Source: Clostridia bacterium
GTDB taxonomy: Bacteria > Bacillota > Clostridia > Oscillospirales > Acutalibacteraceae
Direction: 5' to 3'
Length of the DNA: 58,441 nt
Assembly: GCA_017517665.1 (NCBI GenBank)
Contig: JAFWYP010000030.1
Location: forward strand, 1 to 58,441
Shown one piece after another: positions 1-58,441 of the stretch. Under the pieces are notes generated by a model. The model did not search any database. It was not told the origin of the DNA and saw only the letters and a list, made by a program, of their open reading frames with translations. The number at the start of each line of letters is the position of its first letter. The first letter of the stretch is position 1. The position numbers and the translations under genes are program-made.

Positions 1-1
1 A

Positions 2-607
2 CAGGATGTAGTTGTTGAAGACCTGAAAAAAGCCGACATTATCAGCATTTCAATCGGCGGCAATGATTTCCTTATGAGCAATCTCATCGGTCTTATGTTT
101 GATTCTATTGTTTTGGGTGACCACAGCGAATACGATAAAATCGCAGACGGCTTTTATACCAACTTATGCGAGATAATCAAAATCATCAATTCACATAATG
201 CCGATGCTGTTATTCTCATGCAGACTCTTTATAATCCTCAGTCGGGTTATCTCAGAGCACCGTATCAGGAAGGTGCAGACAGAATAAACGCCGCAATCGA
301 ACGCTACAACACCGAAAATCCGGGTGAAATAGTTATTGTTGATGTTGGTAGTGCACTCGGCGACGATATGGGAAACTATGCCGATGATGAAATTCATCCC
401 AGCGCAAAAGGCAACGAGATAATTGCACAAAAGATTATTGATAAGCTTTATGAATTGACTCTCGGAAACAATGTCGCACCCGTTATCAACGCAAAAGGAA
501 ATGATATTGAAATCCCTGCAATTTTCACGGCATCACTCAGAATTTCAGGAACGGTATTCCATGCAATTTCGGTTATATATAATTTCTTTGCAGGAATATT
601 TGCATAA
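2..607 (+). CDS. SGNH/GDSL-family hydrolase, 5' end outside window
   Basis: This is the 3' part of a gene; the frame is open from base 2 and an internal Met at 74 is not the real start. The visible 201 residues carry the SGNH block III signature (ISIGGND, just before that Met) and, near the end, block V D-x-x-H in DDEIHPS, which supplies the catalytic Asp and His. The block I serine must lie upstream of the window. The last 25 residues form a hydrophobic stretch, perhaps a C-terminal membrane anchor. Families of this type are esterases, lipases or carbohydrate deacetylases; the substrate cannot be told. A strong hairpin follows the stop. Confidence 0.8.
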   Translation, partial: QDVVVEDLKKADIISISIGGNDFLMSNLIGLMFDSIVLGDHSEYDKIADGFYTNLCEIIKIINSHNADAVILMQTLYNPQSGYLRAPYQEGADRINAAIERYNTENPGEIVIVDVGSALGDDMGNYADDEIHPSAKGNEIIAQKIIDKLYELTLGNNVAPVINAKGNDIEIPAIFTASLRISGTVFHAISVIYNFFAGIFA

Positions 608-610
608 ACA

Positions 611-648
611 ATCAACCCGTGCAGTTTGGACTGCACGGGTCATTTTTA
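611..648. terminator. Bidirectional intrinsic terminator
   Basis: A perfect 10-bp stem (615-624 with 631-640, arm ACCCGTGCAG) has a 6-nt loop. It is followed on the + strand by CATTTTTAT and serves the convergent SGNH hydrolase and flavin oxidoreductase genes. Confidence 0.85.
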
Positions 649-2619
649 TATCATATTTCCTACGGTATATCCCTCATAAACAGCATTCGGGATTATTCCG
701 CCGCCGTTGGAGTCACCGATATTATATATTTCTTTAACTTCATCTTTCAAAGAATCGTAGAGCGATGTTTCGGGTCTGTTGCCGATTGCGACAACCACTG
801 TATCGGCTTTGACAGAATTTGTTTTACCGTCTTTCGACTTATAAAGAACATCGGATGCAGTGATTTTTTCAACCCTTGACTCCGTGAGGAGATTCACACC
901 GTTGCCCTTAAGATGTCCGAGAAGAATTGTCTGTGCAGTTTTGCCCGTATTGCCTGCAAGGGTATCTGTCATTTCAATTATGCTGACTTTTTTGCCATGT
1001 TTTGCAAGGAATTCCGCTGTTTCGCAGCCGATTGAACCGCCGCCGATAACAACAACATTCTTTCCGCTCGGTGCACCGCCGAGAATATCAACGGCATTGA
1101 CCGCCCTTTCGGCACCTTCAACCTTAAGCTCTTCATTCTTAACACCTGTTGCACAAACAACCACATCGGCATTCAGGGCAAGAACATTTTCTTTTGTGAG
1201 TTTTTCGCCAAGATGTACGTTTACTCCGTGAAGCTCAAGCTGTCTTTCGAGATAAGGCTTCATAAGTCCGAGATGCTGTTTGAAAGGAGGCTTGCAAGCG
1301 AGATTCATCTGTCCGCCGACCTCATTTGACGCATCATAAATATCAACCGCATGACCTCTCATAGCCGCTATTCTCGCCGCTTCAACACCTGCGACACCTG
1401 CACCGATAACAACAACCTTTTTCTTTGTGGCGGCAGGTATGATTGTGTGGTCATTATCCCCTCTTGCCAAAACGGCATTACCCGAACAGATTGCTCTCTC
1501 TCCGTGCTGAAGCTGATGGTCAATGCAATGACCGCAGCCTATGCATGGTCTGATTTCGTTCTCTCTGTCCTCGTCAATAAGATTGACAAGATCGGGTTGT
1601 GCAAGCAAGCCGTGACCAATGAATATTAGGTCGCACTGACCCGATTTGAGCGCTTTTTCGGAAGCAACAGGATTCTGCGCACGTCCGCCACCGATAAGAG
1701 TTATTTTCTTTCCGCCTGCCGTAAGAGCAAGTCCGATTTTCATAACAAGGCAAAGCGCAACAGCCATACAGTCGGCATATGCAGACTCGGGCTTCTGATT
1801 TTTCCCTGCTTCGCTTGACCATATACCTGCGAGCACTTCGATAGCATCTACACCTGCTTCCTGCAGCTTTTTGCAGTAGTAAAGACCGTCAAGCATAGAA
1901 ATACCGCCGTCTTTGCCCATTTCAATAACGGAAAGCTTAACGATTACTGCAAAATCCTCACCGCAAAGCTCGCGGATTCTTCTGATTATGTTAAGGTGAA
2001 AACGAATTCTGTTTTCACGGCTTCCGCCGTATTCATCGGTACGAACATTTGCGGTTTTTGACAAAAACTGCTGTCCGAGATAATAACCGACCGCATGAAT
2101 TTCAACTCCGTCAAAGCCTGCCTTTTTAGCACGCAATGCAGCCTGCGCATATTTTTCTTCAATAGTCTTTATTTTATCAATTGTCAATGCACGGGGAGTT
2201 TCATTTGCAAGACCCATCATATATGAATATGGCATCGCAACGGCACTCGGTCCTACAGGCTGAGCGCCGATAATTTTTCTTCTTGCCCCCCTGCCCGTGT
2301 GAGAAATCTGAAGAAAAGCCTTTGATCCGCCTTCATGTATAACATCTGCAAGCTGTGCCATGCCGGGAATATATTTATCATCATCAATCACAAGCATGCC
2401 CTTTGTGTTTAGACCTAAAGGAGAATCAACGCAGGTAACTTCAACAATTATTGCACCCACTCCGCCCTTTGCTCTTTCCGCGTAGTGATTTAGAACAGCT
2501 TTGTTGACAAATCCGTTTTCCGCCTGGCTCATTCCCATTGCCGCCATAACTGTTTTGTTGCGAAGCTCAACATTTCCTATTTTTCCGGGTGATAATAAAT
2601 CAGGATATTTCGCGTTCAT
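646..2619 (-). CDS. NADH:flavin oxidoreductase / dienoyl-CoA or enoate reductase-like enzyme
   Basis: About 657 residues with the layout of 2,4-dienoyl-CoA reductase and trimethylamine dehydrogenase relatives. An N-terminal old-yellow-enzyme TIM barrel (about 1-335) binds FMN, a cysteine cluster holds 4Fe-4S, and a C-terminal Rossmann region binds FAD and NAD(P), with GAGVAGVEAA and, further on, GGGSIGCETAE. The cysteine motif reads C-x2-C-x2-C followed by a fourth Cys 12 residues later, one residue tighter than the usual C-x2-C-x3-C. The start is the ATG at 2619, 7 nt after GGAGGTG; a longer frame to 2676 lacks a ribosome site. The likely role is reduction of an activated C=C bond in the cytoplasm, substrate unknown. 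A distant relative lies at 31444-33504. Confidence 0.85.
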   Translation of the reverse strand: MNAKYPDLLSPGKIGNVELRNKTVMAAMGMSQAENGFVNKAVLNHYAERAKGGVGAIIVEVTCVDSPLGLNTKGMLVIDDDKYIPGMAQLADVIHEGGSKAFLQISHTGRGARRKIIGAQPVGPSAVAMPYSYMMGLANETPRALTIDKIKTIEEKYAQAALRAKKAGFDGVEIHAVGYYLGQQFLSKTANVRTDEYGGSRENRIRFHLNIIRRIRELCGEDFAVIVKLSVIEMGKDGGISMLDGLYYCKKLQEAGVDAIEVLAGIWSSEAGKNQKPESAYADCMAVALCLVMKIGLALTAGGKKITLIGGGRAQNPVASEKALKSGQCDLIFIGHGLLAQPDLVNLIDEDRENEIRPCIGCGHCIDHQLQHGERAICSGNAVLARGDNDHTIIPAATKKKVVVIGAGVAGVEAARIAAMRGHAVDIYDASNEVGGQMNLACKPPFKQHLGLMKPYLERQLELHGVNVHLGEKLTKENVLALNADVVVCATGVKNEELKVEGAERAVNAVDILGGAPSGKNVVVIGGGSIGCETAEFLAKHGKKVSIIEMTDTLAGNTGKTAQTILLGHLKGNGVNLLTESRVEKITASDVLYKSKDGKTNSVKADTVVVAIGNRPETSLYDSLKDEVKEIYNIGDSNGGGIIPNAVYEGYTVGNMI

Positions 2620-2647
2620 ACAAGCACCTCCGTTTTTCTTATTTAAA

Positions 2648-2676
2648 ATTATATTATAAGAATTTCCTATTTTCAA
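2648..2676 (-). promoter_or_regulatory. Sigma-A promoter of the flavin oxidoreductase gene
   Basis: On the minus strand TTGAAA (2671-2676) and TATAAT (2648-2653) are separated by 17 nt, about 30 nt upstream of the start codon. Confidence 0.75.
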
Positions 2677-2720
2677 GTTATAACAAAATATTTATACAGT
2701 CATGACAAATATTGTTCAGA

Positions 2721-2755
2721 AAAAAACTGACTCCGTTGAAACAACGAAGTCAGTT
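2721..2755 (-). terminator. Intrinsic terminator of the ireB operon
   Basis: Stem AACTGACT-cGTTG (2742-2755 with 2725-2738, one mismatch) with a 3-nt loop, followed on the minus strand by six T residues. It lies 20 nt beyond the stop of the small unknown gene. Confidence 0.8.
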
Positions 2756-2773
2756 TATGATAATATTTGGTTT

Positions 2774-3064
2774 TTACGCAGTTTCCTTGAGTTCTCTCTC
2801 AAGCCAGATGCATCCGATATCCATTGCGCTGTAGATGCCTCTACGCTCTGCTTTCTTGACAATCTTGTCTTTCATTCTGACATCAGGGTCTGTATTGACA
2901 AGCTGAACAACAACTCTGTCAGCAACCTCAACACCCTTGATTTCTCTTGTGCTGGTTATCTGCATTATAACAACATAAGGGTCGGACATATAGCCGTAAT
3001 AAATTGTTTTACCGCTTCTGACAAGAGGTCTGCCCTTATACATAAGAAACTTTTTCTTTGCCAC
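2774..3064 (-). CDS. Small conserved-looking protein of unknown function, co-transcribed with ireB
   Basis: 96 residues starting at a GTG with a good ribosome site (GGAGTG, 5 nt spacing). It is lysine-rich at the N terminus (MAKKKF), has no Cys-pair metal motif beyond a single Cys, no signal peptide and no membrane segment. Beta-rich stretches (DPYVVIMQI and DRVVVQLV) are followed by a charged helix. It lies 21 nt after ireB and before a terminator, so the two form a two-gene operon. In many Firmicutes ireB is followed instead by the ruvX/yqgF resolvase gene, which is absent here. I do not recognise the family; the compact basic architecture would suit a cytoplasmic nucleic-acid or ribosome-associated factor, but that is a guess. 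Confidence 0.75.
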   Translation of the reverse strand: MAKKKFLMYKGRPLVRSGKTIYYGYMSDPYVVIMQITSTREIKGVEVADRVVVQLVNTDPDVRMKDKIVKKAERRGIYSAMDIGCIWLERELKETA

Positions 3065-3085
3065 GTTATCACTCCTTCTGGTTAA

Positions 3086-3334
3086 TTATTTAATTCCGAG
3101 ATAGCACTTAACCATAGCCTGAAGAAGTTCATCTCTGTCGAGTCTTCTGACAAGACTGCGTGCGTTATTATGTGTTGTGATATAAGTCGGGTCCTCGGAA
3201 AGGATATAGCCGACAATCTGGCTGATTGAGTTATAACCCTTTTCGTTCAAAGCTTCATAAACAGCGAGAAGATTTTGCTTCATCTCACCCTCATTTTCAT
3301 CTTTAATTGAAAATTTTATTGTTTTATCAGTCAT
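3086..3334 (-). CDS. ireB: IreB family regulatory phosphoprotein (UPF0297)
   Basis: 82 residues, the normal length for the YrzL/IreB family. Diagnostic stretches are TIKFSIKDE near the N terminus, the centre GYNSISQIVGYILSEDPTYI, and the C-terminal RRLDRDELLQAMVKCYL. In Enterococcus IreB is phosphorylated by the PASTA kinase IreK and influences cephalosporin resistance; here it is presumably a cytoplasmic PASTA-kinase substrate. The start is the ATG at 3334 behind GGAGG with 8 nt spacing; a GTG three codons upstream overlaps the ribosome site and is less likely. A sigma-A promoter lies directly upstream. Confidence 0.93.
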   Translation of the reverse strand: MTDKTIKFSIKDENEGEMKQNLLAVYEALNEKGYNSISQIVGYILSEDPTYITTHNNARSLVRRLDRDELLQAMVKCYLGIK

Positions 3335-3358
3335 TTCGGTCACCTCCGTTACCTAACT

Positions 3359-3387
3359 ATTATATAACAGGTTTTCAAATAAAACAA
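3359..3387 (-). promoter_or_regulatory. Sigma-A promoter of ireB
   Basis: Minus strand TTGTTT (3382-3387), 17 nt, TATAAT (3359-3364), ending 25 nt upstream of the ireB start. It falls in the short gap after pheT, so ireB need not depend on pheST transcription. Confidence 0.7.
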
Positions 3388-3408
3388 GTGTTTTTTTTAA
3401 CTTTTAAC

Positions 3409-5772
3409 TTATGCTCTGAGAGAAACGCCGATTTGAGCAAGATTTTCAAGAATTATATTAATCCAACCCTGAACTTCTTCCATTTCAAGCGTTCTGTCCA
3501 TAGCGGCAAAATTAAGTCTTACGGTTATACTCTTAAAGCCGTCTTTCTCATAGGTATCAATAACCTTTATGCTTTCAAGCTCTGCAAGACTCAATGAATT
3601 CCAGCATTCTGCAAGTTCGGAATACTTAGTATTCTCACCGAGAACAAGTGAAAGATCATAATAAGTTGACTGCTGTGTGCTGGGCTCGGCGAAATGGATT
3701 GATGCGGCATCAAGAGTGCTGAATTTATCCATATCAATTTCAAAGCAAACAGCAGCTGCAGTTTTGTCAAACTTTGCTTTGTTTGCAGGATGAAGTGCGC
3801 AAAGTGTACCTACTTTTACACCGTCAATAAGAATTTCAGCAGTATTCTTGGGGTGCTGCCATGCGTGTTCGGGAGTAATCTTATTATATGCTGTAATCTT
3901 CTGCTTAACAGTTCCTATAATGCAGTTTATGATTTCAACAGCCTTGAGATATGCGGCTTTTTCATTTCCGCTCTTATCGTAAATAACTGCGCCGAGATGC
4001 TTTCTTTCATTGCAAAGACCGTTTTCGTCTGTTCCGGCAACAACTCTGCCAACCTCAAAGATACCGTATTTATCGGCAAAATCCTTGTTTTCCTGAGCCA
4101 TAACAAGAAGAGTGGGAAGCATTGAATTGCGAAGAACACCGTTATCGGAGTTTTCAATGTTGAGAACTTTTACATTATCCTCAACTTCAATACCGAGCTT
4201 CTTGAATTTTCTGCCGTCACACCATACATATGAATGAACTTCATGGAAGCCGTACTTTTTTACAAGAATATCCTTGATTTCATCGTCTTCCATTCGTGCA
4301 TAATCATTGGGAACGGGTTTGAGAGGACTGCTTGTTGTTGATATATTGAAATTATCATAGCCGTAGATACGGGTGATTTCTTCAATGATATCAGCCTTGA
4401 TTGTAACATCCTTTGTGGATCTCCATGAAGGCACTTTAACGGTATATTCACCGTTATCGAAATCAACAGCAAAACCGAGTGCGGTGAGTGTTTTCATAAT
4501 CTGCTCATCGCTGATGTCGATACCTGTGTAACGGTCAACATATTTCTTATCGAATGAAAGAGAAATTTCGGGATATTTTCTTACATATTCATCCGTAACC
4601 TTTGAAGCAACTCTTGCGCCCGAATCAATATCCTTTACAAGCTTAACGAATCTGCCGACAGCAGCCATTGTAAGCTCGGGGTCAAGCATCTTTTCGTATC
4701 TTGCGCTGGCATCTGTTCTGTGACCGAGTCTTGATGAAGATTTACGGATGCTTACACCGTCGAAGTTTGCGCTTTCAAGCACAACCGAACCTGTATCTTC
4801 AACAATTTCGGATTCAAGACCACCCATGATGCCTGCAATGCCAACGGGTGTATCGCCGTTGCAAATCATAAGAGTTTCTTCGTCGATAAGTCTTTCAACG
4901 CCGTCAAGAGTTTTGAAATTCATCTTCTCCTTGGGAGTTGTTACAACAATATTATCAATGGAATTTCCTGCAAAAGCATGAGTAGGCTGACCGATTTCAA
5001 GCATGATATAGTTTGTTACGTCTGCAAGAAGATTAATTCCTCTCATACCGCAGTAGTAAAGACGGATTCTCATATCAAGAGGGCTCTTGTTCTTTGTGAT
5101 ATTATCCATCTTGATGCATGAATATCTGTAAACAAGGTCTTCTCTGCCGATTGTAACATCAACTTTATCGTCGCCGTCATATGAAAGGTCACCCATTTCA
5201 AGAGGCTTGAGTTCTCTGCCTGCAAGTGCGGCAAGCTCTCTTGCAATACCGTAATGACCCCAAAGGTCGGGACGGTTTGTGAGTGATTTATTATCAACCT
5301 CAAAAATAATATCGTCGATGGGGAAAATATCCTTGATGTTTGTGCCGTTTTTGAGTGAGGGGTCAAGTTCCATGATTCCTGCATGATCATCGCTCAGACC
5401 AAGCTCTTTTTCTGAACAGCACATACCCTCTGATTCATAGCCTGCAACGGTTGCAACCTTGATTTCACCGCCGCATACTCTGCCGCCTGCAAGAGCAAGA
5501 GCAACCTTCTGACCTACAGCAACATTGGGTGCACCGCAAACGATGTTGCAAACCTTTTCACCTGCATTAACTTTGAGAAGGTGAAGCTTCTTTGAATTGG
5601 GATGATTTTCGACGGAAAGAATTTCACCAACAACAACGTTCTGAACATCCTCACCTTTGATAATTATATCTTCAACCTCTGCGGTTGCAAGAGTAAAACT
5701 TTCAATAAGCTTTTTAATATCCAGACCTTCAAGGTCAACATAATCTTTAATCCAGTTAATTGATACAAACAT
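3409..5772 (-). CDS. pheT: Phenylalanyl-tRNA synthetase beta subunit
   Basis: 787 residues, the usual bacterial length. An N-terminal EMAP/tRNA-binding fold (about 40-150, including VENHPNSKKLHLL) is followed by the B3/B4 editing domain, B5, the catalytic-like core, and a C-terminal anticodon-binding FDX-ACB domain. With PheS it forms the alpha2-beta2 enzyme that charges tRNA-Phe; the B3/B4 domain clears mischarged Tyr. Its start lies 3 nt after the pheS stop, so translation is probably coupled. Expression is controlled by the T-box ahead of pheS. Confidence 0.97.
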   Translation of the reverse strand: MFVSINWIKDYVDLEGLDIKKLIESFTLATAEVEDIIIKGEDVQNVVVGEILSVENHPNSKKLHLLKVNAGEKVCNIVCGAPNVAVGQKVALALAGGRVCGGEIKVATVAGYESEGMCCSEKELGLSDDHAGIMELDPSLKNGTNIKDIFPIDDIIFEVDNKSLTNRPDLWGHYGIARELAALAGRELKPLEMGDLSYDGDDKVDVTIGREDLVYRYSCIKMDNITKNKSPLDMRIRLYYCGMRGINLLADVTNYIMLEIGQPTHAFAGNSIDNIVVTTPKEKMNFKTLDGVERLIDEETLMICNGDTPVGIAGIMGGLESEIVEDTGSVVLESANFDGVSIRKSSSRLGHRTDASARYEKMLDPELTMAAVGRFVKLVKDIDSGARVASKVTDEYVRKYPEISLSFDKKYVDRYTGIDISDEQIMKTLTALGFAVDFDNGEYTVKVPSWRSTKDVTIKADIIEEITRIYGYDNFNISTTSSPLKPVPNDYARMEDDEIKDILVKKYGFHEVHSYVWCDGRKFKKLGIEVEDNVKVLNIENSDNGVLRNSMLPTLLVMAQENKDFADKYGIFEVGRVVAGTDENGLCNERKHLGAVIYDKSGNEKAAYLKAVEIINCIIGTVKQKITAYNKITPEHAWQHPKNTAEILIDGVKVGTLCALHPANKAKFDKTAAAVCFEIDMDKFSTLDAASIHFAEPSTQQSTYYDLSLVLGENTKYSELAECWNSLSLAELESIKVIDTYEKDGFKSITVRLNFAAMDRTLEMEEVQGWINIILENLAQIGVSLRA

Positions 5773-5775
5773 TTC

Positions 5776-6855
5776 TTATGCCTCCTTGCTTTCTTCAGGT
5801 CTGGTGAATGAGTTTGCGGTAAACTGTGAAAGTGATTTGAGGTTACCGCTGTTGAATACACGGATATCCTTAACACCGTAGGTCATCATTGCAAGTCTTG
5901 TCATGCCGAGACCAAATGCAAATCCAATATATTTTTCGGGATCAATGCCTGCCGCTGTAAGAACATTGGGATGAATCATGCCGCAGGGGCAGAGTTCAAG
6001 CCAACCTGAATCTTTGCAGGAAGGGCATCCCTTACCCTTACAGATTGTGCACTGAATATCAAGCTCAAAACCGGGTTCAACAAAGGGGAAGAAACCGGGG
6101 CGGAGTCTTACTGTGATATCCTTCTGGAAAACCTCGGAAAGCATTGTTTTCATGAAATAAATAAGGTTTGAAATTGAGATATCCTTATCAACCATGATTC
6201 CTTCCATCTGGAAGAAGGTGTTTTCATGGCAAGCATCAATTTTTTCGTTTCTGAAGCATCTGCCGGGGAAAATAGCTCTGATGGGATTGCCGTTTTCAAG
6301 GTTTGCGGCATACTTACGGAGAATTGTATTCTGTGCGGCAGATGTATGAGTTTTAAGAAGCTGACCTGTGCTGAGATAATAAGTATCCTGCATATCTCTT
6401 GCAGGGTGATGCTTCGGGATATTGAGTGCCTCAAAACAGTTATAGTCATCGGTAATCTCGGAATAATCTTCAATTGAGAAGCCCATGCTCAGGAAGATAT
6501 TTTCAACTCTGCGCTTTGTAAGAGTGATGGGATGGTAGGAACCGAGACCTGCATCGGTGGGCATGGATTCGTCATAGCTTTCTGCGCTGTCGATAAGCTT
6601 CTGTTCTTCAAGAGCTTTGAGTTCTTCAAGTTTTGCGGCAATTGCAGCTTCAACAAACTGCTTTGTGTCGTTTATTGCCTGACCTGCCTCTTTCTTCTGT
6701 TCGTTGGGTACATTGCGAAGTTCCTGCATAAGCGAGGAAACAGAACCTTTTTTGCCGAGAAACTCAATTCTCAACTGTTCGATTTCAGAAGTTGCAGTTA
6801 CTGCCGAAAGTTTTTCTTCAAACAGCTTTTTTAATTCTGCGGTTTTTTCAAACAT
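5776..6855 (-). CDS. pheS: Phenylalanyl-tRNA synthetase alpha subunit
   Basis: 359 residues with an N-terminal coiled coil (about 1-90) that contacts tRNA, then the class II catalytic core. Motif 2 lies in the FPGRCFRNEKIDACH region and motif 3 in GFAFGLGMTRLAMM. Cys-rich segments (CTICKGKGCPSCKD) resemble the family's metal-binding-like insert seen in many clostridial PheS proteins. The gene is first in the pheST operon, about 25 nt downstream of a T-box terminator, with ribosome site AAAGGATT. Confidence 0.97.
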   Translation of the reverse strand: MFEKTAELKKLFEEKLSAVTATSEIEQLRIEFLGKKGSVSSLMQELRNVPNEQKKEAGQAINDTKQFVEAAIAAKLEELKALEEQKLIDSAESYDESMPTDAGLGSYHPITLTKRRVENIFLSMGFSIEDYSEITDDYNCFEALNIPKHHPARDMQDTYYLSTGQLLKTHTSAAQNTILRKYAANLENGNPIRAIFPGRCFRNEKIDACHENTFFQMEGIMVDKDISISNLIYFMKTMLSEVFQKDITVRLRPGFFPFVEPGFELDIQCTICKGKGCPSCKDSGWLELCPCGMIHPNVLTAAGIDPEKYIGFAFGLGMTRLAMMTYGVKDIRVFNSGNLKSLSQFTANSFTRPEESKEA

Positions 6856-6880
6856 TTATATCAATCCTTTCATTTTTTAC

Positions 6881-6911
6881 AAAATAAAAATCCCCCGTCA
6901 AAAGACGAGGG
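6881..6911 (-). terminator. T-box regulated terminator
   Basis: Minus strand stem CCCTCGTC / GACGGGGG (6904-6911 with 6892-6899) with a TTTT loop, then ATTTTTATTTT. It overlaps the antiterminator segment that follows the T-box sequence, as expected for an attenuating T-box. Confidence 0.85.
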
Positions 6912-7127
6912 ACGAATAAAATCCGCGGTACCACCCTGATTCACGGCATAAGCCGTGCGCTCATTGTCCGTAACGGGGACAGCCGTTGAAGCCTACTGTT
7001 GTTTCAGCCTCACCGCTAACGGGTGAACTTCGGTAAAACACTTCACAATCCGCTTTCAGCCGATGACGGATTTTCTCTGCAGTGAGTTGATTTTACCTAC
7101 TCTCCCGATCATTGCGTTTGAAATATC
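6888..7127 (-). promoter_or_regulatory. T-box leader controlling pheST
   Basis: About 240 nt of untranslated leader on the minus strand. The invariant T-box motif AGGGTGGTACCGCG lies at 6922-6937 and a terminator at its 3' end. The 5' part holds a GAGAGTAGGTAAAA segment typical of the base of Stem I, which can pair with TTTTACC further on. The leader senses uncharged tRNA: binding stabilises the antiterminator and permits pheST transcription. The gene context implies tRNA-Phe, but I could not place the specifier codon with certainty. Confidence 0.92.
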
Positions 7128-7133
7128 CTAAAT

Positions 7134-7162
7134 AATATATCACATATATTTCTGATTTGCAA
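7134..7162 (-). promoter_or_regulatory. Sigma-A promoter of the pheST T-box transcript
   Basis: Minus strand TTGCAA (7157-7162), 17 nt, TATATT (7134-7139). It starts only 4 nt past the ligA stop codon, giving a transcript start near 7127 that matches the 5' end of the T-box fold. Confidence 0.75.
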
Positions 7163-7165
7163 GCA

Positions 7166-9546
<2,381 letters not shown>

Positions 9547-9558
9547 TAATTCAACATC

Positions 9559-10761
9559 CTATTCAAGTTCTTTAAGTGCATCGGTGAAAAGTTCAACACT
9601 TCTTCTGAGTATGCCGTGCATATGAGCGATTGCCGTTCCGTAATTTGTCATAGGAACACCGCAATCGGCAGCAAATCCCATTCTTGACTGCATTTCACGG
9701 GCATTTAGCATACATGCGCCGCAATGAACAACCAACGCATAATCCGATAGATCGTCGGGGAATTCTCCACCTGATGTAAAAGCAAAATCAACGTTCTTTT
9801 TCGTATGATTTTTTATCCAGTTCGGCAATTTGACCGTACCGATATCATTGCACTGCCTATGGTGGGTACATCCTTCCGAAATAAGAACGGTATCACCGTC
9901 TTTGAGTTTATCAAGCGTTGCCGCACCTCTTACCGCAGAAACAAGGTCACCCTTGTATCTTGCAAAAAGAATGGAAAAAGAGGTAAGCGGAATATCATCG
10001 GGAGTTATTTCGGACACTCTGCCGAATGCCTGCGAATCGGTGATAACAAGTTTCGGTTTTTTACCGAGAGAATCAAGTGTTTCGGAAAGCTCCGTATCAC
10101 GGCAGACAACCGCAGCAGCTCCGTTTTCTATAAGCTCTCTTATCACTTGCTGCTGAGGAAGAATGAGTCTGCCCCTGGGTGCGGATTCATCAATCGGAAC
10201 AACAAGAACAACAATATCTCCTTTTTCAATAAGATCAGCAATGATTTTTTTGCTGTTTTCCTTTTGTTTTGCAAATGAAGCAATTTTTTCTTTCAGAAGA
10301 TTGATGTTATCACCGTTGAAGGCACTGACATAAATCTCATTTTCTTTGTTCCCGGGAATTTCAGATAATAAATCGGATTTGTTAAAAACAACAATATACG
10401 GAATATTTTTCTTTTTAAAAAGCGAAATCAGTTCATTATCAAGAGTCTGAATTCCCTTTGGTGCATCGACAACAAGAACGGCAATATCAACAATATTCAG
10501 CATTTGCTTCGCACGCTTGACACGCATTTCGCCAAGCTCTCCCTCATCATCAACACCCGGTGTATCAATAATAACAACGGGCCCGAGAGGAAGAAGCTCC
10601 ATTGCTTTTTTTACGGGGTCTGTTGTTGTACCTTTAACATCGGAAACAAGAGAAAGACTCTGACCGGTAACAGCATTGACAACGCTTGACTTACCTGCAT
10701 TTCTTAGTCCGAAAAATCCGATATGGATTCTTTCAGCTGAAACAGTATTGTTAAGACTCAT
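9559..10761 (-). CDS. hydF: [FeFe] hydrogenase H-cluster maturation GTPase HydF
   Basis: 400 residues. A TrmE/Era-like GTPase domain comes first, with the P-loop GLRNAGKSS at 18-26, a DTPG switch II motif and NKSD. A dimerisation domain follows, then a C-terminal cluster-binding domain with C-x-H (CTHH) and HCGAC, the expected [4Fe-4S] ligands. HydF is the scaffold on which the 2Fe subcluster made by HydE and HydG is assembled and handed to the hydrogenase. It is third of the maturases in this operon, after a short hairpin-containing gap. No hydrogenase structural gene is in the window. Confidence 0.96.
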   Translation of the reverse strand: MSLNNTVSAERIHIGFFGLRNAGKSSVVNAVTGQSLSLVSDVKGTTTDPVKKAMELLPLGPVVIIDTPGVDDEGELGEMRVKRAKQMLNIVDIAVLVVDAPKGIQTLDNELISLFKKKNIPYIVVFNKSDLLSEIPGNKENEIYVSAFNGDNINLLKEKIASFAKQKENSKKIIADLIEKGDIVVLVVPIDESAPRGRLILPQQQVIRELIENGAAAVVCRDTELSETLDSLGKKPKLVITDSQAFGRVSEITPDDIPLTSFSILFARYKGDLVSAVRGAATLDKLKDGDTVLISEGCTHHRQCNDIGTVKLPNWIKNHTKKNVDFAFTSGGEFPDDLSDYALVVHCGACMLNAREMQSRMGFAADCGVPMTNYGTAIAHMHGILRRSVELFTDALKELE

Positions 10762-10777
10762 ATTTAATCTCCAAAAC

Positions 10778-10799
10778 GGCAGGATGCGGGCATCCTGCC
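10778..10799 (-). promoter_or_regulatory. Intercistronic hairpin between hydG and hydF
   Basis: A perfect 9-bp stem GGCAGGATG / CATCCTGCC with a 4-nt loop. On the minus strand it is followed by GTTTTGGAG, too short a U-run for an efficient terminator. It may cause partial termination, or serve as a processing or stability element that sets the hydF level. Confidence 0.5.
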
Positions 10800-10815
10800 C
10801 TGCAATATAATTTTA

Positions 10816-12264
10816 TTAAAATCTGAAGTCGCGGCGGTTTGAATTCTTGATATCCTCAATATTCTGCGTTGCAATTTTTCTGACCTTTTCGCCCGGAATT
10901 TTCTTGAGTTCGTTTTCAATCATTTCAAAACCGATTTTCTTGGTCAAGGGACTTGCATAGTCAACGAGATATTCGGTTAGAGTCATAAGCGCATTGGGGT
11001 GGCAGCAATTGAGAATCTGTCCGTTTTTGCAAAGTGCCATAAATCTGTCGCCTGTTCTGCCCTCACTGTAGCAAGCGGTACAGAATGAAGGAATATGTTT
11101 GAGCTCCATGAGCCAGCGTACAACCTCATCAAGCGTTCTCTGGTCGGAAACATCAAACTGCTCGGAATCGTGAGGTCTTTCTTCTTCGGTATAACCTCCC
11201 ACGGACGTTCTTGATGCACCGCTTATCTGTGAAATACCGAGATTGAGTGCTCTGCCTCTGACAGCCTCGGATTCGCGTGTTGATATAATCATTCCTGTGT
11301 ATGGAACGGCAATTCTGATGCAGGCAATAAGCTTTTCAAAAAGCTCATCGGAGATACCGTTATCAAATGTATCGGGGTCAATATCATCGGCTCTTTTGAG
11401 TCTGGGTACGCTGATTGTGTGAGGTCCTACGCCATGAACAGCCTCAAGATGCTCTGCGTGCATAAGAAGTCCCGCAAACTCATATTTATAAAGCTCAAGA
11501 CCGAAAAGAACGCCGAGTCCGACATCGTCAATTCCGCCTTCCATGGCCCTATCCATAGCTTCGGTATGATAATCATAATCATGCTTCGGACCTGTGGGAT
11601 GAAGCTTGAGATAGCTTTCCTTATGATATGTTTCCTGGAAAAGAATATAGGTTCCGATTCCGGCATCCTTAAGTTTTCGATAGTTTTCAACAGTCGTTGC
11701 CGCAATATTAACATTAACACGGCGGATTGCACCGTTTTTATGATTGATGGAATATATTGTTTTGATGCTTTCAAGGATATATTCAATAGGATTATTTACA
11801 GGGTCTTCACCGGCTTCGATTGCAAGACGCTTGTGACCCATATCCTGAAGCGCAATAACTTCATTTTTGATTTCTTCCTGAGTAAGCTTTTTACGGGCAA
11901 TATGCTTATTCTTAAGATGATAAGGACAGTAAACACAGCCGTTTACGCAGTAATTGGAAAGATAAAGAGGAGCGAACATAACGATTCTGTTGCCGTAAAA
12001 ACGAAGCTTGATTTCCTCGGCAAGCTTATACATCTGTTCAACCTTTTCCGGAATATCACATGCAAGAAGCACCGAAGCTTCTCTGTGAGTGAGTCCGCTG
12101 CAAACCGTGCCGTCTGCGGTTACACGGGGACGTGCCTTTTCAAGAATGCTGTCGATAAGCTCAACGTTGTTTTTGTTCTGCTCTGCATATTCAAGTGTTG
12201 CGAGAATTTCCTCATTATTGATAAATTCTTCGGCTTTCAATGATTTTGGATTGTAAATTGCCAT
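10816..12264 (-). CDS. hydG: [FeFe] hydrogenase H-cluster radical SAM maturase HydG
   Basis: 482 residues. The radical-SAM motif C-x3-C-x2-C is C106, C110 and C113 (CVNGCVYC). A BATS domain and the long C-terminal auxiliary-cluster region with CTACYSEG and LNCCHPNA follow. HydG cleaves tyrosine to make the CO and cyanide ligands of the H-cluster as Fe(CO)2CN synthons. The length and C-terminal cysteines separate it from ThiH. It follows hydE by 18 nt on the same strand. Confidence 0.96.
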   Translation of the reverse strand: MAIYNPKSLKAEEFINNEEILATLEYAEQNKNNVELIDSILEKARPRVTADGTVCSGLTHREASVLLACDIPEKVEQMYKLAEEIKLRFYGNRIVMFAPLYLSNYCVNGCVYCPYHLKNKHIARKKLTQEEIKNEVIALQDMGHKRLAIEAGEDPVNNPIEYILESIKTIYSINHKNGAIRRVNVNIAATTVENYRKLKDAGIGTYILFQETYHKESYLKLHPTGPKHDYDYHTEAMDRAMEGGIDDVGLGVLFGLELYKYEFAGLLMHAEHLEAVHGVGPHTISVPRLKRADDIDPDTFDNGISDELFEKLIACIRIAVPYTGMIISTRESEAVRGRALNLGISQISGASRTSVGGYTEEERPHDSEQFDVSDQRTLDEVVRWLMELKHIPSFCTACYSEGRTGDRFMALCKNGQILNCCHPNALMTLTEYLVDYASPLTKKIGFEMIENELKKIPGEKVRKIATQNIEDIKNSNRRDFRF

Positions 12265-12282
12265 AATATATCATTCCTTTTA

Positions 12283-13326
12283 TTAAATTCTTTTGTAGTC
12301 GCCTCTGTCGGTTACGATTCTGTAGCCGATGGAGTTTATTTTATCTTCAAGAATTGCCTTGCCTTGTGCCGACTCGGCACCTGAAGAGAGTTTATTGTTA
12401 TAAAGCGAATATTTTACTCTTGTGTCAAGCGGTGAAAGATTCGGCATAACAACATTTGCGCCAGCAAGTATGCCCTTTTCTCTGCCGACGGGGTCAATAC
12501 TTCCGAGTGCGGTTGTGGCAGGCAGAAGAATTGACGGAGAAATCAGTCTGATTATTGAAAGAAGATAACAGGTCAGTTCAACCGTGCCGGGGGTATAATT
12601 ATTGAAAACGGTATCTTTGTGTGGAATAAACGGTCCTATTCCGCACATTTCGGGTTTAAATTCTTCAATGAATTTCAAGTCCTTTGCAAGATGCTCGCTC
12701 GTCTGAAACGGTGAGCCGACCATAAATCCGCAGCCCGTCTGAAATCCGATTTTTTTTAGATTTTCAAGACATTGCATTCTTTTATCAAAGGATAAATTAT
12801 CGGGATGAAGCTTCGCATAATGAGCTTTATCCGCAGTTTCATGGCGAAGCAGATAACGGTCTGCACCTGCATCAAAAAGCTTTTTATAGCTTTCATAGCT
12901 TCTCTCACCGAGTGACAGAGTAATTGCACAATCGGGATATCTTGTTTTTATTTCGGAAATGATATCACACATGACATCATCCGAAAAATACATATCCTCT
13001 CCGCCCTGCATGACAAAGGTTCGGAATCCGAGAGAATACCCGTTTTCACAGCATGATAAAATCTGCTCTTTGGTAAGTCTGAATCTATCGCAATTTTTGT
13101 TGCCGCCTCTTATTCCGCAATACAGACAGTCGTTTTTGCAAATATTGCTTATCTCAATCAGACCTCTGATAAAAACGGCATTACCGTAAATCTTTTTGCG
13201 GATATCAACTGCTTTTTCAGAAAGCATTGAAGCATATTCTTCGTTTCTGTTATCAATAAGATATTTATATTCATCTGCGGTCAGACTGTGTTCTTTTTCA
13301 AGTTTATTAATTAAATCAATCATCAT
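12283..13326 (-). CDS. hydE: [FeFe] hydrogenase H-cluster radical SAM maturase HydE
   Basis: 347 residues of BioB-like radical SAM fold with C63, C67 and C70 in CKNDCLYC. HydE acts with HydG and HydF to build the azadithiolate-bridged 2Fe subcluster. The start ATG-ATG overlaps the end of the regulator gene, so translation is probably coupled. The C-terminal half lacks the extra auxiliary-cluster cysteines of HydG, as expected. Confidence 0.95.
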   Translation of the reverse strand: MMIDLINKLEKEHSLTADEYKYLIDNRNEEYASMLSEKAVDIRKKIYGNAVFIRGLIEISNICKNDCLYCGIRGGNKNCDRFRLTKEQILSCCENGYSLGFRTFVMQGGEDMYFSDDVMCDIISEIKTRYPDCAITLSLGERSYESYKKLFDAGADRYLLRHETADKAHYAKLHPDNLSFDKRMQCLENLKKIGFQTGCGFMVGSPFQTSEHLAKDLKFIEEFKPEMCGIGPFIPHKDTVFNNYTPGTVELTCYLLSIIRLISPSILLPATTALGSIDPVGREKGILAGANVVMPNLSPLDTRVKYSLYNNKLSSGAESAQGKAILEDKINSIGYRIVTDRGDYKRI

Positions 13327-13573
13327 AAATCTTGTTTGAATAAGCCGCTTTGACGCTTATTCCGTCAATATTTCCTATTTTGCCCGTCATTGTCGAGATG
13401 ATATCCTGAGATGCATCAACGGCAAGACTGACAATGCTGATGTTTCTTTCTCTGTATGGCAAACCCATTCTGCCGACGATATATTCACCGTATTCATGAA
13501 GCAAAGAATTCAGCTTTTCAACAGAATCTTTGTTTTCGATTATTATACCCACAACGGCAATTCTCTTTTCCAT
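13316..13573 (-). CDS. TM1266-type iron-only hydrogenase system regulator (ACT-like)
   Basis: 85 residues with an ACT/NikR-like beta-alpha-beta layout (RIAVVGIIIE..., then NISIVSLAVDAS). This family of small proteins is found next to hydEFG in Clostridia and Thermotoga and is named a putative hydrogenase-system regulator, but its ligand and action are unknown. It has no DNA-binding helix of its own. I start it at the ATG 8 nt after GGAG; a GTG three codons earlier is possible. It is first in the operon, directly behind a leader that can form alternative hairpins. Confidence 0.88.
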   Translation of the reverse strand: MEKRIAVVGIIIENKDSVEKLNSLLHEYGEYIVGRMGLPYRERNISIVSLAVDASQDIISTMTGKIGNIDGISVKAAYSNKIYDD

Positions 13574-13696
13574 TTTAACCACTCCGAAATAAAAATAACC
13601 GCACCCGAAAAGGCGCAGTTATACTATAAAATATGTATTTATAATATTATGCACCTTTCAATCGGAAGGAACAAATCCTTTCCTCGTGTCAGGATA
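13574..13696 (-). promoter_or_regulatory. Putative attenuator or riboswitch leader of the hydEGF operon
   Basis: About 120 nt separate the transcript start from the first gene. Near the end, AACTGCGCC (13612-13620) can pair with GGGTGCGGTT (13597-13606) to form a stem followed by ATTTTTATTT, an intrinsic terminator. The same GCGCCTTTTC segment can instead pair with GAAAGGTGC (13650-13658), enclosing an AU-rich stem, which would block the terminator. The 5' part holds short competing stems (ATCCT/AGGAT and CCTT/AAGG) that could be an aptamer. I do not recognise a known riboswitch class. Confidence 0.55.
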
Positions 13697-13701
13697 TTTT
13701 A

Positions 13702-13730
13702 ATTATATATTTTTATCGTCGGTTTGTCAA
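13702..13730 (-). promoter_or_regulatory. Consensus sigma-A promoter of the hydrogenase-maturation operon
   Basis: Minus strand TTGACA (13725-13730), exactly 17 nt, TATAAT (13702-13707). Both hexamers match consensus perfectly, so initiation should be strong and control is likely to act after initiation, in the leader. Confidence 0.88.
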
Positions 13731-13739
13731 TAATTTGTG

Positions 13740-13768
13740 TTGACCTTCTTCATCAAAAGTGATAGACT
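13740..13768 (+). promoter_or_regulatory. Sigma-A promoter of the MFS transporter gene
   Basis: TTGACC (13740-13745), 17 nt, TAGACT (13763-13768). Transcription should begin near 13775, giving a leader of about 18 nt. It is divergent from the hydrogenase-maturation promoter, with the -35 boxes about 10 bp apart. Confidence 0.7.
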
Positions 13769-13792
13769 ATCGTTTTGGAAGAAGGTAATAAC

Positions 13793-15013
13793 ATGAATTC
13801 TATCGCTAAAACTGACAGTAAAAAAGAAAACAAAATCATATTTATATGCTGGCTCGCTTATACAGCCGCATATGTGGGAAGACTCAATTTCAATGCATCA
13901 ATCGTTGCAATTATTTCAGACCTCGGAGTAACCAAAGCCGATGCGGGACTTGTCAGCTCATTCTTTTTCTTTGCATACGGTGCAGGTCAGTTAATCAACG
14001 GTATTCTTTCAAAGAAATACAACGCCAAAATCATGATATTTTTATCGTTGACTTGTTCATCCGTTTTCAATCTTCTCATGCCGTTATGCAATGATATATC
14101 CGTCATGAAATACATATGGCTCGGAAACGGCATAGTACAGTCTGTTTTATGGAGCACGCTTATCAAAACATTATCCGATTTTGTTTCCGACAAAAAGCTT
14201 CCGAAGGCAATCCTTGCAATGAGCACAACCGTTGCAATCGGCACTTTCCTTGCATACGGAATTTCTTCGGTTTCCGTTAAAAACGGAAACTGGCACACCG
14301 TTTTCTACGTTGCGGCGGCAGTTGTATTTATCAGCGCATTTATATGGCTGTTCTTATTCGGACCCTCCGTTAAGCCAGATGCAAAAACCGCAGCCGAAAA
14401 ATCGGATAAAATCAAGACGAGCAGAATTGTTCTTCTTGCGCTTTTACTCGCCGCTTTTGCCGGTGTTGCAAACGGATTTATAAAAGACGGCATCAACACA
14501 TGGGTTCCCTCTGTTCTTTATGAGGAATTCGGTGTATCGCAGTCCTTCTCAATTCTTCTCACACTCTGCCTGCCTCTGGTTTCAACACTCGGTGCAGCAA
14601 TTGCCAAAAAAGTACATGAGAAAATTGCTTCCCATGCGGCTATGAATCTTATTTTCTATTTTATTTCTGCTGTTTTATGCTCGGGTATTCTCCTTTCACT
14701 CAAAACACACAGCATTGTTGCAATAATGCTCTGCTTTATCGGTGTTGCCTGTGGAATGGCTATGATAAACAATGTCATAACAAGCATGTTTGCCCTTGAT
14801 TACCGTCAAAAGCTCAATGCGGGCTTTGCGGCAGGACTTCTCAACACCTTCTGCTATGTGGGAAGCACAGCAACATCATACACCCTCGGTGCAGTTTCAC
14901 AGTCATTCGGCTGGAATGCAGTTTTCACAATTATGCTTTGTGTCTGCCTTGTTGCGGGAACCGCTTGCTGTGCAGGGTTTATAAGCGAAAAGAAAATGAA
15001 TAAAAACGGTTAA
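13793..15013 (+). CDS. MFS transporter, organophosphate:phosphate antiporter-like
   Basis: 406 residues with about 12 hydrophobic segments arranged as two six-helix halves. The first helices (AYTAAYVGRLNFNAS) and the following GLVSSFFFFAYGAGQL resemble the GlpT/UhpT branch, which exchanges sugar or glycerol phosphates for phosphate. The substrate cannot be fixed by sequence. The start is the ATG at 13793 behind GAAGAAGG; an in-frame TTG at 13775 coincides with that ribosome site. It is a single-gene unit that overlaps tail to tail by 4 nt with the lipoprotein gene. Confidence 0.8.
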   Translation: MNSIAKTDSKKENKIIFICWLAYTAAYVGRLNFNASIVAIISDLGVTKADAGLVSSFFFFAYGAGQLINGILSKKYNAKIMIFLSLTCSSVFNLLMPLCNDISVMKYIWLGNGIVQSVLWSTLIKTLSDFVSDKKLPKAILAMSTTVAIGTFLAYGISSVSVKNGNWHTVFYVAAAVVFISAFIWLFLFGPSVKPDAKTAAEKSDKIKTSRIVLLALLLAAFAGVANGFIKDGINTWVPSVLYEEFGVSQSFSILLTLCLPLVSTLGAAIAKKVHEKIASHAAMNLIFYFISAVLCSGILLSLKTHSIVAIMLCFIGVACGMAMINNVITSMFALDYRQKLNAGFAAGLLNTFCYVGSTATSYTLGAVSQSFGWNAVFTIMLCVCLVAGTACCAGFISEKKMNKNG

Positions 15014-15531
15014 AATCCGCTTTTGTCATTGGGTTTAAGGCTGAATTCAACCGTTGACGGAACAATAAACTTTTTGTTTTTAACAAAAAAACACATTCCG
15101 TTCATGTCGGAATACGATGCATATGAATACCATTGAGTTTCATAATATGTAAACTTGTTTCTGATTTTTCCGTTTTCCGTTAATGACATTATAACATCGT
15201 CCGCATTTTCATCGGGTGAATATGTATCTATTATTTCTCTTAAACATACCACAAAATTTTCGGCTTTGTCTGTCTGAGTGCAGGCAAAGCTGATTTTGTT
15301 TATATTATTGTTTTCGTCTGTAAAAAACTCAAAAACATATTCAGTTCCGTATTTATCATTTATAATTACAATATTGCTGTTTTCACCGTATATTTTTTCA
15401 CAGTCTTCAAAATCAAACATTTCGCTCGCTTCAGAAAAACGTTCCGTAAATATTTCCGTGCTCATCTTTTCCTGAACGGAGCAAGAACACAAAACAAGCA
15501 AAAATATTATTAATATAACTATTCTTTTCAT
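15010..15531 (-). CDS. Small predicted lipoprotein of unknown function
   Basis: 173 residues. The N terminus is KRIVILIIFLLVLCSC, a type II signal peptide with a lipobox ending at Cys, so the mature protein should be anchored outside the membrane. The rest is a soluble alpha/beta domain rich in Asp, Asn and Lys with no recognised catalytic motif. The start ATG overlaps the TGA of the upstream TIGR04086 gene (TGATGA), so the pair is translationally coupled. It may work in the envelope with that membrane protein. Confidence 0.75.
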   Translation of the reverse strand: MKRIVILIIFLLVLCSCSVQEKMSTEIFTERFSEASEMFDFEDCEKIYGENSNIVIINDKYGTEYVFEFFTDENNNINKISFACTQTDKAENFVVCLREIIDTYSPDENADDVIMSLTENGKIRNKFTYYETQWYSYASYSDMNGMCFFVKNKKFIVPSTVEFSLKPNDKSGF

Positions 15532-15950
15532 CAATATCTCTTTTTTATTTTAAGATTTACGGCTGAAATACCGCCTGCTACAGAAAAAGCGATTATAAGA
15601 CCCATCAGAATAAATATGCTTGTTCCCGAATTATTGTCATTTATAAAAAACACCGCCGCCGAACATATCAATGCCTGAATAAATCCTGCAAGAGCACCCG
15701 CAACTGCACCGTTTTTCTTAACGGGTCTGACAGCGGCAAAGCCGCCGATAAATGCCGAAACAGCACCCGATATCAGACCTGAGGACATATAGAACGATGC
15801 GGATAATATTTCGGATTTCAAAAGCATAAGAGAAAACAATGAAATCAGCACAAAAAACAAAACTGAGCCCAGAACAGACCCGATTAAGATATTCTTATAA
15901 TTCAAAGAATCGCTTTCTTTGGAACGGCTGCTTTTTGAATTTTTAGCCAT
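15531..15950 (-). CDS. TIGR04086 family membrane protein
   Basis: 139 residues: a basic, Ser/Lys-rich N-terminal tail of about 20 residues, then four hydrophobic helices rich in Gly and Ala (for example SGLISGAVSAFIGGFAAV). This length and pattern match the YrzE/TIGR04086 family found downstream of yajC in Clostridia; its function is not known. Its ribosome site GAGGGGAG is formed by the 3' arm of the terminator hairpin that precedes it, and the ATG follows the T-run directly. Confidence 0.8.
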   Translation of the reverse strand: MAKNSKSSRSKESDSLNYKNILIGSVLGSVLFFVLISLFSLMLLKSEILSASFYMSSGLISGAVSAFIGGFAAVRPVKKNGAVAGALAGFIQALICSAAVFFINDNNSGTSIFILMGLIIAFSVAGGISAVNLKIKKRY

Positions 15951-15995
15951 AAAAAAACTCCCCTCATATTACTGCTAAATAATATGAGAGAAGTT
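15951..15995 (-). terminator. Intrinsic terminator after yajC that also carries the next gene's ribosome site
   Basis: Minus strand stem AACTTCTCTCATATTA / TAATATGAGGGGAGTT (15980-15995 with 15956-15971, with G-T wobbles), 8-nt loop, then a run of seven T residues. Its 3' arm contains GAGGGGAG exactly 7 nt before the next ATG. Confidence 0.88.
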
Positions 15996-16010
15996 ATGTT
16001 ATTATTCGGA

Positions 16011-16469
16011 TTATGAATCGAAAGTGTCATCCTTTTTCTTGGACTTCTTTCTGTTCTTCTTACTGTTTTCGGCAGCTTCTTCCATTTTCTTCTGCTTTTC
16101 AGCTTCAGCAGCTTCCTTTGCAGCCTGTCTTTCAGCTTCAAGCTTTTCGTTTGCAGTATTATTCTGTGAAACAGCCCAGCGAGTAATCTTCATCTTGTTT
16201 CTGTCTGCACCGGTTTCAATAATGAGAGAATCTTCTTTAACGGTAACAACTCTGCCGACAATGCCGCCGATTGTTGTGATTTCATCGCCAACCTGAATGT
16301 TGTCACGCATATTCTGCTCTTCTTTTTGTTTTTTCTTCTGGGGTCTGATCATTACAAAATACATAACGCCGAAAAGAGCAGCCATCATGATAACCATTGA
16401 CATGGGATTCTGCTGTGCACCGCCTTCTGCGCCGCCTGCCATCTGAGCCATAAGTGAAATAAAGTTCAT
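16011..16469 (-). CDS. yajC: Preprotein translocase subunit YajC
   Basis: 152 residues. A short N-terminal region is followed by one transmembrane helix (MSMVIMMAALFGVMYFVMI) and the family signature RPQKKKQKEE, then a small beta domain (GDEITTIGGIVGRVV). The C-terminal 45 residues are a highly charged Glu/Lys/Ala tail, longer than in E. coli YajC (about 110 aa) and likely a coiled coil. YajC associates with SecDF and SecYEG. The start at 16469 has GGAGGT 7 nt upstream. The queA-tgt-yajC order is widely conserved. Confidence 0.95.
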   Translation of the reverse strand: MNFISLMAQMAGGAEGGAQQNPMSMVIMMAALFGVMYFVMIRPQKKKQKEEQNMRDNIQVGDEITTIGGIVGRVVTVKEDSLIIETGADRNKMKITRWAVSQNNTANEKLEAERQAAKEAAEAEKQKKMEEAAENSKKNRKKSKKKDDTFDS

Positions 16470-16550
16470 TGGTATAACCTCCAAAACATAATGCAGATAT
16501 TATACATTAAATGATTAAAATATGCAATAGTAAAATCAAATAATTTATAA

Positions 16551-17681
16551 TTAAATTCTTGTATCAAGCAAATCAACATATTTTGCTCTGTATTCTTCAA
16601 ACGAATCCGAATCAATTGCGTCACGGATTTCCTGCATAAGCATATTATAGAAATGCAGGTTATGAATAACACAAAGACGCATTGCAAGCATTTCTTTTGC
16701 TTTGAAAAGATGCCTGATATACGACCTTGAAAAGCTTTTGCAGGCAGGGCAATTGCATTCGGGGTCAATCGGAAGAGGGTCTTTTTCGTACTTTTTATTA
16801 TTAAGATTTATGATACCGTTTTTTGTAAAAAGATGTCCGTGTCTTGCGTTTCTGCTGGGCATAACGCAGTCAAAAAGGTCAACACCGCGGTAAACAGCTT
16901 CAATGATATTTCCCGGAGTGCCCACACCCATGAGATAACGGATTTTATCGGCAGGCATATGAGGCTCAACCGCCGAAATAATACGGTACATATCCTCTTT
17001 GGGCTCGCCTACAGCAAGACCGCCGATTGCATAGCCGTCAAGGTCAAGTTTTGCGATTTCTTTCATATGTTCAACACGCAAATCGTCAAAAGTGCAGCCT
17101 TGGTTTATGCCGAAAAGAAGCTGATTTTTATTAATTGTATCAGGCAGAGAATTGAGTCTTTGCATCTCATTTTTGCAACGTATAAGCCAGCGTGTCGTTC
17201 TTTCGCAGGACTGCTTTGAATACTCATATTTCGCAGGATTTTCAACGCATTCGTCAAATGCCATAGCGATTGTTGAACCAAGATTTGACTGAATTCTCAT
17301 GCTTTCCTCGGGTCCCATAAAAATATGTTTTCCGTCAACATGCGACTGAAAATAGACACCCTCTTCCTGAATTTTTCTTAATGAAGAAAGTGAAAAAACC
17401 TGAAATCCGCCGCTGTCGGTAAGAATAGGTCCGTCCCATGCCGAAAACTTATGAAGTCCGCCCATTTCTTTAACGAGCTCATCACCCGGTCTGACATGAA
17501 GATGGTAAGTATTCGACAGCATAACCTGACAGACGATTTCCTTCAAATCAACCGCAGACAAAGCACCCTTTATTGCGCCGCAGGTTGCAACATTCATAAA
17601 AGCAGGAGTCTGCACCGTACCGTGAACGGTAGCAAACTCGCCTCTTCTTGCGTTGCCTTCTTTTTTAATCAATTTATACAT
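16551..17681 (-). CDS. tgt: tRNA-guanine transglycosylase (queuine tRNA-ribosyltransferase)
   Basis: 376 residues. The active-site Asp is in TDSGGFQVFS, the nucleophile Asp in FDCVMPSRNARHG, and zinc is bound by C-x-C-x2-C plus His (CNCPAC ... HNLHF). In bacteria it exchanges guanine-34 of GU(N) anticodon tRNAs for preQ1. It follows queA by 3 nt, so both steps of queuosine insertion are encoded together. preQ1 synthesis genes are not in the window. Confidence 0.97.
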   Translation of the reverse strand: MYKLIKKEGNARRGEFATVHGTVQTPAFMNVATCGAIKGALSAVDLKEIVCQVMLSNTYHLHVRPGDELVKEMGGLHKFSAWDGPILTDSGGFQVFSLSSLRKIQEEGVYFQSHVDGKHIFMGPEESMRIQSNLGSTIAMAFDECVENPAKYEYSKQSCERTTRWLIRCKNEMQRLNSLPDTINKNQLLFGINQGCTFDDLRVEHMKEIAKLDLDGYAIGGLAVGEPKEDMYRIISAVEPHMPADKIRYLMGVGTPGNIIEAVYRGVDLFDCVMPSRNARHGHLFTKNGIINLNNKKYEKDPLPIDPECNCPACKSFSRSYIRHLFKAKEMLAMRLCVIHNLHFYNMLMQEIRDAIDSDSFEEYRAKYVDLLDTRI

Positions 17682-17684
17682 AGT

Positions 17685-18716
17685 TTATTCTCCGTAAATC
17701 AGCATACTGTCACCGAGCGAGAAAAACCTGTATTTTTCTTCAACGGCAACCTTGTATGCATTCATTGTGTTCTCATATCCGCAGAAAGCGCTGACAAGCA
17801 TTATAAGTGTGCTTTCGGGAAGATGAAAATTGGTTATAAGGCAGTCAATGCATTTGAATTCATAACCGGGATAAATAAAGATATCCGTCCAGCCGTCATC
17901 TTCTTTTATTTCACCATGAAATGTTGCAACAGATTCAAGAGTACGGCAGCAGGTTGTTCCCACGGCAAACACTCTTCCGCCGTTTTTCTTAGTTTTGTTA
18001 ATCAAATCGGCGGTTTCTGCAGGCAGATGGTAATGCTCGGAATGCATATGATGGTCTTTTATATCGTCAGCTTTGACGGGTCTGAATGTACCGAGTCCGA
18101 CATGAAGCGTAACATATCCGATTTCAACACCTTTATCTATGATTTTCTGCATGAGTTCGGGTGTAAAATGAAGACCTGCGGTAGGTGCGGCTGCACTGCC
18201 TTCTTCTTTGGCATAAACAGTCTGATATCTGTTTTTATCTTCAAGCTTTTCGGTTATATAGTGCGGAAGAGGCATCTCGCCGACCTTATCAATCACCTCA
18301 AAGAAATTGCCCTCAAAACCGAACTTTGCAATACGGTTTCCGTCGGGAAGAACTTCGATAATTTCGGCAGTAAGAATTCCTCCGCCGAAAGTAAATTTAT
18401 GACCGACTCTCGCCTTTTTCCCCGGACCGGTAATAACCTCCCATGTATCGTAATCTTTCTGGTTAAGGAGAAGAAATTCAACAACGGAACCCGTATCAAT
18501 TCTTTCGCCGTACATTCTCGCGGGAAGCACCTTTGTATTATTAAGTATAAGACAGTCACCGGGTCTGAACCAATCAATAACATCCCTGAAATTGCGATGA
18601 ATAATCTCACCGCTTTTTCTGTTCATTACAAGCAGACGGGAGCTGTCACGGGGTTCAAGAGGTGTCTGTGCAATCAGCTCATTCGGTAAATCGTAGTAAA
18701 AATCGCTTCTTTTCAT
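17685..18716 (-). CDS. queA: S-adenosylmethionine:tRNA ribosyltransferase-isomerase
   Basis: 343 residues, the normal QueA length. The N terminus has the family pattern [19 protein letters not shown], and the conserved stretches [10 protein letters not shown] and [10 protein letters not shown] are present. It transfers and isomerises the ribosyl group of SAM onto preQ1 in tRNA to give epoxyqueuosine. It is first in the queA-tgt-yajC block. The upstream intergenic space is shared with the divergent asd promoter. Confidence 0.97.
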
Positions 18717-18770
18717 TCAAAATCCTCAAATTATTTCTAAAAATTCCATTATATTTGTATAAATAATTAT

Positions 18771-18800
18771 TTGACTTAATACAGCAAGTTGTGATATCAT
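18771..18800 (+). promoter_or_regulatory. Sigma-A promoter of the asd-dap operon
   Basis: TTGACT (18771-18776), 18 nt, TATCAT (18795-18800), with an alternative ATATCA at 17 nt. A leader of about 75 nt precedes asd; I see no lysine riboswitch in it. Confidence 0.65.
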
Positions 18801-18880
18801 CATAATATTATAAAAAGTTTTTGTCAAGGTTCATAATGACTAAAATTTGAGTATATATTTTCTGAAAAGAGGTTAATGTT

Positions 18881-19969
18881 ATGAAGAATTACAAAGTCGG
18901 TATCGTAGGAGCAACAGGTATGGTTGGTCAGCGTTTCGCTACCCTTCTTGAAAACCATCCTTGGTTTGATGTTACTGTTCTTGCAGCAAGCCCCCGCTCC
19001 GCAGGAAAGACATATAAAGAAGCTGTCGGTGCAAAATGGTGCATGGCAACAGATATCCCCGAAAAAATGGCAGACATGATTGTTATGGATGCAACTGCAG
19101 ATATCGAAAAAATCGCTGCATCTGTTGATTTTATTTTCTGCGCAGTTGACATGAAGAAAGACGAAATCAAGGCTCTTGAGGAAGCATATGCTAAGGCTGA
19201 ATGCCCCGTTGTTTCAAACAACAGTGCACACAGAATGACTCCCGACGTTCCCATGATCGTTCCCGAACTCAACACAAGCCACGCTGAAATCATCAATTCA
19301 CAGAGAAAGCGTCTCGGCACAAAGAGAGGATTCATTTCAGTTAAATCAAACTGCTCACTCCAAAGCTATGTTCCCGCACTCTATCCCCTCAACAAGTTCG
19401 GCGTTAAGGATGTTCTTGTTTGCACATATCAGGCTATTTCAGGCGCAGGTAAAACATTTGATACTTGGCCCGAAATGGTGGATAATGTTATCCCCTATAT
19501 CGGCGGCGAAGAAGAAAAATCCGAAAAAGAACCCCTCAAAATCTGGGGTAAAATCGAAGGCGATGAAATCGTCCCCGCAACATCACCCAACTTCACCGCA
19601 CAGTGTCTTCGCGTTCCCGCTTCAGACGGTCACATGGCTGCTGTGTTCGTAAGATTTGAAAACAAGCCTTCAATCGAAGAAATGAAAGAAATCTGGAAGA
19701 ACTTCAAGGGTTATCCTCAGGAAGCTGAGCTTCCCAGTGTACCCAAGCAGTTCCTCAACTATTTCGAAGAAGACAACATGCCTCAGACAAAGCTTCAGAG
19801 AAACCTTGAAAACGGCATGGCAGTTTCAATCGGCAGACTCAGAGAAGATACTCAGTTCGACTATAAATTTGTTTGTCTTTCACACAACACTCTCAGAGGT
19901 GCTGCAGGCGGTGCGGTTCTTATGGCTGAACAGCTTTGCGCACAGGGTTATATTGATTCAAAGTTTTAA
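18881..19969 (+). CDS. asd: Aspartate-semialdehyde dehydrogenase
   Basis: 362 residues of the archaeal/fungal-type ASADH branch. The NADP-binding loop GATGMVGQRF starts at about residue 10, the active-site Cys is in KSNCSLQ, and the substrate-binding area contains YQAISGAGK. It reduces aspartyl phosphate to the semialdehyde that feeds lysine, threonine and methionine synthesis. It opens a tight four-gene operon with dapA, dapB and an ACT protein. The matching aspartokinase gene is not in the window. Confidence 0.95.
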   Translation: MKNYKVGIVGATGMVGQRFATLLENHPWFDVTVLAASPRSAGKTYKEAVGAKWCMATDIPEKMADMIVMDATADIEKIAASVDFIFCAVDMKKDEIKALEEAYAKAECPVVSNNSAHRMTPDVPMIVPELNTSHAEIINSQRKRLGTKRGFISVKSNCSLQSYVPALYPLNKFGVKDVLVCTYQAISGAGKTFDTWPEMVDNVIPYIGGEEEKSEKEPLKIWGKIEGDEIVPATSPNFTAQCLRVPASDGHMAAVFVRFENKPSIEEMKEIWKNFKGYPQEAELPSVPKQFLNYFEEDNMPQTKLQRNLENGMAVSIGRLREDTQFDYKFVCLSHNTLRGAAGGAVLMAEQLCAQGYIDSKF

Positions 19970-19988
19970 TTATTGAAAGGAGTCAATT

Positions 19989-20879
19989 ATGAAAAAGACT
20001 GTTTTCACAGGCGCAGGTGTAGCGATTGTAACACCGTTTACAGAAGATAATAAGGTTAATTACGATAAGCTTGCAGAGCTTCTTGAATTCCAGATTGCAA
20101 ACAAAACAGATGCAATCATTATCTGCGGAACAACAGGTGAAGGTTCAACGCTTGATCACGAAGAACATTCTGAAGCTATCAGATTCACGGTTGATGTTGT
20201 CAACAAAAGAATCCCTGTTATCGCAGGTACAGGCAGTAACGACACAAACTATGCGGTAAAGCTTTCAAACGAAGCTGAAAAGGCAGGCGTTGATGCTCTT
20301 CTTTCCGTTACTCCTTATTATAATAAGACTTCACAGAGAGGTCTTATTCAGCACTTCAATCATATAGCTGATAACGTAAGCGTTCCTATCATTCTTTATA
20401 ATGTGCCTTCAAGAACAGGTGTTAACATCACTCCCGAAACCTACTTTGAGCTTTCACATCACGAAAGAATCGTGGGCACAAAGGAAGCAAACGGCGATAT
20501 TTCATCCGTTGCCAAAACAATTTCACTCTGCGGTGAGGATTTTTCGGTTTACTCGGGAAATGACGACCAGGTAACAGCACTTATGTCTCTCGGCGGCAAG
20601 GGTTCTATTTCCGTTCTTTCAAACATCGTTCCCGAAATTGCTCACGCAATTCCCGCAAAGTACCTTGAAGGTGATTTCAAAGGCAGCGCAAAGCTTCAGC
20701 TTGATTATCTTGCTCTTTGCAATGTTCTTTTCAGCGATGTTAACCCTATCCCCGTTAAGGAAGCAATGAACATGATGGGAATGAATGTCGGCGATTGCAG
20801 ACTTCCCCTTTATAAAATGACCGAACCTGCAAAAGAACACCTCAGAAAGGTTCTTGCAAACTACGGTCTTGTCAAATAA
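19989..20879 (+). CDS. dapA: 4-hydroxy-tetrahydrodipicolinate synthase
   Basis: 296 residues of TIM-barrel Schiff-base aldolase. The catalytic Tyr is in YNVPSRTG and the Schiff-base Lys in VGTKEANGD; GTTGEGSTL near residue 45 binds pyruvate. It condenses aspartate semialdehyde with pyruvate at the branch point to diaminopimelate and lysine. It lies 19 nt after asd with ribosome site GAAAGGAG. Confidence 0.97.
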   Translation: MKKTVFTGAGVAIVTPFTEDNKVNYDKLAELLEFQIANKTDAIIICGTTGEGSTLDHEEHSEAIRFTVDVVNKRIPVIAGTGSNDTNYAVKLSNEAEKAGVDALLSVTPYYNKTSQRGLIQHFNHIADNVSVPIILYNVPSRTGVNITPETYFELSHHERIVGTKEANGDISSVAKTISLCGEDFSVYSGNDDQVTALMSLGGKGSISVLSNIVPEIAHAIPAKYLEGDFKGSAKLQLDYLALCNVLFSDVNPIPVKEAMNMMGMNVGDCRLPLYKMTEPAKEHLRKVLANYGLVK

Positions 20880-20900
20880 TTAATTGAGGTATTATTTAAA

Positions 20901-21665
20901 ATGGCAGGAATTTTATTAAGCGGCTGCAACGGAAAAATGGGCAGAGCCGTCACATTAAGCATTGCCGATAACTGCAATTGCGAAATCATCGGCGGCATTG
21001 ATGTTTTCGACGAAGTGCGCTACGGATATCCCGTATTTTCCTCCCCCGCCGTTGTTTCAAAAGATATAATTGATAAAACCGATGTAATCATTGATTTTTC
21101 AAATCCGAGTGCTCTCGCAGGCTTGCTTGAATTCGCCGTTGCAAATTCAATCCCCGCCGTAATATGTACAACGGGTCTCAACGATGCACAGATTAATCTT
21201 ATCAAAAATGCATCAACAAAAATTCCCGTGTTCTTCAGCGCAAATATGTCACTCGGAGTTAATCTTATTTGTGAGCTTGCAAAAAAAGCCGCAAAGGTTC
21301 TCGGCGATTCATTCGATATCGAAATCGTAGAAATGCATCACAATCAAAAAATTGATGCCCCCAGCGGTACGGCTCTTATGATTGCCGATTCAATCCGTAA
21401 CGAGCTTGACAGAGATATAAAATATGAATATGACCGTCATTCAAAGCGCGAAAAGAGAACTAAAAAGGAAATCGGCATACACGCTGTCAGAGGCGGCACA
21501 ATTACCGGTGAGCACGAAATAATCTTTGCAGGTCATGATGAAATAATCAAAATTTCACATTCCGCAAGAAGCAAAGAGCTTTTTGCAACAGGCGGAATAA
21601 ACGCAGCAATGTTCATCTGCGGAAAGCCTGCAGGACTTTACAACATGACCGATATGCTTAAATAA
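20901..21665 (+). CDS. dapB: 4-hydroxy-tetrahydrodipicolinate reductase
   Basis: 254 residues. The nucleotide-binding loop is GCNGKMG at about residue 8, and the catalytic signature E-x-H-H-x2-K-x-D-A-P-S-G-T-A (EMHHNQKIDAPSGTA) is complete. It reduces the DapA product using NAD(P)H in the pathway to peptidoglycan diaminopimelate and lysine. It lies 21 nt after dapA. The remaining dap genes are not in the window. Confidence 0.97.
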   Translation: MAGILLSGCNGKMGRAVTLSIADNCNCEIIGGIDVFDEVRYGYPVFSSPAVVSKDIIDKTDVIIDFSNPSALAGLLEFAVANSIPAVICTTGLNDAQINLIKNASTKIPVFFSANMSLGVNLICELAKKAAKVLGDSFDIEIVEMHHNQKIDAPSGTALMIADSIRNELDRDIKYEYDRHSKREKRTKKEIGIHAVRGGTITGEHEIIFAGHDEIIKISHSARSKELFATGGINAAMFICGKPAGLYNMTDMLK

Positions 21666-21683
21666 ATTTCAGGAGTAGATAAA

Positions 21684-22148
21684 ATGAAGCTTGTTGATAA
21701 TATTTTTGTAACTGAAGATGTCACTCTTTTTTCACTCTGCGATGCACCTGCAGATATTGCACATATGGCAGATGTTTTCAAAATGATTGCAGATGCAGGC
21801 ATTGATGTTGATATGATTTCTCAGTTTCCCGTAAGCGGTGCAAATTCCGGATTTTCGTTTACCGTTAATGACAAAGATTTTGTATCCGTTCTCGCAATCG
21901 CTTCCGAGCTTCGTTCACGCACTCCCAAAACAAAAATAAGTGTAAGCAGCGGCAACTGCAAAATAACTGTAAGCGGCGAAGAAATGAGAGGCACTCCCGG
22001 TGTATCTGCAAGAGTATTCAAAGCCGTTGCAAGTGTTGACGCTGACGTCAGAATGATTACAACATCTGAAATCGAAATCTCCATGCTTGTTGTTAAATCT
22101 GACGTTGACGAGGTAATTGCTGCTGTAAAAAACGAATTTGCCCAATAA
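21684..22148 (+). CDS. Stand-alone tandem ACT-domain protein, aspartokinase regulatory-domain-like
   Basis: 154 residues made of two consecutive ACT units and nothing else. The spacing and text resemble the regulatory C terminus of aspartokinase: VDMISQFPVSG with FTV in the first unit, and the GTPGVSARVFKAVAS segment in the second. No kinase domain is present. As last gene of asd-dapA-dapB it may bind lysine, threonine or methionine and modulate an aspartokinase encoded elsewhere, similar to the separate beta subunit made from lysC in Bacillus. That role is inference. Confidence 0.8.
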   Translation: MKLVDNIFVTEDVTLFSLCDAPADIAHMADVFKMIADAGIDVDMISQFPVSGANSGFSFTVNDKDFVSVLAIASELRSRTPKTKISVSSGNCKITVSGEEMRGTPGVSARVFKAVASVDADVRMITTSEIEISMLVVKSDVDEVIAAVKNEFAQ

Positions 22149-22155
22149 AAGTATA

Positions 22156-22190
22156 TCCCTTTGACTCTGATGTCAAAGGGAACTTTTATT
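22156..22190 (+). terminator. Intrinsic terminator of the asd-dap operon
   Basis: Perfect 10-bp stem TCCCTTTGAC / GTCAAAGGGA (22156-22165 with 22172-22181) followed by ACTTTTATTTT. It starts 7 nt after the ACT-protein stop. Confidence 0.88.
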
Positions 22191-22248
22191 TTAATAAAAA
22201 ACACAAAACAATTTTAATTACAAATTAAAATAATATTTATTTTAACTA

Positions 22249-22277
22249 TTGATTTATAACTATTCCGGTGATAAAAT
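22249..22277 (+). promoter_or_regulatory. Sigma-A promoter of the cofE-like/guaA pair
   Basis: TTGATT (22249-22254), 17 nt, TAAAAT (22272-22277), about 50 nt upstream of the first start codon. Confidence 0.65.
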
Positions 22278-22325
22278 AATAAAGTATTTTTATTATAAAT
22301 CTCCAATCAATCAGGGGGTCTTTTT

Positions 22326-23519
22326 ATGGAAAGAAAAACAGGCACAATCTCAAGAGGCATTCGCTGCCCCATCATCCGTGAGGGTGACGACCTTGCAAAA
22401 ATCGTTTGCAACAGCATTATGGAAGCTGCCGAATGTGACGGTTTTGAGCTTCGTGACAAAGACGTTGTGGCAGTAACGGAATCAATCGTGGCAAGAAGCC
22501 AGGGCAACTACGCAAACGTTGATGCAATCGCAAAAGACGTTAAAACAAAACTTGGCGGAGAAACAGTCGGTGTAATATTCCCGATTCTTTCAAGAAACCG
22601 TTTTGCAATCTGCCTTAAGGGTATTGCAATGGGCGCAAAGAAAGTTGTTCTTATGCTCAGCTATCCCAGCGACGAGGTAGGTAACCATCTTCTTACCTAT
22701 GACCAGCTCGACGAAGCAGGTGTTAATCCTTACAGCGACGTACTCTCTCTCGAAAAATACCGTGAGCTTTTCGGCGAAAACAAGCACGAATTCACAGGTG
22801 TTGATTATGTAGACTATTATTCACAGATTGTTAAGGATGCAGGTGCCGAATGCGAAATTATTTTTGCAAATCAGGCAAAGAGCATTCTTGATTACGCAGA
22901 CTGCATTCTTACTTGCGATATACACACAAGAGCGAGAACAAAGCGTCTTCTTAAGGCTGCCGGTGCAAAGGCTGTTTGCGGTCTTGACGATATACTCACA
23001 TCATCTGTTGACGGAAACGGATTTAATGAAACTTACGGTCTTCTCGGTTCAAACAAATCAACTGAGGATACAATCAAGCTCTTCCCCAGAAACTGCAATG
23101 AATTTGTAAAAAAGACGCAAGAACTTCTTATTAAAGCAAGCGGCAAAAATATTGAAGTTATGGTTTACGGCGACGGTGCATTCAAGGATCCTCAGGGTAA
23201 AATCTGGGAACTTGCAGACCCTGTTGTTTCACCCGGATATACAGACGGTCTTAAGGGCACTCCCAACGAACTCAAGCTCAAATATCTTGCAGATAATGAT
23301 TTCAAAGACCTTTCAGGCGATGCTCTTAAGGAAGCTATTTCAAAGAAAATCGAATCCAAGGACGGCAGCAGCCTTGTAGGTGATATGGCATCTCAGGGAA
23401 CCACTCCCCGTCAGTTCACCGACCTTATCGGCTCCCTCTGTGACCTCACAAGCGGTTCAGGTGACAAAGGCACACCCATCGTTCTTGTTCAGGGCTATTT
23501 CGATAACTATACCAATTAA
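22326..23519 (+). CDS. Coenzyme F420:glutamate ligase (CofE/FbiB)-like protein
   Basis: 397 residues that read as the CofE fold: TISRGIRCPIIREGDDL and the following VVAVTESIVARSQGN stretch match the start of F420-0:gamma-glutamyl ligases. CofE itself is about 250 residues; here the C-terminal part is longer and includes VYGDGAFKDP and a Gly/Asp-rich tail. Clostridia of this kind are not known to make F420, and no cofCDGH genes are here, so the natural substrate is probably another acid to which glutamate or a similar amine is joined. The ribosome site is AGGGGGTC. It is followed 24 nt later by the GMP synthetase gene. Confidence 0.75.
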   Translation: MERKTGTISRGIRCPIIREGDDLAKIVCNSIMEAAECDGFELRDKDVVAVTESIVARSQGNYANVDAIAKDVKTKLGGETVGVIFPILSRNRFAICLKGIAMGAKKVVLMLSYPSDEVGNHLLTYDQLDEAGVNPYSDVLSLEKYRELFGENKHEFTGVDYVDYYSQIVKDAGAECEIIFANQAKSILDYADCILTCDIHTRARTKRLLKAAGAKAVCGLDDILTSSVDGNGFNETYGLLGSNKSTEDTIKLFPRNCNEFVKKTQELLIKASGKNIEVMVYGDGAFKDPQGKIWELADPVVSPGYTDGLKGTPNELKLKYLADNDFKDLSGDALKEAISKKIESKDGSSLVGDMASQGTTPRQFTDLIGSLCDLTSGSGDKGTPIVLVQGYFDNYTN

Positions 23520-23543
23520 TATATATTAACGGAGGTTAAAAAT

Positions 23544-24524
23544 ATGAGCAGTAATGTAAGACCCGAATCAATGGCACGTATCACCACCCCCGAGCTTGCT
23601 AATGCTTTTATTGAAGAGCAGGTTGCAGAAGTAAGAGCTCAGGTCGGAGATAAAAAAGTTCTCCTCGCTCTTTCAGGCGGTGTTGATTCCTCCGTTGTTG
23701 CAGCACTTCTTATCAAGGCAATCGGCAAACAGCTTGTTTGCGTTCACGTTAACCACGGTCTTATGCGCAAGGGCGAAAGCGAGCAGGTTATCGAAGTTTT
23801 CGGCAAAGCTCTCGACGCTAACCTTATTTATATTGATGCAACGGACAGATTCCTCGACCTTCTCAAAGATGTTTCCGACCCCGAAACAAAGAGAAAAATT
23901 ATCGGTAATGAATTTATTAAGGTTTTTGACGAAGAATCCGCAAAGCTTGAAGGAATTTCCTTCCTTGCACAGGGTACAATTTATCCCGACATTCTCGAAT
24001 CAGACGGTGTAAAGGCTCATCACAACGTTGGCGGTCTTCCGGAAGATATGGAAATGGAACTCGTTGAACCCGTAAAGCTTCTTTTCAAAGACGAAGTCAG
24101 AGTTGTAGGTGAAGCTCTCGGTCTTCCTCACGCAATGGTTTACCGTCAGCCGTTCCCCGGTCCCGGACTCGGCGTTCGTTGCCTCGGTGCAATCACACGC
24201 GACAGACTTCATGCACTCCGTGAAGCTGATGCTATTCTCCGTGAAGAATTTGACAACTGCGGACTTGCAGAAAAAGTTTGGCAGTATTTCATTGCTGTTC
24301 CCGATTTCAAGAGTGTTGGTGTAAGAGACGGAAAGCGTTATGAAGGCTGGCCCGCAATCATCCGTGCTGTAAACACAACAGATGCTATGACTGCAACAAT
24401 CGAAGAAATCCCCTACTCTGTTCTTCATCATATCACCGACAGAATCACGCATGAAGTTGAAGGCATCAACCGTGTCCTCCTCGACCTCACCCCGAAGCCG
24501 ATCGGCACAATTGAGTGGGAATAA
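23544..24524 (+). CDS. guaA: GMP synthetase ATP-pyrophosphatase subunit, no glutaminase domain
   Basis: 326 residues corresponding only to the C-terminal two thirds of a normal GuaA (about 510 aa). The PP-loop is LALSGGVDSS, followed by the dimerisation domain with PFPGPGLGVR and the family C terminus PIGTIEWE. The N-terminal class I glutaminase is missing, and the clean ribosome site and start show that this is not a truncation artefact. It converts XMP to GMP using ammonia, or works with a separate glutaminase subunit as in archaea. No such subunit is encoded nearby. The 3' end of guaA is also a known integration target. Confidence 0.9.
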   Translation: MSSNVRPESMARITTPELANAFIEEQVAEVRAQVGDKKVLLALSGGVDSSVVAALLIKAIGKQLVCVHVNHGLMRKGESEQVIEVFGKALDANLIYIDATDRFLDLLKDVSDPETKRKIIGNEFIKVFDEESAKLEGISFLAQGTIYPDILESDGVKAHHNVGGLPEDMEMELVEPVKLLFKDEVRVVGEALGLPHAMVYRQPFPGPGLGVRCLGAITRDRLHALREADAILREEFDNCGLAEKVWQYFIAVPDFKSVGVRDGKRYEGWPAIIRAVNTTDAMTATIEEIPYSVLHHITDRITHEVEGINRVLLDLTPKPIGTIEWE

Positions 24525-24620
24525 TACAACCAAACGGCACAAGCGTTGATACACCTCGGGTTTGAGGTTTCAACAATGCTCCGTGGCAACGTTTTGGCAA
24601 CATTTGAATTATCTAAAAGT
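24525..24620 (+). other. Open in-frame tail after guaA, possible integration scar
   Basis: After the guaA TAA the same frame stays open for about 31 codons to a TAA at about 24622 (it includes ALIHLGFEVSTMLRGN). It has no start or ribosome site of its own. Because guaA 3' ends are common targets of integrative elements, this could be a leftover of an inserted gene's 3' end or of a displaced guaA end. I cannot prove either. Confidence 0.25.
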
Positions 24621-24621
24621 T

Positions 24622-24658
24622 AAGAGCTAACTGATTTTATGTCAGTTAGCTCTTTTTT
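24622..24658 (+). terminator. Intrinsic terminator downstream of guaA
   Basis: Perfect 13-bp stem AAGAGCTAACTGA / TCAGTTAGCTCTT (24622-24634 with 24642-24654) and a T-run. It lies about 100 nt past the guaA stop, with the unexplained open tail between. Confidence 0.88.
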
Positions 24659-24714
24659 GTTTTGCTCATTATTCTCTCATTATATTGCAGAAATAATATC
24701 ACGCTAAATATAAG

Positions 24715-25157
24715 CTACAAGTATTTTTTAATAATGTTATACCAATCCATTAATTCAGAGTAATTTATCCATTTCCTATCAATACCAAAATGCTCGTGCT
24801 TATTTCTATGATCAACTTCAAATAAACGATAAAAATCTGTCATATCTCCAATATAAATTGGAACATCATTTGTTAATGGCATCTTATGATATTTAAATTG
24901 ATCGCCAGTTATATCAATAATTTTATTTTCTACAACAAGCCAAGTATGAGAATAACCATTTTCACAACCACCATAATAAGTTCCGTTTACATATGTTATA
25001 GGTCCATATCCATTATCTATTAAATATTGAGATACATATCACTTGTATGTCCGCACTGTCCCACAGGAAACTTTATAAAAAATCTGCCTCGTTCATTATT
25101 ATCTTTGGCGACTTCGATTGCGTTTCTGAAATTAATAACTAAAGATTCTAATGTCAT
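24715..25157 (-). pseudogene. Frameshifted transglutaminase-like (Cys-His-Asp) protein gene
   Basis: Two minus-strand frames join into one protein of about 147 residues if one base is added near 25035. The first frame (from ATG 25157) gives MTLESLVINF, a Cys35 in FPVGQCGHTS, and stops. The second continues QYLIDNGYGPITYV, then SHTWLVVENK and IIDITGDQF and runs to TAG at 24715. The order Cys, His-x-W, Asp is that of transglutaminase-like and papain-like small proteases. The total length of 443 nt is one short of a multiple of three. It directly follows the methyltransferase gene. The segment is notably A+T-rich compared with its neighbours. Confidence 0.7.
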
Positions 25158-25166
25158 ATTGAGCCA

Positions 25167-25892
25167 TTATACCTTTCTGAATATCAAATGATGAAAAAAT
25201 GAAATGTTCTTATATTCATCAATATCACAAGTTTGCATTTCAAGTTCAAGCATATTCTTATACCATTCATCGGTATATTTTATCTCAAAATTTGTTGACA
25301 TTGCAAAGAAAGTTCTTATTCCGAATATGCTCTCGCAGATAAGACTGTTGTTTTCAGCAAAGTTCAGGAGCATATCATTATCGTATGTTCCCCTTTTGCC
25401 GAAAAGGTTGGTTCCGTTATCAGATTGACTATTTAACAAACTCAATGCACCGGCAGGATCATCGCTGAAAACACCCTGTGCAAGTATTCTGCCTTTGAGA
25501 TTATGTTTCACTATTGACAGAATACCGTTCGGTTTAAGAAACTTTATTACCTTATTTAATATTTCAATCGGATTTGAAACGTATTCCAAAACATTATGAC
25601 AAATCACAATATCAAAACTGTTTTCATCAAGTTTATTTAAATCGTTTTTGCTTGTGATAAGTCTGTAATCACCGTCAACTCTTTTCTCGAACATTTCGGG
25701 GTTTGGTTCGTATGCAGTTACATTATGATTTTCTGCATAATAACTTGCCGTAACACAAAAACCTGCACCATAATCCAAGATGCTCAACATTTTATCCTTC
25801 GGTAAATTCAACTGACGGAATATCATATCATAGAACATCTTACCCCAAGGCTGTTCGATTAATTTTCTGTAATCTTCAATTGAATCTGGCAT
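25167..25892 (-). CDS. Class I SAM-dependent methyltransferase
   Basis: 241 residues with Rossmann-type methyltransferase motifs: motif I ILDYGAGFC at about residue 38, an acidic residue ending beta-2 (AYEPNPEMF), and motif IV-like FDIVICHNVLEYV. The overall text resembles the CmoM/BioC-like Methyltransf_11 group. The C-terminal 70 residues, rich in Phe and Asn, probably form the substrate cap. The substrate is unknown. It sits in a minus-strand run behind a second methyltransferase, 29 nt downstream of it, with ribosome site AAGGAGG. Confidence 0.85.
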   Translation of the reverse strand: MPDSIEDYRKLIEQPWGKMFYDMIFRQLNLPKDKMLSILDYGAGFCVTASYYAENHNVTAYEPNPEMFEKRVDGDYRLITSKNDLNKLDENSFDIVICHNVLEYVSNPIEILNKVIKFLKPNGILSIVKHNLKGRILAQGVFSDDPAGALSLLNSQSDNGTNLFGKRGTYDNDMLLNFAENNSLICESIFGIRTFFAMSTNFEIKYTDEWYKNMLELEMQTCDIDEYKNISFFHHLIFRKV

Positions 25893-25921
25893 TGTTCAAC
25901 CTCCTTAAAGCGTTATACAAA

Positions 25922-26698
25922 TTACCTTTTCTTTGCTATATAAAGCACGCACAAATACGGGCGTTCTATTATACCACCGTTCTTTTCAGCTAATGCAACA
26001 ATATCGTTATATGCTTTTTTCTTATCTTCATCTGTGTTTTGCATAAATCTGTTGCCCGTTAATGCAAAACCGTAAAAATCATAAGCAGTATAGTTTTGTT
26101 TCCACAGTTTTCTGATTACAATCGGCTTTTCAAAAAGGTCTGAATCAACTATTTGTGAAACAATAGCAGCGATTCTGTTTTCACATTCGGATTCCGTAAC
26201 AAAATCTGCTATACCGCCATACCGTTTTGATATTTCAAGCAGTTCTTTGTCCAAATCGTTGTCATAAAGAACATACATATTCCAGAACAAAGCTATGTAA
26301 CCGTTATCCTTCAGAATCTCAGCACACTTTTTATATCCGATTGGCTGAGGCACCCAATGGAATGATTGAGCCGCATAAATAACATCAAACTTTTTCTGCT
26401 CAAAATCGTATTCTTCAAATCTGCCTTTAGCAAAACTGATGCTTTCGTTTTTGAATCGTTCGTTACCGATACGAACCAAATCTTCACCAGGGTCAATACC
26501 CAGGATATTAAAACCGTTTCCGACAAACTGTTCTGTAGCTTTACCGCTTCCGCAACCTATCTCCAACAAATCAGATTTATCGGATATTCCCGTAACAGAT
26601 ATTAATGAATCTATAATTTCTTGTGGATAACCGGGTCTGTATTTATCGTAATACTCTGCCGCTTGGTTGAACATTTCGCTTTCTTTATAAAAATTCAT
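25922..26698 (-). CDS. Class I SAM-dependent methyltransferase
   Basis: 258 residues. Motif I is LLEIGCGSGKATEQF, beta-2 ends in GIDPGEDL, and the active-site area contains DVIYAAQSFHWVP, the FHW pattern common in Methyltransf_11 proteins and trans-aconitate methyltransferase relatives. The N terminus FNQAAEYYDKYRPGYP is also typical of that group. It is not similar enough to its neighbour to be a recent duplicate. Ribosome site GGAGATAT. The small-molecule substrate is unknown. Confidence 0.85.
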   Translation of the reverse strand: MNFYKESEMFNQAAEYYDKYRPGYPQEIIDSLISVTGISDKSDLLEIGCGSGKATEQFVGNGFNILGIDPGEDLVRIGNERFKNESISFAKGRFEEYDFEQKKFDVIYAAQSFHWVPQPIGYKKCAEILKDNGYIALFWNMYVLYDNDLDKELLEISKRYGGIADFVTESECENRIAAIVSQIVDSDLFEKPIVIRKLWKQNYTAYDFYGFALTGNRFMQNTDEDKKKAYNDIVALAEKNGGIIERPYLCVLYIAKKR

Positions 26699-26720
26699 AA
26701 ATATATCTCCGTTTTATATC

Positions 26721-27425
26721 TTAAGCTTCAAACGGATTCCAATAAAATCCGCTGTCGTAAAAACCTTTTTCTTCTATATACTCCATTGATTTCTTAACCT
26801 GTTCAGCAACGGCTTCGTCGTCGTGATATTTATCGGAATTCAAGAAAAGCTTTCTCCAACAATGCCATTGGATTGCATCTGCTTTGTTTTCGGGGATATC
26901 TGAATTTATCATTTTTAATGCATTTCTGATTCTGCAAAGTTCGGAATTCATTTTCTGATTATTAAGTTCCTCGTTGCGAACTTCACAATCGAGATTATAA
27001 AACGTTTTAAGATAATCGGGGTTATGTGAAACAACCATCACATATGTCGAATCTACCGACCATATTTCAAGAATTGAATTCTGTTGTTGCGGAAGTATAG
27101 TGTTTTTGATAAAAAGTCCGTCACAATCTTCGGCAAATCCGATATCGGGATAAGTTAATGCTTCCTCTTTGGTAATGCTTTTCGGCAAGGCGGAAAATGC
27201 ACCCCACACAAACTGCATATCCCTTAAATTCACATCGTGACGTAATTCTTCATCAGAAAGGAAAAGTCTGCTTTCTGTCCATTTTTCGCAACCGTCCCAA
27301 CCGCAATAATCATAACATTCCAAATCTGTTATCAGCCAATTGTGTTCGGGCAGTTCGGGCATAGAATTGAGTATTTCTTTTATATGTCCGTTAAATCCCT
27401 TTTGCTTTATGTAAACAGCAGGCAT
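26721..27425 (-). CDS. Protein of unknown function, acidic and Trp-rich
   Basis: 234 residues with no signal peptide or membrane segment. The N terminus (VYIKQKGFNG) leads into a Cys/Trp-rich stretch CYDYCGWDGCEKW, and the middle contains ILEIWSVDSTYVMVVS, which reads like a beta sheet of a small-molecule or protein-binding domain. The C terminus is charged and helical. The repeated Trp and Asp/Glu content recalls immunity-type or DUF proteins of Firmicutes, but I do not recognise the family. It is co-directional and closely spaced with the HAD hydrolase and methyltransferase genes. Confidence 0.7.
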   Translation of the reverse strand: MPAVYIKQKGFNGHIKEILNSMPELPEHNWLITDLECYDYCGWDGCEKWTESRLFLSDEELRHDVNLRDMQFVWGAFSALPKSITKEEALTYPDIGFAEDCDGLFIKNTILPQQQNSILEIWSVDSTYVMVVSHNPDYLKTFYNLDCEVRNEELNNQKMNSELCRIRNALKMINSDIPENKADAIQWHCWRKLFLNSDKYHDDEAVAEQVKKSMEYIEEKGFYDSGFYWNPFEA

Positions 27426-27446
27426 TTTCTCACTTCCTTCTATCAG

Positions 27447-28058
27447 TCATTTCATATATTTATTGAACTCTTTTCTCAAATTCTCAATATCCGTATAAAC
27501 AATTCCGTATATGCCGAGTTCACTTGCGGCCCTGATATTTGCTATCGAATCATCAATAAAAACACACTCATCAGGATTGAGATTATATGTTTCTAAGAGA
27601 TATTTATAAATTATCATATCGGGTTTTGCAATTTTTAAATGTGACGAAACAACAGCACCCTTTGCTTTTTTGAAGAAATAAAATTTATTGCTGATGTATT
27701 CATATCCGTCTTTTGAGAAATTAGTCAGCAGATAAATATCATAACCCTGACTGTAAACTTCATTATAGAATTTCACCGTGTCTTCGTATGCAACATAAAG
27801 CTCCATCCAATCCTCAGCAAAAAATCTTCTGAGTTCAGGCTCTAATTCCTTATGTTTTTCGACATAGATTTCGATAATATCCTTGAAGCTCTCATACTTT
27901 GCTATGTCCATATCTCCCCAAAGAGAATCTGTCCATATTGCATCAAGCAAAGCCTGATATTTTTCTTCATCATATCCGTATTTTCTTAAATATTCGCTCG
28001 GATCGTTATTGATTAAAACCTTGCCTAAATCAAAAATAACATTTTTAATAATAACCAC
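27447..28058 (-). CDS. HAD-superfamily hydrolase (YihX-like)
   Basis: 203 residues. Motif I is VIFDLGKVL, in which the usual second Asp is Gly, as in YihX-type phosphatases and epoxide-hydrolase-N-like HADs. Motif II is LLTNFSKDG, motif III Lys is in KIAKPDMIIY, and motif IV is VFIDDSIANI. A helical cap follows residue 15 (subfamily IA-like). It is probably a small phosphatase for sugar phosphates. The start is a GTG overlapping a G-rich ribosome site (AAGGGGGGA), an unusually short spacing. It is first of the accessory run reaching down to 24.7 kb. Confidence 0.85.
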   Translation of the reverse strand: MVIIKNVIFDLGKVLINNDPSEYLRKYGYDEEKYQALLDAIWTDSLWGDMDIAKYESFKDIIEIYVEKHKELEPELRRFFAEDWMELYVAYEDTVKFYNEVYSQGYDIYLLTNFSKDGYEYISNKFYFFKKAKGAVVSSHLKIAKPDMIIYKYLLETYNLNPDECVFIDDSIANIRAASELGIYGIVYTDIENLRKEFNKYMK

Positions 28059-28111
28059 TCCCCCCTTTTACCGAGTTAAATTATAGCACGATAAGCAAAC
28101 TGTTTCAACAA

Positions 28112-28142
28112 CAAAAAACCGTGTACGTCAATCGTACACGGT
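28112..28142 (-). terminator. Intrinsic terminator of the sigma/acyltransferase operon
   Basis: Perfect 10-bp stem ACCGTGTACG / CGTACACGGT (28133-28142 with 28118-28127), 5-nt loop, followed on the minus strand by TTTTTTGTTG. It lies just past the PlsC-like gene. Confidence 0.88.
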
Positions 28143-28149
28143 CATTATT

Positions 28150-28794
28150 TTACTCTACGAAATATCTTTTTGCTCTTTCAAATTCTTCGGGAGTGCCGCA
28201 GCCTTCTGCAAGATTTTCATTGATAAGCTTCACTATCTCATCGTGAAGCTTTTTGTTTGCTTCTTCAACGGTCATGCCCTTTGTTGAGAACGGTTTTCCG
28301 ATTCTTGATGCAAGTGTTTTGCTTCTGAATTTATATTCGCCCGTAACCGCAACGGGAACCATCATCGCTTCGTTTTTACACGCAAGAGATGCAGCACCGA
28401 ATTTGAACTGACCGAGCAAATCATCGGTTTTGTTTCTTGTTCCCTCGGGGAAAATACCGAGCGCACCGCCGTTTTCAAGCACCGCATTTGCAGAAGCCTT
28501 AGCTTCTTCATCGTGTCCGTTTCTGTTCACGCAGATACAACCGGTAAGTTTGAAAAACCACGCAAAAGAGCCTTTGAAATACTCCGATTTAGCCATATAA
28601 TTAATCACTCTGTGAGTTGCCATAGCGGCTAAGCACTGGTCCAGAACGTGCTTATGATTACTGCATATGACTACTGCACCCTTTTTCGGAATATTTCCTT
28701 TTCCGAAAACTTTAGGACTGTAGTAAAGCTTGAACAAGGTAAGAAGCAACGGAGAAAGCAATTTAAACCCCCACGTTCTCGGCTTTTTTGCCAT
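28150..28794 (-). CDS. 1-acyl-sn-glycerol-3-phosphate acyltransferase-like (PlsC family)
   Basis: 214 residues. The catalytic H-x4-D motif is CSNHKHVLDQ, and the substrate-binding FPEGTRNK motif follows at the normal distance. An N-terminal hydrophobic segment (LLSPLLLTLFKLYY) suits membrane attachment. The family adds an acyl chain to lysophosphatidate or a related acceptor. The start overlaps the upstream ligase stop (TGATG), so the two are translationally coupled; the pair could activate and transfer fatty acids for membrane lipid synthesis. Confidence 0.88.
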   Translation of the reverse strand: MAKKPRTWGFKLLSPLLLTLFKLYYSPKVFGKGNIPKKGAVVICSNHKHVLDQCLAAMATHRVINYMAKSEYFKGSFAWFFKLTGCICVNRNGHDEEAKASANAVLENGGALGIFPEGTRNKTDDLLGQFKFGAASLACKNEAMMVPVAVTGEYKFRSKTLASRIGKPFSTKGMTVEEANKKLHDEIVKLINENLAEGCGTPEEFERAKRYFVE

Positions 28795-30509
28795 CAGCAA
28801 ACAGCCTCCTTTGCACTATCCTTCTGAAGCTTCATAAAATCAATTTTGTTATATGCTGTTTTGGGAAGAAGGTCAACAAATTCATACTTATAAGGAACGC
28901 TGTAGTGCATGAGCTTCTTTTTGCAGTATGCACGGATTTCTTCTTTGGTTGCATCGCTTTTTTCTTTTCCGTTCTTAAGAACGATATAAGCTTTTGCAAC
29001 CTCTTTTTTATACTGGTGAGGAACGGAAACAACAACGCATTTATCAACATAATCAAGCTCTTCAATAACGCTTTCAATCTGAGTGGGATATACGTTGAAG
29101 CCTGATGTGATCATCATTCTCTTAATTCTGAGCTTATAATGAACAAAGCCGTCTTCATCAATCATAGCCATATCACCTGTATGAAGCCATGTTTTGCCGT
29201 CAGCATGGATGCGGAGTGCGTTTTCGGTTTCCTCGGGATTGTTTCTGTAGCCAATCATAACAGTAGGACCGCTTACGCAAAGCTCACCGTCTTCGCCTGC
29301 AGGAAGAACATTGGTTGTGCCGGGTTCAACGATGCACATTTCAGTACCGATAAGAGGTTTGCCGATTGTTCTTGACTTATAGTTATCGCCAACTGAAAGA
29401 CAAAGTGCAGCAAGTCCCTCTGTCATGCCGTAGCCCTCACAGATTTTAATGGATGAATTATGAGAAGCAAGGAAATCATTCACGCTCTTTTCAAGTTTTT
29501 CAGGCAAAGTGTCTCCGCCGCTGACTGCATATTTAAGGAATGAATAGTCAAGTTTGTCTGTACCCTTTGCCTTAAGGAGTGCATCATAGAGAGTTGGAAC
29601 ACCGAAAATCATTGTGGGCTTATGCTTTTTAAGAATACTTGCAAACTGCTTTGCGTTAAACTGCGGAATAAGAACCGAGCAAGCACCGAAGCAGAATGAA
29701 ACATGAACACACACACCGAGACCGAAGCCGTGGAAAATCGGAAGAATTGCAAGAATCTTATCGCCCGATTTAACGTCTCTTAAGGTAAGAACAGCCTGAA
29801 TGCCGAAAGCATTGAAATTATAGTTTGAAATCATAATATCTTTAGGTGTTCCCGTTGTGCCGCCGCTGTGAAGAATAACGGCAACCTCCTTGTTTGCTTC
29901 GCCCGTGGGACGGTATTCCGCAACCTTTCTTGATTTACCTGCAAATTCGCTCCATGACATATATCTCTTATCGTTCTTGTCATATCTGAAACTCTTTAAA
30001 TTTTTGATTGCAAGAAGAGTTTTCATTACAGCAGGCATTGTTTCACCGGGTGAAGCAACGATAACCTTCTCAACGCGCGTCTTATCAATTACATTTGAAA
30101 GCTTTTCGGTGCAGATGTTAACGCAGAGAATAACCTTGCTTTTGACTCTGTTGATATGGTTCATAATTTCTTCCTGTGCAGAAAGAGGATGAAGAATATT
30201 TGCAACAGCACCTATTCTGTTAAGCGCATAAATGCTTATAACGGCTTCCGGTGTATTGGGCATTATAATTGTTACGATATCTCCCCTGCGTACACCGAGA
30301 GAATAATATGCACCCGAAATATCTTCAATTTTTTCAATAAGATTTTTATAGGTGCATTTTGTTCCGAAATATTCATAAGCAAGGCAGTCAGGCTGATTTT
30401 TTGCCGTAATTCCGAGCATACCGAACATGGAAACATCCGGAACATCAAAGCCGAGGGGTGAACTGCTGTTTTCAAAACTAAAAAAAGGATTTTTTACTGT
30501 CTCTGTCAT
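28794..30509 (-). CDS. Long-chain acyl-CoA synthetase/AMP-binding ligase
   Basis: 571 residues of the ANL superfamily. The A3 phosphate loop is HSGGTTGTPK, the A5 motif is CEGYGMTEG, and the A8 region is LHTGDMAMIDEDGFV. It activates a carboxylic acid as acyl-adenylate and usually loads CoA. The middle segment ILPIFHGFGLGVCVH is typical of acyl-CoA and coumarate-CoA ligases. The start is the ATG at 30509 behind GAGG; a GTG four codons earlier lies in that site. It stands between a tiny membrane protein and PlsC in the ECF sigma operon. Confidence 0.9.
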   Translation of the reverse strand: MTETVKNPFFSFENSSSPLGFDVPDVSMFGMLGITAKNQPDCLAYEYFGTKCTYKNLIEKIEDISGAYYSLGVRRGDIVTIIMPNTPEAVISIYALNRIGAVANILHPLSAQEEIMNHINRVKSKVILCVNICTEKLSNVIDKTRVEKVIVASPGETMPAVMKTLLAIKNLKSFRYDKNDKRYMSWSEFAGKSRKVAEYRPTGEANKEVAVILHSGGTTGTPKDIMISNYNFNAFGIQAVLTLRDVKSGDKILAILPIFHGFGLGVCVHVSFCFGACSVLIPQFNAKQFASILKKHKPTMIFGVPTLYDALLKAKGTDKLDYSFLKYAVSGGDTLPEKLEKSVNDFLASHNSSIKICEGYGMTEGLAALCLSVGDNYKSRTIGKPLIGTEMCIVEPGTTNVLPAGEDGELCVSGPTVMIGYRNNPEETENALRIHADGKTWLHTGDMAMIDEDGFVHYKLRIKRMMITSGFNVYPTQIESVIEELDYVDKCVVVSVPHQYKKEVAKAYIVLKNGKEKSDATKEEIRAYCKKKLMHYSVPYKYEFVDLLPKTAYNKIDFMKLQKDSAKEAVC

Positions 30510-30517
30510 TTTAAACC

Positions 30518-30736
30518 TCACATAACATTTATATCTTGTTTTATATTTTTCGCAAATAAATATGTGCCGACTGCAAGAAATGCAACCGCAGATGCAACAG
30601 CAACATATTTACCTGACGATTCCTTACGGTTTTCACTGCTTTGAAGCAAACAATCAATAATCTGCTCTTTTTTTGATTTGGAAAGAGAAAGAGAACCGAC
30701 AACTCTTATAAATTCGCTGATTTCACGTTCAATCAT
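30518..30736 (-). CDS. Small single-pass membrane protein, possible sigma-factor partner
   Basis: 72 residues: a soluble, helical, charged N-terminal half (EREISEFIRVVGSLSLSKSKKEQI), then one transmembrane helix (VAVASAVAFLAVGTYLFA) and a short tail. It overlaps the end of the sigma gene by 4 nt (ATGA). Position, size and topology resemble minimal anti-sigma factors that hold an ECF sigma at the membrane, but there is no zinc HxxxCxxC motif, so the role is inference. Confidence 0.75.
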   Translation of the reverse strand: MIEREISEFIRVVGSLSLSKSKKEQIIDCLLQSSENRKESSGKYVAVASAVAFLAVGTYLFAKNIKQDINVM

Positions 30737-31224
30737 AATAACTGCTCCTTTTCAAATTCTTTTTTTAGTAATTCTCTTCCTTTTTGAAGCCTTTTTCTTA
30801 CCGTATCTTCGTTAACATCAATAATTTCCGCAATCTCTTTGCACTTGTATCCTTCAACATAATACAGCGTCATGACAACTTTATATTTAGCGGGAAGATT
30901 CATAATCAGTCCGAAAATTTCATAATCATCCTGAGCAATTCCGATGTTTTCAATATCGTCTATATTAACAGTTTCTCTCCGGAGTCTGAACATCAGCATA
31001 TTTTTGCTGATATTTGCGGAAACTTTTATCAGCCATGCTTTGCAGTGTTCCTCATCATTGAACTCGGGTGACTTTGTTAAATATTTCAGAAAGGTTTCCT
31101 GCACCGCATCCTCCGCATCCTGAACATTGCAGAGAATACAATATGATATTCTGAAAATCAGTGAGCCGTATTTATTGACAAGCTCAGTGACTTCTTCCTC
31201 GGATTTCGTCTTTTTCTGCGCCAA
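30733..31224 (-). CDS. ECF-type RNA polymerase sigma factor
   Basis: 163 residues with region 2 (RISYCILCNVQDAEDAVQET, which binds the -10 element and core polymerase) and region 4 helix-turn-helix (YVEGYKCKEIAEIIDVNEDT). No region 1 or 3. The start is a TTG with ribosome site AAAGGAGG. It heads an operon with a small membrane protein, an acyl-CoA ligase and a PlsC-like enzyme, which suggests control of membrane lipid composition in response to an envelope signal. A TATAAT at 31252-31257 lies upstream without a good -35 box. Confidence 0.9.
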   Translation of the reverse strand: MAQKKTKSEEEVTELVNKYGSLIFRISYCILCNVQDAEDAVQETFLKYLTKSPEFNDEEHCKAWLIKVSANISKNMLMFRLRRETVNIDDIENIGIAQDDYEIFGLIMNLPAKYKVVMTLYYVEGYKCKEIAEIIDVNEDTVRKRLQKGRELLKKEFEKEQLL

Positions 31225-31364
31225 GCCCGGAACACCTCCTTTTTAACGTTCATTATAGAAACAAATCAGACCGAAGAAATGTGAATTTTTGTTTGTGAAC
31301 AATTTGTAAATAAAAATCTAATTGCAAAATAATATATTCTTGATGAAATATTAATAATATAATC

Positions 31365-31393
31365 TTGACATCAATCGTCAATTATTTTATTAT
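31365..31393 (+). promoter_or_regulatory. Sigma-A promoter of the enoate-reductase-like gene
   Basis: TTGACA (31365-31370), 17 nt, TATTAT (31388-31393), about 50 nt before the start codon. It is divergent from the ECF operon; the 120-bp space between them is A+T-rich. Confidence 0.75.
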
Positions 31394-31443
31394 ATATAGT
31401 GGTTATTTTTGTTAACAAATTATTAAAAAGGAAGTGTTTTTCA

Positions 31444-33504
31444 TTGGATAAGCAGTATGAAGCATTATTTACCCCGTGGAAAATAGGTAACGTTGAAATC
31501 AAGAACAGAATCGTTATGTGCCCCATGGGCGGTACATCACTTTTCGGTTGGTTTGAACTCGGCGGTTGCCACTTTGACAAGGAAGCTGCAAAACTTTTCC
31601 TTGAAAGAGCTAAAAACAATGTTGGTCTTATTATCCCCGGTATCGCTCCTCTTCGTGATACATTCTGGGGCAAATGGCTCTGGCAGAATCCCAAGATGTT
31701 TGAGGACCTCAAGGAATTCATGGACGAAATCCACGAGACCGGCGCAAAGCTTTTTGTTCAGCTTACTGCAGGCATGGGCCGTTCATGGGCTATCACAGAG
31801 CTTATTGCACCTCTTCATAAAAACAAATTCACCCGTGCCGTTTTAAAGCCTATTCTTGACACTTCGCATGAGCTTGCATCACCCAGCCCTCAGCCTTCAC
31901 GTTGGGCACACGATATCATCTGTCCCGAGATGACAGTTGAGCAGATTCACGAAATCATCGAAGCATTTGCAAAAACCGCAAAACTCTGCATGGATGCAGG
32001 CGTTGACGGTGTTGAAGTTCACGCTGTTCACGAAGGTTATCTTCTTGACCAGTTCGCAATCGAATTCTTTAATAAGCGTACTGACGAATACGGCGGAAGC
32101 TTTGAAAACAGATACCGTTTTGCAGCAGAAGTTGTTAAAGCTATCAAAGAAGCCTACGGAAACGATTATCCCGTTTCTCTCCGTTATTCGGTTGAATCAA
32201 AGATGAAGGGCTTCTGCGAAGGCGCAATGCCCGGCGAAGAATACACAGAAGTAGGCCGTAACATGGCTGAATCCGAAAAGGCTGCAAAGTATCTCCAGGA
32301 TGCGGGCTACGATATGCTTAATGCCGATAACGGTACATATGACTCATGGTACTGGGCACATCCCCCCATGTATATGCCTCAGAACTGCAACCTCGAAGAT
32401 GTTGCACACATTAAAAAGTTTGTTGATATTCCCGTTGTCTGCGCAGGACGTATGGAACCCGATGCAGGTGCAAAAGCAGTTGCAGAAGGCAAAATCGACG
32501 GTGTCGGTGTTGCACGTCAGTTCCTCACAGACCCTGAATGGATTACAAAGATTCTTGAAGACAGAATCGAAGACATCAAACCCTGCATCTGCTGCCACAG
32601 TGCTTGCTTCAACTTCTCATCGTCAAAGGGTCATGCAAATACTCAGGACCTTACGGACACAATGGGTCTTTCACGCTGCGCATTGAATCCCCAGACAATG
32701 CAGTCCAAGAAATACAATATCAAACCCGCAAAGAAGGCAAAGAATATTGCAATTATCGGCGGCGGTATCGGCGGTATGGAAGCTGCAATCGTTTGTGCAA
32801 AACGCGGTCACAAGGTAACAATTTATGAAAAGAGCGACAAGCTCGGCGGTGTATTCATTGCTGCCGCTGCTCCCTCATATAAGGAAAAAGACCGTGACCT
32901 TATCGCATGGTATATCCGCGAAGTTGCAAAGCATCCTATCGAAATCAAGATGAACACAGAAGTTAAGGATATCAATTCACTCGGTGCAGACGAAGTTATC
33001 GTTGCAACCGGTTCAAAGGCAAGAAAGATTCCCGTTAAGGGCGCAGACACTGCAATCGAAGCAGTTGATTTCCTCCTTGGCAAGGCAGAGGTCGGCGAAA
33101 ACGTAACAATCATCGGCGGCGGTCTTACAGGCTGTGAAATCGCTTATGACCTTTATCTTCAGGGCAAAAAGCCCACAATCATCGAAATGCAGGATGACCT
33201 TGTTACAACTCCCGGTGTTGCACTCGCAAACACAAGCTATCTCAGAGATTTCTTCAAGACAAACAAAGTTCCCGTTCACCTTGAAACTTCTCTCTGTGAA
33301 ATCAAGGAAGGCAGCGTAACGGTTAAGGATAAGGAAGGTAAGACCTATGATATTCCTGCCGACTCTGTTATCATGTCCGTAGGTTATGTTCCCACTCCCC
33401 TCGCACCCAAGAGCAAGCATGTTCATGTTATCGGCGATGCCGCAAAGGTAGGCAATCTCCGTACCGTTATCTGGGGCGCATGGGACGTTGCAATGAAGCT
33501 GTAA
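31444..33504 (+). CDS. FAD/FMN and 4Fe-4S enoate reductase-like oxidoreductase
   Basis: 686 residues. An old-yellow-enzyme barrel (about 1-375) has the active-site region HAVHEGYLLDQF and a DEYGGSFENR segment. A cysteine cluster C-x2-C-x3-C with a fourth Cys 23 residues later follows, then FAD (GGGIGGMEAA) and NAD(P) (GGGLTGCEIA) domains. The long cysteine spacing resembles clostridial 2-enoate/cinnamate reductases and bile-acid enzymes more than DCR. The start is a TTG 9 nt after AAGGAAG. It carries its own promoter and terminator. The substrate cannot be fixed from sequence. Confidence 0.87.
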   Translation: MDKQYEALFTPWKIGNVEIKNRIVMCPMGGTSLFGWFELGGCHFDKEAAKLFLERAKNNVGLIIPGIAPLRDTFWGKWLWQNPKMFEDLKEFMDEIHETGAKLFVQLTAGMGRSWAITELIAPLHKNKFTRAVLKPILDTSHELASPSPQPSRWAHDIICPEMTVEQIHEIIEAFAKTAKLCMDAGVDGVEVHAVHEGYLLDQFAIEFFNKRTDEYGGSFENRYRFAAEVVKAIKEAYGNDYPVSLRYSVESKMKGFCEGAMPGEEYTEVGRNMAESEKAAKYLQDAGYDMLNADNGTYDSWYWAHPPMYMPQNCNLEDVAHIKKFVDIPVVCAGRMEPDAGAKAVAEGKIDGVGVARQFLTDPEWITKILEDRIEDIKPCICCHSACFNFSSSKGHANTQDLTDTMGLSRCALNPQTMQSKKYNIKPAKKAKNIAIIGGGIGGMEAAIVCAKRGHKVTIYEKSDKLGGVFIAAAAPSYKEKDRDLIAWYIREVAKHPIEIKMNTEVKDINSLGADEVIVATGSKARKIPVKGADTAIEAVDFLLGKAEVGENVTIIGGGLTGCEIAYDLYLQGKKPTIIEMQDDLVTTPGVALANTSYLRDFFKTNKVPVHLETSLCEIKEGSVTVKDKEGKTYDIPADSVIMSVGYVPTPLAPKSKHVHVIGDAAKVGNLRTVIWGAWDVAMKL

Positions 33505-33514
33505 TAAAAATTTC

Positions 33515-33543
33515 AGGAGTTGCGGAAACGCAACTCCTTTTTC
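33515..33543. terminator. Bidirectional intrinsic terminator
   Basis: Perfect 10-bp stem AGGAGTTGCG / CGCAACTCCT with a GAAA tetraloop (33515-33538) and TTTTTCTTT on the + strand. It serves the convergent enoate-reductase-like and SGNH genes. Confidence 0.9.
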
Positions 33544-33544
33544 T

Positions 33545-34726
33545 TTATCTGAACCAATCAAGGTCTATGTTATCCGCAACAAGCTTTCCGCCTTTTTTAT
33601 TCGGATGAAGCTTGTCACCGCCAAGATATTCAAGTTTTGAACAATTCGGTTTGTCGGGATTTATGCATAAATCCGCCTGATTATATACCGCATGAAAAAG
33701 ATGCTTGTTTTCTTCGAGAAGCTTGTTATATTCTTTTACCATCTCTTCTTTTTCAGGCTTTGAATCAAAGCATTCACCGAAATTCATAACATTGAAAACA
33801 ATCATCTTCTTGTTTTCGGAAATAAGTTTATTATTTATTGCAACAACTGCATCAAAAACCTCGCGCGCCGTAGGTTTATCTCCTTTCGGTGCGGCAATGG
33901 TGTTATACTGAAGAAAATCGTTTGTACCCAACGCAAAAACAACATATTCCGTATCTGCATAGGCAAGTACATCTCTTTCGAGTCTGTTAAGCGCACTTAT
34001 TCCGAAAAGACCTTTGCAAATAAATCTTTTTCCGAAATCCCTGAGAATTCTGTTGCCCATAATCGACTTATTTATTACGGAATATTTCCCGGGAAATTCG
34101 TCGTATATTCTCTCGGCAAATGCATTTGTCCAATAGCCCTGCTGACTGATTGAATCGCCGAAAACGGTTATCGCTCTTGCATCTTCACTGTTCAGAAGCT
34201 GAACAGACTGTATAAGAGGAACAGGCTTATGGAAATACATTCCGAGAACCTTCGATGCAATTTCCCTTACCGTATCTCTGACTCTTCTTTGATTTACAAT
34301 GTTCTTTTCTCTTGTTGCATCGCCTTTAACGGTTATAACATCAACATTATCAATAAGGTTGCCGCTTCTCAGCGCACCCTTTTCAACACAGATGCTGACA
34401 CAGAAATATTCATTTACTCCTATATTAAGCTTTACGGGGTCAGTTGTCGCAGTCTGACCGACTTTAAGCCAGAAGCCACCCATACCTCTTGAGGTTACAC
34501 GTTTGGGTTCACCCGTAAGATTGCCGTCTTTGTCACACTTTGCAACTGTCACAGCACAAATAAGCACAGCATTTTTGGCACATTCGTTTGAAAGCTCAAC
34601 ACGGATTTGTCTGCCCGAAACCGATGATTTTATAACTGTTCTGTATGTTTTTTTACACGAGGGATAATAAAAGAAGGAAAATGCGGAATGCGCCTGACCC
34701 CAAACCTGAACCCACTTCTCTGACAT
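33545..34726 (-). CDS. SGNH hydrolase with N-terminal beta domain
   Basis: 393 residues. An N-terminal beta-rich domain of about 175 residues (IRVELSNECAKNA...) precedes the SGNH esterase: block I VFGDSISQQG, block III GTNDFLQ and block V DKLHPNKKG. This two-domain plan is that of secreted or cytoplasmic rhamnogalacturonan/xylan acetylesterase-like proteins, but there is no signal peptide, so it should act inside the cell. It neighbours a hexapeptide acetyltransferase gene and the glycan hydrolases. The likely role is deacylation of an imported oligosaccharide. Confidence 0.85.
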   Translation of the reverse strand: MSEKWVQVWGQAHSAFSFFYYPSCKKTYRTVIKSSVSGRQIRVELSNECAKNAVLICAVTVAKCDKDGNLTGEPKRVTSRGMGGFWLKVGQTATTDPVKLNIGVNEYFCVSICVEKGALRSGNLIDNVDVITVKGDATREKNIVNQRRVRDTVREIASKVLGMYFHKPVPLIQSVQLLNSEDARAITVFGDSISQQGYWTNAFAERIYDEFPGKYSVINKSIMGNRILRDFGKRFICKGLFGISALNRLERDVLAYADTEYVVFALGTNDFLQYNTIAAPKGDKPTAREVFDAVVAINNKLISENKKMIVFNVMNFGECFDSKPEKEEMVKEYNKLLEENKHLFHAVYNQADLCINPDKPNCSKLEYLGGDKLHPNKKGGKLVADNIDLDWFR

Positions 34727-34799
34727 AAAAACACCCCTTTATCTTTGATGCTTTTATTTTATCATACATTAATTTTTATATCAACATTTATAATTTCAG

Positions 34800-34828
34800 T
34801 TTACTAAAAACAGAATATATGATATAAT
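34800..34828 (+). promoter_or_regulatory. Sigma-A promoter of the acetyltransferase gene
   Basis: TTTACT (34800-34805), 17 nt, TATAAT (34823-34828), 30 nt upstream of the start. Confidence 0.7.
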
Positions 34829-34857
34829 TCGGGTATATTTCAGACAAGGAGATAAAA

Positions 34858-35469
34858 ATGACTCAGAAAGAAAAAATGTTTTCGGGAGATTTATATCTTC
34901 CCGGCGATGATGAAATAATGGAAGAACAGCTTAAATGCCTTGATATGCTTTATGATTTCAATCAGACAAGACCTACAGAACTGAAAAAACGCGATGAAAT
35001 GCTTAAGGAAATGTTTGCCGAAATAGGCGAAAACTGCTATATCGAGCCTCCCCTTCATGCCAACTGGGGCGGAAAGCATTGCCACTTCGGGAAAGGTGTT
35101 TATGCAAACTTCAATTTAACTCTTGTTGACGATACTCACATATATGTCGGCGATTATACATTGTTCGGACCGAATGTGGTTGTTGCAACCGCAGGGCATC
35201 CCATCGACCCCGAGCTCCGCGAAAAAACATATCAGTATAACTTTCCTGTCAGAATCGGAAGAAACTGCTGGATTGGCGCAGGTGCGGTAATTGTTCCCAG
35301 TGTTACAATCGGCGATAATGTTGTTATAGGCGCAGGAAGTGTTGTAACAAAAGATATTCCCTCAAATGTTGTTGCGGTAGGAAATCCGTGCAAAGTTCTT
35401 CGTGAAATCACCGAATACGACAAAGAATACTATTTCAAAGATAAAAAAATAAACTATTCAGATTTATAA
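34858..35469 (+). CDS. Maltose/galactoside O-acetyltransferase-like hexapeptide protein
   Basis: 203 residues of the LacA/Maa group: an N-terminal helical segment (MFSGDLYLPGDDEIMEEQ) then left-handed beta helix repeats, with the conserved catalytic His in TAGHPIDPE and the acetyl-CoA binding end IGAGSVVTKDIP. It transfers acetyl from acetyl-CoA to a sugar hydroxyl in the cytoplasm. Its single-gene unit faces away from an SGNH esterase, and the pair could cycle sugar acetylation during glycan use. Confidence 0.92.
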   Translation: MTQKEKMFSGDLYLPGDDEIMEEQLKCLDMLYDFNQTRPTELKKRDEMLKEMFAEIGENCYIEPPLHANWGGKHCHFGKGVYANFNLTLVDDTHIYVGDYTLFGPNVVVATAGHPIDPELREKTYQYNFPVRIGRNCWIGAGAVIVPSVTIGDNVVIGAGSVVTKDIPSNVVAVGNPCKVLREITEYDKEYYFKDKKINYSDL

Positions 35470-35512
35470 AAAATGCTGTCTTGCCCGATGAAGGTAAGAC
35501 AGCATTTTTTAT
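35470..35512. terminator. Bidirectional intrinsic terminator
   Basis: 16-bp stem with one G-T wobble (35470-35485 with 35493-35508, arm AAAATGCTGTCTTGCC) followed by TTTTTAT on the + strand. Confidence 0.9.
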
Positions 35513-37140
35513 ATTTTGTTGTTGTTATCAATAACGTTTCCGACAACATCCGTAACAACGGTATACGGAGCATCAAAATGATTGTCCGTTATTTCCGCTT
35601 CGCGCAGATACTCAAGATGTATATAATGCCTGCCTTTTCTCGGTTTTTTGAATGTGTTGCCCGATAAAACAAGCTTACCGTGAACATACGCCGATGAGTT
35701 TACATCCATGACCTTCGGAGTATATCTGATAACGGGTGCATTCTCCCACATTTCCGCATATTCACAAGCCTCAACATAATTGTTGCGGAAAATAATTTCT
35801 TTGGTATAACCCGATTCAAACCAGAAATTGCAGTCATCTTCGATAAGAAGTGCAGGACCCCAGAGATTTCTGAAACGGTTGTTTTCAATCACAACCTTAC
35901 CTCTTGTTGTGCATAGGATTCCCCTGCCCGAAGTCGGTCCGAAATCACAGTTTGAAACATGAAGATTCGGAGTCCATGTTGCATTCTCAACAACATCTTT
36001 TTCAAGCACAATTCCGTCGGGAATATTGTCAACAATCAACTTAATATCGGTATCATTCAGTTTCTTGTAATCAACAACTGTTGCTTTGTTATAAGGAATA
36101 AGCGTATCCCACTTTATAAATTCGAGTTCATCGCCTTTTTTAAATGCCTGAAATCCCCATGTTTCATCATGCATAAAGCGAACAGTTATGCTGTTTTCAT
36201 CTGTGTTTTGTTCAACGATACGCAAATGTGTTCCGTGAACATTCACACAGTCATCCTGTGCACCCCATGCTTTGCACGAATCAATAACAATATTTCCCTT
36301 ACAGCCTGAGAATTGAAAGAAATCCGCGGTGCTTGCAATTGTTCTTCCGTCTGCGGGAGTGAAATCACAGTTTTTATAAGTGATATTTTCACAAAACTGC
36401 GAAACCATGCCAAGACCGTGCATGAATTTTATGCGCAGATTTTCAAGGTGAAGATTTTTGCATCGGTTGAAATATGCACCCGTCTGGTCGCGGATGATAC
36501 TTCTCGTCTGAAAAATACAGCCCTCTTCAAAAGCAACATCCTTGTTTTCAAGCTGCACTTTAAGTGTATAATCATCAATCCGTTCGATTTTCTCAAATTT
36601 GAGATTATCTCTTCTGAAATCGCGGCACTTTTCTGTTACGGGATCAAAAACCTTGATATGTCTGCGGGTACCGTTATATAAATCCTCCCAATAAGGATTG
36701 CCGTTTTTATCGTTTTCACCCTGCCAGATAAGATTGTCATCTTCAATTCTGAAAAGACAGTCGGGGTTAATTTTTATTTTGCAAACGCCGTTTTCATTTG
36801 ACAATACTCTAAACTCAGCCATTGTAGGGCAGGCATAATCAACGGTAAGATTTTTAACCGCGATGTTTTCGCAGTTATCAAAAAGAAACGGAGTCATTTT
36901 GCCGTGAACAATAACAGTTGCACCGTTGCCGTCAATTGCGATATTTTTCTTGTTTTTCAAAAACATTGCGGTACGTCGCAGACCGTTCGGATTTTCATGC
37001 TTTTTTGCTGTATTGGTGCAATAATATCCTTCAAATTCAAAGGAATCATCTTGTCTGACATGATAAACTTTACCCTTTTCAAGAATAATGCTTTCATTAT
37101 TATCAATGTTCAGAAATAATTTGCAAAGCTCATTATACAT
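35509..37140 (-). CDS. Parallel beta-helix glycosidase, GH110 (alpha-1,3-galactosidase)-like
   Basis: 543 residues with many short beta-helix turns (NIAIDGNGATVIVHG, CENITYKNCDFTPADG). The segment AWGAQDDCVNVHGTHL and the N-terminal YYCTNT and PFLFDNCENI stretches resemble GH110 alpha-1,3-galactosidases, which remove terminal alpha-galactose from blood-group B or Gal-alpha-1,3-Gal glycans. No signal peptide is visible, so the substrate would have to be imported first. It is last gene of a run with ZIP and DMT transporters. Other right-handed beta-helix families remain possible. Confidence 0.65.
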   Translation of the reverse strand: MYNELCKLFLNIDNNESIILEKGKVYHVRQDDSFEFEGYYCTNTAKKHENPNGLRRTAMFLKNKKNIAIDGNGATVIVHGKMTPFLFDNCENIAVKNLTVDYACPTMAEFRVLSNENGVCKIKINPDCLFRIEDDNLIWQGENDKNGNPYWEDLYNGTRRHIKVFDPVTEKCRDFRRDNLKFEKIERIDDYTLKVQLENKDVAFEEGCIFQTRSIIRDQTGAYFNRCKNLHLENLRIKFMHGLGMVSQFCENITYKNCDFTPADGRTIASTADFFQFSGCKGNIVIDSCKAWGAQDDCVNVHGTHLRIVEQNTDENSITVRFMHDETWGFQAFKKGDELEFIKWDTLIPYNKATVVDYKKLNDTDIKLIVDNIPDGIVLEKDVVENATWTPNLHVSNCDFGPTSGRGILCTTRGKVVIENNRFRNLWGPALLIEDDCNFWFESGYTKEIIFRNNYVEACEYAEMWENAPVIRYTPKVMDVNSSAYVHGKLVLSGNTFKKPRKGRHYIHLEYLREAEITDNHFDAPYTVVTDVVGNVIDNNNKI

Positions 37141-37149
37141 TCCATCACC

Positions 37150-37899
37150 TTATCCGAGCAAAACGTCGGTAGCAAGCATAACACAAAAGCCAACAAGAAG
37201 AGAATAGGTTGCACCTCTTTCGCTTTCATGGTGTGTTTCAATTACCATTTCATCACTTACAACATAAAGCATTGTACCGCCTGCAAACGCAAGTGCATAA
37301 GGAAGAATTACCGAGGCGAAGCTTACTGCAAAATAACCGATTAATGTACCGATAACTTCAACTATACCCGTAATAATCGCAATAATAAATGTTCTGCCCG
37401 GCTTTACACCTGCCGAAAGCATGGGAGTTATGATAACCATACCTTCGGGAATATTCTGAAGAGCAATACCTGCCGCAATAATAAGCGCACGGGAATTATC
37501 TCCCGACCCGAAACCGACACCCGCCGCAATGCCTTCAGGAAGATTGTGAATTGCAATTGCCATAACAAAAAGCAAAACCTTACTCAGGTTTGTTTTTTTA
37601 TGGTCTTCAATATCCGAGCCCGCAAGTCTGTGAAGATGGGGCACAAGTTTATCAATAAGATTAAGACAGATTGCACCGGCAAAAATACCAATAATCGTTT
37701 TTATAAGTCCGTATTTTCCGCCGTATTCAAGCGAAGGAATTATAAGACCGAGAACAGCCGCCGCAAGCATGACGCCTGCCGCAAAAGATAAAACCATATC
37801 GGAAAGCTTGTGGGAAATACCCTTGAAAATAAAACCTATAATCGCACCTATTACCGTTGCGCCGCCTACGCCTAAAGCTGTTACAAATACAAGTTCCAT
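37150..37899 (-). CDS. ZIP family divalent metal transporter
   Basis: 249 residues, about eight membrane helices. Helix 4 carries the metal-site signature AIAIHNLPEGIAAG and helix 5 has IALQNIPEGM. A short His/Asp segment (VPHLHRLAGSDIEDHKK) lies in the loop after helix 3. It should import Zn2+ or another divalent cation across the cytoplasmic membrane. It lies 9 nt after the DMT gene and 9 nt before the beta-helix gene. Confidence 0.93.
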   Translation of the reverse strand: MELVFVTALGVGGATVIGAIIGFIFKGISHKLSDMVLSFAAGVMLAAAVLGLIIPSLEYGGKYGLIKTIIGIFAGAICLNLIDKLVPHLHRLAGSDIEDHKKTNLSKVLLFVMAIAIHNLPEGIAAGVGFGSGDNSRALIIAAGIALQNIPEGMVIITPMLSAGVKPGRTFIIAIITGIVEVIGTLIGYFAVSFASVILPYALAFAGGTMLYVVSDEMVIETHHESERGATYSLLVGFCVMLATDVLLG

Positions 37900-37908
37900 A
37901 TGTACCTC

Positions 37909-38757
37909 CTAAAATGCCATTAAAACACTTGCCGCAAACGAAATCACGGCAGCGATATATTCTTTTTTTTCTATTTTTTCTTTTCTGAACGCAGAAATCA
38001 GAGTTGAGAAAAGCATAACACCGCCCGTGACAAGCGGATATTGAACGGATGCGGGAAGATGTACAAGAGAAATAAGCAAAAACAGATTTCCTATACCGTT
38101 AAACACACCGTAACCCGAAGCAAAAAGAAACTCTTTACCTTTGATAACAGGAATTTTTTTATGTTTTATCAACAGCCATAATGCGCAAATCGCAACTGTC
38201 ACAAGACTTGTCAGCATCATGAATCCCGAGCTGTCGGAATGCGGCAAATCGGAGGATTGATGAATTTTTGAAATAACCCCCGCCATGCCGTTGAGAATAA
38301 ACACAGCCATGTAATAAACAATAGCTTTTTTATTCTGACTGCCTTTTTTGATATTCAGAAGAACGGAAACAACAATCAATGCACAGCAGATAACCTTAAA
38401 AACGGTTAATTCTTCATTATAGAATCCTACCCCGAGAACAAACGGCAGAAGCATTCCGCCGAGCATTGAAAAAACGGAATAAACCGACAGGTTTGCAACC
38501 GCAAAAGCTTTCATGCTGAAAACCGTCATCGCTATTCCCGAGAAAGCGTATATCACGCTCATCACAAGACTGAAAGCTGTTATCTGAACCTTAAAGCCGC
38601 TGATAATCAGCATTATAATAACAATAACAACGCTTTTATAAAGCGAAAATTCAAGTGCGGATTTAAGGCTTTCTCCTCTGCTTTCTTCAAATCTCTGATT
38701 GAAAAGAAACTGCAGGGAAAAAAGCACAACCGCAATAATCACAAGAAAATAATACAT
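37909..38757 (-). CDS. EamA/DMT-type transporter
   Basis: 282 residues in ten hydrophobic helices forming two five-helix halves, the drug/metabolite transporter plan. The C-terminal half ends with HLPASVQYPLVTGGVMLFST, the typical EamA helix 9 region, and a KKEYIAAVISFAASVLM last helix. I start it at the ATG at 38757 behind AAGG; a longer frame would add 15 residues without a better site. Substrate unknown. Possibly exports or takes up a metabolite from the glycan pathway. Confidence 0.85.
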   Translation of the reverse strand: MYYFLVIIAVVLFSLQFLFNQRFEESRGESLKSALEFSLYKSVVIVIIMLIISGFKVQITAFSLVMSVIYAFSGIAMTVFSMKAFAVANLSVYSVFSMLGGMLLPFVLGVGFYNEELTVFKVICCALIVVSVLLNIKKGSQNKKAIVYYMAVFILNGMAGVISKIHQSSDLPHSDSSGFMMLTSLVTVAICALWLLIKHKKIPVIKGKEFLFASGYGVFNGIGNLFLLISLVHLPASVQYPLVTGGVMLFSTLISAFRKEKIEKKEYIAAVISFAASVLMAF

Positions 38758-38792
38758 GTTTTTTAATACCTTCAAATTATTTATGATAGAAA

Positions 38793-38821
38793 ATACTATC
38801 ACAATTCTTTTTATTTTTCAA
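38793..38821 (-). promoter_or_regulatory. Sigma-A promoter of the DMT-ZIP-GH110 run
   Basis: Minus strand TTGAAA (38816-38821), 17 nt, TAGTAT (38793-38798), divergent from the GH16 promoter with about 8 bp between the -35 boxes. Confidence 0.65.
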
Positions 38822-38829
38822 CATAAAAC

Positions 38830-38858
38830 TTGACTATTGCGAAATATAAATTTATAAT
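38830..38858 (+). promoter_or_regulatory. Sigma-A promoter of the GH16 gene
   Basis: TTGACT (38830-38835), 17 nt, TATAAT (38853-38858). The leader of about 95 nt to the start shows no obvious terminator. Confidence 0.75.
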
Positions 38859-38960
38859 TATTAACAAGAAAAATAAGCAATTTCATAGTAATCATCGTAA
38901 TTCCCATTCTGAATGAGAAATCAAATCGTATAAACGCTATACAAAGCAAGGAGAATTTAT

Positions 38961-39818
38961 ATGAATTTTTTACAAAGCATCACAGCATTTTTGGCTTCTA
39001 TAATAATATTCATCTGTGTATCTCTTGATATCCCCTGCTATCCCATGGGTCAAAAGATTGATATGGATAAATTCACCGAAACATTCACCGAGGAATTTGA
39101 CGGTGAGCTTGACAGAAGCGTATGGTCGGGACACTATCAGTACGGAAACACTACCGAGGCAAGAAAAGGAAGCTACTGGAATCAGTATCTTGCAAAAACA
39201 GAAAACGGTAATCTTATTATCCCCGTAACATATCTTGAAGACGGAATGGGCGGTAAAGGTACAGGCTGGTATACTGCAGGAATTGATACCGACTCGGATT
39301 CGCCCGATGGTTTCAGTCAGAAATTCGGCTACTTTGAATGCAGATGCATTCTTCCGAAAGGCGCGGATATCTGGAGCGCATTCTGGCTTATGAATGATGG
39401 AGTTTATAATGCAGACGGAAACGGAAAGGACGGCACGGAAATTGATATTTTTGAAAGCGACTGCTACGGTGATTTCCCCGAAAACGCCATAACCTCAAAT
39501 CTTCATTTTGACGGTTACGGAGATGCTCATCAGAAGCTTGGTGCAACCAAGTTCCTTTTAAAAAACAATCCCTATGAAGAATTCAACACCTACGGTCTTG
39601 AATGGAACGAAAACGAATATATTTTCTATATTAACGGCATTGAAACCTTCCGTACCGATTTCGGCGGAGTAAGTCAGAATGAAGAATATCTCATCCTCTC
39701 TGTTGAAATGAAAGGTGAAAACGGTATTCCGTCGGAAAGAGAAAACAAGCCTGCAGATGATTCCGAATTCATCGTTGACTATGTTAAGGTTTATCAGTAC
39801 AAAGATTTAATGCAGTAA
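38961..39818 (+). CDS. Secreted glycoside hydrolase family 16 (beta-glucanase-like)
   Basis: 285 residues. The N terminus has a hydrophobic signal segment (ITAFLASIIIFICVSL). The catalytic E-x-D-x-x-E motif is EIDIFE with E160 as nucleophile, D162 and E165 as acid/base, with nearby W in SAFWLMND, as in laminarinase and lichenase-type GH16. It cleaves beta-1,3 or mixed beta-1,3/1,4 glucans outside the cell. A monocistronic unit with its own promoter and terminator. Confidence 0.93.
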   Translation: MNFLQSITAFLASIIIFICVSLDIPCYPMGQKIDMDKFTETFTEEFDGELDRSVWSGHYQYGNTTEARKGSYWNQYLAKTENGNLIIPVTYLEDGMGGKGTGWYTAGIDTDSDSPDGFSQKFGYFECRCILPKGADIWSAFWLMNDGVYNADGNGKDGTEIDIFESDCYGDFPENAITSNLHFDGYGDAHQKLGATKFLLKNNPYEEFNTYGLEWNENEYIFYINGIETFRTDFGGVSQNEEYLILSVEMKGENGIPSERENKPADDSEFIVDYVKVYQYKDLMQ

Positions 39819-39826
39819 AGAAACAA

Positions 39827-39862
39827 CTCCTCACTGTTCAATGAGCAGTGAGGAGATTTTTT
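39827..39862. terminator. Bidirectional intrinsic terminator
   Basis: 10-bp stem CTCCTCACTG / CAGTGAGGAG (39827-39836 with 39846-39855) then ATTTTTTAT on the + strand, between convergent GH16 and GH36 genes. Confidence 0.88.
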
Positions 39863-39867
39863 ATGTT

Positions 39868-41523
39868 TTAGTTATCTCTGATAAGCTCGCCTCTCTTGAG
39901 ATTGAACTCAAGAACCTTATCCTTGCCGTTATCATCAATTTCAATTCTGATGATTTCATCGTCAAGGTATTCGGCTGACTTAACAACTTCGCCTGTTTTC
40001 TTGAAGTATTTCTTAAGGTATTCAACCTGCTTTTTATTGAATTCACCTGCGTTATCGGAAACAAAGAGAACGTTGCCGAAAAGGTTGTTTATTCTTGCGA
40101 GGAGATGCTTCTGTTCCCAGTTAAACTTGAGGTTGTGATTTCTCAGGAAGAATACGTCGGGGTCATTCATGAACACTCTGCCGTTGAGATGGCGGCGGAA
40201 GATTGAGTTGTTGATTGCGCTTTGTGCGCTGAGCATTTCGTTATTAACATGGATATGATTATAAATCTTTCCGGTGTAAGTAAGGTCAACATCGCAACTG
40301 ATACGGCAGGCATCGCAGACACCGATTGCAGCACTCATAGGGATACCGCAGCCGAGAAGAAGCTTATCGCCGACACATTCACGAAGAAGCTGCATTCCGT
40401 CATACATAATTTCTCCTCTGCACTTGCCGTTTCTGGGTGAAATGCACTGGCTGTAGAGGAAATCAAGCTTAACCATGTCATAGTTCCAGTCATTAAGGAT
40501 AACATCGAAGAAATGCTTGATATAATCTCTCGCTTCATCATTATAGATATCAAGAGTATATGCGCCGCCCCAACCGATACAGCCTATCTGAGGCTTGCCT
40601 TTTTCGTCTTTGATGAGCCAATCGGGATGTTCTTTTGCCGTTCTTGAAACTCTCTGACAGCTGAAAGGAGCAATCCAGATACCTGCCTTGTAGCCCTTTG
40701 CGTGAACCTTCTCGGCAATATACTTCATACCGTTGGGGAATTTTTCGCAATGGTCAAGCCAGTCACCCACAAATGTTTCATAACCGTCGTCAATCTGGAA
40801 AATATTTACTTCGTTCTTTGCACAGTTGAGACCTTCAAGGTCGCGGAGAATGATTTTTTCGTCAATCTTCTGGAAATAGTTATACCATGAAGTATAACCG
40901 GTCATAAGACCCTTTCTTGTTTCGGGCATATCAAACTTTGCAAAATACTTATCAAATACTTCTTCGTATCCGCCTTCATAATAAACGACATCAAACACGG
41001 TATAGGGTTCCGTTACAAGCTTGCCGAGAACATCCTTATGAATCGAAAAATAATTATCGTTCATCTTTACTTTGAAATAAGTAAAGCCTGTTTTTTCGCT
41101 CAAAGAACCGAAAAGCTTAACTTTTTTTCCGTTTCTGATGTATGTATAGCAATGGCTGTGGAATTCGCCGGGGACTTCGGAATAGTCAACAATATACTGG
41201 TCACCGAAAAGCTTTGCGGCATGGGTTGCGAGAGGATGAATTTTTGAAAGCTTTGTTACGCCTCTCTGGATATGTCCGCACTGAAATTCTCTTGATTTTG
41301 TCCATGACTGATATCCGCCCGCAAAGAACCAATCATTCTTCACAAACTCATAATCGGTTTCTGCATAAAAATCAACAAGCTCAAAATCTCGTTTGGGATT
41401 GAGAACAACAGTGTATCTGTCTGCATTTTCTGTAATATCGAGAGAATAAAAATCATTCTCGGTTTCATTGGTTGTTACAACCTCACCTGCAGACTTATAC
41501 TTGATTACATATTTCATACTCAT
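39868..41523 (-). CDS. Alpha-galactosidase, GH36-like
   Basis: 551 residues of the GH31/GH36 barrel. The nucleophile is D354 in MVKLDFLYSQ, the acid/base Asp is about D411 in RISCDVD, and GIWIAPFSC and QIDDGYE are the flanking strand motifs. It has an N-terminal beta domain and no signal peptide. It probably removes alpha-1,6-galactose from imported oligosaccharides such as melibiose or raffinose-family sugars. The ATG at 41523 has GGAG 8 nt upstream. Its divergent partner is araA. Confidence 0.87.
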   Translation of the reverse strand: MSMKYVIKYKSAGEVVTTNETENDFYSLDITENADRYTVVLNPKRDFELVDFYAETDYEFVKNDWFFAGGYQSWTKSREFQCGHIQRGVTKLSKIHPLATHAAKLFGDQYIVDYSEVPGEFHSHCYTYIRNGKKVKLFGSLSEKTGFTYFKVKMNDNYFSIHKDVLGKLVTEPYTVFDVVYYEGGYEEVFDKYFAKFDMPETRKGLMTGYTSWYNYFQKIDEKIILRDLEGLNCAKNEVNIFQIDDGYETFVGDWLDHCEKFPNGMKYIAEKVHAKGYKAGIWIAPFSCQRVSRTAKEHPDWLIKDEKGKPQIGCIGWGGAYTLDIYNDEARDYIKHFFDVILNDWNYDMVKLDFLYSQCISPRNGKCRGEIMYDGMQLLRECVGDKLLLGCGIPMSAAIGVCDACRISCDVDLTYTGKIYNHIHVNNEMLSAQSAINNSIFRRHLNGRVFMNDPDVFFLRNHNLKFNWEQKHLLARINNLFGNVLFVSDNAGEFNKKQVEYLKKYFKKTGEVVKSAEYLDDEIIRIEIDDNGKDKVLEFNLKRGELIRDN

Positions 41524-41558
41524 ACCGGTCACTCCAATCGGTTTTATTTATCTTTAAG

Positions 41559-41587
41559 ATTATAGCAGAAATAATTAATCAGTTCAA
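41559..41587 (-). promoter_or_regulatory. Sigma-A promoter of the GH36 gene
   Basis: Minus strand TTGAAC (41582-41587), 17 nt, TATAAT (41559-41564). Confidence 0.75.
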
Positions 41588-41599
41588 GTATTATTTTAT

Positions 41600-41628
41600 T
41601 TGACACAGAAAGGGAATAATGGTAAAAT
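41600..41628 (+). promoter_or_regulatory. Sigma-A promoter of araA
   Basis: TTGACA (41600-41605), 17 nt, TAAAAT (41623-41628). The -35 boxes of this and the divergent GH36 promoter are 12 bp apart, close enough for one regulator to affect both. Confidence 0.75.
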
Positions 41629-41654
41629 TAACAAAAACGCAAAGGGTGATTTTT

Positions 41655-43130
41655 ATGTATATGGAAAAATATGAATTCTGGTTTGTTGTCGGCAGTCAGT
41701 TCCTTTACGGTCCCGAAGTTCTTGATATTGTTGCTGAACGTGCTGCCGAAATGGCTGACAAAATGAACGAAAGCTCTCTTCTCCCCTGCAAGGTTGTATA
41801 TAAAGTAACCGCAAAAACTCCAGAGGAAATTTCTCAGGTTGTTAAAGAAGCAAACTTTGACGATAAGTGCGCAGGCATCATCACATGGATGCACACTTTC
41901 TCACCTTCAAAGATGTGGCTCAATGGTCTCAAAGAGCTTCAGAAGCCTTACTGCCATTTTGCAACACAGTATAACAGAGATATTCCCAACGAAGAAATTG
42001 ACATGGATTTCATGAATCTCAACCAGGCTGCACACGGCGACAGAGAACACGGTTTCATCGCTGCAAGACTCCGTATGCCGAGAAAGGTTATCATGGGTTA
42101 CTGGCAGGACGAAAAAGTCCTTTCAGAACTTGGAAAATGGATGCGTTCCGCTGTAGGTGCGGCATTCTCAAAAAGCCTTAAGGTTATGCGTTTCGGTGAT
42201 AACATGAGAAATGTTGCGGTTACCGAAGGCGACAAAGTCGGCGTTCAGGAAGTTCTCGGATGGCAGGTAAATACATGGCCTGTAGGAACTCTTGTTGAAT
42301 ATACCAATGCCGTTACCGAAGCCGAAGTTAATGCGCTTATGGAAGAGTACGCAGAAAAATATGATTTTGCAACAGACAATCTTGACGCAGTTCGTTATCA
42401 GGCAAAAGAAGAAATCGCAATGAAGAAAATGCTTGACGAGCAAGGCTGCAAAGCATTCACAAACACATTTGAGGACCTCCACGGCATGGAACAGCTTCCC
42501 GGTCTTGCAAGTCAGCGGCTTATGGAGCAGGGCTACTGTTACGGCGGTGAAGGCGACTGGAAGGTTTCTGCCATGACTGCCGTTATGAAAGCAATGACAG
42601 AAGGTATGAACGGCGGCACTGCTTTCATGGAGGACTATACATACAACCTCGCACCGGGTATGGAATATTCTCTCGGTGCTCATATGCTTGAGGTCTGCCC
42701 CACCCTTTCGGCAGACAAGCCCCGAATTGAAGTTCATCCTCTCGGAATCGGCGGTAAAGGTGACCCTGCAAGACTTGTTTTTGAAGGCAAGGCAGGTCCT
42801 GCGGTTGTGGTAAGCCTTGTTGACATGGGCGGCCGACTCAGAATGATTTGTCAGGACATCGAATGCGTCAAGCCCATTCTTCCCATGCCCAATCTTCCTG
42901 TTGCAAGAGTTATGTGGAGGGCTATGCCCGACCTTTGCACAGGCGCAAAATGCTGGATTATTGCAGGCGGTGCACATCACACCGTACTTTCATACGATGC
43001 AGATGCAGAAATGCTCCGCGACTTTGCAAGAATTATGGATATAGAATTCGTTCATATCAATAAAGACACAACTCCCGTTTCTCTTGAAAACGAGCTTTTC
43101 CTTAATGACCTTGCAAGAAAACTTATGTAA
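41655..43130 (+). CDS. araA: L-arabinose isomerase
   Basis: 491 residues, close to the usual 470-500. Conserved runs include FWFVVGSQFLYGPEVL, ITWMHTFSPSKMW (substrate site), QYNRDIP, EGDWKVSAM and SLGAHMLEVCP. It isomerises arabinose to ribulose using Mn2+. The ATG at 41655 has AAGGGTGA 5 nt upstream; the frame extends 12 codons further without a site. It stands alone: no araB or araD is present, so ribulose must be handled by genes elsewhere, or the enzyme may act on galactose or another sugar. Confidence 0.95.
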   Translation: MYMEKYEFWFVVGSQFLYGPEVLDIVAERAAEMADKMNESSLLPCKVVYKVTAKTPEEISQVVKEANFDDKCAGIITWMHTFSPSKMWLNGLKELQKPYCHFATQYNRDIPNEEIDMDFMNLNQAAHGDREHGFIAARLRMPRKVIMGYWQDEKVLSELGKWMRSAVGAAFSKSLKVMRFGDNMRNVAVTEGDKVGVQEVLGWQVNTWPVGTLVEYTNAVTEAEVNALMEEYAEKYDFATDNLDAVRYQAKEEIAMKKMLDEQGCKAFTNTFEDLHGMEQLPGLASQRLMEQGYCYGGEGDWKVSAMTAVMKAMTEGMNGGTAFMEDYTYNLAPGMEYSLGAHMLEVCPTLSADKPRIEVHPLGIGGKGDPARLVFEGKAGPAVVVSLVDMGGRLRMICQDIECVKPILPMPNLPVARVMWRAMPDLCTGAKCWIIAGGAHHTVLSYDADAEMLRDFARIMDIEFVHINKDTTPVSLENELFLNDLARKLM

Positions 43131-43132
43131 AC

Positions 43133-43176
43133 AACTAACCCCTGCTTGACGATTTGTAAGCAGGGGTTAGTTTTCT
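43133..43176. terminator. Bidirectional intrinsic terminator
   Basis: Perfect 15-bp stem AACTAACCCCTGCTT / AAGCAGGGGTTAGTT (43133-43147 with 43158-43172) and a short T-run on the + strand, between araA and the convergent PnuC-like gene. Confidence 0.88.
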
Positions 43177-43864
43177 ATTCGTCGGAATTCTTCTGGATTT
43201 TATACAGTTTTCTTGCCTCAAAGAAAGCAAAGCAGATGCAGATAAAAGAATAAACCGAGAAAATAAGATAAGTCATTGTTTCGGGAGAATCGGGCAGCAT
43301 CTGAATATACAGAAAAATGTTGATTATTCCGTTAATAATCATAAATGATGTATATTCAACAAAAGCGAACATAGTCAGAAAATAGATTAAAATCCCAAGC
43401 AAGGTTGTTGCGCTGTCAAGGAAAACATACTGTGAACCGATTAACGGGAGCAATATCCACATTGCGAGCAGAAAAACTGCAAAAACGGCAAGCATAATGG
43501 TTCGCCATTTAACGGACAGTCTGCGAAGAACGGTTGACTCTCCGCTTCTGTTCTTATTCCAGCGTATAAATGTGATAAGCTGTATCGGACACGAAAACAG
43601 AAGTGCGGAAATTCCCGAACCGTATAATTTATAGAATATGTAAACCGCGCCGTAAAGCAACGAATTAACGCTTCCGAGAAGGCTTGCAAATCGGTTAATG
43701 CGTGATTGAAGCATTCCTATTATTAGCGAAACATACAGAGGAAGAATGCGAAAAAAATTCTGATGGTAAACAACACCGGCAACAGTAATCAGCACCGCGG
43801 TCAGACCCATTAATGCGAAAATAAATATGTCTTTTTTTGAAATATTTTTACTGTTCAGAAACAA
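43175..43864 (-). CDS. PnuC-like vitamin/nicotinamide riboside transporter
   Basis: 229 residues in about seven hydrophobic segments. The pattern NSLLYGAVYIFYKLYGSG with a basic-aromatic loop FIRWNKNRSG, and FLDSATTLLGI with INGIINIFLYI, follows the PnuC layout (PnuC is about 220-240 aa). Such proteins carry nicotinamide riboside, riboflavin or thiamine as facilitators. No riboswitch is visible upstream to point to the vitamin. It is a single gene. Confidence 0.6.
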   Translation of the reverse strand: MFLNSKNISKKDIFIFALMGLTAVLITVAGVVYHQNFFRILPLYVSLIIGMLQSRINRFASLLGSVNSLLYGAVYIFYKLYGSGISALLFSCPIQLITFIRWNKNRSGESTVLRRLSVKWRTIMLAVFAVFLLAMWILLPLIGSQYVFLDSATTLLGILIYFLTMFAFVEYTSFMIINGIINIFLYIQMLPDSPETMTYLIFSVYSFICICFAFFEARKLYKIQKNSDE

Positions 43865-44048
43865 AATCTACACCTCTTTTGTTTCTGATTTTACATCATT
43901 CATTCAAATATATCAAGAAAAAATTTTTAATGAAATCTTGTGAGTTTCGTTCATAATTAACCTTTAAACAAACGATTGTATTTTCCTTAATACCGGAATT
44001 TTTAAACCGCAATTTCAAACATGAAATATAATATAAAACGATTAATAT

Positions 44049-44064
44049 TTGTTTAAATAAACAA
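44049..44064. promoter_or_regulatory. Inverted repeat, candidate operator of the ceramidase operon
   Basis: Perfect inverted repeat TTGTTTA-AA-TAAACAA directly upstream of a -35 box. Related TTTAAAC/GTTTAAA half sites occur nearby at about 43966, 44002 and 44125, so a dimeric regulator may bind here. The 421-bp gap 43865-44285 otherwise holds no gene. Confidence 0.45.
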
Positions 44065-44069
44065 AAACA

Positions 44070-44098
44070 TTTACATTTTTTTAATAATGTAGTAGTAT
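44070..44098 (+). promoter_or_regulatory. Sigma-A promoter of the ceramidase operon
   Basis: TTTACA (44070-44075), 17 nt, TAGTAT (44093-44098). It gives a leader of about 180 nt before the first gene. Confidence 0.6.
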
Positions 44099-44166
44099 AT
44101 AATTAACATTCAAAAAAATACTGTTTAAATGTTTTTATTTTTTTCGTTCCCTTTTGCTTACGATAA

Positions 44167-44227
44167 TGAGATAACATATACATCAAAAGTATTTCATTCT
44201 GCATCAGTTAAATGAAAGATTATCTCA
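44167..44227 (+). promoter_or_regulatory. Long hairpin in the ceramidase leader
   Basis: Outer arms TGAGATAA / TTATCTCA (44167-44174 with 44220-44227) enclose inner arms TTTCATT / AATGAAA (44192-44198 with 44211-44217). No U-run follows, so it is not a terminator; it may shape mRNA stability or bind a protein. Confidence 0.5.
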
Positions 44228-44285
44228 CAAAAGAACGCAAAACCCATCAAAAGCCGAAAAATATATACAAAGGAGAAAATGTCAC

Positions 44286-46025
44286 ATGAAAAGAAAAGTT
44301 CAAAAAATAATTTCTCTTGTTCTCGCAATTGCCGTTATGCTTACAAGCACGGTGTTTGCAAACGCATCCGATGCTGAAGCTATGGATAACAGCGGAATTA
44401 TGTTCTGCACCAATGCAATTAACGGACTTCTCAATGCAGTTTTCATGGGATTCGGTGCACTTTTTCCCAAGAATTTTGAAAACGTTGACGAATATAAAAC
44501 CGAAAATTTCTATGAAGGAACTGAAAATTTCCTTGAAGAACCCGCCGGAAATGCAAAATGGTATCTCGGCTTCGGCAAGGCAAGCATGGTTCCTGAAAAC
44601 CTTAAGGACGGTTCAAAGGAATACTACACGGGCGGATATTTCACCCAGAAAATCAACGGTGTTTACGATGACCAGGGTGCAAATGCAATTGCAATCAGCG
44701 ATAACTCGGGCAGAGGCACGGTTGTTATGGCTGCGATTGACGGCATAGGTGTCTGCAATGCGGATGTACGCACAATCCGTGCGGAAGCGGAACGCAAGCT
44801 TAAGGATAAGGGCGTCAAAAGCGATATTGTTGCAATCAATATCAACAGCACACACTGCCACACGGTTATCGACACTCAGGGCTTCGGTCTTGAACCTCTT
44901 ATCAAAACCGTTTTTCAGAATCTCTTTTCATTCATGCCTTTTGTTGAAAAAACAAGAAGCATCGACCCCGAGTTTTATGAGTATATGATTGACGGCGCTT
45001 CCGATGCGGTTGTTGAAGCATATATGAACAAAGAACCCGGTGAGCTTTATTATTTTGAAACCAAGGGTATCGGCTACAGCGAAAGAAACAACAATTATCT
45101 TGATGATGAATACGGTTATATTTTCAACAAGAGATACGATACGGAAGGCTATCAGCATGTTATTGCTTGTTTCAAGTTTGTTCCCGATAATCAAGAATCG
45201 GCTCCCACGGTTTTTGCAAATTTCGGCGGACATCCCACGACAATCAACAGAGAAACCAAGCTTCTTTCAGCCGACTATCCCAATTATATTGAACACAAAA
45301 TCAACGCCGAGGGCATGAATTTCATGTTTATTCAGGGCGCACAGGCACCGATTTCGGTCAATAAAGGCGGTGTTAAGACAGAGTCGATTCTGGCTGAAAT
45401 TGAAGCGGAAATCGCAGCTGACCCAAGAACGGCGGATTATGCTGAGGCAAAGAAGCTCGGCTATGAATTTGCGAGAATTATTCTTGAAGCTGAAGAAAAC
45501 GCAGTGCGCATTGAACCCGTGCTTAATGTCAGAATGAAGGAAGTTACCGTTCCTCTTGAATACGGACTCATGGAGCTCGGCGCCGTTTCGGGTCTTCTCG
45601 GAATGACGGTTGTCCGTGACAAATCCGCACCTGCAGGCTATTCAATCATCACTGAAGTCGGTTATCTTGAAATCGGCAAGGATATAGTTATGCTTACCGT
45701 TCCCGGTGAGCTTGTTCCCCAGCTTGTTTACGGCAACGTTGTTGACAAAACACAGTCATATCTCGGCGAGGACTGGACTCTCGATTATACAGCAGATATC
45801 ATCGGCGAAGGAAAAACGGTTCTTGTTATGGGCCTTTGCAACGATGCAATCGGATATATCGTTCCCGATAACGACTATGCTCCTTTCATTGCCGATTCAC
45901 TCTGGAATACCGAACTGGGCGAAAAGCTCTGGGGCAAACCCCAGCGTCACTATGAAGAAATGCTTTCAGCAGGAAGCAAGGCAGGCTCAACAGTTATCGG
46001 TGCACTTAACGAGATTGTTAAATAG
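44286..46025 (+). CDS. Secreted neutral/alkaline ceramidase-like hydrolase
   Basis: 579 residues. An N-terminal signal peptide (KRKVQKIISLVLAIAVMLTS, cleavage near ANA-SDA at about 28). Metal-site residues H190 and H192 in STHCHT correspond to the THTH of neutral ceramidases, H316 in GGHPTT is a further ligand, and SADYPNY (328-334) and NDAIGYIVPDNDY resemble the catalytic and C-terminal blocks of that family. It would cleave the N-acyl bond of ceramide-type lipids outside the cell, releasing a fatty acid and sphingoid base. It is first in an operon with a symporter and an acetyltransferase. Confidence 0.8.
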   Translation: MKRKVQKIISLVLAIAVMLTSTVFANASDAEAMDNSGIMFCTNAINGLLNAVFMGFGALFPKNFENVDEYKTENFYEGTENFLEEPAGNAKWYLGFGKASMVPENLKDGSKEYYTGGYFTQKINGVYDDQGANAIAISDNSGRGTVVMAAIDGIGVCNADVRTIRAEAERKLKDKGVKSDIVAININSTHCHTVIDTQGFGLEPLIKTVFQNLFSFMPFVEKTRSIDPEFYEYMIDGASDAVVEAYMNKEPGELYYFETKGIGYSERNNNYLDDEYGYIFNKRYDTEGYQHVIACFKFVPDNQESAPTVFANFGGHPTTINRETKLLSADYPNYIEHKINAEGMNFMFIQGAQAPISVNKGGVKTESILAEIEAEIAADPRTADYAEAKKLGYEFARIILEAEENAVRIEPVLNVRMKEVTVPLEYGLMELGAVSGLLGMTVVRDKSAPAGYSIITEVGYLEIGKDIVMLTVPGELVPQLVYGNVVDKTQSYLGEDWTLDYTADIIGEGKTVLVMGLCNDAIGYIVPDNDYAPFIADSLWNTELGEKLWGKPQRHYEEMLSAGSKAGSTVIGALNEIVK

Positions 46026-46068
46026 TATAAATCCGAACCCGCTGATTGAAAAATAAGGGAGTGAAATC

Positions 46069-47682
46069 ATGCCGTTAAATAACGACTTTCAGTCAAACGC
46101 AAAAGCGTTTGAAGAACTCCGCCGTATGCAACAGGAAAAAGAGAACAAATCTGCTGCCTCAAAAACGCAGGACCGTCGGTATGTCGGAACAAAAGAATCC
46201 GTCGGATTCATAATCTGGGATGCTGCACAGAGCTTTAACATCAATATCTTCTCAAACCGTTTCATCACCAGCATCGTGGGCGTTGACCTCGGTCTGCAGA
46301 CTATCGTCAACACCATCAACAGCGTTTGGGATATCGTTAATGATATTTTCTTCGGTACCGTTATTGACAAAACGAGAACCCGCTGGGGTAAGTTCAGACC
46401 TTATCTGATGTTTCTTGCAATTCCCGGCTGTGTTCTGACCTGTCTTTATTGGCTCATGCCCCATCTTTTTGAGGGGACATCGGAGACCGATATAACCAAA
46501 CTCGCATTTTATTTGATTCTGACGGTTGTAAGAGAGGGTATCTCCACCTTCCAGACGATTTCGAGAACAGGTCTTATGTCAACCATAACGCCTCATCCGA
46601 ATGACAGAACAAGGCTGATTACCCTTGCGAACTTTGCATCGGGTGTCTTTGGTGAAAAGCTGCCCGAACAAGCGGTAACCATTCTCATTGATGTTCTCAG
46701 AAGCATGTATCTCAACGATGCAGGCAAGCTTGCAAAGGCTTACACCAATCTTTTTGTGGGAATGGGTTGTTTTACAACCATTGCTTCGAGTGCCTCGTCA
46801 TTCTGGTTCTTCTATAACTCCGAAGAAAGAGTCATGCAGTCCATAAAGACACCGAGTGTTCTCATGTCGATAAAATCGGTTATCAAAAACAAGCCCTTGC
46901 TCCTGATAACTCTTTCGGATTTCCTCAGCGGATTTGCAATCAAGGGCAACGAAGACGATTATTATACCGACGTTCTTCATTTCTCGTCAATGACACTTGT
47001 GGCAGGCATTCCCGCCGCACCGATAAGCCCTGCTAGCTATGCATGGGTGCCCTGGATGAGAAGACACTTTTCAAGCCGTCTGCTTTACATTCTCGCAAAA
47101 GAAGTCGGCAATATTCTCTATGTTCCCGTCTTCCTTTTCGGCTGTATCGGCATGAAGAAGGACTATTCGGGCGGTATGTATCAGAAAGTTGTTCCCATGG
47201 GATTTGCAATGGCTCTCTGGGAGCTCATCTGGACTCTCTTCTACGGTCTTAAGTCCGTCATCGGAACGGAAATGTATAACGAAGCTATGGATTACTGCGA
47301 ATGGAAAAACGGCTACAGAACAGAGGCTATGGCTTCCGTTGCAAAGGGAATAGCCGAAAAGGTTTCATCAAATACAAGCACGGTTGTTACTACCGCCATC
47401 AAAAAAATGATAGGCTATGAGGCAAACGCATTCAGAATGGGTACGGAACAGACCGACAAGGTTAAATTCTTCCTTTTCGCCATGTTCACAATTATTCCCG
47501 CCGTAACGGGTTCTCTCGGAATAATCCCCATGCTTTTCTATGATCTCGACAACGATAAAAAAGAAAAAATGTATGCAGAGCTTCTTGAACGCCGCAAACT
47601 GATGTCGGATGCGGTTGAAAGCGATAACGAAGAAATGCTCAGACTTGCAGCCGAGGCACAGATTGGCGTCAGCAAGAATTAA
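46069..47682 (+). CDS. GPH (MelB-like) sodium:solute symporter, MFS
   Basis: 537 residues, about 12 membrane helices. The loop after helix 2 holds the hallmark D-K-T-R-T-R-W-G-K-F-R-P-Y of the glycoside-pentoside-hexuronide family, and the C-terminal half has GIIPMLFYDLD. N-terminal 45 residues form a charged cytoplasmic tail. It imports a solute with Na+ or H+. The link with a ceramidase suggests uptake of a sugar headgroup or breakdown product, which is inference. Confidence 0.9.
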   Translation: MPLNNDFQSNAKAFEELRRMQQEKENKSAASKTQDRRYVGTKESVGFIIWDAAQSFNINIFSNRFITSIVGVDLGLQTIVNTINSVWDIVNDIFFGTVIDKTRTRWGKFRPYLMFLAIPGCVLTCLYWLMPHLFEGTSETDITKLAFYLILTVVREGISTFQTISRTGLMSTITPHPNDRTRLITLANFASGVFGEKLPEQAVTILIDVLRSMYLNDAGKLAKAYTNLFVGMGCFTTIASSASSFWFFYNSEERVMQSIKTPSVLMSIKSVIKNKPLLLITLSDFLSGFAIKGNEDDYYTDVLHFSSMTLVAGIPAAPISPASYAWVPWMRRHFSSRLLYILAKEVGNILYVPVFLFGCIGMKKDYSGGMYQKVVPMGFAMALWELIWTLFYGLKSVIGTEMYNEAMDYCEWKNGYRTEAMASVAKGIAEKVSSNTSTVVTTAIKKMIGYEANAFRMGTEQTDKVKFFLFAMFTIIPAVTGSLGIIPMLFYDLDNDKKEKMYAELLERRKLMSDAVESDNEEMLRLAAEAQIGVSKN

Positions 47683-47691
47683 GGTGATTCT

Positions 47692-48852
47692 ATGGAAATA
47701 AGATATATCAGACCTGACGAAGCTGCCGATTTTCAAAAGGTTTCGGCAGCATCGTTTGCATGGAAATTCAATGCCGAAAAGGACGGCACGGTCAAGGTTC
47801 CCGTTCTTGCGGCGTTTTTAAACGGTAAGCTTATCGCAGGCGTTGAAATATTTGATTTCAAAACCAACTACTGCGGAAATCTCCTCAACTCAATTGTGGT
47901 AAGCGGTGTTTGCAGCCGGCCTGAGCACCGAAGAATAGGCAGTGTCCGTGAAATAATGAAAAAAATCGGTGAAACTGCCCTTGAAAACGATTGGACAATC
48001 GGGTTCCTGCATCCGTTTTCAATTGAATACTATGAAAAATTCGGCTATGCAAATCTTAACCGTATGTTCGCAATAAGAGTTCCGTTTGAAAACCTCAGGC
48101 ATATTCCGCGTAACACCGATGCAGTTCTTTATACGGGCGAACAGTTTGAAGACCTGAAAGAGCTTCACACAAAATGTGCATTAAGAGAAAATCTGATGAC
48201 CCTGCGCGAAGAAAAAAAGTATTTCTGCGACACACCCCTTGAAAGCGCAGACTACACATATATGAGATATGATACAGACGGAAAGGCAGACGGCTATGTT
48301 CGTTTCACTGTCGAAAGACCGAATGAGCTCAATGTTGAAGAACTTTTCGCATTATCTCCTGAAGCGGTTTACGGAATAATCGGTTTTCTGCGCAACTATG
48401 ACGGAATAGTTAAAGATCTTTTTGTCAGAATGCAGTATCAGGGTTCGGGGTTTGCCTGCATAGCCGACAGAATCGACGGCGTCACCTATGAATTCAACGG
48501 CAGTACTGCAGCAAGAATTTACAATTTGAAAAAACTTCTTGAAAACAACAGCTACCCGAAAGAATACGGTAAATTCCGTATTCTGAGCATAGACGAATTC
48601 GAGCAGAACAACGGAATTTTTGAGGTTGAATATCAGGACGGAAAAGCCGTTGTTACGCATAAAGCAGAAGGTGATTACGACATAGCTCTGACCGCACCTG
48701 CCGCCGCAAGGCTCATGCTTGCAGGCGAAGGTCACACCGCAAAAACCGCAATTTACATAGACGGCGTTGAAATCAATGGCAATGCCGATGATTTCTTCAG
48801 AGCATTCCCTTACCGCCAGACACGGTTTATGGACAGCGATTGGTCGGTATAA
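47692..48852 (+). CDS. Eis-like GNAT N-acetyltransferase with SCP2 domain
   Basis: 386 residues. N-terminal GNAT fold with acetyl-CoA loop VCSRPEHRRIGSVREIM at about 80-95 and FYEKFGY-like YYEKFGYANL; a second GNAT-like half follows, and the C-terminal 100 residues resemble the sterol-carrier SCP2 domain found in Eis. Eis proteins acetylate lysines of aminoglycosides and proteins or small amines. Ten nt separate it from the symporter stop, so they are co-transcribed. Sphingoid bases released by the ceramidase carry an amine that could be a target, but there is no direct evidence. Confidence 0.85.
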   Translation: MEIRYIRPDEAADFQKVSAASFAWKFNAEKDGTVKVPVLAAFLNGKLIAGVEIFDFKTNYCGNLLNSIVVSGVCSRPEHRRIGSVREIMKKIGETALENDWTIGFLHPFSIEYYEKFGYANLNRMFAIRVPFENLRHIPRNTDAVLYTGEQFEDLKELHTKCALRENLMTLREEKKYFCDTPLESADYTYMRYDTDGKADGYVRFTVERPNELNVEELFALSPEAVYGIIGFLRNYDGIVKDLFVRMQYQGSGFACIADRIDGVTYEFNGSTAARIYNLKKLLENNSYPKEYGKFRILSIDEFEQNNGIFEVEYQDGKAVVTHKAEGDYDIALTAPAAARLMLAGEGHTAKTAIYIDGVEINGNADDFFRAFPYRQTRFMDSDWSV

Positions 48853-48864
48853 GGAGAAAATAAT

Positions 48865-48948
48865 ATGAATGCAATCAATCCCTATACTGTTGCAATTTGT
48901 GAATTTATGGGAAAAGTCTGTAATTTTTTCCATCCGGCATTATATTAA
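48865..48948 (+). CDS. 27-residue small ORF ending the ceramidase operon
   Basis: A short frame starting MNAINPYTVA and ending FFHPALY, with a full ribosome site (AAGGAG, 8 nt spacing) and only 12 nt after the acetyltransferase stop. It contains two Cys and no charged end, and would be a hydrophobic peptide. It is too short to classify; the ribosome site and position argue that it is translated. The terminator follows directly. Confidence 0.5.
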   Translation: MNAINPYTVAICEFMGKVCNFFHPALY

Positions 48949-48950
48949 TC

Positions 48951-48992
48951 AAAAAGCCTTGCAAACTCTGAAGTCTGCAAGGCTTTTTGATT
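48951..48992. terminator. Bidirectional intrinsic terminator
   Basis: Perfect 13-bp stem AAAAAGCCTTGCA / TGCAAGGCTTTTT (48951-48963 with 48976-48988), acting for both the ceramidase operon and the convergent lipase gene. Confidence 0.9.
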
Positions 48993-50820
48993 ATTTTGTG
49001 ATAAGTCTGATTAATTTTCTGATGGGGGAAAGCAATCTGTCAATAAGGCTTCCGCCTCCGAAAAGTAAGAGCGAACCCTTGCTCATGGCATAGGTTATAT
49101 CTTCAAGAATCGTGGCAATAGGTGAGGGCTTTTCGGGTTCGGGATTATCATATCCTTCAGCACCAACCTTACAGAGAATTGCAATAAGTCTCTTTTCTGC
49201 TGCTTCAACTCTCGACCGGTCTGCAACGGTCAGCTTAAGGACTGACTCCCCTTCCACTATAGCCGCATTAAGCTCGCCTTTATTCTCCTCGCTGAGATTT
49301 GATTGGTCAACTCTCTTTGCATCGGGAAGCTTCCAGCGGCGTATGCTCTGAGTATAGCATGGACCGTTATACTGCGGATACATCTCGGGGTTATCGTTGA
49401 CATTCGTCACTTCGCCGAGAATAATTGCCTTTGCAAGGTTAAGAACAACATCGTTATATCCGACTTCATGGTGTTGGTCAAGGAAAATCCATGTGTTTTC
49501 GGGAAGAAGTGCCGTTGAAGTGTCCACCATATTGTCGGGCGAAACGTGGTTGTGGTCGGGATTTGTGCAACGGGTATTCTTTTCGTAGTCAACATCATCA
49601 ATGGTGCTTTTGCCTGCCGCACCCGTTGCACCGAGGGTCGTTGACGAAAGATTGACTATACCGTCGGAATTGACCTTTTCAGCGGAAGCAACTATATTGA
49701 AATATCTATACATTTCTTCGCCGAGGTCAAGATTTGCACCTGCGATTGAGTCAACCTTAACGCCGTCTGCAACCGCATCAAGAATATTTTGCCTGAGGTT
49801 AAGCCGTGCTATCTGAAAACGGTCCGTTCTTTCTTTGAGAACGGGTTTGTCGGCGAGATATCTTGCGGCAAGTGCATCATATCTGTATGACGGAAGCATC
49901 GCCCAGAATTGAGGACAGTTAAGCATAAGAGTATCAAGAATACCGCTTATCGCACCCGAAAGAAACGCATTGACGCCCGAACGCGGTATGATATGCAGAA
50001 TTGAATTAATAAGATATCCGAGAGTTGTGCTTCCCTTCGACTCTGCAAAAATATTTGTCATAAACTGATGATAGAGATATTCATCGTCGAGGCGCCATTC
50101 TCTTGCAAAGAAATCGGCAACAATGTCTGTGCCGTCAAGGCAGGCAACCGTATTGACAACACGGTCGAGTTTTTCATGACCGTACTTATCAAGATATGCG
50201 GTGAGAATCGTGCCGCCGAGGCTGACGGGAAGAAGTGTTACCTTATCGTGACCCGTCTGCTTTTTAACCATTTCAATATATTCGTCAAGTTCATCAGCCG
50301 AATCCATGGGGTCTCCCACAAGGTTAAATGTGAAAAAATATACATGATCCTCTCCGATTTCATCAACAAGCGTTTTTATGGGAACCATTCTGTAAGTCCA
50401 GTCAAGTTCATCCTCGGTCATCTTTTCAAGAGAATGGTTCCATCTCTGAGTTTTGAGATTTTCAACATGGTTGCCGTTTTCGTCACACCTTTGGTATTTG
50501 AATATTTCGGAAACAAAATTATATGCAACCTTATCAAGCCCGATGTTTGTCTGGAAAGCGATTGTTGCGAATGCACTTGCAATAAGTTTTGCAATGTTAC
50601 CCGCCGAAAGTGCCGCTTCGTTGAGAATCATCAGAGTGCCTCCGATATGGCTTCCATTATACATAACAGGTTCATCATTTTCGTTATAAAGATATGTGGG
50701 TGAATGATTTATGCCCGGAAGAACGATTACGGGCGAATGTCCGCATTTTCCGCCGCAGTCGGTTTCCGTTGCCGATGCATTCACCGTACCTGCCGAAACA
50801 AGCACTGATGTACAAGCCAT
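48991..50820 (-). CDS. LCAT-like alpha/beta hydrolase (lipase), secreted
   Basis: 609 residues. The opening VIVLPGINHS is the oxyanion-region strand of lipases, and the nucleophile is S200 in LLPVSLGGTI, with Pro in place of the first Gly of GxSxG as in LCAT relatives. A later Asp/His pair is plausible near NTWIFLDQHHEVGYND. The N-terminal hydrophobic segment ACTSVLVSAG ending VNASA looks like the core and cleavage site of a signal peptide, yet its basic front part is in another frame upstream (50854). It lies tail to tail with the ceramidase operon and may break ester-linked lipids outside the cell. Confidence 0.8.
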   Translation of the reverse strand: MACTSVLVSAGTVNASATETDCGGKCGHSPVIVLPGINHSPTYLYNENDEPVMYNGSHIGGTLMILNEAALSAGNIAKLIASAFATIAFQTNIGLDKVAYNFVSEIFKYQRCDENGNHVENLKTQRWNHSLEKMTEDELDWTYRMVPIKTLVDEIGEDHVYFFTFNLVGDPMDSADELDEYIEMVKKQTGHDKVTLLPVSLGGTILTAYLDKYGHEKLDRVVNTVACLDGTDIVADFFAREWRLDDEYLYHQFMTNIFAESKGSTTLGYLINSILHIIPRSGVNAFLSGAISGILDTLMLNCPQFWAMLPSYRYDALAARYLADKPVLKERTDRFQIARLNLRQNILDAVADGVKVDSIAGANLDLGEEMYRYFNIVASAEKVNSDGIVNLSSTTLGATGAAGKSTIDDVDYEKNTRCTNPDHNHVSPDNMVDTSTALLPENTWIFLDQHHEVGYNDVVLNLAKAIILGEVTNVNDNPEMYPQYNGPCYTQSIRRWKLPDAKRVDQSNLSEENKGELNAAIVEGESVLKLTVADRSRVEAAEKRLIAILCKVGAEGYDNPEPEKPSPIATILEDITYAMSKGSLLLFGGGSLIDRLLSPIRKLIRLITK

Positions 50821-50915
50821 AAAAGTTTTCCCTCTTTTCCATTCTCTTTCTCATTTTCAAATTCCCTCATTTACAGCGTGTTTTTCATCGACTCAGACTG
50901 CATACTGTAGAAGTT

Positions 50916-51035
50916 TTACGCAACAACCTCAAAGGTGCAGTTGCTGTCAGGAAGATTTTCAAGTTCGATTTTCACCGTTTCGGGAACAACATATCTGTAA
51001 TATATTCCACTGTAATCATCAGGCTGTATTTTATC
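50916..51035 (-). pseudogene. Short remnant of a lost coding sequence
   Basis: A 39-codon open stretch without start codon (contains IYYRYVVPETVKIELENLP and ends EVVA-stop) that reads like the C-terminal strand of a beta domain. An upstream stop in the same frame closes it. The rest of the 611-bp gap 50821-51431 shows no convincing gene; a + strand frame at 51122-51310 lacks a ribosome site. Confidence 0.35.
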
Positions 51036-51341
51036 TTATCACACATAGTAAAAAGTTACAATATGTATTATTAATGAGTATAAAACAATAATAAAGCAAC
51101 ACTTACATTCAATGAAAAGAGATGCTTGTTGCCGCTGACTGCTTTACGGGCGAAGGAAGAGATGTTGATACAGTTTACTGTGAGTTAGGCGATATCGGCG
51201 GAATTTCATCAGGTGCATCACAAGAAGCTTTTCAACCGCCTGATTTATCGGTAAATCTTAAGGCATTAACCTTTATTATTAAACTTATTATGAAAATTTC
51301 TGCTTATTAAAATAACAATTTTTATTACATTAAAAAAGACA

Positions 51342-51381
51342 ACCCCAAAAGAGTGCAGAATTTACTGCACCCTTTGAGGGC
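51342..51381 (-). repeat. Imperfect inverted repeat in the intergenic region
   Basis: Arms CCCTCAAAGGGTGCAG and CTGCACTCTTTTGGGG pair with a few mismatches around a 6-nt loop, followed on the minus strand by TTGTCTTTTTT. It may be a second terminator for the recombinase gene, or part of a mobile-element end. Confidence 0.45.
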
Positions 51382-51390
51382 TTCGATTAC

Positions 51391-51436
51391 AAAAAAATTG
51401 AGTATTCACAGGTCAAATCCCTTATGAATACTCAAT
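51391..51436 (-). terminator. Terminator containing the recombinase stop codon
   Basis: Perfect 12-bp stem ATTGAGTATTCA / TGAATACTCAAT (51425-51436 with 51397-51408) then seven T residues on the minus strand. The TGA of the recombinase (51432-51434) lies in the 5' arm. Confidence 0.8.
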
Positions 51437-52913
51437 ATGGTCGGAGTAAAGATGATATATCCAAACCCGCGCAAGCGGTTTCAATCTCTTGGAAAGAAAC
51501 ACGCTTTGCGCCTTTTCGGTAATTAAGATTTATGAGAATTTCGTCGTCATAAACGACTACACTGTTTACAAATCTGTCGATTAATGCTCTGCGACCTTCA
51601 AGAGTATTCGTATCAATATTTCTGAAACTCATTATGTAGAACATTATCTGTTCATAAGAGAAAGTCGGTTTTTTGATTTCTTCCTGAATTATGCTCAATT
51701 CAAGTTTTCTTTTCGTTTCTTCAAGCTCATCAAGTCTTCGCTTTGCAGAGTCATTTATAATGCCTGCCTGAATGGCATTCAGCATATTTTCTATGCCCTT
51801 TTCGGTGTCAGCAAGCTGTTTCCTCATCATCGGCAACTCACCGCATTCCTGTCCCTGTGCTTCATACGCCATTTCCGTAAAGTATTTTACAAAATCATCG
51901 TCTGAAATCATTTCTTTGACATACTTGATAACAACATATTCAATCTTATCCTTACGGATTGATTTGTGTTTTGCATTGCAAGTCTTTTTTCTTTTTGTGT
52001 TGGCACATCGGTAGTATCTGTATTTTCTGCTCTTGTATTTACTTGTTCCTATTTCGCCAACCATAAATGCACCGCAGGTTCCGCAGAATAATTTTGTTGT
52101 CAGCAGATAATCGTCTTCGGCTTTACGTTGAGCCGGAGCTTTTTTGTTTTTCTCCATCCGTTCCTGAACCCTGTCAAACAAGTCTTTCGGAACGATGGCG
52201 GGGATTCCGTCGGGAATCACAATGTCACGATACTTGTATTCACCCATATATCTTCGGTTGTGAAGAACACCCGAAACAAAGTTAAGGTCAATGTCGCCAC
52301 CTTTGTTTGTCTTTGCACCGAGTTCGTTGAGTCGGTCACGGATTTCTTTCATTATCATTCCGTCATCGTACATTTTAAAGATGTCAAGCACAACAGGTGC
52401 GGTCAACGGATTAATCTGATAATGTTTTTCTTCATCAATCGTGTAACCGTAAGTCGGAGTGCCGCCGTTGTATTTGCATTTCAGGGCATTCTCTGTGTGA
52501 CCTCTAATTACCTTGACTGCAAGTTCGGCAGAGTAGTATTCCGCCATACCTTCGAGCAACGATTCAAGAATAATTCCTTCAGGACCATCTGCAATATTTT
52601 CTGTTGCCGATACAACTTTTACGCCGTTCCTTTTGAGCGTTGCTTTGTAGTGTGCACTGTCATATCTGTTGCGGGAAAATCTGTCGAGTTTCCAGACGAT
52701 AACCATATCGAACAAGCCTTTTGCACTGTCCTTAATCATCTGCAAAAACTCGGGTCGGTTATCTGTCTTTGCGGAAAACGCACGGTCAATGTAATGTCGG
52801 ACAATCGTGATTCCGTTCTTGTCGCAATACTGTGTACATTCTCTCAACTGACCCTCAATGGATTCTTCTCTCTGACCTTCTGTGGAGTATCGTGCGTAGA
52901 TAACTGCTTTCAA
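51432..52913 (-). CDS. Large serine recombinase
   Basis: 493 residues. N-terminal resolvase domain with catalytic S10 in IYARYSTEGQ and WKLDRFSRNRYD. A recombinase domain follows (TPTYGYTIDEEK...RRYMGEYKYRD), then a zinc ribbon with CGTCGAF and a second Cys pair, then a coiled-coil C terminus. Such enzymes integrate or excise phage-like or ICE elements. The start overlaps the end of the XRE regulator gene by 4 nt, so the two are co-expressed. Compared with the recombinase at 56267-57928 it is a separate type. Confidence 0.92.
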   Translation of the reverse strand: MKAVIYARYSTEGQREESIEGQLRECTQYCDKNGITIVRHYIDRAFSAKTDNRPEFLQMIKDSAKGLFDMVIVWKLDRFSRNRYDSAHYKATLKRNGVKVVSATENIADGPEGIILESLLEGMAEYYSAELAVKVIRGHTENALKCKYNGGTPTYGYTIDEEKHYQINPLTAPVVLDIFKMYDDGMIMKEIRDRLNELGAKTNKGGDIDLNFVSGVLHNRRYMGEYKYRDIVIPDGIPAIVPKDLFDRVQERMEKNKKAPAQRKAEDDYLLTTKLFCGTCGAFMVGEIGTSKYKSRKYRYYRCANTKRKKTCNAKHKSIRKDKIEYVVIKYVKEMISDDDFVKYFTEMAYEAQGQECGELPMMRKQLADTEKGIENMLNAIQAGIINDSAKRRLDELEETKRKLELSIIQEEIKKPTFSYEQIMFYIMSFRNIDTNTLEGRRALIDRFVNSVVVYDDEILINLNYRKGAKRVSFQEIETACAGLDISSLLRPY

Positions 52914-53266
52914 TCATCTGTCACCCCCTCAGAACTCAAAAGTTTCAGAAGAGTTGCCTTGAGTTGATGGTTTGCTCTGGAGTTGGGGTCAAAGCACATT
53001 TCAACAAACTTTTCCATTTCGGGACTGTACTTTGTTTTGTGTTCATACAGTCTGCCTTGCGGATTATCTGTCCTGCCGTAGATATAATCAAGCGACACAT
53101 CATAGTAATCTGCAAGCTTAACCATATTTTCAGGCGAAGGTGTTGCCGAGCCGTTTTCATATCGGTTGATGCTCGACTGCTTCATTCCCGAAATCTGAGC
53201 AAGTTTGTTTTGGGAAAGACCCACACTTTCACGGAGCGATTTCAGCCTTTTGCTGATGATTTCCAT
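52910..53266 (-). CDS. XRE-family HTH regulator preceding the recombinase
   Basis: 118 residues with an HTH_3 fold (SVGLSQNKLAQISGMKQSSINRYE at about 14-37), then PSPENMVKLADYYDVSLDYI, the typical end of the domain, and a short acidic C-terminal tail (EKFVEMCFDPNSRAN). It should be a cI/Cro-like repressor of its own operon, which ends with the recombinase. The promoter in front carries an inverted repeat overlapping the -35 and -10 boxes. Confidence 0.9.
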   Translation of the reverse strand: MEIISKRLKSLRESVGLSQNKLAQISGMKQSSINRYENGSATPSPENMVKLADYYDVSLDYIYGRTDNPQGRLYEHKTKYSPEMEKFVEMCFDPNSRANHQLKATLLKLLSSEGVTDD

Positions 53267-53298
53267 CGTTTCACCTCCTAATATTATATTGTGTAATC

Positions 53299-53334
53299 AT
53301 TGTAGCACAAACAATTATAAATGTCAACTACAAT
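53299..53334 (-). promoter_or_regulatory. XRE-recombinase promoter with embedded operator
   Basis: Minus strand TTGACA (53322-53327), 17 nt, TACAAT (53299-53304). An inverted repeat ATTGTAG / CTACAAT (53299-53305 and 53328-53334) sits on the -10 box and just upstream of the -35 box, the position expected for an autorepressor. Confidence 0.75.
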
Positions 53335-53356
53335 TTTGCATATGAACTGAAAGGGG

Positions 53357-53378
53357 TTAGGCGAAATTTTTTGCCTAA
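53357..53378. repeat. Inverted repeat TTAGGC / GCCTAA
   Basis: Six-bp arms (53357-53362 and 53373-53378) around a 10-nt spacer, between the divergent XRE genes. A longer pair GCCTTT / AAAGGC also flanks the next 35 nt. Possible second operator for the neighbouring regulators. Confidence 0.35.
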
Positions 53379-53433
53379 ACAAACAACACAAGCCTTTCTC
53401 TTGTTACGAGACTTTTTCTCTCAAAAGGCGTTA

Positions 53434-53481
53434 TTGATTTATGCAAATACATAATGTAAAATTTAATCAAGGAAGCGCTTC
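53434..53481 (+). promoter_or_regulatory. Promoter and palindromic operator of the second XRE gene
   Basis: TTGATT (53434-53439), 17 nt, TAAAAT (53457-53462). A perfect 10-bp palindrome GAAGCGCTTC (53472-53481) overlaps the likely start point, a position suited to repression. Confidence 0.6.
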
Positions 53482-53504
53482 TGAATTTAATTTGAGGTGA
53501 ACTT

Positions 53505-54584
53505 ATGAAAATTTATTTTAGCGAAAACTTGAAAAGACTGAGAACTCAAAAAGGATTAACGCAGGAAAAACTCGCAAATTTTATCGGTGTTTCTTATCAG
53601 ACAATCAGCAAATGGGAGAATAGTGATACATACCCCGATATAACCACCTTACCTGCGATAGCAAAGTTTTTTAATGTAAGTGTTGATGAATTGCTCGGTG
53701 TAAATCAAGCGGAAAACGAAGCCGAAATTGCTGAACAAATCGAAGTATACGATAATTTGACCGATAAAAAGTTGATGTGGGATTTAATCAGCACTCTGAA
53801 AGAAAAATTCCCCAATGATTTCCGTGTTTTAATCAGATACATCGCATATCTTTCACGCTATTCTGACGATAAAAGCAAAAGATTATCCGAAGTTTTGGCA
53901 ATATATGAAAATATTCAGCATAACTGCACCGATGACCAAATACGAATCATGTCAAAAAGAGCATTGATTGAGTTGTATCACTCACTTTCAAAGAAAGAGG
54001 GCAACGAAATATCATTTGATGACTGTGAAAAAATTATATTGCAAATGCCCCGTATGCGTGACAGCAAAGAAACCTTTTCTTTCTTTTATCCGCAAACTCA
54101 TCCTGAGCGTGAAGAAAATATCAGAAAAACCATTGAGGAAGAAATTCTTTTACTACACACTCACTTGGAAAGCTATTACTTTTTCAATGATAGTTTTGAT
54201 ACCGATTTCAAAATGGAAATGTGTAAAAAAGAAATTGATTTTCTGAATTTCATTTATGATGACGGCAATTACGGAAAACTGTGGCAAGTAATGATACACA
54301 ATTACGGTCATATTGCAATCAGATTTTCACAAAAAGGTGATGTTAAGTCGGCGCTTGTAAATCTGAAAAAGTCAGCAGAGCTTGCTGTTGAATTTGACAA
54401 TATGGACAGAATCAGCACAATGCACTCAAAACTTTTTGAAGGGAAACAATTTGACAAACATACTCTCGGAAGCACATATTGTGCAAAGAAAACCGTAAAG
54501 AAACGTATGATTGAAAAATATCCTTTATCCGATGAGTTAAAGAGTACGGAAGAATTCAATTCAATTATATCAATGTTAGAGTAA
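53505..54584 (+). CDS. XRE-family regulator with large helical C-terminal domain
   Basis: 359 residues. HTH_3 domain at 1-70 (LRTQKGLTQEKLANFIGVSYQTISKWENSD ends near 37), then about 290 residues of helix without catalytic motifs, including a TPR-like segment (ALVNLKKSAELAVEFDN) near the C terminus. This layout is common in Firmicute regulators that sense a ligand or peptide through the helical part. It is divergent from the XRE-recombinase pair. The ribosome site is GAGGTGA. Confidence 0.88.
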   Translation: MKIYFSENLKRLRTQKGLTQEKLANFIGVSYQTISKWENSDTYPDITTLPAIAKFFNVSVDELLGVNQAENEAEIAEQIEVYDNLTDKKLMWDLISTLKEKFPNDFRVLIRYIAYLSRYSDDKSKRLSEVLAIYENIQHNCTDDQIRIMSKRALIELYHSLSKKEGNEISFDDCEKIILQMPRMRDSKETFSFFYPQTHPEREENIRKTIEEEILLLHTHLESYYFFNDSFDTDFKMEMCKKEIDFLNFIYDDGNYGKLWQVMIHNYGHIAIRFSQKGDVKSALVNLKKSAELAVEFDNMDRISTMHSKLFEGKQFDKHTLGSTYCAKKTVKKRMIEKYPLSDELKSTEEFNSIISMLE

Positions 54585-54681
54585 TAAGGCGGTTCTGTTC
54601 AAGAAAACATTTTTGTTTGCAGATATAATTGCGTTGTAGAAATCGATTTTTACAATCAATCTGAACACAGGAGAATATATT

Positions 54682-55863
54682 ATGGAGAACACAGAACTCA
54701 TATTCAAAGCTGTTGAATTTGCAAAACAAAATGCATCCGACAACGAAATATCCGTTGAAGACGTTGCCGCAAACGCAGGCTTTTCCATTGATTATTTCAA
54801 TCGCATATTTCTTACTCACACGGGATTTACCGTGACAGCGTATATGAATTATGTCCGTTTAAAAAATGCAACAAAATTGCTTCGTACCACAGACAAATCC
54901 GTTTTGGAAATTGCTCTTGAAATCGGTTATGATTCTCACGAAGGTTTCACAAAAGCATTCAAGAAAAAATACGGAGTTACTCCGAGCGAATACCGTTCCA
55001 AAACGAAAAATCAGATAATGTATCTCGGAGAGATAACAGACAAAACTGTTGCTGCCCGTTTCATTCACAGTAACCCCGATTTTCAACTTGTTGATTCCGA
55101 CATCGCTATTGATTATCTTCTTGAAAAAGATGCAAAGCGATATGGTTACTTTTGCACAACAATAAAATATTGCTGTCTTGAAATCGCCGCACCGAACGGA
55201 GATTTTGAAAACGGTTTTATCGGAATCGGTGACAACGGAAACGGTAAAAGTTATATTAAAATTATGACGGATGATTTTAAACTTTTATCGGAATGGATAA
55301 AACGATTCCCTCAAAGAAAAGCATTTTATTCAACAAAAGATGAAACAGAAATTTATGAAATTCTGAAGTCTTACGGAGTTGAAGAAAAACTGAAAGTTAC
55401 ACCGCAAGCGTTATATTTTGGCGAACCGATTGAAGCAAAACTGCCCGACGGAATTGTTATCCGTTTGCTGAATCCTTCCGATAAAAAAACAATTCTCAAA
55501 TGGGCAAACGGAAAGAAAGACGGTTATATAAATCATCTGCTCAATGATAAAGATTATCTTGATGAAAACAATCTTGAATACGGGGTTTTTGAAAACGGAG
55601 AATTGATTGCCGTTGCCGGATGCGGCATTGATGAAGTTCACGGAATGCGGCTCAACAACTGCTGTGCAATCCGTTTTGCCGATGGCAAAGAAAGCGATAA
55701 TTTGTATCGCACAATATTCGCTTTTGTTACCAACGATATATTGAACAATGGTGCGTTGCCCTTTGATGATATTCAACACGGCGATTATGCACGAACTCAC
55801 GGCAACTTTACTTCTGTTGATTACGGATATGAAATTGTAAACAGAAGATATGACATAATTTAA
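54682..55863 (+). CDS. AraC-type HTH fused to a GNAT-like domain
   Basis: 393 residues. N-terminal AraC DNA-binding region with two HTHs (ISVEDVAANAGFSIDYFNRIF and the second ALEIGYDSHEGFTKAFKKKYG ending about 107). A linker follows, then a C-terminal acetyltransferase-like region (IVIRLLNPSDKKTILKWANG, GVFENGELIAVAGCGIDEVH, FVTNDILNNGALPF) resembling the FR47/GNAT fold. AraC plus GNAT fusions occur in Firmicutes but the ligand or acetyl target is unknown. It has its own ribosome site 12 nt upstream and a terminator downstream. It lies within the mobile region. Confidence 0.85.
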   Translation: MENTELIFKAVEFAKQNASDNEISVEDVAANAGFSIDYFNRIFLTHTGFTVTAYMNYVRLKNATKLLRTTDKSVLEIALEIGYDSHEGFTKAFKKKYGVTPSEYRSKTKNQIMYLGEITDKTVAARFIHSNPDFQLVDSDIAIDYLLEKDAKRYGYFCTTIKYCCLEIAAPNGDFENGFIGIGDNGNGKSYIKIMTDDFKLLSEWIKRFPQRKAFYSTKDETEIYEILKSYGVEEKLKVTPQALYFGEPIEAKLPDGIVIRLLNPSDKKTILKWANGKKDGYINHLLNDKDYLDENNLEYGVFENGELIAVAGCGIDEVHGMRLNNCCAIRFADGKESDNLYRTIFAFVTNDILNNGALPFDDIQHGDYARTHGNFTSVDYGYEIVNRRYDII

Positions 55864-55877
55864 TTTCAGAAACAGTT

Positions 55878-55916
55878 TCAGCCTGCGGATTTTTACAATT
55901 CTGCAGGCTGATTTTT
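55878..55916 (+). terminator. Intrinsic terminator of the AraC-GNAT gene
   Basis: 12-bp stem with one mismatch (TCAGCCTGCGGA with TCTGCAGGCTGA, 55878-55889 and 55900-55911) and ATTTTTAT. Confidence 0.85.
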
Positions 55917-55944
55917 ATATAAATCTTTATTGATAAACACCTTG

Positions 55945-56222
55945 TTTTACTGCTTGCTCACTCTTTGGCAAGCAGTGCAAACCTACGCAGGATTTACATT
56001 TTCGCTTGCCAATTTGCTCATGTTTGTAACTTGGCAAGCAAGGCAAATGTGGATACAACCTTGCCAAAAGTTGCTTTCAAATCGTTCCTGTTTCACCTGT
56101 TCACATTCTTTGCAAGCAGGGCAAGTGTGTATACACTCTCGCAAATCACGCTTGCAAATTCGTTTCCGTTTTCACCGTTCACTATCTTTGCAAGCAGGGC
56201 GAGTGGGTATATTTACACTCTT
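55945..56222. repeat. Degenerate 78-bp tandem repeats next to the TnpX-like gene
   Basis: The motif GCAAGC starts at 55968, 56034, 56112 and 56190, giving spacings of 66, 78 and 78. Each copy carries GCAAGCAGGGCAAGTG and, about 35 nt on, a complementary GCTTGC arm; copy 3 contains the perfect palindrome GTGTATACAC. The units run roughly 55945-56010, 56011-56088, 56089-56166 and 56167-56222. The two open frames on the + strand (55930-56238 and 55965-56258) simply repeat with the 26-codon period, so I treat this as non-coding. The rest of the 403-bp gap 55864-56266 shows nothing more. Confidence 0.7.
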
Positions 56223-56266
56223 AAGGAACCATTGGTGAATTTTTGTTGTTTTTCTTGAAATATTGG

Positions 56267-57928
56267 TTATGAAGCCAAGTCAAGACCATGGCAAAGAACC
56301 GCATATTTTGCTTTAATCAGCGGTATTTCGAGGGAGAATGATGCAGGAATATCAATCTCATCGACGAAGTTGAAGAAAATGTATACTCTCTGATATCTCT
56401 TTCCGTTTATCTTTTCCGCTTCGAACACAACGATTTTCTTTATGAAATCGTTGATTATCTTCGGCGTAAGTTCGGGGATATCAACATATTTCTCAACCAA
56501 ACTTAGGAATGAATCAATATTGCTGATTACAGCTTCGGCTTTCTCAATCTGTGACTGCATTGCCGAAAACTCTTTTTCCAGTTTCTTCTGTTCTTCCTCG
56601 TAATTTTTTGCAAATTTCTCGTATCTTTCCTTACTCATTATGCCGAATGCCATATCCTCATACAGTTTTTGCATCAGAAAGTCGATTTCGTTAATTCTTT
56701 TCCGTGTCTGCTCGAGTTTCTTTTTCTCGGCACTTATGCTTTTGCCTTTTTCAAGCTCTTTTTGAGCAATCCATTCTTCACGGAATCCTTCGACATCTTC
56801 TCTGATGTATGCAAGCACTTCTCTCAGATGTTTATGCACAAGCTCTTTGATTACAATTTCACGAATAAAGTGGCAACTGCAAGAACCTCTTCCGCTTCTG
56901 TACTCGGAACAGATATATCTGCCTTGGTCTTCGTCATATCTACGTGCTGTCATAAAGTTCAGCTTGTGACCGCAATCACCGCAGAATAGCAAACCTGCAA
57001 ATAAACTCTGTCTGCCCGTACTTGTCTGCCTTCTTCTGTGCTGACGAAGTTCCTGCGCTCTGTCCCATTGATCCTGAGTTACAATCGGTTCCTGAGCATC
57101 AGGGATGATAACCATATCCTCGGCATCGTTTTTGTATCGTTTTTTAAGTTTGTATGATTTGGAATAGGTTTTGAAATTGCAGATACAACCCGTATATTCC
57201 TGCCTTGAAATGATATTTCTGATTGTTTCAGTACACCACAGATACGGATTCTCGGGTTCGGGTGTTCCTTTTCGTCTCGCATACAATGCTTTAGGAATTG
57301 GTACACAGTCGTTTTGCAGAATTCTTGCAATCTGCTCAATGCCTTTTCCGTCAAGAACCAAATCAAAAATTCTTTTTACAACGGGAGCAGCTTCTTCGTC
57401 GAGCAACCATACTCCTTTTTCATCAGGGTCATCAATGTAACCGTAGGGAGCATTTGAAATGTGCTTGCCACTATTTGATTTGTGCTTGTATGCCGCACGG
57501 ATTTTTCGACTCGTATCTTTCGCATAGAAATCGTTGAACAGATTTCGGAACGGAGTAAAATCATCTTCGCCTTTTGCACTGTCAACACCGTCATTCACTG
57601 CGATGAAACGGATATTCTTGCTCGGGAAATACAACTCTGTGTATTGACCTACCTGAAGATAATCTCTGCCGAATCGGCTCATATCTTTAACAATGAACGT
57701 GCCGACAAGTCCTTGCTCAATCATCTCAAAAGCCTGCTGTATTGCAGGTCTGTTGAAATTAGTTCCGGTATAACCGTCATCGGCAAGGATTTTTGTGTTA
57801 GTAAATCCGTGATCGGCTGCATACTTGGTAAGGAATTCTCTTTGATTATGTATTGAATTTGATTCGCCATCCAAAGAATCCTCTGAACTGAGGCGGCAAT
57901 AAAGGATGGTAATTTTTTGCTGACTCAT
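56267..57928 (-). CDS. Large serine recombinase, TnpX-like (Tn4451 type)
   Basis: 553 residues from the ATG at 57928, which has AAGGAGG 8 nt upstream. N-terminal resolvase with catalytic S14 in ILYCRLSSEDS and VKDMSRFGRDYL; recombinase domain with APYGYIDDPDEKG; a Cys-rich zinc region (CGDCGHK ... CSCH); and a long coiled-coil with a C-terminal domain of the kind seen in TnpX-like clostridial recombinases. It is paired with a TnpW-like protein, as in Tn4451/Tn5397 elements. A second in-frame start, the GTG at 58012 with GAGGAGG, would add 28 residues and overlap the upstream stop. Confidence 0.9.
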   Translation of the reverse strand: MSQQKITILYCRLSSEDSLDGESNSIHNQREFLTKYAADHGFTNTKILADDGYTGTNFNRPAIQQAFEMIEQGLVGTFIVKDMSRFGRDYLQVGQYTELYFPSKNIRFIAVNDGVDSAKGEDDFTPFRNLFNDFYAKDTSRKIRAAYKHKSNSGKHISNAPYGYIDDPDEKGVWLLDEEAAPVVKRIFDLVLDGKGIEQIARILQNDCVPIPKALYARRKGTPEPENPYLWCTETIRNIISRQEYTGCICNFKTYSKSYKLKKRYKNDAEDMVIIPDAQEPIVTQDQWDRAQELRQHRRRQTSTGRQSLFAGLLFCGDCGHKLNFMTARRYDEDQGRYICSEYRSGRGSCSCHFIREIVIKELVHKHLREVLAYIREDVEGFREEWIAQKELEKGKSISAEKKKLEQTRKRINEIDFLMQKLYEDMAFGIMSKERYEKFAKNYEEEQKKLEKEFSAMQSQIEKAEAVISNIDSFLSLVEKYVDIPELTPKIINDFIKKIVVFEAEKINGKRYQRVYIFFNFVDEIDIPASFSLEIPLIKAKYAVLCHGLDLAS

Positions 57929-58008
57929 TGTGTTGTCCTCCTTTTCGGGTGAGTCAGCTGACGTTTTTATTGTGTCCGTTTCGATTATATCATAAAGATG
58001 TTCGTTTG

Positions 58009-58278
58009 TCACCCGGAAACCTCCTCATTATCATCAAAAATCATTCTCTTAACTTTATCGAGAATTTTTTCTGTGCCTGAAAATTTGGTTGTCACGATAT
58101 ATGTGGTGTGACCGATTTTGTGCTGTGAAACCCTTCGCATGATTTTACTGATGTTTGACCAATAAATCTCACATTCCTCAATGAAAGATTCGGGCGGCTC
58201 AAAAATCGGTTCGTAGAGTTCGCATAAATCGTAAGGATCATAATTAAATTCGATGGGCTCGTAAATGTTTTCTGTCAT
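58009..58278 (-). CDS. TnpW-like transposon-encoded protein
   Basis: 89 residues. The C-terminal half (IGHTTYIVTTKFSGTEK and ILDKVKRMI) matches the TnpW pattern seen in Tn4451-type clostridial elements, where its role is unclear. The N-terminal half is acidic and aromatic (NYDPYDLCELYEPIFEPPES), a longer front than usual. The ATG at 58278 has AAAGGAAG 6 nt upstream; a longer frame reaching 58419 lacks a site. It directly precedes the recombinase gene, whose GTG start overlaps this stop (GTGA). Confidence 0.8.
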   Translation of the reverse strand: MTENIYEPIEFNYDPYDLCELYEPIFEPPESFIEECEIYWSNISKIMRRVSQHKIGHTTYIVTTKFSGTEKILDKVKRMIFDDNEEVSG

Positions 58279-58294
58279 AAGAATCTTCCTTTCA

Positions 58295-58441
58295 TTATTC
58301 AATATTTTGATTTTGTGCTTTGGTATTTTGTCTTTCATTTTGAGGTTGGTTTTGTTCTGATGCTTTGACATTTGCCATAACAACCGAAATGATATATTTT
58401 GCTCGTTTGAGTTCTTCAAGGCTGCCGTAATTGCTTTCGAT
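58295..58441 (-). CDS. 3' end of a gene in the mobile element, cut by the window edge
   Basis: 48 codons open from the window edge to TAA at 58295. The visible text includes YGSLEELKRAKYIISVVMAN, then a Gln/Asn-rich tail. It lies 16 nt upstream of the TnpW-like start, so it is probably in the same operon. The rest of the protein is outside the window and I cannot name it. Confidence 0.5.
   Translation of the reverse strand: MESNYGSLEELKRAKYIISVVMANVKASEQNQPQNERQNTKAQNQNIE

What the first reader, a model, noticed from the sequence alone, without database searches (positions are those of the whole stretch)
13574..13735. Hydrogenase-maturation operon has a leader that can switch between terminator and antiterminator
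Behind a perfect sigma-A promoter (TTGACA-17-TATAAT) the first gene is reached only after about 120 nt of untranslated RNA. The 3' part can form a terminator (AACTGCGCC with GGGTGCGGTT, then a U-run) or an alternative long hairpin in which GAAAGGTGC pairs with GCGCCTTTTC. A 5' segment with competing short stems could be a sensor. I know of no described riboswitch in front of hydEFG genes. A consensus promoter with an internal attenuator suggests that control acts in the RNA, perhaps by a metabolite tied to hydrogenase maturation.
Basis: partly seen in the sequence, partly recalled or inferred. Interest (0 to 1): 0.72.

Follow-up and report, generated by a model that had tools for sequence, protein, structure and literature searches.

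The report
Conserved RNA switch before hydrogenase-maturation genes
The mRNA in front of these hydrogenase-assembly genes starts with a small hairpin, conserved in many gut Clostridia, that appears to decide whether transcription stops early, and the small uncharacterised protein usually encoded right after it (TM1266 family) may be what binds it.

Summary
A perfect sigma-A promoter is followed by a leader of about 120 nt with mutually exclusive terminator and antiterminator. The leader belongs to an RNA family with no Rfam 15 match. A ~40-nt hairpin lies near the expected transcript start: CCUGACA-NNARG-[variable stem]-CYGNNUGAAAGG, then linker and terminator. Its stems covary, and the antiterminator pairs better with its own terminator than with swapped ones. 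Divergent versions precede TM1266 in other families of the class. The motif follows TM1266 rather than H-cluster chemistry: 14 genomes with motif-(TM1266)-ECF S component lack hydG, and 13 of 13 genomes tested whose motif sits before another gene encode TM1266 elsewhere (weak: hydE-bearing genomes carry it about 93% of the time). Two 2x2 loops, each with G opposite A, in near mirror arrangement would suit a dimeric protein. Best explanation: attenuation in which the hairpin is an anti-antiterminator bound by TM1266, working like PyrR. A small-molecule riboswitch is the main rival. No wet-lab evidence exists.

The parts
13702..13730 (-). sigma-A-type promoter, TTGACA-17-TATAAT
   Evidence: 12 of 12 consensus matches
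13654..13693 (-). conserved core hairpin (candidate sensor / anti-antiterminator): CCU/AGG, GA/AA loop, CA/UG, second internal loop, variable P2 stem
   Evidence: model R1 hit G000:C33:13648-13697, E 1.1e-7 (the window was among the training rows); covariation in A1 and A3
13650..13659 (-). antiterminator 5' arm GAAAGGUGCA, overlaps the 3' side of the core hairpin
   Evidence: duplex with the terminator 5' arm, 10 pairs, -13.7 kcal/mol
13607..13617 (-). antiterminator 3' arm, shared with the terminator
13595..13622 (-). intrinsic terminator stem-loop, followed by a U-run
   Evidence: 12 pairs, 5 G-C
13316..13573 (-). TM1266-family gene (PF21699 / TIGR03959), first gene of the operon
   Evidence: TIGR03959 E 1.8e-35, PF21699 E 1.4e-33
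12283..13326 (-). hydE
   Evidence: TIGR03956 E 6.5e-173
10816..12264 (-). hydG
   Evidence: TIGR03955 E 1e-278
9559..10761 (-). hydF
   Evidence: TIGR03918 E 1.1e-169

Best explanation
The leader is a transcription attenuator. Right after initiation the nascent RNA folds the conserved core hairpin (13693-13654). If that hairpin is held closed, the AGG of its 3' side cannot join the antiterminator (GAAAGGUGC with GCGCCUUUUC), the terminator at 13622-13595 forms, and TM1266-hydE-hydG-hydF stays off. If it is not held, the antiterminator forms and the operon is read. I think the factor that holds it is most likely the TM1266-family protein, a small conserved protein whose Pfam match covers nearly its whole length, giving autogenous feedback in the manner of PyrR, perhaps with a small effector bound to TM1266. 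Shown by computation: the conserved hairpin, its covariation, the terminator, the coevolving antiterminator, the genomic link to TM1266. Inferred: the direction (bound = off), TM1266 as binder, any effector.
For: Related leaders in five genomes of the genus and in front of TM1266 across genera. RNAalifold on 22 cores returns eight of my nine pairs unprompted. Pair counts beat 500 shuffles on 4 of 5 measures (90.9% paired, covariation 0.240 vs 0.114 sd 0.020; one of the four is reached by 2 of 500) and on 3 of 5 with 98 distinct rows (94.6% paired, 0.194 vs 0.056 sd 0.008). P2 stem: 1.73 consecutive inner pairs vs 0.72 sd 0.08 with halves swapped, 109 unique inserts. Subclass B, 14 rows: 6 of 7 pairs with double changes, 4 of 5 measures beyond all shuffles. 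Antiterminator with own terminator -14.06 vs -11.46 sd 0.21 swapped, 0 of 2000, n 125; -13.95 vs -12.65 when swapping only among leaders with the same first 8 nt, p 1.4e-6, n 115. Terminator score 25 or more in 88 of 133 leaders, in 0 of 133 for the mean of 3 shuffles each. Targets: of 117 pattern hits 88 have TM1266 first, 8 hydE first, 21 neither. TM1266 link: 14 of 14 genomes with motif-(TM1266)-ECF lack hydG, while 3 of 4 comparison genomes have it; TM1266 is present in all 13 tested genomes whose motif precedes another gene. TM1266 keeps six basic positions at 87-100% R/K in 263 distinct aligned stretches. Model R2 finds leaders upstream of TM1266 in other families of the class and, weakly, subclass A sites.
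Against: No binding or transcription data. TM1266 occurs in 114 of 123 hydE-bearing genomes of the family sample (my count by eye), so the unlinked cases are expected about 4 times in 10 anyway. R1 has no match below E 0.5 in the 9 unlinked TM1266 loci; one of them (L232) holds a subclass B copy, which I used to train R2, and L267 holds the untested third type, so for most of the 13 no autogenous loop is visible. TM1266 could equally be a ligand-binding protein of a pathway sensed by a riboswitch. In most leaders the forced OFF state is computed as the more stable one (ON lower in 25 of 130). The count of further pair types does not exceed shuffles in A1, A3 or A5, nor the number of double-change pairs in A3. 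A loose two-loop descriptor was only weakly enriched in TM1266 leaders (65 of 139 vs mean 41.7, max 50 in shuffles). In 44 of 117 cores the second loop of subclass A is U opposite C beside the A opposite G, so its mirror likeness to the first loop is partial, and the A and G there are fixed by the scan pattern.
Confidence: 0.5

Rival explanations
1. A small-molecule or metal riboswitch: the core hairpin is the aptamer, and ligand binding closes it and causes termination. Candidate ligands would be something imported by the ECF transporter or linked to iron or H-cluster assembly.
For: Conserved loop positions that avoid pairing (columns 13/36: 0 vs 21% expected); an element near the expected transcript start (10-12 nt after a -10-like hexamer in 63 of 127 leaders); transporters among the targets: ECF S component and FecCD/ABC.
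Against: The element is a plain hairpin with two small internal loops; its subclasses change a lot in sequence; operons with and without H-cluster genes carry it. A pseudoknot was not searched for.
Confidence: 0.35
2. The attenuator is real but passive: partial termination sets a fixed low level of read-through, and the conserved hairpin acts in RNA stability or processing.
For: The two states are nearly isoenergetic in the window; nothing shows a signal.
Against: The antiterminator coevolves with its own terminator and the hairpin's loops are conserved beyond what folding needs.
Confidence: 0.1
3. Leader-peptide attenuation or a chance hairpin.
For: Terminator-like sites are common in the region (23 found vs 9.2 expected in 10 kb).
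Against: The linker varies in length and sequence and the GUG in the core is UUG, CUG or another triplet in some relatives, so there is no conserved start codon; no uORF statistic was computed. Covariation speaks against chance.
Confidence: 0.02

Closest known systems
PyrR attenuators of pyr operons (Rfam RF00515)
   Same: Anti-antiterminator hairpin with a purine-rich internal loop, then antiterminator, then terminator; the regulator's gene follows the first attenuator (mechanism read in passages of PMC7430163).
   Different: Other sequence and target; RF00515 scores 23.9 bits against a cut-off of 54; the regulator would be TM1266, not PyrR.
ANTAR / EutV dual-hairpin antitermination
   Same: A dimeric protein reads a repeated RNA feature upstream of a terminator; a few TM1266 leaders hold two copies in tandem (passages of PMC3369931).
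   Different: ANTAR RNAs carry hexaloops with important first and fourth letters; here the conserved letters lie in internal loops, and the hairpin competes with the antiterminator.
Orphan riboswitch candidates (Rfam and published surveys)
   Same: Short conserved 5'-UTR element with an expression platform.
   Different: No Rfam match; word searches in the main texts of the surveys I could open found no hydrogenase.
Guanidine-IV / Gd4v
   Same: A hairpin followed by a terminator hairpin (section 4, part 1, of PMC9788692).
   Different: Those have a pseudoknot between the hairpins and other genes; a pseudoknot was not searched for here.

Membership tests
PyrR-type attenuator | anti-antiterminator / antiterminator / terminator architecture | tested here: met
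   (computation only)
PyrR-type attenuator | match to the PyrR binding-site model RF00515 | tested here: not met
   23.9 bits, cut-off 54, E 0.18
PyrR-type attenuator | regulator encoded in the regulated operon and bound to the hairpin | tested here: inconclusive
   TM1266 is the first gene in 88 of 117 pattern hits; binding not testable here
metabolite riboswitch | conserved candidate aptamer coupled to an expression platform | tested here: met
metabolite riboswitch | direct binding of a small ligand | not testable with these tools
   needs in-line probing or ITC
any Rfam 15 family | score above the gathering cut-off | tested here: not met
   no leader match in the window, in 16 loci with the R1-type motif or in 16 further loci; in 20 divergent loci at E up to 0.5 only one tRNA passes its cut-off
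T-box | RF00230 match | tested here: not met
   only the separate T-box at 7121-6905 matches
guanidine-IV / Gd4v | pseudoknot linking hairpin and terminator | not tested
   compared by description only

The most novel reading that the evidence does not exclude
TM1266-family proteins are a new class of RNA-binding attenuation regulator. As dimers they read a pseudo-twofold hairpin (two 2x2 loops, each with G opposite A, 3-4 bp apart) near the 5' end of their own and related mRNAs across the class, controlling H-cluster maturation, an ECF transporter, and a nitrogenase-like cluster in which TM1266 is fused to an ABC ATPase.
Probability: 0.4. Interest if true: 0.87.

Novelty: new variant of a known kind. 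Interest (0 to 1): 0.74.

Why it matters
Control of [FeFe]-hydrogenase maturation, central to H2 metabolism of gut and rumen Clostridia, has no described RNA regulator that I could find. The TM1266 family, named 'putative regulator' in NCBIfam and Pfam, gets a concrete and cheaply testable role. If a small ligand is the signal instead, the family is an orphan riboswitch whose targets (hydEFG, aspA-hydF, an ECF S component, FecCD/nitrogenase-like) narrow the search.

Tried and rejected
Leader peptide: no conserved start codon in the core. Known Rfam family: none. L10_leader reached E 0.0059 but 27.5 bits against a cut-off of 44, rnk_pseudo E 0.023 but 24.5 bits against 55; neither gene is here. 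A loose two-loop descriptor over 139 TM1266 leaders was only weakly enriched and I do not rely on it; 23 further TM1266 loci were dropped there because my script found no start codon. One search printed minus-strand loci unreversed; one search put that right. A first version of the P2 test failed through a pattern error and was redone (124 of 133 leaders fitted the pattern). The mean is spoiled by an infeasible constraint; I use medians and counts. My terminator finder is permissive: it returns something in 133 of 133 leaders and in shuffles of 94% of them, so only the score difference counts (mean 26.7 vs 9.0). A third leader type (GAGGGUUCGUCCC, 17 examples; 14 aligned) looks related, but its pairing was not tested. 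Structure prediction of the ECF-like protein was not available; a PDB sequence search found nothing; Pfam finds ECF S component in 12 of 14 members at E up to 0.1, best 3.2e-12, though not in L100 itself. The first hydG search had no positive control and was repeated with four comparison genomes.

A1 was picked by me from TM1266 and genus hits, A5 by eye. Most named records of the pattern scan are metagenome-assembled, so absences are soft. The 114-of-123 count is by eye. After checking, the probability of the novel case was lowered from 0.42 to 0.40, because the second loop of subclass A is often not all purine.

Full report
WHAT IS THERE. On the minus strand a perfect sigma-A promoter (12 of 12) precedes a leader of about 120 nt and the genes TM1266-hydE-hydG-hydF, then a Nudix gene and ligA. 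The leader folds far better than shuffles (z -4.1). Forced into core-plus-terminator it scores -30.7 kcal/mol, into the antiterminator -31.1.

IT IS CONSERVED. A DNA search of 45 genomes of the genus (the window's own included) returned five relatives with longer leader matches, 68-75% identical, E 7.5e-6 or better. Leaders upstream of TM1266 in other genera share an element not visible from one sequence: CCUGACA, two free bases, AAG or AGG, a stem of variable length, CUG or CCG, two bases, UGAAAGG. RNAalifold on 22 cores (A1) returns eight of the nine pairs I had proposed: CCU/AGG, then a GA/AA loop, CA/UG, a second loop, then a stem beginning R-G/C-Y. Pair counts exceed the shuffles on four of five measures (0, 2, 0 and 0 of 500 reach them), not on the number of further pair types, and exceed the slid versions on the same four. 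In 117 unique cores columns 12 and 37 tend to pair (81% against a mean of 72%, sd 2.2, with the best permutation reaching 83%), while columns 13 and 36 never do (0 against 21% expected), although they have the highest mutual information (0.61) after the stem pair 17/32.

HOW COMMON. Model R1 hits 36 of 300 genomes of the family at E up to 0.1 (28 at E below 0.001), 30 of 345 of the order at E up to 0.01 and 12 of 371 of the class at E up to 0.001; the last two lists include family members again. Of 34 of these loci that I classified by downstream genes, 30 precede TM1266 or hyd genes; the other four are L255 and L225 (below), L224 (contig end) and L226 (looks like chance). Of these, 96 stand in front of hyd-system genes, 88 with TM1266 first and 8 with hydE first and no TM1266 found (up to 4 kb downstream compared). 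Of the other 21, one (L100) precedes an ECF-like gene and five (L110, L126, L133, L167, L182) look genuine but are cut by the end of the stretch; L126 and L167 show the start of TM1266. The remaining 15 look like chance, in line with my own rough estimate of some tens for the whole collection (no call).

THE SWITCH. I extracted 133 distinct leaders. Downstream of the core 88 of 133 reach a terminator score of 25 or more, and none of the 133 means of three shuffles does. The core's 3' end pairs with its own terminator's 5' arm at -14.06 kcal/mol on average, against -11.46 sd 0.21 after swapping partners (0 of 2000, n 125). Swapping only among leaders that share the first 8 letters still gives -13.95 against -12.65 (p 1.4e-6, n 115). 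So the antiterminator appears to be kept by selection, and it uses letters of the core hairpin. This is the layout of an anti-antiterminator. OFF and ON forced energies lie within 5 kcal/mol in 80 of 130 leaders, with OFF lower by a median of 4.0 and ON lower in 25.

THE FAMILY IS WIDER. I fetched upstream regions of 40 TM1266 genes of the family in genomes without a strong R1 hit. By eye, most that have room for a leader carry a divergent version, often with the letters CUGAC...GRAAG. What models bear out is less: R2 reaches E below 0.01 in 11 of the 40, ten of them its own training rows, and the third-type pattern occurs in 6 more. One form, subclass B, reads P1-GA-4 bp-RA-small stem-GM-4 bp-RA-P1'. 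In 14 aligned examples 6 of 7 pairs show double changes, and the covariation score is 0.433 against 0.254 sd 0.034; RNAalifold gives six of those seven pairs and adds three in the inner stem. Model R2 was trained on those 14: 12 from the window's family, one from another family of the order, one from a genome of untold kinship. On 70 TM1266 loci of the class sample it gives 8 with E below 0.01, all just upstream of TM1266 and all outside the window's family. Five of these I had hand-picked and held out; L311 had been printed; L360 and L354 I had not looked at. Two R1-type sites (L330, L325) come next, at E 0.025 and 0.07. R2 also overlaps ten subclass A sites (nine TM1266 leaders and the aspA site), with weak E-values of 0.002 to 0.7. 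A few leaders hold two copies in tandem (L321, L326 and L053 by eye; L257).

WHAT IT FOLLOWS. Besides hydEGF operons the motif precedes TM1266 plus a membrane protein of about 180 aa in 13 loci, and that protein alone in L100; 12 of 14 members match the ECF S component family at E up to 0.1. None of these 14 genomes has hydG, while three of four comparison genomes do (the fourth, with motif-TM1266-hydF, has none). In G964 the motif precedes a fumarase/aspartase-family lyase, read as aspA, and a GTPase ORF read as hydF, which fits the report that aspartate ammonia-lyase can feed H-cluster assembly (passages of PMC11736057). In G625 a tandem copy (R1 E 0.003) precedes FecCD, an ABC ATPase fused to a TM1266 domain, hydE, a NifH-like and two nitrogenase-component-1-like proteins, a binding protein and hydF. 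All 16 genomes searched and all 6 encode TM1266, including the 13 whose motif sits before another gene. Because 114 of 123 hydE-bearing genomes in the family sample have TM1266 anyway (counted by eye), this is consistent rather than decisive. The hydG-less operons are the stronger argument that the motif is not about H-cluster chemistry alone.

INTERPRETATION. A hairpin with two 2x2 loops, each with a G opposite an A, in near mirror arrangement 3-4 bp apart, placed near the start of the transcript, acting as anti-antiterminator and tied to the gene that follows it, resembles the PyrR system (described in passages of PMC7430163). The mirror likeness is partial: in subclass A the second loop also holds U opposite C in 44 of 117 cores. 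TM1266's only Pfam match spans residues 4-76 of 85, leaving no room for a separate DNA-binding domain; a relative has a solved structure (2NZC); and the family keeps basic residues at positions 4, 35, 41, 43, 65 and 75 (87-100% R/K in 263 aligned stretches). I therefore favour TM1266 as the ligand of the RNA, at about even odds, with a small-molecule riboswitch second. That TM1266 has a ferredoxin-like fold and may dimerise is recalled, not tested. The existence of the attenuator itself I hold at about 0.9.

NOVELTY. No Rfam 15 family matches. Searches of the held papers listed no RNA regulator for this operon (listings only), and word searches in the main texts of several RNA-motif surveys found no hydrogenase (mentions a radical-SAM-linked RNA found mainly in Bacteroidetes). 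Supplementary files were not searched, and the 2017 survey of 224 RNAs (recalled) was not held, so a prior unnamed report cannot be excluded.

Noticed in passing
L257 (G625:C60) 2822-11619: Gene cluster FecCD permease - ABC ATPase fused to a C-terminal TM1266 domain - HydE - NifH-like - two nitrogenase-component-1-like proteins - periplasmic binding protein - HydF: a nitrogenase-like system joined to H-cluster maturases.
   Followed up: partly
L100, L094, L099, L107, L138-L140, L151, L159, L166, L170-L172, L197: Operon motif-TM1266-ECF S component (ECF alone in L100) in genomes without hydG; in five of the ten loci listed a long ORF of about 415-477 aa that reads like a membrane protein lies upstream of the motif.
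   Followed up: partly
window 6905-7121, minus strand: T-box leader (RF00230, 136 bits) in front of a gene pair that reads as pheS-pheT (gene names by reading the ORFs, no family search).
   Followed up: no
L331, L335, L318, L284, L356, L370 and others upstream of TM1266: A third leader type with a conserved GAGGGUUCGUCCC hairpin between CUGA and AAGG, spread over several families.
   Followed up: partly
L120, L125, L202, L203: Motif-TM1266-hydF without hydE or hydG found within 4 kb downstream; the genome of L120 has no hydG match at all.
   Followed up: no
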